Shown here one piece after another: positions 1-33,553 of a stretch of DNA of 33,553 bases (the stretch's first letter is position 1; each line of letters begins with the position of its first letter). This DNA is from Chloroflexota bacterium (GTDB lineage: Bacteria > Chloroflexota > Dehalococcoidia > CAUJGQ01), in the NCBI GenBank assembly GCA_963170165.1, contig CAUJGQ010000176.1, positions 1 to 33,553 of the forward strand. The letters are read 5' to 3'. The notes beneath the pieces were generated by a model. The model was not told the DNA's origin and ran no database searches. It saw only the letters and a list, made by a program, of their open reading frames with translations. The position numbers and the translations under genes are program-made.

Positions 1-63
1 CCGCGCAGCTAAGCCGGGGGCGGTGACAGCGGTGCCGGCGGTGACGGCAATCCCCGGAGCGGC
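1..63. other. Non-coding edge of window
   Basis: Sequence downstream of the flavodoxin-like gene, with short GGTGAC/GGTGCC-like repeats. A stop codon for a gene running in from the left is possible at 10-12 but cannot be verified. I see no supportable gene here. Confidence 0.4.
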
Positions 64-549
64 TCAGCCCCCGGCCAGCCGCTTGACCAGCCGCGCCCAG
101 CGCCCGCCGGCGGCGCGGCACGCCTCCAGCACGGCCGCAGACGGCTCGCCCAGGGCAACGGGGCCGTAGTGCGGGCCGTACGGGTCGCCCTGGATCACCA
201 GGCCGTGATTGAGCAGCAGATGAATCGCGTTCAGCAAGGTCAGCTCCGCGCCGCTGCCCGCACGGCTGCCGGCCGCGAAGGCGCCGCCCGCCTTGCCCTC
301 CAGCGGTCCGGGGTAGCCCTGGATGGCAACCTCGTCAAACAGCCGCTTGATGCGCCAGTCTACCCCGCCAAAGCGGGTGGGCGAGCCGATGATGATGCCG
401 TCTGCCGCGCGCAGGTCCGCGATGGCGACTGCGTCCGGTTCGCACACGCGCGCCGCCACCCCCTCGGCGGTGATGCCTTCCACCACTGGCGGGACCATCT
501 TCGCCGTGTTGCCGCGCAGCGAGGTGGTGATGATGAGGATGCTGGGCAT
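64..549 (-). CDS. Flavodoxin / NADPH-dependent FMN reductase-like protein
   Basis: A 161-residue protein of the flavodoxin-like (WrbA/FMN reductase) fold. The N-terminus shows the FMN phosphate-binding loop (TTSLRGNT, residues 8-15), and GSPTRFGG (about 55-62) matches the GSPT-x-FG isoalloxazine loop of WrbA-type proteins. It is shorter than classical WrbA (about 200 aa), so it may be a single-domain flavodoxin rather than a quinone oxidoreductase. The ATG at 549 is preceded by GGAGG at 7 nt spacing; a longer start at 603 overlaps the upstream stop (ATGA) but lacks the family signal. It lies 50 nt behind the AhpD-like selenoprotein candidate on the same strand, so the two are probably co-transcribed and may share electrons. 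The cytosolic redox role is inferred; the substrate is unknown. Confidence 0.85.
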   Translation of the reverse strand: MPSILIITTSLRGNTAKMVPPVVEGITAEGVAARVCEPDAVAIADLRAADGIIIGSPTRFGGVDWRIKRLFDEVAIQGYPGPLEGKAGGAFAAGSRAGSGAELTLLNAIHLLLNHGLVIQGDPYGPHYGPVALGEPSAAVLEACRAAGGRWARLVKRLAGG

Positions 550-599
550 AGGCGTGCCTCCGCAGCGGGCCGGCCGTGGGGCCGTCTCCCCGGCTTCGC

Positions 600-1154
600 T
601 CATCCTTTCGCGACGGGGCAATACAGGGCGTTGGACTCGATCAGGAAGACGCGGTTGAGGCGGGCGCGGTAGTTCTCCAGCGCGCCGGTGGCGGCCAGCT
701 CGACAAGCTGCGGCTCGGTGTAGTGGGTGCGCAGGCGGGCGTACAGCTCGTCGGGCACATCGACCGGCGTGGCCGTCATCGCGTCGGCCAGTTCCAGGGC
801 GGCGCGTTCCGCCGCGGTGTACAGGGGGCTGCGCTGGTACTCTGGCAGCGCGGCAAGCTTCTCGTCGCTGATACCGGCGTTGCTGCCCCCGGCAGCGTTG
901 ATATCCATTCAGAACGGGCAGCCGGCCAGGGTGGCGATACGCACACACACCAGCGCGCGCAGCGCCGCCGGCAGCGTGGCATCCGTGCTGACCGCGCGGG
1001 ACAGCGCCCGCCCGGCGGCCAGAATCGGCGGGCGGTGGGCCATCACGTGCGTGGGATTGAGCACCACGCCAAAGGCGCGCTCATCCTGATCGTAGAACGC
1101 GCGCGCCTCCTCCGGCGCCTCCTCGCGCGATAGCATCCGGATGCGGTCGGTCAT
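600..1154 (-). CDS. AhpD-like (carboxymuconolactone decarboxylase family) protein, probable selenoprotein read through UGA
   Basis: Read with the in-frame TGA at 909-911 as selenocysteine, this is a 184-residue protein with Sec at residue 82. The first part (81 aa) ends in LAGCPF and the part after the TGA begins MDINAAGG. Together they give C79-P-F-U82-M-D-I, the AhpD/CMD redox motif CxxC-x-D-I with the second cysteine replaced. The family pattern continues downstream without a gap (DEKLAALPEY, SPLYTAAERAALELADAMTATPV, then QLVELAATGALENYRARLNR). The ATG at 1154 has AAGGAG at 6 nt. Family members act as CxxC-dependent alkylhydroperoxidase-like or thiol oxidoreductase proteins; a Sec residue would replace a redox-active thiol. 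A hairpin right after the UGA resembles a bacterial SECIS. The alternative is a nonsense mutation or sequencing error giving a split pseudogene. No selABCD gene lies in this window, so decoding capacity is untested. Confidence 0.8.
870..911 (-). promoter_or_regulatory. Candidate bacterial SECIS element following UGA codon
   Basis: On the mRNA strand, GAUAUC (905-900) pairs with GGUAUC (875-870), giving a 6-bp lower stem with one G-U. After an AAC/AACGCC internal loop, GCUGCC (896-891) pairs with GGCAGC (887-882), giving a 6-bp upper stem capped by GGG (890-888). The loop begins 18 nt after the UGA, and its first base is G. Published rules for bacterial SECIS elements ask for a small loop with a G in the first two positions about 16-37 nt after the UGA, and this structure fits. 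It lies inside the coding sequence, as bacterial SECIS elements do. It was folded by eye only. Confidence 0.7.
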
Positions 1155-1197
1155 GCGATGCTCCTTGGGTGCGTGGCGCTCCCCCGCGCCTACGCGG

Positions 1198-1226
1198 ACG
1201 CTAAACGGGGGATAGGGCGGCGTCAA
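1198..1226 (-). promoter_or_regulatory. Putative sigma70-type promoter of the selenoprotein-flavodoxin pair
   Basis: On the minus strand, TTGACG (1226-1221) is followed by a 17-nt spacer and TAGCGT (1203-1198). The -35 matches 5 of 6 consensus bases and the -10 matches 3 of 6. The predicted start of transcription is about 40 nt upstream of the ATG at 1154. Confidence 0.4.
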
Positions 1227-1364
1227 GCACCCGGCCTGCTACGCTACAACGGCAGGGGGGAGCCGTGCGCGCCGCGACGGCCACCGGCCCGGTGCGGCCA
1301 GCAGCCGCAGGCGGAAGGGAGCGTCACCCTGACTGACTCGCTGCGTCAGATCGCCTATGCCCCG

Positions 1365-2096
1365 ATGCGGCATCCATCACCGCTGAGCCGGTACCGGCCG
1401 CCGGTGCGGTGGGAGCTGCGCGCCGGCGCCGTGTTCATGGCGGGTATCCCCCCCCAGGCCGGCCCGCGGCTGGTGTGCCTGTTCGGCGCCACGCCCTCGC
1501 TGGCGTGGGCGCTGGCCGAAGCCGAACGCTTCTACGGCGGGGAGGACGCCTACGAGCTGTGCATCGATGCGGACCTGCGCGGCGCAGAACTACCGCTGCT
1601 GGCGCAGCGCGGCTTTGCGCTGACCGAGCAAGAGCCGGGGTTGGTGCTGCCCCACCTGCCCGCGCCCGATGCCATCCCCGCCGCACCGCCCGAGCTGCAG
1701 ATTGCGCCGGTGCAGGATCAGGCGGGGCTGGACACCTTCTTCTCCATCACCAGCACGCCGCGCTTCATCGTCCCCTCCGTGGCGGCGGCTACCGACCCGG
1801 AGGTGGCGCTGCTGGTGGGCTGGGTGGACGGGCAGCCGGTGGCCACCGCGCGCCTGTCGCTCAGCCCAGACGGCGTCGCCGATATCATGGGCGTGGTCAC
1901 CATCGAGGCCGCCCGCCGCCGGGGGTACGGCACGGCGATGACGTGGGCGGCCGTGGCCGTCGCCGCGCGCCGCGGCGCCACCGCCGCCACGCTGACCGCC
2001 ACGGCGATGGGCTATCCTGTCTACCGCAAGATGGGCTTTCTGCACGCCTGCACCTTTCAGACGTACGAGACGGGGGCAGGGAACGCGGCGGAGTGA
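1365..2096 (+). CDS. GNAT family N-acetyltransferase
   Basis: A protein of about 243 residues whose C-terminal half is a GNAT domain. RRRGYG (about 184-189) is the acetyl-CoA pyrophosphate loop (R/Q-x-x-G-x-G/A). It is preceded by the usual strand (ADIMGVVTIEAA) and followed by an alpha helix and the GYPVYRKMGF motif typical of the C-terminal strand. The N-terminal about 110 residues form an extra domain with no motif I recognise. The start is uncertain: the ATG at 1365 has no good ribosome site, a CTG at 1329 sits about 7 nt after GGAAGGGAG and adds plausible protein sequence, and the ATG at 1158 would run through the divergent promoter region. The acetylated substrate cannot be inferred. 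It is followed after 48 nt by the PLP enzyme and may share its transcript. Confidence 0.8.
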   Translation: MRHPSPLSRYRPPVRWELRAGAVFMAGIPPQAGPRLVCLFGATPSLAWALAEAERFYGGEDAYELCIDADLRGAELPLLAQRGFALTEQEPGLVLPHLPAPDAIPAAPPELQIAPVQDQAGLDTFFSITSTPRFIVPSVAAATDPEVALLVGWVDGQPVATARLSLSPDGVADIMGVVTIEAARRRGYGTAMTWAAVAVAARRGATAATLTATAMGYPVYRKMGFLHACTFQTYETGAGNAAE

Positions 2097-2144
2097 GCGA
2101 ATGCAGGTGGCGTCTGGCCTGACGCGCATATCCGGGAGGGTGGC

Positions 2145-3284
2145 ATGACGGTGAGCATTCCGGCACTGGGGGCCAAGGCGGACTTCCTGGGACTGGAGGA
2201 GGTGGCGCATCTGGCGGCCGGTGGGGAGACACCGCCGCTCAGGAGCCAGGGCGCGGCGATGCTGCGCTGGGTGGAGCTGAAGGGGCGCGGGCCGGCAGGG
2301 GGCGCGGAGCGCGCCGCGGTCACCACCCGGTTGCGCGGGCGGGCGGCCGCGCTGCTGGGCGTCAGCCCGGAGGAGATCGCCATCGCCTCCTCCGCCGCCG
2401 AGGCGGTCAGCCAGGTGGCGCTGTCCCTCGACCTGCAGCCAGGGGACAACGTGATCGTGCAAGATGTGGAGTTCCGCTCCGCCTCGCTGCCCTTCGTGGG
2501 GCTGCGCCGCCGGGGGGTGGAGGTGCGGGTCATTCCCCACGCCGCCTGGACACCGGCGGAAACCGCCTTTGCGCAGGCAGCGGATGCGCGCACCCGGGTG
2601 ATCGTCACCAGCCAGGTGAACTACCTCACCGGCATTCACCACAACCTGGAAGCGCTGCGGGCGATTGCCGACCGTTCCGGCGCGCTGCTGGTGGTGGATG
2701 CGACGCACGCCGCCGGGGCCATCGCCGTGCCAGGGCGGCTGTGCGACTTCGCCATCACCGCCACGTACAAGTGGCAGCTGGGCTGCCAGGGTATCGCCCT
2801 GCTTGCCTGGAACCGGGAGCGGGTGCCGGAGCTGGAGCCCGCCATCTGCGGCTGGCGCTCCGCCGATGACTGGCAGAGCACCGGGAACCCGCTCGAGGCG
2901 GTGTGGAAGCCAACGGCCGAGCGGCTGGAGCCCGGCAACCCCCCGTGGGGGCCGCTGTTCTACCTGGAAGAAGGGTTGGGCTACCTGCTGGCCTGCGGCC
3001 TGGAACGCGTGCAGGCGCACGTGCTGGCGTTGTCGGATGAAGTGAACCGCCGCCTGCGCCAGCTGGAGCTGGAGGTCGCCACCCCAGCAGACCGCCGCTA
3101 CCGCGCCGGGAACAACTGCTTCTGGACGGCGGACCCGGAGGGGCTGGCAGACCGGCTGCTGCGCGAGCATGGTGTGCTGGTCTCGGGCTACTCCGGCCGG
3201 GTGCGCATCTCCACCCACCTGTACAACGACAGCGCCGATATCGAGCGGCTGGCCGGGGCGCTGGCCGCCGTCATGCACGGATAG
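2145..3284 (+). CDS. Class V aminotransferase-fold PLP-dependent enzyme (isopenicillin-N epimerase / cysteine desulfurase-like)
   Basis: A 379-residue fold-type I PLP enzyme of the class V family. VVDATHAAGA (182-191) supplies the Asp (D185) that contacts the pyridine nitrogen and the conserved His (H188). The ITATYKW stretch carries the Schiff-base lysine, K209. A cofactor-phosphate segment is seen near ASSAAEAVSQVAL. An obvious SufS/CsdB active-site Cys loop was not identified, so desulfurase or selenocysteine lyase activity is not claimed; isopenicillin-N epimerase-like or kynureninase-like chemistry is equally possible. The ATG at 2145 follows GGGAGG at about 6 nt. It is downstream of the GNAT gene on the same strand and divergent from the selenoprotein operon. 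Confidence 0.88.
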   Translation: MTVSIPALGAKADFLGLEEVAHLAAGGETPPLRSQGAAMLRWVELKGRGPAGGAERAAVTTRLRGRAAALLGVSPEEIAIASSAAEAVSQVALSLDLQPGDNVIVQDVEFRSASLPFVGLRRRGVEVRVIPHAAWTPAETAFAQAADARTRVIVTSQVNYLTGIHHNLEALRAIADRSGALLVVDATHAAGAIAVPGRLCDFAITATYKWQLGCQGIALLAWNRERVPELEPAICGWRSADDWQSTGNPLEAVWKPTAERLEPGNPPWGPLFYLEEGLGYLLACGLERVQAHVLALSDEVNRRLRQLELEVATPADRRYRAGNNCFWTADPEGLADRLLREHGVLVSGYSGRVRISTHLYNDSADIERLAGALAAVMHG

Positions 3285-3301
3285 TTGCGGAACCGCACGC
3301 G

Positions 3302-3508
3302 ATGGGTTCACAATGGCCCATCATACCGCGCGATGCCGCGCGCGAGGCCGCGACCGTGGCCAAGACGTACCCCGCGCCCCCGCCGGAACTGACCCGCCCT
3401 GCCCCAGACGGCCCCCGTCGCGCCGCCCGCGGTATCATCGTTGCCGCGCTGGCCGGTACCGGGCTCTGGCTGCTGGTGGCCCTGGCCATCCGGTTCCTGC
3501 TCGGGTAG
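3302..3508 (+). CDS. Small single-pass membrane protein, unknown function
   Basis: A 68-residue ORF fills the gap between the PLP enzyme and the convergent MBL gene. It has a polar, proline-rich N-terminal half and one clear hydrophobic helix at the C-terminus (IIVAALAGTGLWLLVALAIRF), suggesting a tail-anchored inner-membrane protein. No good ribosome site precedes the ATG; a GTG at 3356 (giving 50 aa) is an alternative start. It stops 8 nt before the end of the opposing gene. I recognise no family, and it could be spurious, but the membrane segment argues for a real gene. Confidence 0.5.
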   Translation: MGSQWPIIPRDAAREAATVAKTYPAPPPELTRPAPDGPRRAARGIIVAALAGTGLWLLVALAIRFLLG

Positions 3509-3516
3509 TGCCGCGC

Positions 3517-4242
3517 TTATGGCGCCAGCCGCCACCGCCGTCCGGCCGTTGCGGACAGCCGGCGGAGGGCGGCGTGCGCCGCCGGACCAGCCACCGGCGG
3601 GAAATGGCTCAGCGCCAGCGTGGCGAACTCCAGCTGCGCCATCCGGGCGAGCGAGTGGCGGGCCGCGCGCCGGTCCTGCGTAAACAGCGGATGCGGCCGG
3701 GTCAGCCGCAGGCGCCGCACCTGCGCCGCATCGCCGGCGATCAGCAGCCCCAGCTCGGGCAGGTGGAACGCCACATGGCCGGGGGTGTGCCCCGGCGTGT
3801 GGATGACGCGCAGCCCGCCGAGCACCGGTAGCTCATCACCGTCGTGCAGCTCGGTATCCACCCGTGCGGGTGGCGATAGCGTTTGCTCCAGCCGTGCGGC
3901 CAGCGCCCGCGGTCCCCCGTACGGGGAGATGCTCTGCCGCCCGCGCTGCCCGCGCACAAACGGCGCCTCCAGCGCGTGCACCGCCGTCGTTGCTGGCAGC
4001 CACCGCTGCAGCGCCGCCAGCCCGCCGGCGTGATCCGGATGGAAATGGGTGATGACGATGTGCGCCACGCTCTCCGGCGCGCGCCCGGCCCGCGCCAGCG
4101 CCGCCAGGATGCGCCCGGCGCTGCCCGGCGGCCCGCAATCAATCAGCGTCACCTGCGCATCGAGCAGCAGGAACACACCCGAGCCCGGCACCCGTACCTG
4201 CGCCACCCGCGGCATCACCCAACGAAAGGAATCCTGGAGCAT
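3517..4242 (-). CDS. MBL-fold metallo-hydrolase
   Basis: A 241-residue metallo-beta-lactamase fold protein. The metal motif THFHPDH (65-71, H-x-H-x-D-H) is present, followed by HTPGHTPGH (metal His 152), IAGDA (bridging Asp 171) and a C-terminal LSHFPP with the last His. The full di-metal site therefore looks intact. The size and motif order fit the glyoxalase II / lactonase-type branch; the substrate is not predictable. The start at 4242 has only a weak purine-rich site (GGCGGGACGG). It is downstream of the BTAD regulator on the same strand with a gap of about 90 nt, so co-transcription is possible. Confidence 0.87.
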   Translation of the reverse strand: MLQDSFRWVMPRVAQVRVPGSGVFLLLDAQVTLIDCGPPGSAGRILAALARAGRAPESVAHIVITHFHPDHAGGLAALQRWLPATTAVHALEAPFVRGQRGRQSISPYGGPRALAARLEQTLSPPARVDTELHDGDELPVLGGLRVIHTPGHTPGHVAFHLPELGLLIAGDAAQVRRLRLTRPHPLFTQDRRAARHSLARMAQLEFATLALSHFPPVAGPAAHAALRRLSATAGRRWRLAP

Positions 4243-4335
4243 CCGTCCCGCCGCATTCAGCGTTCAGCCGCCAGGATAAAGCGACGGCTGCCCGTGCTGC
4301 ACGCAGGTGGCGCCTGCCCGCCGGAGCCCCGCCGG

Positions 4336-5085
4336 TCAGCCGAGCGCGATGATGTGGAGCGCCTGGGTGGCGGGTGACGGGTCCGCGCCCAGCTCGGCCG
4401 CAAGCAGGCGGCGCAGCCGGTCGTAGACGCGCAGCGCTTCGGCCCGGTTGCCGGCGGCAAGGTGGGCGTGCATCAGCAGCTGATAGGCAGGCTCGTGGAA
4501 TGGCTCGATGCCACAGCACTCGCTGGCCATGGCGGCAGCCGCCGTGGGGTCGCTGGCCGCCAGCGCGACAGCCGCCAGGCAATCGAGCGCCCGCACCCGC
4601 GCCCCGGCTAGTCGCTGCCGCATACGCTCTATCCAGCCGCCCGTCTCGCCCTCCAGGAACGGCCGGCGGCTGATGACGGCGGCGACGTTGGCCGGTCCCC
4701 AGGCCTGCGCTGGCGCCCCGGCCCGCATGTACCCTTCGGCGGCATCCAGCGCCGTCAAGGCGGCGTCGATATCGACCCAGGCATCAGGCGGCAGGCGTAG
4801 CTCATAGCAGCCGCCATCCGCCTCGACCCCGCATCGGGCATCGACCGCGGCCAGCAGGCGGCGGGTCTTGCTGATCAGGGCGCTGAGCGCGCCGTCCCAG
4901 GCAGGCGGCAGTTGCTGCGGCCACACCGCGTCTGCCAGCCGGTCGCGCGCCACGGGCTCGCGGTGGCAGGCCAGGTAGGCGAAGGCTCGCCGCCCCTGCC
5001 GCCCGGGAAACTGGGGCGAGGCCAGCAACGCCGTCCCGTGTTCTACCATCAGCCGTCCGGTCAGGTAGACGCGTACGGTGGTCAT
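4336..5085 (-). CDS. BTAD/SARP-type transcriptional activator (AfsR/DnrI family)
   Basis: A 249-residue regulator. Residues 1 to about 98 form an OmpR-like winged helix (VYLTGRLMVEHG, RRAFAYLACHREPVARDRLADAVWP, ALISKTRRLLA). Residues about 105-249 are the helical bacterial transcriptional activation domain (VDIDAALTALDAAEGYM, ending HEPAYQLLMHAHLAAGNRAEALRVYDRLRRLLAAELGADPS), a classic SARP arrangement. It lacks the NB-ARC/TPR sensor of AfsR, so it is a minimal SARP. The start at 5085 was chosen because the family begins here (MTTVRVYLTG); an upstream ATG at 5262 would overlap the divergent gene. It is divergent from two DUF1059-type genes. Three 11-bp-periodic repeats lie directly upstream and are a likely binding site for this protein. 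Confidence 0.85.
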   Translation of the reverse strand: MTTVRVYLTGRLMVEHGTALLASPQFPGRQGRRAFAYLACHREPVARDRLADAVWPQQLPPAWDGALSALISKTRRLLAAVDARCGVEADGGCYELRLPPDAWVDIDAALTALDAAEGYMRAGAPAQAWGPANVAAVISRRPFLEGETGGWIERMRQRLAGARVRALDCLAAVALAASDPTAAAAMASECCGIEPFHEPAYQLLMHAHLAAGNRAEALRVYDRLRRLLAAELGADPSPATQALHIIALG

Positions 5086-5093
5086 GCAGCCGC

Positions 5094-5139
5094 CCGCCAA
5101 GAATTCGCCAAATCTCCGCCAAGCCCGCCCGCTTAATAT
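5094..5139 (+). promoter_or_regulatory. Three 11-bp-spaced direct repeats (SARP-box-like) with -10 element
   Basis: CCGCCAA at 5094-5100, TCGCCAA at 5105-5111 and CCGCCAA at 5116-5122 are heptamers separated by 4 nt, a period of exactly 11 bp. They are followed 11 nt later by TAATAT (5134-5139), a -10-like box for the plus-strand DUF1059 genes. Known SARP activators bind heptameric direct repeats with this spacing that replace the -35 box. The site begins 9 bp upstream of the regulator's own ATG, so autoregulation is also likely. Confidence 0.6.
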
Positions 5140-5163
5140 CACATTCACATGTGGAGGGTAGCC

Positions 5164-5313
5164 ATGCAGAAGGTGATCCAGTGTCCCTGTGGCGCCGTGT
5201 TGCAGGGTGAGGGTGATGACGCCGTGGTGGCGCTCGCCCAGCAGCACGCCAAAAGCGCGCACGCCATGGACCTCTCGCGGGAGGACGCGCTAGCGATGGC
5301 GCGGCCGGCATAG
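5164..5313 (+). CDS. Small DUF1059-like protein (49 aa)
   Basis: A 49-residue ORF starting MQKVIQCPCGAVLQGEGDD with GGAGGG upstream at a good distance. The CPCG pair near the N-terminus, the central QQHAKSAHAM (two histidines on a helix) and the SREDALAMARPA tail match the DUF1059 / small Cys-His protein pattern. Its function is unknown; the Cys and His residues could bind a metal, which is inference. It is followed after 24 nt by a second gene of the same type, so the two form an operon divergent from the SARP regulator and probably controlled by it. Confidence 0.8.
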   Translation: MQKVIQCPCGAVLQGEGDDAVVALAQQHAKSAHAMDLSREDALAMARPA

Positions 5314-5337
5314 GCAGCGATAGCAAGGAGGAACGCA

Positions 5338-5514
5338 ATGTCGAAGGTGCTGAAGTGCGGTGATGTGGTGCCCGGATGCGATGCCGTCGTGCGAGCAGAT
5401 TCCGAGGACGAGGTGATGCGCCAGGCCGCCGACCACGCCCGGACCGCACACGGCCTGGCAGAGATTGACGCCCGCACCGCGCAGGCAGTCCGCGCCGCTA
5501 TCCGTACCGCCTGA
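5338..5514 (+). CDS. DUF1059 family small protein (58 aa)
   Basis: A 58-residue ORF, MSKVLKCGDVVPGCDAVVRADSEDEV followed by a helix with DHARTAHGL, is a canonical DUF1059 sequence (two N-terminal cysteines, H-x4-HG). The ATG follows AAGGAGG with 6-7 nt spacing. It is paralogous in layout to the 49-aa gene just upstream (shared Lys-Val, Cys-Gly, E-D-E-V and His-x4-His pattern), suggesting an old tandem duplication. Its function is unknown. Confidence 0.85.
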   Translation: MSKVLKCGDVVPGCDAVVRADSEDEVMRQAADHARTAHGLAEIDARTAQAVRAAIRTA

Positions 5515-5539
5515 TCAACCGTGCTCGGCGCAGGCACGC

Positions 5540-5594
5540 GCAGAGGAGTGCAACCCACCTCCGGTACCCCGGGGGTGCGTACCGCCTCCTCTGC
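5540..5594 (+). terminator. Inverted repeat after the DUF1059 genes
   Basis: GCAGAGGAG (5540-5548) is the exact reverse complement of CTCCTCTGC (5586-5594). The 37-nt interior can form a smaller GC-rich hairpin around CCGGTACCCCGG. There is no T-run, so it is a factor-independent terminator only in a loose sense and could instead be a regulatory RNA structure. Confidence 0.4.
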
Positions 5595-5631
5595 CGGCAA
5601 TTCCGGGGGGTGACCGGTGGAGCCGCCGGTC

Positions 5632-5660
5632 GTGACATCAGTCAATACCATCCCTATAGT
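5632..5660 (+). promoter_or_regulatory. Sigma70-type promoter of the enoyl-CoA hydratase gene
   Basis: GTGACA (5632-5637), a 17-nt spacer and TATAGT (5655-5660) match the consensus at 5/6 and 5/6 positions. Transcription should start near 5667. That lies inside the first candidate ATG (5666) and supports the downstream GTG start at 5699. Confidence 0.65.
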
Positions 5661-5698
5661 GGGCTATGCCTCTCATGCTGTTCATGGAGTGTGGCCCC

Positions 5699-6568
5699 GT
5701 GGAGTACCAGAACATCCTGTACGAGAAGCAGGCGCCGGTTGCCTACGTCACGCTCAACCGCCCGGAGAAGATCAACGCGCTGTCGCACGATCTTCAGGTC
5801 GAAGTGCGGGACGCGCTCGAGGACGCCGGCTGGAAGGACGGCGCCATCCGCGTGATCGTCCTCAAGGCGAACGGGCGGGCGTTCAGCGCCGGCTTTGATC
5901 TGAGCGGCGGGGGCGGCAGCGGCCCCTCGAACGCGCACACCATTCGCAGCCGTTTCATGCACGGGCCGGGCTTCTCCGCTTCGGCCTGGTGGGACGTTTT
6001 CTGGAATAACCCGAAGCCGATCATCGCCCAGGTACACGGCTTCTGCATCGCCGGCGGCTGCGCAACGGCGACGTTCTGTGACCTGCGCATCGCCTCTGAA
6101 GATGCGATGTTCGGGGCGCCCGAGATCCGCACCGGCGGGCCGTATATCCCGGCGGTGTGGCCGTGGATGATCGGCCCGACCAAGGCGCGCGAGCTGCTGT
6201 ACACCGGCAACCTGATTGATGCCGCCGAGGCGTACCGGCTTGGCCTGGTGAACCAGGTGGTGCCGCGCGACCAGCTGGACGAGGCGGTGCGCCGAACGGC
6301 GCTGACCATCGCCAAGCTGCCCGCGCAGACCGTCGAGTACAACAAGAAGCTGATCAACATGGCGTACGAGCTGATGGGCATCCGGCAGGTGATGGAGCGC
6401 TCGCTCGAGCTGGAGGCGAACGCCCTGGCCAGCCCGGAATCGTCACCGGAGATCGCTGAGTACAACCGGCTGCGGGCACAGGATGGCCTGAACGCGGCGC
6501 TGAGCTGGAATGCCGCGCGCTTCAGCGAGGAGGACGCCTGGTTCCGCGGCGCCCGCCGCCGGAGCTAG
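5699..6568 (+). CDS. Enoyl-CoA hydratase/isomerase family protein
   Basis: A 289-residue crotonase-fold protein. The N-terminus (EYQNILYE...VAYVTLNRPEKINALS) is the standard family opening. FSAGFDL (62-68) forms the first part of the oxyanion hole, and GFCIAGGCA (114-122) provides the second oxyanion glycine. FGAPEI (138-143) places a Glu (E142) at the catalytic position. The C-terminal about 40 residues (YNRLRAQDG...WNAARFSEEDAWF) are slightly longer than in many hydratases and probably form the trimer-interface helix. GTG at 5699 is preferred because GGAG precedes it by 8 nt and the promoter would start RNA at about 5667; ATG codons at 5666, 5675 and 5684 are alternatives. The acyl-CoA substrate is not predictable. 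Confidence 0.88.
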   Translation: MEYQNILYEKQAPVAYVTLNRPEKINALSHDLQVEVRDALEDAGWKDGAIRVIVLKANGRAFSAGFDLSGGGGSGPSNAHTIRSRFMHGPGFSASAWWDVFWNNPKPIIAQVHGFCIAGGCATATFCDLRIASEDAMFGAPEIRTGGPYIPAVWPWMIGPTKARELLYTGNLIDAAEAYRLGLVNQVVPRDQLDEAVRRTALTIAKLPAQTVEYNKKLINMAYELMGIRQVMERSLELEANALASPESSPEIAEYNRLRAQDGLNAALSWNAARFSEEDAWFRGARRRS

Positions 6569-6582
6569 CGGGCGCAGTCTAC

Positions 6583-6611
6583 GCCGGCCGCTCCGCCGGG
6601 CAGCGGCCGGC
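6583..6611. terminator. Bidirectional terminator-like hairpin between convergent genes
   Basis: GCCGGCCGCT (6583-6592) and AGCGGCCGGC (6602-6611) form a perfect 10-bp stem with a 9-nt loop. It lies exactly between the converging hydratase and zinc-ribbon genes and touches the stop codon of the latter. It lacks flanking T-runs. Confidence 0.5.
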
Positions 6612-7195
6612 TACCCTCGTCGTTCGTTCTCGGTGTAGTAGACATTGAGCGCGACGATACCAAGCCAGACCGCGACGATGCCGGGCACCTGGCCAATCCC
6701 GCCAGCGATGGCGGTGAGCGGGATGCCGATGCCCAGCGACGCGGCGATCCGTCCGGTGAAGTTGCGGGCGCGCATCTCGGCAGCGGCGCGGGTACGCCCC
6801 AGCCGCTGCGCTACCCGCCCCTCGATGCGCGCGTCTAGCGAGCGGTCGAGCCGCTCCAAGAAGTCGTCGATAATCTCGTCTTCCATGCGCTCGCCCAGCT
6901 CGTGGCGGGCGGCCACGGCGGCGCGCAGGTCGTCCCGCGCCACCGCGGGCGGCTGGCTCAACGGGCGCGCCGGCAGCGGCTGGGCGGGCGGCGCATCGTC
7001 GAAGCCATTCGCTGGCGCGTCAGCACGCCGTCGCGCGCGCCGGCTCTGGCGATCAGATGGCAGCGGCGGATCGACAAAGCCATGTGGTGGCGGCGGCGGC
7101 GCTGCCGCTGTCCGCTGGAACGTCAGCCGTTGCCCGCACCCCGGGCAGAACAGCGCGTTGTCTGGCAGAGAGCTCCCACAAGAGGCACAGTGCAT
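6611..7195 (-). CDS. Zinc-ribbon membrane-associated protein, unknown function
   Basis: A 194-residue protein. The N-terminus MHCASCGSSLPDNALFCPGC is a zinc ribbon with C3, C6, C17 and C20 (zinc_ribbon_2 type). A proline-rich disordered linker with a PPPPPH stretch follows, then a charged helical region (ERMEDEIIDDFLERLDRSLDARIEGRVAQRL). A C-terminal hydrophobic hairpin (GIGIPLTAIAGGIGQVPGIV then AVWLGIVALNVYY) resembles one or two membrane helices. The start was placed at the ribbon's Met; the longer reading frame to 7525 overlaps the opposite gene and lacks similarity. It is probably a membrane protein with a cytosolic ribbon, role unknown. Confidence 0.78.
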   Translation of the reverse strand: MHCASCGSSLPDNALFCPGCGQRLTFQRTAAAPPPPPHGFVDPPLPSDRQSRRARRRADAPANGFDDAPPAQPLPARPLSQPPAVARDDLRAAVAARHELGERMEDEIIDDFLERLDRSLDARIEGRVAQRLGRTRAAAEMRARNFTGRIAASLGIGIPLTAIAGGIGQVPGIVAVWLGIVALNVYYTENERRG

Positions 7196-7318
7196 GGCAC
7201 TGATTGTACACGGGCGGAGCAGCGGAGCACGCTGGCCCCGGCGGCGGGCCAGACCGCCCGTTGCCCCGGCCCCCATGGTGTAGCATGGTCGCGCACACAT
7301 TGCGGCACAGGGAGGCGC

Positions 7319-8014
7319 ATGGCAATGGCAGTTTCTGGTGAGATGGTCACCTTCGCAAGCAACGGCGCGACAGCGCCAGGCTATCTGGCCAAGCCGGAGG
7401 GAGCGGGGCCGTTCCCCGGGGTGATCGTGATTCAGGAGTGGTGGGGGCTGGAGGAGCACATCAAGGACATCGCCCGCCGGTTCGCCGCCGAAGGCTTTGT
7501 GGCGCTGGCGCCCGACCTGTATCACGGCCGCATTGCCACCGAGCCGGACGAGGCGCGCAAGCTGGTGATGGCGATGCAGATGGATGTGGCGCTGCGCGAT
7601 ATCCAGGGCGGTATCGACTACCTCAAAGGATTGCCGGCGGTGTCGCCCAAGAAGATCGGTGTCACGGGCTTCTGCATGGGCGGCTCGCTGACGCTACGGG
7701 CGGCGGCGCGCTCCGCCGATGTCGGCGCGGCGGCGCCGTTCTACGCCGGCGGCATCCAGAACCTGACGCCGGATGCGCACAAGATCCAGGCCCCGGTGTT
7801 CGCTGCCTTCGGCGAGACGGACGACGGCATCCCCCTGGACAAGGTGGAGGAGTTCCGCCAGGAGCTCGCGCGCCAGGGTAAGGACGCCGAGGTGAAGGTG
7901 TACCCCGGCGCGCCCCACTCCTTCTTCAACGACACCCGCCCCTCCTACCGGCCGGAGGCCTCCGCCGATGCCTGGCAGCACGTCCTGGCGCTGTTCCGGC
8001 GGGCCCTGGTGTAA
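7319..8014 (+). CDS. Dienelactone hydrolase family protein
   Basis: A 231-residue alpha/beta hydrolase. All residues of the dienelactone hydrolase active site are in place: E40 in VIVIQEWWG, the nucleophile C119 in GFCMGG, D169 in GETDDGIP and H200 in GAPHSFFND. Their spacing closely tracks carboxymethylenebutenolidase (E36, C123, D171, H202 in the well-studied enzyme). It likely hydrolyses dienelactone or related esters in the cytosol; many family members have other, unassigned substrates. The ATG at 7319 follows GGGAGG; the Met at 7325 is an alternative. The upstream region to 7195 is shared with the divergent zinc-ribbon gene. Confidence 0.9.
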   Translation: MAMAVSGEMVTFASNGATAPGYLAKPEGAGPFPGVIVIQEWWGLEEHIKDIARRFAAEGFVALAPDLYHGRIATEPDEARKLVMAMQMDVALRDIQGGIDYLKGLPAVSPKKIGVTGFCMGGSLTLRAAARSADVGAAAPFYAGGIQNLTPDAHKIQAPVFAAFGETDDGIPLDKVEEFRQELARQGKDAEVKVYPGAPHSFFNDTRPSYRPEASADAWQHVLALFRRALV

Positions 8015-8036
8015 GAGGGGCTGGCTCCTCCGCCGC

Positions 8037-8804
8037 CTACAGCCCGCTGCCACCCGCCACGGTGAGCAGGGCGCCGGTGGTGTAGGAGCTGGCGTCTGAG
8101 GCGAAGTACAGCGCCGCCCCCACGATCTCCTCGGCCTGGCCACCACGGCGCAGGGGGATGGTGGTGGCGGTGCGCTTCTGGAACGCCTCCATGTCCCAGG
8201 CCTTGGAGATGTCCGTCAGGAACGGGCCGGGGATGATGCCGTTCACCCGCACCTTGGGGGCAAAGGCCTGGGCAAAGCCCGCCGTCATGTTGTTCAGCCC
8301 CGCCTTGGCCGCGGCATAGGGGATGGTGCCGGGACTGGGGTGCTGGGAGGCCGTGGAGGAGACCATGATGATCGAGCCGCCGTCTCCCTCCGCCATGCGC
8401 GTCCCCACCAGCGCCGTCAGCCGGAACGGCCCCTTGAGGTTGACGTCCAGCACTTTGTCATACAGCGCCTCGGTGACCTCGCTGACGTGGTCATAGATCG
8501 GTGACATGCCGGCGTTGTTGACGAGCACATCGACGCGGCCGAACTCGGCGTACGCGCGCCCGGCCAGCTGCTCCACCTGGCTCCAGTCTCCCACGTGGCA
8601 GGCCACCGCCAGCGCCTTGCGCCCGGTGGTGGCGCGCACCTCGGCCGCCAGCTCCTCGCAGTTCTCCAGCTTGCGGCTGGCGATGATCACATCCGCCCCA
8701 GCGCCGGCAAACGCCCGCACCATCTCCCGCCCCAGCCCCCGGCTGCCGCCGGTGACGAGCGCCACCTTCCCCGAGAGATCAAATAACCTGGCAGTGTCGT
8801 ACAT
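8037..8804 (-). CDS. SDR family NAD(P)-dependent oxidoreductase
   Basis: A 255-residue classical short-chain dehydrogenase. The cofactor motif TGGSRGLG (18-25), NNAG (96-99), catalytic N122 in LDVNLKG, S150 and Y163-x3-K167 are all present. The C-terminus YTTGALLTVAGGSGL matches the usual SDR ending. The positively charged SR after TGG and the SRK at about 43-45 hint at NADP(H) preference, which is inference. The ATG at 8804 has AAAGGA upstream. It converges on the dienelactone hydrolase with 22 nt between stops. Confidence 0.92.
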   Translation of the reverse strand: MYDTARLFDLSGKVALVTGGSRGLGREMVRAFAGAGADVIIASRKLENCEELAAEVRATTGRKALAVACHVGDWSQVEQLAGRAYAEFGRVDVLVNNAGMSPIYDHVSEVTEALYDKVLDVNLKGPFRLTALVGTRMAEGDGGSIIMVSSTASQHPSPGTIPYAAAKAGLNNMTAGFAQAFAPKVRVNGIIPGPFLTDISKAWDMEAFQKRTATTIPLRRGGQAEEIVGAALYFASDASSYTTGALLTVAGGSGL

Positions 8805-8906
8805 CGGGCATCCTTTGCTCTTCAGCGGTCAGCGCTCCGCACCCCGTCAGGAACAGCAAGCGAGCAGGCGCAGCGGGCCTGGCCACCAGCGTGACCCGCG
8901 CTCCGC

Positions 8907-10976
8907 TCACTCCATCCCCAGTACCTTGACCAGGAACGCCCAGCGGTCGGCGGCTTCTTCGATGACCTTGGCGGTGGGTTTGCCGGCGCCGTGACCGGCC
9001 TTGGTTTCGATGCGGATCAGGGCCGGGTTGGCGCAGCCCTGAGCGTGCTGGAGCGCCGCGGCGAACTTGAAGCTGTGCGCCGGAACGACGCGGTCGTCGT
9101 GGTCGGCGGTCGTCACCAGCGCCGGCGGGTAGCAGGTGCCGGGCTGCAGGTTGTGGTAGGGCGAGTAGGCCAGCAGGGCGCGGAACTCCTCCGGCTCCTC
9201 CGGCGAGCCGTAGTCAGACACCCAGCCCCAGCCGATGGTGAACTTGTGGAAGCGCAGCATGTCCATCACGCCGACGGCCGGCAGCGCCGCGCCGAACAGT
9301 TCCGGCCGCTGCGTCATGCAGGCCCCCACCAGCAACCCCCCATTGCTGCCGCCGCCGATGGCCAGCCGCGCCGGCCGGGTGTAGCCGCTGTCGATCAGCC
9401 ACTCGGCGGCGGCAATGAAGTCGTCGAAGACGTTCTGCTTCTTCAGCTTCATCCCCGCCTGATGCCACTCCTCACCGTATTCGCCGCCGCCGCGCAGATT
9501 GGCCACGGCAAACACGCCGCCCATCTCCATCCAGACCAGTGTGTTGATCGCCAGCGCCGGTGTCTGGGAGATGTTGAAGCCGCCGTAGCCGTACAGATAC
9601 ACCGGCCGGTTGCCATCCAGCTCTAGCCCGCGCTGGTGGGTGAGGAACAGGGGGACCCGCGTGCCGTCCTTGCTGGTGATGAACACCTGGCGCGTCTCGA
9701 ACACCTCCGGGTCAAAGCCCACCACCGGCGCGCGAAAGACGTGCTGCTCGCCCGTCGCCACGTCGTAGCGGTAGATGGTGGTGGGCCGGGTGAAGGAGGT
9801 GAAGGCATAGAACGTCTCGGGATCGCCGCGCCGCCCGCCGAAACCAGAGGCGGTGCCGAGCCCCGGCAGCGCCACCTCCCGGTCAAAGCGGCCGTCCAGC
9901 GTAAACAGCTTCACCTGGGTGTGCGCATCTTTGAGGTATGCCGCTATCAGCCGGTCGCCGGCCACGGCGCCGCCCTCCAGCGTCTCCGCCGCCTGCGAGA
10001 TGACTTCGCGCCGCTCCGCCGGGTTGCGCGTGTCCACGGCGATGATGCGGCCGCGCGGGGCATCGAGGTCGGTACGGAACAGGAACACCGGCCCGTCATT
10101 GTCGATGAAGCTGTAGGAGGCGTCGAAGTCCGTCAGCAGCGGCGTGATCGCCGGCGCATCGGGGAGCGCACCTCCGGGCAGCTCGGCGTAGAAGACGCGG
10201 CTCTTGGTCTCGGTGCCCTGCCAGACGGAGATGATCAGGTACCGGCCGTCATCGGTAACGTGGCCGTCGAAGCCCCATTCCTTCTCGTCTGGCCGTTCGT
10301 AGACCAGGACATCTTCCCCCTGCGGCGTGCCCAGGCGGTGGTAATACAGCTTCTGGAAGTAGTTGGCGTCCTCCAGGAGCGTCGCCGGGTCCGGCTCGGC
10401 GTAGCGGCTATAGAAGAAGCCGGCGCCGTCATGCGTCCAGGCCGCGCCGGAGAACTTCACCCAGCGCAGGTGGTCCGGCCGGTCAGCGCCGGTCGCCACC
10501 TCGCGCACGCGCCACTCCTGCCAGTCCGAGCCGGCGGTCGAGAGGCCGTAGGCCAGCAGCGCGCCGTCTTCGCTCACGGCCAGGTTGCTGAGCGCCACGG
10601 TGCCGTCGGCCGACAGGGTGTTGGGGTCGAGCAACAACCGTGGCCCGGTGTCAAGCGATTCCTGGGTGTACAGCACGCTCTGGTTCTGCAGGCCGTCGTT
10701 CTTGAAGAAGAAGTAGCGCCCGCCTTCCTTGAAGGGTGCGCCGTACTTCTCGTAGTCCCACAGCGCCGTCAGCCGGGCGCGGATGCGCTCCCGCGCCGGG
10801 ATAGCCTCCAGGAAGGCGAAGGTGCGGGCGTTCTGCGCCTCAATCCATGCGCGGCTCTCCGGGCTGTCCGGGTCCTCCAGCCAGCGATACGGGTCCGGCA
10901 CGGCCACCCCGTGCAACACCTCGATGGTCTCCTCGCGCCGGGCCGGCGGATAAGCAGCGCTGTCCATAGCGGTCAT
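8907..10976 (-). CDS. Prolyl oligopeptidase (S9A family)
   Basis: A 689-residue serine peptidase. The start YPPARREETIEVLHGVAVPDPYRWLEDPDS is the diagnostic prolyl-oligopeptidase N-terminus. The first about 410 residues form the beta-propeller and the rest the alpha/beta-hydrolase domain. The catalytic triad is visible: S544 in GGSNGG, Asp in ADHDDRVVP (about 625-628) and H662 in KAGHGAG. No signal peptide is seen, so it is probably cytosolic and cleaves short proline-containing peptides. The length is normal for the family (about 680-710). The ATG at 10976 follows AAGGAG at 6 nt. A longer upstream reading frame to 11345 is rejected because it overlaps the ABC permease. Confidence 0.95.
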   Translation of the reverse strand: MTAMDSAAYPPARREETIEVLHGVAVPDPYRWLEDPDSPESRAWIEAQNARTFAFLEAIPARERIRARLTALWDYEKYGAPFKEGGRYFFFKNDGLQNQSVLYTQESLDTGPRLLLDPNTLSADGTVALSNLAVSEDGALLAYGLSTAGSDWQEWRVREVATGADRPDHLRWVKFSGAAWTHDGAGFFYSRYAEPDPATLLEDANYFQKLYYHRLGTPQGEDVLVYERPDEKEWGFDGHVTDDGRYLIISVWQGTETKSRVFYAELPGGALPDAPAITPLLTDFDASYSFIDNDGPVFLFRTDLDAPRGRIIAVDTRNPAERREVISQAAETLEGGAVAGDRLIAAYLKDAHTQVKLFTLDGRFDREVALPGLGTASGFGGRRGDPETFYAFTSFTRPTTIYRYDVATGEQHVFRAPVVGFDPEVFETRQVFITSKDGTRVPLFLTHQRGLELDGNRPVYLYGYGGFNISQTPALAINTLVWMEMGGVFAVANLRGGGEYGEEWHQAGMKLKKQNVFDDFIAAAEWLIDSGYTRPARLAIGGGSNGGLLVGACMTQRPELFGAALPAVGVMDMLRFHKFTIGWGWVSDYGSPEEPEEFRALLAYSPYHNLQPGTCYPPALVTTADHDDRVVPAHSFKFAAALQHAQGCANPALIRIETKAGHGAGKPTAKVIEEAADRWAFLVKVLGME

Positions 10977-11068
10977 GCGGTACTCCTTGCTCAGCAGGGC
11001 GGCAGCCAGAGAGGCGGTAGGAGCGCGACGGCTCCCTTCCCCGTGCCCCGGCGGCCGGCCCGCACCGT

Positions 11069-11974
11069 TCACGGATGCAGCTTCAGGTAGCGGCGGACGA
11101 GGATGGCGATGGCGGCGGCGGTGTAGGCGAGGGAGGCGAACAGCCACAGGTTGGGGGACAGGCCGGTCGCCTCGGCCAGTGAGTTTGGCTCGGCCTCGAA
11201 GATGACGTTGGTGGCGATGATCGGCGCTTCGCTGAAGGCGAGCAGGGTCAGATACTTGCTTGGTTCGTTCTCCAGCGTAGCGAAGACGGAGGAGACGACG
11301 GCGGTGGAGACCAGCATGAGCGCGATGAAGCCGCCCGCGGCCCACACGCGCCGGTTGGTGTGCGCGGCGACGGCCAGGGCGATGCTGCTGAAGTACAGGC
11401 TGATCAGCAGCGCCGCCCCGAGAATGCGTGGCAGGATGTCGAGGTTGTCCGTGAGATAGTCGAACACGTCATCGACGACAAAGGTGTTGCCCAAGAACAG
11501 GAACACCTGGGGTGACAGGCACATCAGCAGCAGCGCCGTCACCAGCGCCGCCAGCCGCGCGCCAACGTAGTCCAGCCGGGTGATGCCGCGGGAGAAGTAC
11601 AGGGCCAGCACGCGCTGGCGCTGGTCCGGGCACAGCAACTCCGGGGCGACCACGGTGCAAAACAGCAGGATGATGCGGGCGATGACGCCGTAGTAGTTCT
11701 CGTAGCGGTAGGGCGACAGCTCCTCGGCAATCAGGGCGGCGATACCGAGGGCGATCAGCGCCGGTAGCAGGGCGATTGCCGCTAGCAGCCAGGGGGCAAT
11801 CTTGGCGCGGAACGGCCGCCCCAGTCCCCAGGCCCGCTTCAGCCCGGTGCGGAACAGCGTCACCAGCGCCCGCCGCCGCCCCTGCCGCGGTCCCTCGTAC
11901 GGCTGGTAGCCCAGGTCGTAGATACGTCCCTGCGCCGCCGGTTGCGGCGCCGCCCATCCGCCCCCCGCCGTCAT
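11069..11974 (-). CDS. ABC transporter permease subunit (ABC-2 type)
   Basis: A 301-residue integral membrane protein with a short soluble N-terminus (RIYDLGYQPYEGPR) and about six hydrophobic helices (around 62-84, 97-113, 137-163, 183-205, 210-232 and 274-294). The YDLGYQPYEG opening is typical of this group of ABC-2 permeases. The ATG at 11974 follows AGGAGG at 6 nt. The ATP-binding subunit lies upstream on the same strand with a gap of about 190 nt, so the two make one exporter. The substrate is unknown. Confidence 0.85.
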   Translation of the reverse strand: MTAGGGWAAPQPAAQGRIYDLGYQPYEGPRQGRRRALVTLFRTGLKRAWGLGRPFRAKIAPWLLAAIALLPALIALGIAALIAEELSPYRYENYYGVIARIILLFCTVVAPELLCPDQRQRVLALYFSRGITRLDYVGARLAALVTALLLMCLSPQVFLFLGNTFVVDDVFDYLTDNLDILPRILGAALLISLYFSSIALAVAAHTNRRVWAAGGFIALMLVSTAVVSSVFATLENEPSKYLTLLAFSEAPIIATNVIFEAEPNSLAEATGLSPNLWLFASLAYTAAAIAILVRRYLKLHP

Positions 11975-12101
11975 CGCTGTCCTCCTGTTGCACTCCGCAT
12001 CGTACCCGGCGCACGGCTGAGCGGCACGCACAAATCTCGGCCACCTGATTCCTGGCCTGGTGGGGGCGTGTGCCGTGGGGGCCGGTCAGATGCACCACAG
12101 G

Positions 12102-12134
12102 AAACCGGGGGGCGGCAACGAGCCGGCCCCGTTT
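12102..12134 (-). terminator. Imperfect hairpin in the ATPase-permease gap
   Basis: AAAC, GGGG and CGG on the left arm pair with CCG, CCCC and GTTT on the right, with two small bulges, within the 191-nt gap between the ABC ATPase and permease. It might attenuate permease expression. There is no long T-run. Confidence 0.25.
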
Positions 12135-12165
12135 CCACGTTGATCGGCTCCGCTCACGCATATCC

Positions 12166-13098
12166 CTACGCGAAGATGTCCGCCAGCGTGCTCGTCTCCT
12201 GCGTCATGCGGATCAGGGGCAGGCGCAGCTCGGCGGCGAGATCGCGCACACGGTCGTAGATGCTGAAGTCGCTGAGATCGAGCAACACCTCGTGGCCCTG
12301 CACGCGGGCGGAGAGGCCGCGTTGGGTAAGCGCCTCGGCGAAGGTGGGGGCGGCGGCGGGGCCGGTGTCCAGGCGCAGCACCGGCTTGACCGTGCGGAAC
12401 GACTCCAACGGCCCCTCCCGCAGCAACCGCCCTTCGTCGAGAACGATCACGTAATCGCAGGCGCGCTCGACATCGGCCAGCAGGTGGGTGGTCATCAGAA
12501 TCGCCATGCCCTGCGTGCGGCCCGTGCGGCGGATGATCTCCAACATCTGCTCGCGGCCCGCCGGGTCAAGGCCGTTGGTCGGCTCATCCAGCAGCAGCAG
12601 GCGGGGGTCATGGACCAGCGCGGCGGCGAGCTTGGCGCGCTGCTTCATACCGGTGGAGTAGCCGCCGATGGCGCGGTACCGCGCTTCGTCCAGCCCCACA
12701 TAGCGCAGCGCATCGGCGGCGCGGCCCTGCGCCTCACGCGGCGGCAGCCCGGCCAGCTGCCCCATGTGCCCCACAAACTCAGCGGCGGGCACATCATCCG
12801 GCAGGCAGTCATGCTCCGGCATGTAGCCGATCCACTCCCGCGCCCGCAGTCCCTGGCTGGTGACGTCGTAGCCCAGCACGGTGGCGCTACCGCCGTCCGG
12901 CTCCAGCAGGCCCAGCAGGATCTTGATCAGCGTGCTCTTGCCCGCGCCGTTCGCGCCGAGCAGCCCGACGATGCCGCGCGCCGCGCGGAATGTCACCGCG
13001 TCCAGCGCCGTCACCGTGCGGTAGCGCTTCGTGAGACCGCTGACGGTGATCACCGCGTCATTCGGCGGCTCGGATGCCGCCCCGGGCGGGCCGCTCAT
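12166..13098 (-). CDS. ABC transporter ATP-binding protein
   Basis: A 310-residue nucleotide-binding subunit. Walker A is GANGAGKST (48-56), the signature loop is YSTGMKQR (147-154, a common variant of LSGGQ in ABC-2 exporters), Walker B is LLLLDE (167-172) followed by PTNGLDP, and the H-loop His is H205. The C-terminal about 70 residues (PVLRLDTGP..., LDLSDFSIYDRVRDLAAEL) form the extra domain seen in drug/lipid or gliding-type exporters. The ATG at 13098 follows GGAGGG at 7 nt. It pairs with the downstream permease and is divergent from the FTR1 operon. Confidence 0.92.
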   Translation of the reverse strand: MSGPPGAASEPPNDAVITVSGLTKRYRTVTALDAVTFRAARGIVGLLGANGAGKSTLIKILLGLLEPDGGSATVLGYDVTSQGLRAREWIGYMPEHDCLPDDVPAAEFVGHMGQLAGLPPREAQGRAADALRYVGLDEARYRAIGGYSTGMKQRAKLAAALVHDPRLLLLDEPTNGLDPAGREQMLEIIRRTGRTQGMAILMTTHLLADVERACDYVIVLDEGRLLREGPLESFRTVKPVLRLDTGPAAAPTFAEALTQRGLSARVQGHEVLLDLSDFSIYDRVRDLAAELRLPLIRMTQETSTLADIFA

Positions 13099-13123
13099 CA
13101 CGCTACCCTCCTGTCCCTGGATA

Positions 13124-13136
13124 GTACCTGATGTAC
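13124..13136. promoter_or_regulatory. Palindrome GTAC-n5-GTAC upstream of the ABC genes
   Basis: GTACCTGATGTAC sits 25 bp upstream of the ATPase start and overlaps a minus-strand -10-like TACTAT (13126-13121). Together with the palindrome at 13232-13245 it is a candidate operator in the divergent region. Confidence 0.3.
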
Positions 13137-13192
13137 CACCCCCACCCCAAAGCGGCGAAGCCAGCCGCCCGCTGCATGGCTCCGAGCATGGC

Positions 13193-13221
13193 TTGACGCA
13201 GGCACGCAGGGAGCGCAGAAT
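13193..13221 (+). promoter_or_regulatory. Promoter of the FTR1-cupredoxin operon
   Basis: TTGACG (13193-13198), a 17-nt spacer and CAGAAT (13216-13221) match the sigma70 consensus at 5/6 and 4/6 positions. RNA would start near 13228, about 55 nt before the FTR1 ATG. Confidence 0.5.
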
Positions 13222-13231
13222 GGCATCATTC

Positions 13232-13245
13232 GTACTACCTAATAC
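13232..13245. promoter_or_regulatory. Imperfect palindrome just after the FTR1 promoter
   Basis: GTACTACCTAATAC reads as GTA-n-TA-nn-TA-n-TAC, with 10 of 14 positions symmetric, right at the predicted transcription start. Its position suits a repressor site, perhaps iron-responsive given the gene controlled. It is not a recognised Fur or IdeR box. Confidence 0.35.
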
Positions 13246-13282
13246 ACGAGATGCGGGATAGCTAAGTGACAGGCGGTGAGCG

Positions 13283-14134
13283 ATGCTGTTCGCCTTGCTG
13301 GTGACGCTGCGCGAGGGGGTCGAGATCGCGCTGATCATGGCGATCGTGTTGGGCTACCTGCGCCGTACGGACCGCGCCAGGTACGCTCGTGCCGTCTGGG
13401 CCGGGGCTGCCGTTGCGGCGGCGCTGTGCCTGGCCGGTGGCGCGGTGCTGGAGCTGACGGCGGCCTCGCTCAGCGGTCGCGCGCTGGAGGCGTTTGAGGG
13501 TGGGGCGATGCTGTTCGCCGTGGCCGTGCTGACGTGGATGATCTTTTGGATGAAGCGTGAGGCGGCCGGCATCGGCACACGGTTGCGCGCCCAGATCGAT
13601 ACGGCCGTGCAGGCCGGCTCGCCGCTAGCACTGGTGATGCTGACCTTCAGCGCCGTGGCCCGCGAGGGCCTGGAGACCGTGCTGTTCCTGTTTGCCGGCG
13701 CCCGCAACACCTCCGCGACCGAGTACCTGGCCGGCGGGCTGCTGGGTTTTGCCATGGCCGCCGCCGCCGGCTATGGCGTCTATCGCGGCGCCTCACGGCT
13801 GCCGCTGCGCGGGTTCTTCGTGGTGAGCGGCGTGGCGTTGGTTGTGCTGGCCGGAGGTCTGCTCTCTAACGCGCTCGGCGAGCTGCGTGAGGCGCAGGTG
13901 CTGCTGCACCAGGGACCGCGCCCCTGGGATATCGATGCCTTCTTGTCGATGAACACCGACCTGGGCCGGTTCCTGCATGCCGTCGTGGGGTATCACTCTG
14001 CGCCCACCCTGGCTCAGATCGTCGCCTACTGGGGGTACCTGGCCGCGGCGCTGACGTTCTTCCTCGCCGGTACCGCCTTCCGCCGCCGCCCGGCCACTCC
14101 CGCTGGCTCCCCGTCTCGTGAGGTGCGTGCATGA
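13283..14134 (+). CDS. FTR1 family iron permease (EfeU-like)
   Basis: A 283-residue polytopic membrane protein. It carries both diagnostic R-E-G-x-E iron motifs: REGVE at 10-14 and REGLE at 127-131, with about seven hydrophobic helices. Family members move ferric iron across the inner membrane. The next gene overlaps it by 4 nt (ATGA) and is a cupredoxin related to the EfeO N-terminal domain; a second cupredoxin follows. The usual EfeO M75 peptidase domain and EfeB peroxidase are absent, so this is a trimmed iron-uptake module. The ATG at 13283 has only a modest ribosome site (GGCGGTGAG). Confidence 0.92.
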   Translation: MLFALLVTLREGVEIALIMAIVLGYLRRTDRARYARAVWAGAAVAAALCLAGGAVLELTAASLSGRALEAFEGGAMLFAVAVLTWMIFWMKREAAGIGTRLRAQIDTAVQAGSPLALVMLTFSAVAREGLETVLFLFAGARNTSATEYLAGGLLGFAMAAAAGYGVYRGASRLPLRGFFVVSGVALVVLAGGLLSNALGELREAQVLLHQGPRPWDIDAFLSMNTDLGRFLHAVVGYHSAPTLAQIVAYWGYLAAALTFFLAGTAFRRRPATPAGSPSREVRA

Positions 14135-14487
14135 CCAGCCTGCGATGGGCCATCCGCGCGGCGCTGGCCGGCGTGCTGGCGTTGTGCATCGCCTGCTCGG
14201 CAGACGCCGGCGGGCGTCTGGTCGACGTGACCCAGACGGACGATGCCTGCACCCCCGACGCGCTGACCGCGTCGCCGGGGGAGAAGCTCAAGTTCGTGAT
14301 TACCAATCAAGGCAGCAGAGACCACGAGGTCGAGGGGATCGACGGCACCAAGTTCGAGGAGGTCGCCGTACCGGGCGGTAAGAGCCGCTCCCTGAGCTGG
14401 AAGGCCCCCAAGCGTGCCGGCGCGTACAAGCTCAAGTGCTATATCCCCGGCGGCAGCTCCACCATTATCACGCTTCAGGTCTCGTAG
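14131..14487 (+). CDS. EfeO-type cupredoxin domain lipoprotein (118 aa)
   Basis: A 118-residue exported protein. A hydrophobic signal segment (about 5-21) is followed by cysteines at 19 and 22 that could be lipidated, though neither lies in a perfect lipobox. The rest, from VDVTQTDDACTPDALTASPGEKLKFVITNQGSRDHEVE, is a cupredoxin like the N-terminal domain of EfeO. H65 and C103 are in ligand positions, but no His/Met pair follows C103, so a complete type-1 copper site is missing. It overlaps the FTR1 stop by 4 nt and is therefore translationally coupled. It probably presents iron to the permease; this is inferred from position. Confidence 0.82.
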   Translation: MTSLRWAIRAALAGVLALCIACSADAGGRLVDVTQTDDACTPDALTASPGEKLKFVITNQGSRDHEVEGIDGTKFEEVAVPGGKSRSLSWKAPKRAGAYKLKCYIPGGSSTIITLQVS

Positions 14488-14528
14488 CCGGCGGGAGCGT
14501 GATGCGCCACGCTGCACGGAGGTGTCTC

Positions 14529-14918
14529 GTGTTTCGTCTTGCCGCGTGCCTCGCGCTCGGCGCCGTTCTCACACTGGTTGCCGGCTGCGGCAGTGACCCT
14601 GCTCAGCGCGTCGCGGTTGACCTGACAGAGTGGGCCGTGAAACCCTCCGTGACCGGCGTCAACGCAGGCTCCGTGACCTTCGTTGCACACAACCGGTCGG
14701 CGAGCATGGTGCATGAGGTCGCGGTGCTCAAGATTGAAGGCGCCAACAAGAAGAACCTCAAGGAGATTGAGGATGTAGCGCCCGGACAGAGCAAGCAGAC
14801 GACCGTGAAGCTCTCCCCCGGCGAGTACGAGCTAGCGTGCGTGATCACACCGGGCGAGTCCGGCTCTACCGTCGACCACTATCAGTTAGGGATGGTCACC
14901 AGCTTCAGCGTGCGGTGA
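14529..14918 (+). CDS. Cupredoxin lipoprotein with complete type-1 copper site
   Basis: A 129-residue protein beginning at GTG 14529, preceded by GGAGG at 6 nt. It has an ideal lipoprotein signal (LVAGC, lipid Cys at residue 20). An ATG at 14502 is an alternative but would lengthen the signal region. The mature domain is a cupredoxin with likely ligands H62 (MVHE), C104 (ELACVI), H117 (DHYQLGM) and M122. It is the third gene of the FTR1 operon, 41 nt after the first cupredoxin. It may oxidise ferrous iron or handle copper for the permease at the outer face of the membrane; this is inference from context. Confidence 0.83.
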   Translation: MFRLAACLALGAVLTLVAGCGSDPAQRVAVDLTEWAVKPSVTGVNAGSVTFVAHNRSASMVHEVAVLKIEGANKKNLKEIEDVAPGQSKQTTVKLSPGEYELACVITPGESGSTVDHYQLGMVTSFSVR

Positions 14919-15006
14919 GCCTGCCCGGCATCCTTCCCGCTTCGTGGCGGCTGCGCTATGCTGGCCGCTAACCGGCTGACAGGCTGACAGGCTGGGAGGC
15001 TCGAAC

Positions 15007-15954
15007 ATGACCACGCAGGATGCGCCGCGGGTAGAGGTCGTGCCCGCCTGGGAAACCGAGATGGTAGAGCTGGCGCCCGGTGTGCACACCTATGTGCAGG
15101 CCACGGGCGGCTTCTGCATCTCCAACGCCGGGTTGCTGGCCGGGCGGCGCAGCAGTGTGGCCGTCGATGCGCTGTTCGTGCCGCGGATGACCCGCGCCTT
15201 TCTCGATGCAGCGGCCCGCGTGCTGCAATCGCCGATTGAGACGCTGGTGAATACGCATCACCACGTTGATCACACACTGGGCAACCACCTGTTCGCGGGG
15301 CGGACCATCATCGGCCACGACCTCACCCGTGCCGAAATGCAGCGGACGGGTAACCCCGCCGCGCGCATCAGCGCCATCGCCCCTCACTTCGCCCAGGACC
15401 TGGCAGACCCCAGCATCAGCATCCTCCCGCCCAATGTCACGTACTCGGAGCGGATGACGCTGTATGTCGATGACCGCGAGGTGCAGCTGATTCACGTGCC
15501 CACCGCCCACACCATCGACGATACGCTGGTGTACCTGCCCGCCGAGAAGCTGCTGTTTGCCGGAGATGTGACGTTCTTCTATGTCACGCCGCTGGCCTTC
15601 GAGGGCTCGATCCTCGGCTGGCTGGCGGCGCTGGACATCCTCGACGGCATGGACGCCGAGCGCATCATCCCCGGACACGGACCGGTCGGCACCCCGGCGC
15701 ATACGGCGCTGCTGCGCGGCTACTTCGAGACGCTGCGCGACCAGGCCCGCCGCTGCTACGAGGCGGGTGACCCGGTGGAGCGGGCGATCATGAGCATCGA
15801 CCTCGGCCCCTATGCCGCCTGGGGCGAGCCGGAACGGATCGTGCCGAATGTGATGCGGCTCTACCAGGACTTCTCCGGTGTGCCCTGGGCGCCGCTGGAC
15901 CTGACCGCATCCGGCGCCCTCCAACGCCAATGGCTGGCGGCGCGGGGACGCTAG
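15007..15954 (+). CDS. MBL-fold metallo-hydrolase
   Basis: A 315-residue metallo-beta-lactamase fold protein. THHHVDH (83-89) supplies the H-x-H-x-D-H site (H84, H86, D88, H89), H168 lies in TAHT, D187 in FAGDV and H224 in IPGHGP. The domain is followed by about 80 residues of helices (YFETLRDQARRCYEAGDPVERAI), as in quinoprotein relay / SoxH-like MBL proteins. The ATG at 15007 follows GGGAGG. A possible -10 (TATGCT, 14957-14962) lies upstream. Its stop overlaps the stop of the opposing diguanylate cyclase in a shared CTAG. Confidence 0.9.
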   Translation: MTTQDAPRVEVVPAWETEMVELAPGVHTYVQATGGFCISNAGLLAGRRSSVAVDALFVPRMTRAFLDAAARVLQSPIETLVNTHHHVDHTLGNHLFAGRTIIGHDLTRAEMQRTGNPAARISAIAPHFAQDLADPSISILPPNVTYSERMTLYVDDREVQLIHVPTAHTIDDTLVYLPAEKLLFAGDVTFFYVTPLAFEGSILGWLAALDILDGMDAERIIPGHGPVGTPAHTALLRGYFETLRDQARRCYEAGDPVERAIMSIDLGPYAAWGEPERIVPNVMRLYQDFSGVPWAPLDLTASGALQRQWLAARGR

Positions 15955-16856
15955 CCGGGCGCGGTGACGCGGTTGCGGCCGGCACGCTTGCTGGCGTACA
16001 TCAGCGCGTCGGCACGGGCGATCACCTGCTCCCGCGGCTCGCCGGCACGGGCCAGCGTGGCGCCGATGGATACCGTGACCTGGAACGCTGCTCCCTCGTG
16101 CTCCACCAGCGAGGTGGCGATCAGCGCGCACATCCGCTCCGCCTGTGCCTGCAGTTGTGCCCCCGTTGCCACGGCGGCCAGCACCAAGAACTCCTCGCCG
16201 CCCCAGCGGCCGGCAACGTCACCGGCGCGCACGATGTGGCTGAGCGTCTGCGCGACAACCTTCAGCGCGGCATCTCCGGCTGCGTGGCCCCGCTCGTCGT
16301 TTACCTGTTTGAAGTGGTCGATATCCACGAACAGCACGCCAAAGGGGATACCAACGCTGGTCAGCGTCTCCAGCCGGTGGCCAAGGAGCATCTCAAGGTA
16401 GCGCCGGTTTGGCAGGCCGGTGAGCGGGTCGGTCATCGCCGCCCGTTCCAGGTCCTCCGCCCGGTGCTGGGCGCGCACCAGATCGGAGTCGTCGCTGAAG
16501 ATCTCGACCGCGCCGATCACGGCGCCATCCGGGGCATGGATCGGCGCGGCGCGCACGGAAACGGGATGGCGGTGGCCATCCTTGTGTTTGAGGAAGATGT
16601 GTGCCTCGCGCAGCCGGCCGTCGCGCATGGTCTCCGTCAGCGGACAGATCGTGTGGCACAGCTGTTCGCCCCGGCCATCGACATGCATGAGCAGGCCGTC
16701 CATGCAGCGGCGGCCGGTGACCTCGGCGGCGGTGTAGCCGGTAATGCGCTCGGCGCCTTTGTTCCAGTACGTGATGGTGCGTGACGGGTCAACGTAATAC
16801 ACCCCGTCGTACAGGTTCTCCACGACACTGCGGTGCAGCGATTCGTTCTGGTGCAT
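15951..16856 (-). CDS. PAS-GGDEF diguanylate cyclase
   Basis: A 301-residue cytosolic protein that should make cyclic di-GMP. Residues about 5-125 form a PAS domain (VVENLYDGVYYVDPSRTITYWNKGAERITGY). About 140-298 is the GGDEF domain with the active GGEEF motif at 219-223. An RxxD inhibitory site (R210 to D213) lies exactly five residues upstream, so product feedback is expected. The PAS domain holds three cysteines: C51 and the C67/C71 pair in LCHTICPL. This cysteine pattern recurs in a subset of PAS-GGDEF proteins and might sense redox state or bind a metal; that is inference. The ATG at 16856 follows GAGG. Confidence 0.93.
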   Translation of the reverse strand: MHQNESLHRSVVENLYDGVYYVDPSRTITYWNKGAERITGYTAAEVTGRRCMDGLLMHVDGRGEQLCHTICPLTETMRDGRLREAHIFLKHKDGHRHPVSVRAAPIHAPDGAVIGAVEIFSDDSDLVRAQHRAEDLERAAMTDPLTGLPNRRYLEMLLGHRLETLTSVGIPFGVLFVDIDHFKQVNDERGHAAGDAALKVVAQTLSHIVRAGDVAGRWGGEEFLVLAAVATGAQLQAQAERMCALIATSLVEHEGAAFQVTVSIGATLARAGEPREQVIARADALMYASKRAGRNRVTAPG

Positions 16857-16929
16857 ATGACCTCAGTCCATATGTCACCGTCCCCCCAGAGCTAGCTTCG
16901 GTCAGTGCGCCCTCCGGCTTGAGGGTGGC

Positions 16930-17370
16930 CTATGGCGCGGCGCGGGCATCAATCACCTCCAGCGGCGGCAGGCCGAGCAGCCCCGCCAGCGTGTTCGTCT
17001 CTGATACCAGCCGGTGGCCGCGTTCGTAGGCGTCCGGCCCGTCGAGCACGACGACAGCGGCGTCCAGCTCTAGCATCCCGGCCGCGGCACGGGTTCGATT
17101 CAGCTCGTTGATTTCACGCTGGAGCCGGGTGGAGACCGTGGCATCGGTCAGGATCAGATAGGCGGGTTGCAGGCTGGCGGGGCGGCGTGGCCGCAGCCGC
17201 TTCGGTGCGGGCGGGTTGGGTGCGCGGGGGATGTACGTATGCAGGATGCGGGCATGCTCCGGGCCGGATTCCATCGCTGCCGGCCGGCTGCCCAACCCCG
17301 GCAGCACCGCCCACACGAGCGCCAAGCTCCCCGTCAGCAGCGTCAGCCCGGACACCCGCACCCAACCCAT
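16930..17370 (-). CDS. Exported or membrane-anchored protein of unknown function
   Basis: A 146-residue protein with an N-terminal hydrophobic segment (VSGLTLLTGSLALVWAVLPGL, residues about 5-25) that is either a signal peptide or an anchor. A proline/arginine-rich linker follows, then a soluble part with ATVSTRLQREINELNRTRAAAG (helical) and AAVVVLDGP. No family was recognised. The ATG at 17370 follows GGGGAGG at 7 nt, preferred over the start at 17418. It sits between a diguanylate cyclase and a cupredoxin on the same strand, with no evident operon link. Confidence 0.6.
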   Translation of the reverse strand: MGWVRVSGLTLLTGSLALVWAVLPGLGSRPAAMESGPEHARILHTYIPRAPNPPAPKRLRPRRPASLQPAYLILTDATVSTRLQREINELNRTRAAAGMLELDAAVVVLDGPDAYERGHRLVSETNTLAGLLGLPPLEVIDARAAP

Positions 17371-17536
17371 CGCACCACCTCCCCGGGCCGCGCGGGTGCG
17401 GCGCTCTGCTTCCATCATCGGCGCCGGCGCGGGCCGGGGCGGTGCTCGCGCGCGGTAGCTGAAGCAGCCGGGGGGGAGTAGGCCGCGGGCGCGGACCGCG
17501 CCGCACGGCCTGGCAGTGGCAGGGAGGGATGGCGCG

Positions 17537-18022
17537 CTACTGCGCGGGCAGGACGGTGAAGCTGCCCACCATCCACAGATGCAGGCTGCAGAAATACGAG
17601 TAATGGCCGGGGTTCAGCGCTGTGGTATCCAGGTTCCAGGAGGCGCCCGGCTGGATCAGCTCGGCGCGGGTTGGGGAGGAGTCGAACAGCCGGCCGTATT
17701 CCAACGCCCGCTCCAGCGTAGCGGCGCTACCGGCGGCCGCGGGGGCGCTCAGGCTGGTGACGGAGTGCGGGCGGAAGTTGCCGGCGGCGCTGACAAACTC
17801 AATCGATTCGCCCTGGATCACCTCGATGTGCGCCGGGAAGAAGCTCCACAGGCCGGTGTCGGCATCCACCGGGTTGAAGCCGCCGTTGTTGTCATAGATC
17901 ACCACCCGGGCGTTTCCCGCCGCCGCGGGCTGCGCGCCGTTGGCCACACCCAGCGCCAGCGAGCCGCTCACCACCAGCCCCAGCAGGGCGCGTACCGCCA
18001 GCTTTCCGGTCAGACGCTTCAC
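17537..18022 (-). CDS. Secreted cupredoxin (plastocyanin-like)
   Basis: A 161-residue exported protein. A signal peptide runs to about residue 30 (LLGLVVSGSLALGVANGA). The mature part is a cupredoxin with likely type-1 copper ligands H86 (FRPHSV), C145, H148 and M151 in YFCSLHLWM, a C-x2-H-x2-M arrangement. A long insert (about 95-125) separates the first His from the Cys loop. It probably acts as a periplasmic or cell-surface electron carrier; the partner is unknown. The ATG at 18022 follows GGAGGG at about 9 nt. A 12-bp palindrome lies 28 bp upstream. Confidence 0.83.
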   Translation of the reverse strand: MKRLTGKLAVRALLGLVVSGSLALGVANGAQPAAAGNARVVIYDNNGGFNPVDADTGLWSFFPAHIEVIQGESIEFVSAAGNFRPHSVTSLSAPAAAGSAATLERALEYGRLFDSSPTRAELIQPGASWNLDTTALNPGHYSYFCSLHLWMVGSFTVLPAQ

Positions 18023-18049
18023 AACCAGCCCTCCGGTGGCATCGGTTTG

Positions 18050-18061
18050 TTCCCGGGAACG
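18050..18061. promoter_or_regulatory. Perfect 12-bp palindrome upstream of the cupredoxin
   Basis: GTTCCCGGGAAC is fully self-complementary, and a GGGAAC half-site repeats just after it. It sits 28 bp upstream of the cupredoxin start and could be a dimeric regulator's operator. The regulator is unknown. Confidence 0.35.
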
Positions 18062-18091
18062 GGAACGCCACCGGCAGCATTACGACGGGTG

Positions 18092-18133
18092 ACGGATGGC
18101 GGATTCCTGGATCTGCTGGTCCGCTATCCGTCC
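18092..18133 (-). terminator. 13-bp hairpin downstream of the ornithine cyclodeaminase-like gene
   Basis: GACGGATGGCGGA (18092-18104) and TCCGCTATCCGTC (18121-18133) pair at 12 of 13 positions on the DNA, the remaining one being a wobble or A-C depending on strand, around a 16-nt loop. It lies 38 nt after the stop of the upstream minus-strand gene and before the cupredoxin promoter, as a terminator would. No T-run is present. Confidence 0.45.
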
Positions 18134-18171
18134 GTCAGTACCAGTGGAACGGCAGCAGCCAAGCCGGCGGC

Positions 18172-19161
18172 CTAACCGCCCAGGGCGGCGGTCGTGCCCA
18201 GACCGAGCTGTTCGGCGCGGCGATAGACGCGGACGGCGAGTGTCAGATCCTGCATGGCGTTGCCGGTCGTCTTGAAGATGATGATGCCGGCTCCCTGCCG
18301 CCCGGGGCGCATCCCCGCGGCCACCTCGCCGATTTCGGCGTGAATGTGCGCTTCAGTCATCCGCCCCTCACGGATCGGGATCACGACCTCGCCCGCCTCG
18401 GCCAGCGCCCCGGCGCGCGTATCGACGATCAGGCGAGCGCGGAGCACCGCCTCGGTGTCGAGTTCCCGCGTCTCGGGGGTGAAGGCGCCCAGAGCGCCGG
18501 CGTACGCCCCCGGCTCGATCAGGCTGCCGGAGAAGAGCGGTTCTGGTGAGGTGGTGGCGGTGATGACAATCTGGGCGCCGCGCAGCGCCTCGGCCGCCGT
18601 CTCCACCCGGCGCAGTCCGGGGCAGCGGTCCCCCAGCGCTGCCCGCATCGCCGCGACGAAGGCGGGAAAACGCTCGGCGTGGGGGTGGACAACCCGAACA
18701 TCGCGCACCGGCCGCACGGCACACACTGCCTCCAGGCTGGCACGGGCAGTGGCCCCGGCGCCGAACAGCGCCACCGTGTCCGCTCCCGGGAGGGCGAACA
18801 GCTCCGCGCCCAGGCCGATGGCGGCGCCGGTGCGTATCCGTGTCAGGGTGGCGCCCTCCAGCAACGCAACCGGTGTACCCGTGGTGTCATCCATCAGCAG
18901 CACCGCCGCCTGTACCACCGGCAGCCCGCGGCCCGGGTTCTCGGGCGTGACCGACACCAGTTTGAGCCCGGCGAAGCCCAGCGTCCGGCTGTAACCCGGC
19001 ATGAACAGTGCCATGCCGCCAGCCACCGGCACGTGGGCACGCACCGGCACCACCGCCTCGCCAGTGGCCAGCGCCACAAACGCTTCCCGCGCGGCGGCAA
19101 TCGCCTCGGTCATGCTGACGGTACGGGCAAGGGTGGCGCTGCCGATGATACGCACAGGCAT
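18172..19161 (-). CDS. Ornithine cyclodeaminase / mu-crystallin family protein
   Basis: A 329-residue protein of normal length for the family. The N-terminal part shows GFAGLKLVSVTPENPGRGLP and the RTGAA motif (about 110-114). A Rossmann nucleotide loop is at VALFGAGATARA (about 130-141), and the C-terminal FKTTGNAMQDL is the family's closing signature. Members include ornithine cyclodeaminase, alanine dehydrogenase and ketimine reductases, and the exact substrate cannot be told. The ATG at 19161 fits the family start (MPVRIIGSATL). The longer frame to 19344 overlaps the DUF983 gene and lacks similarity. The ribosome site is weak (GAGCGG). Confidence 0.9.
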   Translation of the reverse strand: MPVRIIGSATLARTVSMTEAIAAAREAFVALATGEAVVPVRAHVPVAGGMALFMPGYSRTLGFAGLKLVSVTPENPGRGLPVVQAAVLLMDDTTGTPVALLEGATLTRIRTGAAIGLGAELFALPGADTVALFGAGATARASLEAVCAVRPVRDVRVVHPHAERFPAFVAAMRAALGDRCPGLRRVETAAEALRGAQIVITATTSPEPLFSGSLIEPGAYAGALGAFTPETRELDTEAVLRARLIVDTRAGALAEAGEVVIPIREGRMTEAHIHAEIGEVAAGMRPGRQGAGIIIFKTTGNAMQDLTLAVRVYRRAEQLGLGTTAALGG

Positions 19162-19312
19162 ATCCGCCGCTCGTGATTCGTCCGTTCGGGAACCCAGCGC
19201 CGCCATCATGCCAGGCGGCAGTAACGGAGGGAAGGGAGCACAGCAGCCGCACCCCGTTACCCCCAGCAGGGCGGTTGCGCTCTGCGAGACGCAGGCAGCC
19301 GGACCTACCTGC

Positions 19313-19687
19313 TCACACCTGTGCGTTCGCCGGGAGATCGCCAATCACGAAGAAGTAGTACGTCATCAGCCACAGGCTCTTGGAGGTGGGGTAGAAGAGG
19401 AACGCGCCAAGCAAGGCGGCAAGGACAGCGATGATCAGCGCGGTCCACATCGAGAGCACGCCGGTGAAGACGAGGATCAACACCGGAAACAAGGTCAGCA
19501 CGGCGATCAAGGTGTAGTCGAACACCAGCGCGCCCAGGAAGAAGCCGTCTTCTCGCTCGAACTTCAGCCCGCAGCGGGTACAGGTGCGGTTCATGCGCAG
19601 CCAGCGGCCAAACAGGGTGTTGCCGCCGCAGTTCGGACAGCGGTGCAGCAGCCCGCGCGTCACTACCTGTCCTCGTGATACCTGCAT
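19313..19687 (-). CDS. DUF983 family membrane protein
   Basis: A 124-residue protein. Two zinc knuckles (C17/C20 in RCPNCG and C36/C39 in RTCTRCG) are followed by LKFEREDGFFLGALVF and two hydrophobic helices (about 52-75 and 82-98), the standard DUF983 layout. It is an inner-membrane protein of unknown function. The ATG at 19687 has AAGGTGA upstream. About 150 nt without features separate it from the cyclodeaminase-like gene. Confidence 0.9.
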   Translation of the reverse strand: MQVSRGQVVTRGLLHRCPNCGGNTLFGRWLRMNRTCTRCGLKFEREDGFFLGALVFDYTLIAVLTLFPVLILVFTGVLSMWTALIIAVLAALLGAFLFYPTSKSLWLMTYYFFVIGDLPANAQV

Positions 19688-19768
19688 GTCACGTCACCTT
19701 GGCCAAAGGGTGTGGCCATCGGGGGCCGGCGCATCCCGGCCCTGACGCCCAGCGTACCGCCCTTGCCG

Positions 19769-20767
19769 TCAGTCTGCCGCCCACGCTTGGGGTATGGACG
19801 CTTCGCGGTGGGGCGCGCGGGCATCGAGCACACGGTATCCCGCATCGGAGGAGCTGCCCAGTCCCAGCCGCACCGCCTCCCGAATCTGGCGGTAGCTCCA
19901 GGGGTCGCGCGTCAGGGCGCACTCGCGATAGCGCTGGAGCAGCCGCACTCCCTCGACATCCAGCGCCACCCGATCCGCTCCGGCGAGGATCACACCGGGC
20001 CGGCGCACCAGGCCGTAGCACGGGCCGCCGCGCACGTACACCGCCCGGGCATCCATCAGCACCAGATCAGGCGTGACGGTGGCGGCGATTTCCGCAATGC
20101 GCTCCTCGAAATGGCCGCCGAAGTGCAGCCGGGCCCGATGGCGGGGACGGGCGCAGCCCACCGAATGCTTAATGCTGCCGGTGAACTTGGACAGCCAGTG
20201 CGTCTTCAGGCAGCAGGCATACACCAGCCGGTCACACTCCAGCAGCGGCCGGGCTATCTCCAACCAGCCGAAGAACCGGCCAGGGCTACGCACGGCCGAC
20301 CATTCCCCCTCCGGAAAGATCGCGACCTCCGCCCCCTCGCGCGCGCAGGCGGTGAATACACCCGTTCGGGCCATCTCAAAGCGGGTGCTGGTGGGCGGAT
20401 GGCGCGATGACTCACCAACTATCACGCGGCGGGCGCCGTGATCGTAGAGCAGGCGGATGATCGCGACCAGAAAGGGGATATCGGTGGAGTTGGGCGGCGG
20501 GTCGCCGGAGTTGAAATTGGGTTTGAGCAGGACGGTATCGCCGGGGCGCACCGCCCGGGCAAAACCCCCGGCCAGCTCTGCTGCCCGTGCTACCCAGGCC
20601 GTCAGCTCCGGCCCAGGCTCGCTGATGCGCGGATGGCGCAGCCCGTTGAACGGCGTGCGCAGCGCATACCCCGGCTGCCGGCCGCCCCACACCCGCGCAA
20701 CTACGGGGAGCGCGGCGTCCGGCGTCCGGTATCCGGTATCCGGGAGTGGCGATTCGTCGTGCGGCAT
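19769..20767 (-). CDS. DUF362 domain-containing protein
   Basis: A 332-residue protein. The DUF362 core is seen in VRPGDTVLLKPNFNSGDPPPNSTD, ARRVIVGESSRHPPTSTRFEMARTGV, LKTHWLSKFTGSIKHSVGC and TPDLVLMDARAVYVRGGP, ending with the DRVALDVEGVRLL segment. Many DUF362 proteins carry a C-terminal ferredoxin domain; this one does not. Its function is unknown. The start at 20767 has no clear ribosome site, so a non-ATG start slightly downstream is possible. Confidence 0.85.
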   Translation of the reverse strand: MPHDESPLPDTGYRTPDAALPVVARVWGGRQPGYALRTPFNGLRHPRISEPGPELTAWVARAAELAGGFARAVRPGDTVLLKPNFNSGDPPPNSTDIPFLVAIIRLLYDHGARRVIVGESSRHPPTSTRFEMARTGVFTACAREGAEVAIFPEGEWSAVRSPGRFFGWLEIARPLLECDRLVYACCLKTHWLSKFTGSIKHSVGCARPRHRARLHFGGHFEERIAEIAATVTPDLVLMDARAVYVRGGPCYGLVRRPGVILAGADRVALDVEGVRLLQRYRECALTRDPWSYRQIREAVRLGLGSSSDAGYRVLDARAPHREASIPQAWAAD

Positions 20768-20820
20768 CTCTGCGCACGCTAGCAGCGCGGGAGCGGGCTG
20801 GCAAACAGGGGCGCGGAGCG

Positions 20821-20853
20821 GGCATCGCCGGCAGGGCTACCTCGCCGGATGCC
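20821..20853 (-). terminator. Bulged hairpin after the unknown 242-aa gene
   Basis: GGCAT and CCGGC (separated by a 2-nt bulge) pair with GCCGG and ATGCC around an 11-nt loop, 11 nt past the stop of the gene at 20864. There is no T-run. Confidence 0.35.
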
Positions 20854-20863
20854 GGTTGTGGCG

Positions 20864-21592
20864 TTACTCCTCTTCTGGCTCCTCCGGCGGAAACTGCTGG
20901 ACTTCGTAGCTGCTACCGGTGGCGCGCAGGGCGATGGAGGCGCCGCGGCCGTCGGCAGCGCGCTTGCGTGGAGGTAGGCCGTCCACCATCTCCCGCAGCG
21001 CCCCAGCCGCCGCCGCGCCCTCGACGACCACGCCGATCACGCCGTTGTCGCGCAGCGTCTCCAGGTCCGTGGCGGAGATGGCGGCATCGACGGGCATCAG
21101 CAGCGGCTTGCGGGCGAAGGCCGTGACACGGCGCAGGTCCAGCGAGCGCTGAACGGTTAGCGCCCCGGACAGCGGTGTCACAAGCAGCGCGTCCAGCGGC
21201 AGCGCCTCGATGGTGCGCAGCGTGGCCTCGGCCGTGTCCAGCGCCAGCGACATGACGAATCCCAGTTCGTCTTCCAGCAGCGCCGAAGCCGGCGTGGTGG
21301 CGGCATCGAACACCACAAAGCCCGCGCCTGCTTCGCGCAGCGCCTTCGCTGCCTCACGATCTGCCAGGGCGGCGGCGGAGCCCCACAGTGCCGCCGGGGC
21401 CGCGCCCGCTGCCGGCGCATCGGTGAGCAATACGGCATCCGCCCCGGCCGCGGCAATCGCGGCCGCCTGGGCAGCCGTACCCCGCGCCAGCACCAGCATG
21501 GTTGGATTCTTCTGCGCCGTCGCCACGGCAAAGCCAATCGGCCGCGACTCGCGCCGCGACACCCGCCGCATGGCATCAGACAGCTTGCTCAT
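20864..21592 (-). CDS. Unknown protein, possible TIM-barrel-like
   Basis: A 242-residue soluble, alanine-rich protein. It shows repeated beta-strand/helix units such as AAQAAAIAAAGADAVLLTD, LREAGAGFVVFDA, PLDALLVTPL and LRDNGVIGVVVEG. This pattern resembles phosphate-binding TIM barrels, but no specific motif was recognised. The acidic tail (PPEEPEEE) is probably disordered. The ATG at 21592 follows GAGGTGA at 5 nt and is preferred over a GTG three codons upstream. It is alone on its strand stretch; the function is not assigned. Confidence 0.75.
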   Translation of the reverse strand: MSKLSDAMRRVSRRESRPIGFAVATAQKNPTMLVLARGTAAQAAAIAAAGADAVLLTDAPAAGAAPAALWGSAAALADREAAKALREAGAGFVVFDAATTPASALLEDELGFVMSLALDTAEATLRTIEALPLDALLVTPLSGALTVQRSLDLRRVTAFARKPLLMPVDAAISATDLETLRDNGVIGVVVEGAAAAGALREMVDGLPPRKRAADGRGASIALRATGSSYEVQQFPPEEPEEE

Positions 21593-21755
21593 CCGCGTCA
21601 CCTCGGTGATAGGAGGACAGGGGACAGGGGACGTGTGGTCCCGGCGCCGCGTCCGCTTTCCTGCACGATATCACCTTGGCAGCGCTCAGCGGCCAGCCTT
21701 CAGCGGACCGGTGTCCACACGAAGATCTGACCGCTGTCCGCGCGAGCAGAGCGGC

Positions 21756-22238
21756 CTACGGCCACAGCGCATCAAAGGGGGCGTAAGGCGGCTGAGGGGT
21801 TGGCGGTGGCTGGTCGTCACGGTCCCAGACGCGCACAGAGATGCCGTGGCGCTGGCGCAGCGCCCACACCTGCTCGACGAGCGCGCGGCGGCGGCCTTGG
21901 GGCAGCTCCATCAGGTGATACCAGCGGCTGTGCGCTACGCCATGGCGCGAACAAGTAGCCCCGCGGGTACGGCTTTCACCTTCTTTGTCCAGCTGGTGCT
22001 GGAGTGCGCGGCACACCTCATCCACCACCTCATCCGGAAAGGCCGGTGCAGACGGGTCGCCCAAGTACAGGTGTTTGGGGTCATGGAACCAGCGGCACGC
22101 CTGGTTGACGGTCTCCGCCAGCTCCACAGCAATCGGCAACGGCACGTCCTCATACGGGCGCAGATGCCACGCCTGGGCAAAGAACCGCTCGGTAGAGTAG
22201 TACGGGCCGCTGGCGGGCGTCGGGTTTGTCTCGGACAT
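21756..22238 (-). CDS. Unknown soluble protein (160 aa)
   Basis: A 160-residue protein beginning MSETNPTPASGPYYSTERFF with GGAGG at 6 nt from the ATG. It has a mixed helical composition with aromatic residues (QACRWFHDPKHLYLGD, HSRWYHLMELPQGRR) and no signal peptide or membrane segment. Codon use and the strong ribosome site support a real gene. I recognise no family. The flanking genes on the same strand (22419-22993) are also unknown and may be functionally linked, though about 180 nt separate them. A short 7-bp tandem repeat (GGGGACA-like, 21611-21631) lies past the end of this gene. Confidence 0.7.
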   Translation of the reverse strand: MSETNPTPASGPYYSTERFFAQAWHLRPYEDVPLPIAVELAETVNQACRWFHDPKHLYLGDPSAPAFPDEVVDEVCRALQHQLDKEGESRTRGATCSRHGVAHSRWYHLMELPQGRRRALVEQVWALRQRHGISVRVWDRDDQPPPTPQPPYAPFDALWP

Positions 22239-22418
22239 GCGAGGCCTCCGATGAGTAGACGAGCGGCCCGGCCCCCGGTCCCCATGCGAGAGGGCCGCGG
22301 GCCGGGCTCCGCGTGCGTCTGGTAGACGCGAATGGGCAAAGCTAACGGCCGCGCCCGCTACGAGCACGGGGCCAGCGCATCGGGGACGGACGGCACGGGG
22401 CGCCATGGCCCCACACCA

Positions 22419-22568
22419 CTAGAAACCGCGCGCCTGTAGCGCTGCAAAGGCGTCGTACGCCATGCTGCGGCGCTGTGTATCGCACAACTCCGCCGGCTGC
22501 ACGAACTCCTCGACCTTCGTCGCCGGATCGGTCTTGATGACCTCACCGATCTTCGTGGTGGTTGCCAT
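22419..22568 (-). CDS. Small unknown protein (49 aa)
   Basis: A 49-residue ORF, MATTTKIGEVIKTDPATKVE then EFVQPAELCDTQRRSMAYDAFAALQARGF. Its amphipathic, non-repetitive sequence and GAGGGGAC upstream suggest a real gene. It begins 17 nt after the stop of the 135-aa gene, forming a tight operon. No family was recognised. Confidence 0.6.
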   Translation of the reverse strand: MATTTKIGEVIKTDPATKVEEFVQPAELCDTQRRSMAYDAFAALQARGF

Positions 22569-22585
22569 GTCCCCTCACCCCCCCT

Positions 22586-22993
22586 CTATGCCTGGCTGGG
22601 CGCGTCTGGGCGTTCGCCACGCCGCCAGGAAGCCAACCGGCGTTCCTGTCCGGCCGTGTCGGGTTCGGCGCCCAGCAGCGGCAGATCAAAGTCCAGCTCC
22701 TCCAACGCATGGAAGACCCGGAGCAACAGGGCCGGCGCCCCCTGGTAGGCCGTGCGCGGAACGTTGAGGTCCACGCACTCCAGTTCGCCCCGGCTCAGAT
22801 CCAGCGCGTACCCGCCCAGGGCACGGCCGCTCTCCAAGGCGAGCAGCGCCGTACGTAGCTTGGCGAGCAGGCTGAGCCCGTGCCAGGGCTCTGCGGTTTC
22901 GTGCCGCCCGCCAAAGCCGGCGAGCGCCGCCTGCAGGCAATCGTGGATTGCCCAGGCATCGGTGCGGTCGATGGGCAGTGGTCGGGTGTTCAC
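22586..22993 (-). CDS. Unknown soluble protein (135 aa), GTG start
   Basis: A 135-residue protein starting at GTG 22993, six nt after a perfect GGAGG. The sequence (RTDAWAIHDCLQAALAGFGGRHETAEPWHGLSL, ESGRALGGYALDLSRGELECVDLNV, LLLRVFHALEELDFDLPLLG) is compact and globular without membrane segments. No family was recognised. The next gene (49 aa) follows after 17 nt, so the two are probably made together. Confidence 0.68.
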   Translation of the reverse strand: MNTRPLPIDRTDAWAIHDCLQAALAGFGGRHETAEPWHGLSLLAKLRTALLALESGRALGGYALDLSRGELECVDLNVPRTAYQGAPALLLRVFHALEELDFDLPLLGAEPDTAGQERRLASWRRGERPDAPSQA

Positions 22994-23224
22994 GTAACGC
23001 CTCCGGCGGGTGCACGTCCTGTTGTAGCCCAAACGTACGCCGGGCCGAGGGCCGCCCGGTATCACCCGTCCGGCTAACTTTGGTGGTCTCCGCTACCCCG
23101 GGCGCTTCGACATGGCTAGCTCAAGCTGTCAGGCACACCTAACAGTGGCAGTAGCAAGGACGGCGGTTGCCCCGTGGTGGCGCGGGTGTCACCCGTTCGT
23201 CACCGCGACATGACGGCAACACGC

Positions 23225-23809
23225 TCAGTCTCCAGACAGCGCGGCTACAGCGGGGGAGAAGGTGGGGGCACGGCGGCGGCGCAGTGGCACGGCGGCGAGC
23301 ATGCCCAGTCCGGTCACCGCCACCACGGTGAGCAGGGAAGCGGTCAGGCCCGGCTTGAACGTCATCAGCGCGAGCTCGGCGATGGTCAGCCCCGTTAGCC
23401 CCTGCTCCGTCACCCAGATCACCGGGTCCGTCAGACGTTGGGCTATTGCCGGGGAGATGGGGCCATCGGCGGCGGTGGCCAGCGTCCGCCCCAGCGCCTG
23501 CATGCGCGGCGCGAGGACCAGCGGTCCGGCGAGCATGGAGAGCACCACGCCGCCGGCTGCAACCCGAATCCATCCCGCATCCCAGCCCCACACGTCATAC
23601 ACCATGTATACCGCCGGCAGCACGACCAGCACGGTGAGCACCGGCATCACCGGCGCGAACCGGCGGATGAGTCCAGCCCACAGCCGCGCGTCTGCGACGG
23701 TGCGCGACTCGCGCGCGTGATGCAGCGCCACATGCATGATGGTGGAGCCGCCGAACAGCGCGACGGCCGCAGTGACGTGAATGAACAGGGCGATCCGGTA
23801 ATCGGTCAC
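23225..23809 (-). CDS. DUF2269-like integral membrane protein
   Basis: A 194-residue polytopic protein starting at GTG 23809 (AGGAGGGAG upstream at 3-9 nt). Helices are visible at about 5-28 (ALFIHVTAAVALFGGSTIMHVAL), 52-72 (APVMPVLTVLVVLPAVYMVY), 80-102 and near the C-terminus. The IHVTAAVALFGG opening with a central His resembles DUF2269 / CopD-type membrane proteins. Its function is unknown; a heme or metal role for the helix histidines is speculation. It is divergent from the CaiB gene. Confidence 0.72.
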   Translation of the reverse strand: MTDYRIALFIHVTAAVALFGGSTIMHVALHHARESRTVADARLWAGLIRRFAPVMPVLTVLVVLPAVYMVYDVWGWDAGWIRVAAGGVVLSMLAGPLVLAPRMQALGRTLATAADGPISPAIAQRLTDPVIWVTEQGLTGLTIAELALMTFKPGLTASLLTVVAVTGLGMLAAVPLRRRRAPTFSPAVAALSGD

Positions 23810-24025
23810 GGGCTCCCTCCTAGTCTGAGTCCTGCCGTAGCGTGGTCTTGCTGCAAACCAGCATCCGCCGCGGCCGGCCACCGTGCATCAGACCTCAGTT
23901 CGGATAGTCAGAGGACGTTCGCACGATGAACGCTACGGCCCGAGTATCGGCGGCCGTGTGGGGCGTTACCGGACACACCCCGGCCGGTGGTGTGTCTTGC
24001 GTGAGTGGTACCCGGCAGCCGTTCC

Positions 24026-24055
24026 TTGACAGTCGGGTGCGGCCGTTCCTACGCT
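24026..24055 (+). promoter_or_regulatory. Promoter of the CaiB family gene
   Basis: A perfect TTGACA (24026-24031), an 18-nt spacer and TACGCT (24050-24055, 4/6) place the RNA start near 24062, giving a 27-nt leader with GAGGGAGG before the ATG at 24089. Confidence 0.6.
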
Positions 24056-24088
24056 GCGCGCGCGGGGCCTGTCCCGAGGGAGGCGCAG

Positions 24089-25339
24089 ATGGCGGGGTTT
24101 GGGGCGCTGCAGGGCTTGCGGGTGCTGGACCTGGGCTGGGCGATGGCCGGGCCGCAGGCGATGGGGATTCTGGCGGCCTACGGCGCCGACGTGATCAAGG
24201 TGGAGAGCCGTGCCCGCCTGGACCTGGCCCGCACCACCTTCGGCCCGATCATGCGACCCGACGACCCGGAAAATGGCTCCGGCTACTTCACCAACTTCAA
24301 CCGCAACAAGCGCTCCATCACCCTCAATATGACCTCCGAGCGCGGGCGGCAGCTGTTCGCCCAGCTGCTGGCCGTCTCTGATGGTCTCCTGGAGAACTTC
24401 TCTGCCGGTGTGCTCTCCAAGTGGGGCTTCCCCTATGCGGAGATGGCGCGTATCCGTCCTGATATTGTCTATGTCTCGATGGCCGGTTTTGGCCACACCG
24501 GCCCGTATCGCGACTATCAGACGTTCGGGCCCACGGTCCAGGCCGTCTCTGGGCTGACGCATCTCTCCGGCTTTCCGGAGCGTCCACCGGCGGGTTGGGG
24601 CTTCTCCTACATGGATCACACCGGCGGCTACATGGGCGCCATCGCCATGCTCCAAGCGCTGCTCCACCGCCGCCGCACGGGCCAGGGCCAGCATGTTGAC
24701 CTCGCGCAGGTCGAGGCCGCGATCACGCTCACCGGCACGGCCGTGCTGGACAAGGTGGTGAACGGCCGGGCCAGCGCCCGCGCGGGGAACGCCGCGCCGG
24801 AGACCGGCGCCTGCCCGCACGGGGTCTACCGCTGCGCGCCCGATGCCGACCCGCGCATCGGCGATGACGCCTGGGTGGCGATAGCGGTGGAGACCGATGA
24901 GCAGTGGCAGGCGCTGTGCGAGGTGATCGACGCCTCAGACCTGGCAGCTGAGCCGGGTTTGCACACGCCGGATGGCCGCCGTGCTGCCCGGGCCGCCATC
25001 GATGCCGCCATCGATGCCTGGACCCGTCCGCGTGATGCGGCCCACGCCACAGAGGTGCTGCAAGCGGCCGGCGTGCCGGCGGGGGTGGTGCAGCGCTCCC
25101 GCGACCTCGCCGAGGCAGACCCCCAGATCGCCCATCGGGGCATGCGTCCCCAGGTGACGCACGAGGTGATTGGCACCGTGACCGTCGATGGTGTGCCCGT
25201 GCGCTTTTCCCGCACCCCGGCCGAGCTGCGTACCGCCGGCCCGATGCTCGGCGGCCACAATGCGGAAGTATACGGTGACCTGCTCGGCCTCTCCTCGGAC
25301 GAGGTCCGCTGCCTGGAGGATGAGCAGGTCCTGTGGTAA
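24089..25339 (+). CDS. CaiB/BaiF CoA-transferase family protein
   Basis: A 416-residue family III CoA-transferase. The start GALQGLRVLDLGWAMAGPQAMGILAAYGADVIKVE is the family opening (nucleotide-fold strand and helix). YFTNFNRNKRSITLNM matches the CoA-binding segment, and D176 in FSYMDHTGGYMGA is the expected acyl-anchoring Asp. The C-terminal GVPAGVVQRSRDLAEADPQIAHRG is also diagnostic. Members move CoA between carboxylic acids; the specific acids cannot be inferred. The ATG at 24089 follows GAGGGAGG and fits the promoter; a GTG at 24005 lies upstream of the -35 and is rejected. Confidence 0.92.
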   Translation: MAGFGALQGLRVLDLGWAMAGPQAMGILAAYGADVIKVESRARLDLARTTFGPIMRPDDPENGSGYFTNFNRNKRSITLNMTSERGRQLFAQLLAVSDGLLENFSAGVLSKWGFPYAEMARIRPDIVYVSMAGFGHTGPYRDYQTFGPTVQAVSGLTHLSGFPERPPAGWGFSYMDHTGGYMGAIAMLQALLHRRRTGQGQHVDLAQVEAAITLTGTAVLDKVVNGRASARAGNAAPETGACPHGVYRCAPDADPRIGDDAWVAIAVETDEQWQALCEVIDASDLAAEPGLHTPDGRRAARAAIDAAIDAWTRPRDAAHATEVLQAAGVPAGVVQRSRDLAEADPQIAHRGMRPQVTHEVIGTVTVDGVPVRFSRTPAELRTAGPMLGGHNAEVYGDLLGLSSDEVRCLEDEQVLW

Positions 25340-25460
25340 AACGGTCCGGCTCCCTGCCGGCCACACACCTACCGCACGCGCAGCGCTCGCGACCCCGGCG
25401 CGCACGCGTTCCCCTGCGCAGCAGGCGAATGCCCGCAGGCCAGGGTGGGTATCCTGCGCC

Positions 25461-25561
25461 GTAAACGCCCGTCGACCAGAGTGCTAACGCTCGGTAAACT
25501 CGCCGGTCTGCGCCGCCGTGTTAATGCTGCCTTAACTCCTCCCTGCTCGTGGCCCGATAGC
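25461..25561 (+). promoter_or_regulatory. Cluster of TAA-centred direct repeats and weak promoter
   Basis: GTAAAC at 25461, CTAACG at 25484, GTAAAC at 25494, TTAATG at 25521 and TTAACT at 25532 recur upstream of the exported-protein gene. Two pairs have 10- and 11-bp periods, as OmpR/PhoB-family sites do. TTAACT (25532-25537), an 18-nt spacer and GATAGC (25556-25561) could be a weak, activator-dependent promoter. Confidence 0.4.
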
Positions 25562-25631
25562 GTGGGGATGCGGAGACCGCAACGTTTTCGGCACGTATCC
25601 CAACGGGATCAGACCGAGGAGGAAGGCATTC

Positions 25632-26327
25632 ATGAAGCATCGATGGATGAAAGCCGCGGCGGCGGGCACCACGGGCGCAGTGGTGGCTGCCGGGATGCTG
25701 GTTGGTGTCGTCAACGCCCGCCCCGGTGAGCAGGCGGCGACCCCGACCCCCACCACTACGCCGCGGGCCGGCGCCGGCGCGACCGAGCGTCAGCAGCGCA
25801 CGGAGGAGTTCATCAACCGGCTGGCCACCAACCTGGGCGTGAGCCCGGACCGGCTGCGCGAGGCGCTGAAGCTGACGGGCATCCAGGAGATTGACGCCGC
25901 TATTGCGGCCGGTCGCATCACCGCCGAGCAAGGCCAGCGGGCGAAGGACGCGATCAACAGTGGCAACCTGCCGCACTTCGGAATGCCCGGCAACCGCGGC
26001 GGCCGTCACGGCGGTCCGGGCATGGACTTCGGCGATATCATGCGCCGCCACGATGACGGCGTGGCGCAGTTCCTCGGCATTACGGAGGACAAGCTGCGCG
26101 AGGAGATGCGCAGCGGCAAGAGCCTGGCCGAGGTCGCCCAGGCCAACGGCAAGACCGCCGCTCAATTGAAGACCTTCATCCTGACGAACGCCAAGACGCG
26201 GCTGGACCAGGCGGTCAAGGATGGCAAGATCACCCAGCAGGTGGCCGACCGCATGTACCAGGAGCTGGAACAGCGGGTCGATGACATGATCAACCGCAAG
26301 CCCGGCACACGCCCGGGGCGCAACTAA
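25632..26327 (+). CDS. Exported helical repeat protein, unknown function
   Basis: A 231-residue protein with a signal peptide (cleavage likely after VNA, residue 29) and a Thr/Pro-rich linker (TPTPTTTPRAG). Two related helical modules follow: NLGVSPDRLREALK...AAIAAGRITAEQGQRAKDAI and FLGITEDKLREEMRSGKSLAEVAQANGKTAAQLK...AVKDGKITQQVADRMYQEL. A Gly/His/Arg-rich spacer (GMPGNRGGRHGGPGMDF) lies between them. The modules resemble a family of exported proteins common in Chloroflexota and Actinomycetota, possibly cell-envelope related; no function is assigned. The ATG at 25632 follows GAGGAGGAAGG. It is adjacent to and probably controlled by the two-component system downstream. Confidence 0.78.
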   Translation: MKHRWMKAAAAGTTGAVVAAGMLVGVVNARPGEQAATPTPTTTPRAGAGATERQQRTEEFINRLATNLGVSPDRLREALKLTGIQEIDAAIAAGRITAEQGQRAKDAINSGNLPHFGMPGNRGGRHGGPGMDFGDIMRRHDDGVAQFLGITEDKLREEMRSGKSLAEVAQANGKTAAQLKTFILTNAKTRLDQAVKDGKITQQVADRMYQELEQRVDDMINRKPGTRPGRN

Positions 26328-26378
26328 TCCCAGCCGGCGGCGGCGGATGCTCCCCCGAGTCGCGCGCCGGCTGCGCAA

Positions 26379-26415
26379 GGGGCGGGCGGGATCACCCCAA
26401 CATCCCGCCCGCCCC
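26379..26415 (+). terminator. Perfect 14-bp GC-rich hairpin
   Basis: GGGGCGGGCGGGAT (26379-26392) pairs perfectly with ATCCCGCCCGCCCC (26402-26415) around a 9-nt loop. It sits between the exported-protein gene and the response regulator and ends 13 nt before the regulator's ATG. It lacks a T-run but is very stable, so it is a likely terminator for the upstream gene. Confidence 0.6.
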
Positions 26416-26416
26416 G

Positions 26417-26422
26417 TACACT
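26417..26422 (+). promoter_or_regulatory. -10 box of a possibly leaderless response-regulator transcript
   Basis: TACACT ends 6 nt before the ATG at 26429, and no Shine-Dalgarno precedes that ATG. A TAnnnT box at this distance is the known layout of leaderless promoters, with RNA starting at the A of ATG. No good -35 is visible. Confidence 0.4.
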
Positions 26423-26428
26423 ACCGCT

Positions 26429-27154
<726 letters not shown>

Positions 27155-27158
27155 CGGC

Positions 27159-28640
27159 GTGTCCATCCGCACCCAGCTGATCGCTGCCTTCTCCGCGTTG
27201 ATCCTGCTGGCACTGCTGCTCGCGGGGGGCGCCGTCATCGCCCTGCGCCTGGAAAACGAGCGGCAGGCGGCGCTGGACCGGCTGGCCGTCGCTGCCCCAC
27301 AGATCACCCTTGACCTCTTCCGCCTCCAGCGCCAGAACGCCTCGCCGGAGACGGTGCTTGACTACGTGCGCGAACAGGCGCGGGCACAAGACGTTCGCGC
27401 GTTGATCGTGGACCGCGCGGGCACCGTCACCATCGATACGGGCGACACGCTGCGCGGCAAGCAACTGGCCATCCCTGAGGCGGATCCGGCCGGACCGGCC
27501 GGTTACCGCATGTGGGAAGGCTCGGGCGAGGGGCAGGACGGATTGATCTTCCTGGCAGCGGCCGTCGGCCCTGGCCTGGGCGAGCGCCGCGGCGGCCCCC
27601 GCATTCAGTTGCCGCTTCTGACCGAGACGGTCGTACTGGCGGTGCCGCAGCAGACCGTTACCAACGCCTGGCGAGGGCTGCTGCCCGGCCTGATGTCGGC
27701 GGGGCTGATCGCGTTGACGCTGTCGGCGGTGGTGGCAGCCCTCTTTGCCCGGTCCATCGCCCGGCCGCTGCAGGCGCTCACCCGCGCCTCGGAGGAGATG
27801 GCGCGCGGCAACTTTGACCACGACCTCCAGGTCCGCCGCAGTGACGAGATCGGCCGGCTGGCGTCGGCCTTCAACCGGATGGCGCGAGAAGTCGGCAAGA
27901 GCCACCTCCAGATGCGTGGCCTGCTGGCCAACGTGACGCACGATCTCAAGACCCCGCTGACCTCGGTGATCGGCTTCGCCCAGGCGCTGCGCGATGGCGA
28001 TGTGGATGAGCCCGCAGCGGTGCGCGATACCGGCGCCATCATCCACGACGAAGCGCAGCGCATCCGCCTGCTGGTAGACGACCTGCTGTACCTCTCCGAG
28101 ATTGAGAGCGGCCAGGCTGTCTTCACCAAGGAGCCGGTAGAACTGCCTGCGCTGACCACCCGCGCTATGCGGCGGGCGGGCCCGGCGCTGGCCGAGCGCA
28201 ACATCCGGCTGGAGCAGGCGTTGCCGGTGGCGCTGACGGTGCAGGGCGACGGTCGCAAGCTGGAGCGCATCCTCGACAACCTGCTGGATAACGCCGCCAA
28301 GTACACGCCCGAAGGCGGGCGGGTAGAAGTGCGCGCTCGCCGCGAGCCGGGTACCGGCGTGATCATCGAGGTGTTCAACACCGGCTCGTACATTGCGCCA
28401 GAGGACCTGGAGCGTGTGTTTGACCGGTTTGCCCGGCTGGACCGCGCCCGTGGCCGGGCCGGCGGCAGCGGGCTGGGGCTGGCGATTGCCCGCGAACTGG
28501 CAGAACTGCACGGCGGGACGCTCACCGCCACCAGCGACGCCGCGGGCACCACCTTCACGCTGACACTGACCGAGCCGAAAGCCGTGGCGGCCACGGCCAC
28601 CACGCCGGCCGGCACGGCTCCGCGTCCCGCTGCCCTCTAG
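27159..28640 (+). CDS. Membrane sensor histidine kinase (HAMP-HisKA-HATPase_c)
   Basis: A 493-residue kinase starting at GTG 27159, 4 nt after the regulator's stop. TM1 is at about 8-29 and an extracytoplasmic sensor region at about 30-172. TM2 is at about 173-197 (LLPGLMSAGLIALTLSAVVAALF), followed by HAMP (about 198-250). HisKA has the phospho-acceptor H261 in NVTHDLKTPLTS. The ATPase domain has N378 in LLDNAAKYTPEGG, and the GSGLGLAIARELAELHGG box is near the end. The sensed signal is unknown. It is co-transcribed with the response regulator. The ribosome site (AGGAAGG) is about 12 nt upstream. Confidence 0.95.
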   Translation: MSIRTQLIAAFSALILLALLLAGGAVIALRLENERQAALDRLAVAAPQITLDLFRLQRQNASPETVLDYVREQARAQDVRALIVDRAGTVTIDTGDTLRGKQLAIPEADPAGPAGYRMWEGSGEGQDGLIFLAAAVGPGLGERRGGPRIQLPLLTETVVLAVPQQTVTNAWRGLLPGLMSAGLIALTLSAVVAALFARSIARPLQALTRASEEMARGNFDHDLQVRRSDEIGRLASAFNRMAREVGKSHLQMRGLLANVTHDLKTPLTSVIGFAQALRDGDVDEPAAVRDTGAIIHDEAQRIRLLVDDLLYLSEIESGQAVFTKEPVELPALTTRAMRRAGPALAERNIRLEQALPVALTVQGDGRKLERILDNLLDNAAKYTPEGGRVEVRARREPGTGVIIEVFNTGSYIAPEDLERVFDRFARLDRARGRAGGSGLGLAIARELAELHGGTLTATSDAAGTTFTLTLTEPKAVAATATTPAGTAPRPAAL

Positions 28641-28646
28641 CCCGCG

Positions 28647-29180
28647 CTACTCGGTCTGACAGTGGGCCTCTAGGAACCACAGGTGTTTGTCGATGTCACG
28701 CACGACCTCAGTCAGCAGGTCAGCGGTGCCGGTATCGCCTGCCTGCTCGGCAGTGTCGATGCCGGTGCGGGTCGAGGCTGCATAGGCGGCGTAGCGCTCG
28801 GCCAGTGCCTCGACGTGTTGTAGTCCGCGGCGCAGCCCCTCCGGGAACTCCGGCAGCCGCGAGTCTGCTGCCGCCATCCGCACCGTGCCGCGCGCTTCGC
28901 CGCCCAACGCCGTTACCCGCTCGGCAATTTGGTCGATATAGCCGTCGATGTTCTTGGCCAGCAGGTCGAACAGCTCGTGCAACTGGAAGAACTCCGGCCC
29001 CTTGACGTTCCAGTGCGCCTGCTTGGTCTGGCTGTAGAGATCCGAAGTGTCCGCCAGCTGCTGGTTGAGCAGCGACACCATCTTGCGCCGCGTCTCGAGC
29101 GCCAGGTCGCTGCGTGTCTCCGCCAGCCGTTCTTTGCCCTCGGCGCCGCGCCGCCCGTTCGTCCGTGCCTGCGTTGCCAT
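28647..29180 (-). CDS. Dps family ferroxidase / DNA protection protein
   Basis: A 177-residue Dps-like ferritin. The inter-subunit ferroxidase site is complete: H56, H68 and D72 (QTKQAHWNVKGPEFFQLHELFD) and, from the partner subunit, D83 and E87, with the canonical H-x11-H-x3-D-x10-D-x3-E spacing. A basic N-terminal tail (QARTNGRRGAEGKER) could bind DNA. It should oxidise ferrous iron with peroxide, store the iron and protect DNA. The ATG at 29180 is preceded by AGGTGA at a short spacing; a GTG one codon upstream is an alternative. It converges on the sensor kinase with 6 nt between stops. Confidence 0.93.
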   Translation of the reverse strand: MATQARTNGRRGAEGKERLAETRSDLALETRRKMVSLLNQQLADTSDLYSQTKQAHWNVKGPEFFQLHELFDLLAKNIDGYIDQIAERVTALGGEARGTVRMAAADSRLPEFPEGLRRGLQHVEALAERYAAYAASTRTGIDTAEQAGDTGTADLLTEVVRDIDKHLWFLEAHCQTE

Positions 29181-29330
29181 CACTCACCTACTGATGCGTT
29201 CTTCCTTCGACCGTACGGGGATGGCCGGCGCGTTGGTACCACCCTGGGAGGTAACAGGGAAGCCGAATGGGTCAGCTATGACCGGGGGAGACCCCGCTAC
29301 ACTGAATGGAGGGAAAGGGAGGCACGCGGC

Positions 29331-29543
29331 ATGCTGTTCTTGGTACGAATGCTCGGTTTCTGGCTGCTGCGGCGCTTGGGAATGCGGATGTTTGCCGAGC
29401 TGCGTGCGGGCAACGTGCCCGGCGCCGCCCGCCACCTGCGCCGCACTGCTACCATCGCGGCCCAGATCGCCGGCATCAGCCTGCTGGCGCTGCTGCTCCT
29501 GTTCATCCTGTTGCTCGCCCTGCTGACCAAGCTGCTGTTCTAA
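29331..29543 (+). CDS. Small membrane protein, unknown function (70 aa)
   Basis: A 70-residue protein with a basic amphipathic N-terminal half (VRMLGFWLLRRLGMRMFAEL) and a strongly hydrophobic C-terminal helix (QIAGISLLALLLLFILLLAL). The ATG at 29331 follows GGGAGG at 8 nt, better than the upstream in-frame starts that overlap the Dps gene. It is divergent from dps. No family was recognised. Confidence 0.7.
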   Translation: MLFLVRMLGFWLLRRLGMRMFAELRAGNVPGAARHLRRTATIAAQIAGISLLALLLLFILLLALLTKLLF

Positions 29544-29988
29544 CCCGGATGATTCATGAGGGGGCAACCCGCGCCGGCGTGGCGCGCAGGAAACACCAGC
29601 CGGAGCATCGGGTTGCTGCGGTCCCGCCCCGGCCGGTGCGACATGGCCGCTCCCGGCGTGTTCCCCCTGCGCAGGAGGGATGGCGGCCGTGGGAAGTGTC
29701 CCTCACCCCGGCCGACTATGCATGATCCGGACCAGCGGGTCAGCGTTCTGCCGCGCGATTTTGGTGATCCGCCGCTGCGACCTCAGGACTGACCGCCTGT
29801 CCCAGTCCGCAATGGTCAGATGGCGCGCAATCTGGGAGCCATGTCTGCATGCAGGCGAGAGCAGAGGCTGAGGGGAAGGGTTCCGTTCCGCCGCTCGCTG
29901 CCGTTAGCAGCCGCACGCTATCCTTGGGGCGCGCCGGCCCGCCGAGAGCAGACAGCTTCCCGCGCGGGCGCGCCGGGGGAGGCGGGCG
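29544..29988. other. 445-bp intergenic region upstream of the AidB-like gene
   Basis: I found no convincing gene. The short plus-strand ORF at 29556-29792 is arginine/proline-rich and lacks a ribosome site. A 6-bp inverted repeat, GGACTG (29786-29791) with CAGTCC (29803-29808), is present. The promoter of the AidB-like gene is probably here, but no strong -35/-10 pair is visible. Confidence 0.5.
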
Positions 29989-31773
29989 ATGACAAGCATG
30001 ACTGGCAGACCAGCCGCAGCCTACGGGGCGATGCCGGAGGCGGTGGGGCTGAACTTCTCGGACGAGGACCGCAACCTGCACGCCGTCTTGCGGCTGCGGC
30101 TGGGAGCGGAGCATCACGAGCGGGCGGCGGCGATTCTCCACGAGGCTGGTGCGGTGGCCGGCGGCGAGCTGGACCGGCTGGCGCGTGACGCCGAACGTCA
30201 TCCTCCGCGGCTGGAGCAGTACGCCCCCAGCGGCGCGCGCATCGACGAAATCGTCTACCACCCGGCGTATAGCGCCATGGAACGCATCACCTTCGGCCGG
30301 TTCGCGCTGGCGGCGATGAGCCACCGGCCGGTGCTGGGCTTCCCTGCTCCCGCGCCGCATACCTTCAAGTACGCCCTGTCCTATGTGCTGGTGCAGAGCG
30401 AGTTTGGCCTGTTCTGCCCCGTGAACATGACCGACTCGCTGGCGCGCGTGCTGCGCCTGTTTGGCGATGAGCGCCAGCAGGCACTGTATGTCTCCCGCCT
30501 GACCGAGACCGACCCGGCGCGGCTGTACCAGGGGGCAATGTTCCTCACCGAGCGGGCGGGCGGGTCGGACGTCGGCGCCTCGGAGACGGTGGCGCGGCGC
30601 ACGCCGCAGGGCTGGGCGCTGTCTGGCGACAAGTGGTTCTGCTCGAACGTCTCGGCAGACCTGATGCTGACGCTCGCCCGGCCACAGGGCGCGCCGCTGG
30701 GCACCAAGGGCTTGGGCCTGTTCCTCGTGCCGCGTGTGATGGACGGCCGGCGTAACGGTTACCTCATCAACCGGCTGAAGGACAAGTTGGGCACGCGTGA
30801 CATGGCCTCCGGCGAGGTGACGTTTGACGGCGCACTGGCGGAGCAGGTGGGGGACCTGGAGCGCGGCTTTGTGCAGATGATGGTAATGGTCAACTCGTCG
30901 CGCCTGTCCAACGCGATGCGTGCCGCCGCCATGACCCGCCGTGGCTACCTGGAGGCGTTGGTCAGTGCCCGCGGGCGGATGGCCTTCGGCAGGCCGCTGG
31001 CCGAGCTGCCGCTGATGCGCGAGACGCTGACCGAGCTGCTGCTCGATACCGAGGCAGCGCTGTCGGTGGTGCTGCATGCCGGACAGGTGTACGACCGGGC
31101 GGACAGCGGTGACAGCGCGGCCAAGGCGCTGCTGCGCATCCTCACGCCGCTGGCCAAGTTCTCCCTGTGCAAGCGGGCGCGCTGGTCCACCGGCGAGGCG
31201 CTGGAGGCGCGCGGCGGCAACGGCTACATCGAGGAATGGGTCAACGCCCGCCTGCTGCGTGACGCCCACCTCGGCTCGGTGTGGGAGGGGACGAGCAATA
31301 TCATCGCCCTGGATGTGCTGCGCGCCTTCGAGCGCGACGGGGCAGACGCCGTCCTGTTCGCCGATCTCGATGAGCGGCTGGCGGCGCTGGCCGGCCCGCA
31401 TGCACGCAGAGCGGGGGCGCTGCTGAGCCGCGCAGTGGCGCGCGCCCGCCGCACGGTGGAGCAGGTGAAAGCGGCGGACAACCCGGAGCGCGAGGCGGCG
31501 ATGTGGCGGCTGGCAGAGCGGCTGGCGCGCCTATGGACAGCCTCCACCCTGCTGGAGGAGGCAGAGGCCGAGAGCGGCACATCGTACCGCAAGCTGGTGG
31601 TGGCATGCGAGTACCTGCGCCGCCGGGTGCTGCTGCCGGAGGGAGAGGTCTGGCTTGGCCCGCGTCCCGCCGCTACCGGCTGGTTCGATGCCGTGACCGA
31701 CAGCACGCCGGTGCCGGCCGCTGCCGCCGTGCCGCTGATCAACGCGCTGGAGGTGGAGGCGCTGGAGCGATGA
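29989..31773 (+). CDS. AidB-like acyl-CoA dehydrogenase
   Basis: A 594-residue flavoprotein of the acyl-CoA dehydrogenase superfamily with AidB-type features. These are FLTERAGGSDVGASET (185-200), LSGDKWFCSN (211-220), FLVPRV (245-250), RLKDKLGTRDMASGEV (262-277) and, near the C-terminus, GGNGYIEEWVNARLLRDAHLGSVWEGTSN then ALDVLRAF. In E. coli, AidB is induced by alkylating agents, binds DNA and is thought to protect it; its substrate is uncertain. The ATG at 29989 follows GGGGGAGG at 6 nt. The next gene on this strand is a YcaQ-type DNA glycosylase, which supports a DNA-damage context. It may equally be a catabolic dehydrogenase. Confidence 0.9.
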   Translation: MTSMTGRPAAAYGAMPEAVGLNFSDEDRNLHAVLRLRLGAEHHERAAAILHEAGAVAGGELDRLARDAERHPPRLEQYAPSGARIDEIVYHPAYSAMERITFGRFALAAMSHRPVLGFPAPAPHTFKYALSYVLVQSEFGLFCPVNMTDSLARVLRLFGDERQQALYVSRLTETDPARLYQGAMFLTERAGGSDVGASETVARRTPQGWALSGDKWFCSNVSADLMLTLARPQGAPLGTKGLGLFLVPRVMDGRRNGYLINRLKDKLGTRDMASGEVTFDGALAEQVGDLERGFVQMMVMVNSSRLSNAMRAAAMTRRGYLEALVSARGRMAFGRPLAELPLMRETLTELLLDTEAALSVVLHAGQVYDRADSGDSAAKALLRILTPLAKFSLCKRARWSTGEALEARGGNGYIEEWVNARLLRDAHLGSVWEGTSNIIALDVLRAFERDGADAVLFADLDERLAALAGPHARRAGALLSRAVARARRTVEQVKAADNPEREAAMWRLAERLARLWTASTLLEEAEAESGTSYRKLVVACEYLRRRVLLPEGEVWLGPRPAATGWFDAVTDSTPVPAAAAVPLINALEVEALER

Positions 31774-32147
31774 GCATCGGTGCCACCCTCACCCCTGACA
31801 GCGACCCAGCCGCGACGGTGCACGAGCGCGCCTGACCGATGGCCTGTGCCGCGCCATCGATGAGCACGCACCGCGGCTACGGGACCTCTCCGCCTGCCAC
31901 GCACGACCCCCCGCCGCGGTCGCTCCACGGTCCTGCCACCACCGAGGATCAGGGCCATGCAGTGCGGCTCGGCCTGGCGTTCACGGACACCACCGATGTC
32001 CGGCCGTTGCTGGATGAACGGCCCATCGCGCGCTATTCCTCGGGCATGACATCGGCCGGCAAGTATTGGAGCGGGCCGGAGCAGCGCCGTGCTGACAGGG
32101 CGCTGGCGCGCTGCTCCGCTATACTCCCGCCGGGAGGTGCACGGCCG
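31774..32147. other. 374-bp region between the AidB-like and YcaQ-like genes
   Basis: It contains no convincing gene. The open frame continuing upstream from the YcaQ start to 31839 lacks a ribosome site and reads as low-complexity Pro/Arg/Thr. TATACT (32120-32125) is a good -10 candidate 7 nt before GGGAGG, but no matching -35 at 16-18 nt was found. Confidence 0.45.
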
Positions 32148-33350
32148 ATGGCAGAGCGGGTGATCAGCATCGAGACGGCGCGGCGGCTGGCGGTGAGTAG
32201 ACAGCGGCTGGCCGGACCGCCGCCCGCTGCTCCGGACGGCGAGGCGATCTACGAAACGGTGCAGGCGTTGGGCTGTGTGCAGCTCGACCCGATCAGCGTG
32301 GTGGCCCGAAGCCACCTGCTGGTGCTGTGGAGCCGCCTGGGCAGCTACGACCGTGAGGATCTGGAGCGGCTGCTGTGGGGGCAGCGGCGGCTGTTTGAGT
32401 ACTGGGCCCACTGTGCCGCCATCGTCCCCGTAGAGCACTATCCCATCCACCAGGTGATGATGCGCAGTTACGTCGACGGCAGCTCGCAGGAGGCCGGGCG
32501 GCGGCGGGCCTGGCTGGCGGACATGCAAGGGCTCCAAGACCACGTGCTGACCGGCCTAACGGCGCATGGGCCGCTGCCGTCGCGCCGGTTCGGCGGCAAA
32601 GTGGCGGCGCCCTGGGTTTCTAGCGGCTGGCCCTCCGCCAACGCGTTGGGCCACCTGTTGCAGGTGCTGTGGCTCTCTGGCCGCATCACCGTGGCCAGGC
32701 GGCGCGGCAACGAGAAGTGGTGGGACCTGGCCGAGCGCCACCTGCCGGTTGGCAGTCCTGCGATCTCCGAGAAGGAGGCGGTGCACCGCGCCGTTCTGAT
32801 CGCGCTGCGGGCCCTGGGTGTGGCACGGGTGGCGCACATCCGCTTGCATTTCATCCGCCGCCGCTATCCGGGGTTGCCGGCGGTGCTGGCGGCACTGGAA
32901 CACGCAGGCGAGGTACTGCGCGTGCGCGTGGCGGATGGCGAGCGGGAGTTGCCTGGTCCCTGGTACCTGCACGCTGAGGACGTGCCCTTGCTCGATACCA
33001 TCGAGCGGGGCGGGTGGCAGCCACGCACGACCTTGCTCTCGCCCTTCGACAACCTGATCTGCGACCGCGACCGCACGCGCCTGCTGTGGAACTTCGACTA
33101 CACCATTGGCATGTACACCCCGGCGGCCAAGCGCACGCGTGGCTACTATGCCATGCCCGTGCTCTACGGCGACGGCCTGATTGGCAGTATCGATCTGGCG
33201 ATGGATCGCAAGGCGCAACGCCTCACCCTGCTGAACGTCACCCGCGAGCCGGACGCGCCCGCGAATGCCGAAACTGCCCGCGCGGTGACCGGCACCATCG
33301 AGCAGCTGGCGGGCTTTCTCGGTGCGCGCGAGGTGTCGGGAAGCTGGTGA
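32148..33350 (+). CDS. Crosslink-repair DNA glycosylase, YcaQ/AlkX-like (winged-helix, HTH_42)
   Basis: A 400-residue protein of the HTH_42/YcaQ family with tandem winged helices. The N-terminal segment ARRLAVSRQRLAG...ETVQALGCVQLDPISVVARSHLLVLWSRLG is diagnostic, and Q45-L46-D47 is the Q-x-D catalytic motif of YcaQ-like glycosylases. The C-terminal LLSPFDNLICDRDRTRLLWNFDYTIGMYTPAAKRTRGYYAMPVLYGDGLIGSID is also hallmark sequence. Family enzymes unhook interstrand crosslinks and remove bulky alkylated bases. The ATG at 32148 follows GGGAGG at 10 nt. It lies 374 nt after the AidB-like gene on the same strand. Confidence 0.92.
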   Translation: MAERVISIETARRLAVSRQRLAGPPPAAPDGEAIYETVQALGCVQLDPISVVARSHLLVLWSRLGSYDREDLERLLWGQRRLFEYWAHCAAIVPVEHYPIHQVMMRSYVDGSSQEAGRRRAWLADMQGLQDHVLTGLTAHGPLPSRRFGGKVAAPWVSSGWPSANALGHLLQVLWLSGRITVARRRGNEKWWDLAERHLPVGSPAISEKEAVHRAVLIALRALGVARVAHIRLHFIRRRYPGLPAVLAALEHAGEVLRVRVADGERELPGPWYLHAEDVPLLDTIERGGWQPRTTLLSPFDNLICDRDRTRLLWNFDYTIGMYTPAAKRTRGYYAMPVLYGDGLIGSIDLAMDRKAQRLTLLNVTREPDAPANAETARAVTGTIEQLAGFLGAREVSGSW

Positions 33351-33510
33351 AGGTACCCTGTCATCGGGGAGACAGCCAACGTGTGCGCGCGCTGACGGTG
33401 GTGGTGTGTGCGGGGGAACAGCCGGGGCGGGCGGGGGCTGGCATCCTACAGACACAGCGGACGGGGCACACGGGACGGTCCCGCCGGTAGCAGCACCAGG
33501 GAGGCACCCC

Positions 33511-33553
33511 ATGATCAGTGGCGGCGTGTACAACAGCGGCAACAACTTCGGCT
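33511..33553 (+). CDS. 5' end of a gene cut by the window edge
   Basis: ATG at 33511 with AGGGAGG about 6 nt upstream opens MISGGVYNSGNNFG and continues past the window. The glycine/asparagine-rich start is too short to assign, but the ribosome site and open frame support a real gene. The 160 nt between the YcaQ-like stop and this start holds no other clear feature. Confidence 0.5.
   Translation, partial: MISGGVYNSGNNFG

Follow-up and report, generated by a model that had tools for sequence, protein, structure and literature searches.

Two adjacent small open reading frames in the stretch of DNA analysed here, 33,553 nucleotides from a bacterium of the phylum Chloroflexota (hereafter the window), are almost certainly one gene for a redox enzyme, in which the internal "stop" is read as selenocysteine (Sec). 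Judged from sequence, this would be a single gene for an AhpD-like selenoprotein of the CMD superfamily, whose UGA codon 82 is translated as Sec by means of SelB, tRNA-Sec and a downstream SECIS element; we give this whole reading a probability of about 0.9, and hold with still greater confidence that the codon itself is decoded as Sec. Sec at residue 82 had been proposed in the initial annotation of this DNA, and it is borne out by a UGA column that is conserved where other relatives have Cys, by a SECIS hairpin downstream of the codon and by the presence of the Sec machinery in the genome.

The gene and its in-frame TGA

The features of the gene are the following:

600–1154, minus strand: AhpD-like selenoprotein gene, 184 codons, Sec at codon 82, stop codon TGA at 600–602
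909–911, minus strand: in-frame TGA read as selenocysteine 82, the second position of the motif C79-P-F-U82
1161–1166, minus strand: ribosome-binding site AAGGAG, recognised from the sequence, 6 bases 5' of ATG 1154

Direct reading of the minus strand agrees with the frame as first described, from the ATG at 1154–1152 to the stop at 600, with one TGA at 911–909 (codon 82) and no second one. The residues around this codon, LAGCPF-TGA-MDINAAGG, place the UGA at the second cysteine of the AhpD/CMD CxxC motif, exactly as claimed, and the expectation that gene finding would break the gene into two ordinary frames also held, since the plain ORF list gives 909–1226 and 600–908. The joined protein matches the Pfam CMD family (PF02627) with 44 bits, against a gathering cut-off of 23. 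The GC content at third codon positions is 0.89 before the UGA and 0.88 behind it, and the closest relative shares 61% of the amino acids ahead of the UGA and 71% past it, so that coding constraint acts alike on the two sides of the TGA. Scans of the sequence for Rfam families, promoters and terminators gave no match.

The UGA column across relatives

Homologues were sought in 400 genomes drawn across the phylum Chloroflexota and in 393 genomes of the same class, Dehalococcoidia. An in-frame TGA was found in 40 homologues, the window gene included, and in all 40 it lies in the column of residue 82; the 39 others come from 38 Chloroflexota genomes and one genome of the Acidobacteriota (L054). 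Twelve other relatives have an intact motif, and every one of them has Cys in this column; thus the alignment gives the pattern that had been put forward as a check, UGA in some homologues and Cys in others. The closest relative (L056), a member of the same family with 66% identity, carries the TGA too. A paralogue in the source genome (L071, G000:C170:19878-20366) was considered as the Cys counterpart of the selenoprotein and rejected, since its CxxC/CxxU motif is lost entirely (APYEYVHH).

The TGA rows fall short of one exact clade in a maximum-likelihood tree, which needs three state changes; six Cys rows and one TGA row group together within a larger, mostly TGA group. The simplest reading of this topology, whose deep branches are poorly resolved, would be replacement of Sec by Cys within an older Sec group. 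The distribution of selA agrees weakly with the Sec reading: of the 38 further Chloroflexota genomes that carry the TGA form, 35 have the gene and the three that lack it are 69–86% complete, and nine of 18 genomes without a match have it. As proof of Sec this co-occurrence was dropped, because selA is also found in 23 of the 24 genomes that have only non-TGA relatives.

Two further observations concern in-frame TGA codons elsewhere in the family. One relative (L040, G370:C1:529539-530051) has a second in-frame TGA at codon 101, where its two closest relatives have Trp, which may reflect an error in the sequence, decay or recoding at this codon too. Distant CMD homologues of about 30% identity (for example in G132, G050, G148, G108 and G059; family f45) have one in-frame TGA, which suggests that there may be further AhpD-like selenoprotein branches in the Chloroflexota.

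The SECIS hairpin and the Sec machinery

Downstream of the UGA the following elements were located:

882–896, minus strand: SECIS upper stem-loop GCUGCC-GGG-GGCAGC, beginning 12 bases after the UGA, loop GGG at 888–890
870–905, minus strand: possible outer SECIS stem, 900–905 paired with 870–875, as predicted by the minimum free energy (MFE) fold of the window sequence alone

The published rules for bacterial SECIS elements ask for a loop of 3–9 nt with a G in its first two positions, an upper stem of 4–16 bp, a distance of 16–37 nt from the UGA to the loop and an MFE of -7.5 kcal/mol or lower (PMC13188914). The hairpin at 882–896, with its GGG loop, 6-bp stem, distance of 18 nt and MFE of -13.8 kcal/mol, falls within all of them. 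Taken whole, the 45-nt region has an unexceptional folding energy (z -1.05), and the MFE of the stretch after the UGA has a median rank of 0.34 within genes; on these figures it was set aside as evidence for a SECIS in favour of covariation and codon bias. The 21-nt hairpin, which was picked by eye, has an energy z of -3.5, with none of 200 shuffles as good.

The comparative evidence for the SECIS appears to be stronger than the folding energy. Among 33 aligned relatives, 91% of cells are paired, compared with 85.0 (sd 1.0) in shuffles, and the covariation score was reached in none of 500 shuffles, the shuffling being one that ignores relatedness; when the partners are slid by 1–3 columns, all the pairing measures and the covariation score drop. 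The codon at 894–896 ends in T in 38 of the 40 genes, against 9% of comparable Ala, Ser and Thr codons in the rest of these genes and none of 47 in the window gene, and this third-position T pairs with an A on the opposite arm. L062 and L065, which are the exceptions, have a hairpin at the same position made of different bases, which in L062 folds with 7 bp and a GGUG loop. The Cys relatives show no such hairpin in their aligned stretch.

The source genome (G000; 4.41 Mb in 213 contigs, of which the window is contig 176) was searched for selA, selB, selC and selD, the check that had been proposed, and all are present: selA with 503 bits, selB with 318 bits within a 732-aa frame, selD with 355 bits, and a tRNA-Sec with 70.1 bits, which ARAGORN calls SeC with anticodon tca. 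The selD frame (L018, G000:C150:16052-16984) itself carries one in-frame TGA, in the context SCGG-U-ASK at the expected catalytic position, and the genome therefore has at least two predicted selenoproteins. We propose that SelB and tRNA-Sec insert selenocysteine at UGA codon 82, and that the insertion would be directed by the SECIS hairpin, which lies inside the coding sequence directly 3' of the UGA.

Fold, active site and possible reaction

The AlphaFold2 model, built on an alignment of 34 sequences in which Cys stands in for Sec, is a single, confidently predicted domain (pLDDT 96.2, pTM 0.90) with an all-helical, AhpD-like predicted fold (Z 22.7 to 6k40 and 22.6 to 2prr). The AhpD-type CxxC motif is present in its Sec form, CxxU, and C79-P-F-U82 would stand at the start of the helix that follows the active-site turn. 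The enzyme most probably alternates between a reduced thiol/selenol form and an oxidised C79-U82 selenenylsulfide, in which the Sec would attack and the Cys resolve, reducing a peroxide or an oxidised partner protein. That the protein carries out such peroxide or disulfide chemistry we infer with little more than even confidence.

The AhpD-like protein PA0269 shows weak, thiol-dependent reduction of H2O2 and has a proton relay made of Glu36, Cys48, Tyr50, Cys51 and His55 (PMC3141380). The corresponding positions in the window protein are A67, C79, F81, U82 and N86. The relay Glu (or His) and the His are thus both absent from it, and because A67 and N86 replace two relay residues, peroxidase activity cannot simply be transferred from AhpD. 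None of the 40 Sec rows has Glu or His at the Glu position, and at the His position 34 have Asn, five His and one Gly; Glu and His are kept in some Cys relatives. The loss of the relay tracks Sec inexactly, since Gly occupies the His position in those Cys rows that nest near the Sec rows. We infer that selenocysteine, with its low pKa, can make such a relay dispensable.

Could the protein instead catalyse reductive dehalogenation, as the debrominase Bmp8 does, with its Sec used in the manner of thyroid deiodinase, and not the reduction of peroxides or disulfides? Thyroid deiodinase is a selenoenzyme, and Bmp8 works through its CxxC thiols. Bmp8 is the best sequence match among solved structures (7e-13) and is also among the best structural matches, and the replacement of the AhpD relay residues also speaks for this reading. 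Against this, the identity to Bmp8 is only about 25%, plain peroxidase-related proteins match equally well, and no genes for halogenated substrates were recognised adjoining the selenoprotein gene, so that we regard a dehalogenase as unlikely. The broader idea that in a Chloroflexota-wide, Sec-dominated branch of the AhpD fold the pKa of Sec took the place of the Glu-His relay and opened a new reaction, for example a deiodinase-like dehalogenation, is a speculation that we would not expect to hold. For the present protein a peroxide or an oxidised partner is still the more likely substrate.

Other readings of the UGA

The ATG directly behind the UGA invites a reading as two genes, in which translation stops at the UGA and restarts at the adjoining ATG 908 to yield two small proteins. 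An ATG follows the UGA in the window and in 18 of the 40 homologues, and a GTG in two, but in 20 of the 40 there is no start codon at this place (CAG, CAA, GCG, ATT, ACC and others). Furthermore, neither half alone matches Pfam CMD, the active-site motif would be cut, and the conserved hairpin would be left without explanation. The codon after the UGA and the tests on the half domains led us to reject two genes as highly improbable.

It is just as improbable that a suppressor or a changed code makes the UGA a codon for Trp, Cys or some other amino acid than Sec. Beyond the in-frame UGA itself we found nothing that speaks for such a readthrough, and TGA serves as a normal stop in the genes of the window, including the selenoprotein gene; the column holds Cys in other relatives and never Trp, and the SECIS is accompanied by the full Sec machinery. 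A pseudogene or a sequencing error that turned a Cys codon (TGC/TGT) into TGA in one assembly would take a single base change, but 39 other genomes have TGA at this codon, which already refutes it; with coding constraint that persists past the TGA, and both SECIS and sel genes present, its probability is negligible. Selenocysteine at codon 82 of one continuous gene is the reading that we retain.

Relation to known systems

The best full-length family match of the window protein is the NCBIfam model NF053654 (GroundWater_YciW, "YciW-related (seleno)protein"), with 144.3 bits over residues 4–178; this falls far short of the 310-bit cut-off, and the protein lies in a separate branch. NF053654 covers a sister clade, members of which, such as L045 (358 bits), have the same UGA. 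The AhpD-like and CMD-like CxxU selenoproteins described from marine metagenomes by Zhang and co-workers (2005, 2008) have, like the window protein, an AhpD/CMD domain, the CxxU motif and a bacterial SECIS directly after the UGA (PMC1088965, PMC2398784), the comparison with these proteins of metagenomic source being made on their published descriptions.

The Cys-type AhpD-like peroxidase-related proteins (TIGR01926; 6k40, 2prr, 2oyo; PA0269) have the predicted fold in common with the window protein (Z 20–23) and the motif at the same position, with Cys where we find Sec. PA0269 keeps the relay Glu and His (PMC3141380), whereas the window protein has Ala and Asn, and the score of the window protein with TIGR01926, 42.6 bits, is under the cut-off of 81.8. 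Similarly, Bmp8 (PDB 6ohi, 6ohj) has the fold and the motif position in common (Z 21–23), although its motif has Cys. The AhpD of Mycobacterium tuberculosis (PDB 1gu9, 1knc) shares the two-helix active-site core with CxxC, but it is a far weaker structural match (Z about 11, 10–11% identity) and its relay residues Glu118 and His137 have no counterpart in the window protein.

Genes near the selenoprotein gene

The nearest gene downstream is the following:

64–549, minus strand: flavodoxin/NADPH-dependent FMN reductase-like gene, 50 bases 3' of the selenoprotein gene

This gene is perhaps co-transcribed with the selenoprotein gene. As a conserved redox partner it was rejected, since no copy adjoins the selenoprotein gene in the relatives, and no other conserved redox partner was found adjoining the gene across them. 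Eight of the 40 relatives have a gene of the isocitrate lyase/PEP mutase superfamily no more than 1.5 kb away, just upstream and on the same strand in six (L056, L035, L038, L060, L063, L064) and nearby in L059 and L061; it is not in the flank of the window gene itself. A functional link between this gene and the selenoprotein is possible, and we take it as a lead and not as evidence. Two genes away from the selenoprotein gene, on the plus strand at 2145–3284 of the window, there is a class V aminotransferase-like gene with a weak likeness to SufS cysteine desulfurases and to the selenocysteine lyase SclA (37 bits, far below the cut-off).

Novelty and meaning

The novelty implied by the initial annotation was too high. 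Catalogues have included AhpD-like CxxU selenoproteins from 2005 onwards (PMC1088965), AhpD-like and CMD-like forms were again reported in 2008 (PMC2398784) and both are listed in a 2026 review (PMC13188914), and the sister-clade model NF053654 exists. In the open literature we found no paper on AhpD-like selenoproteins of the Chloroflexota and none on Bmp8, and the deep-Sep paper does not mention AhpD. What is new here, as far as sequence comparison indicates, is a broad, Sec-dominated Chloroflexota group below the cut-offs of curated models, in which the Glu and His of the AhpD relay are mostly replaced.

Since the gene appears as two pieces in a plain ORF list and the protein scores under the curated cut-offs, a redox enzyme of many Chloroflexota families is probably mis-annotated. 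Furthermore, these mostly relay-less Sec proteins raise a clean mechanistic question: does selenocysteine make the AhpD relay unnecessary?
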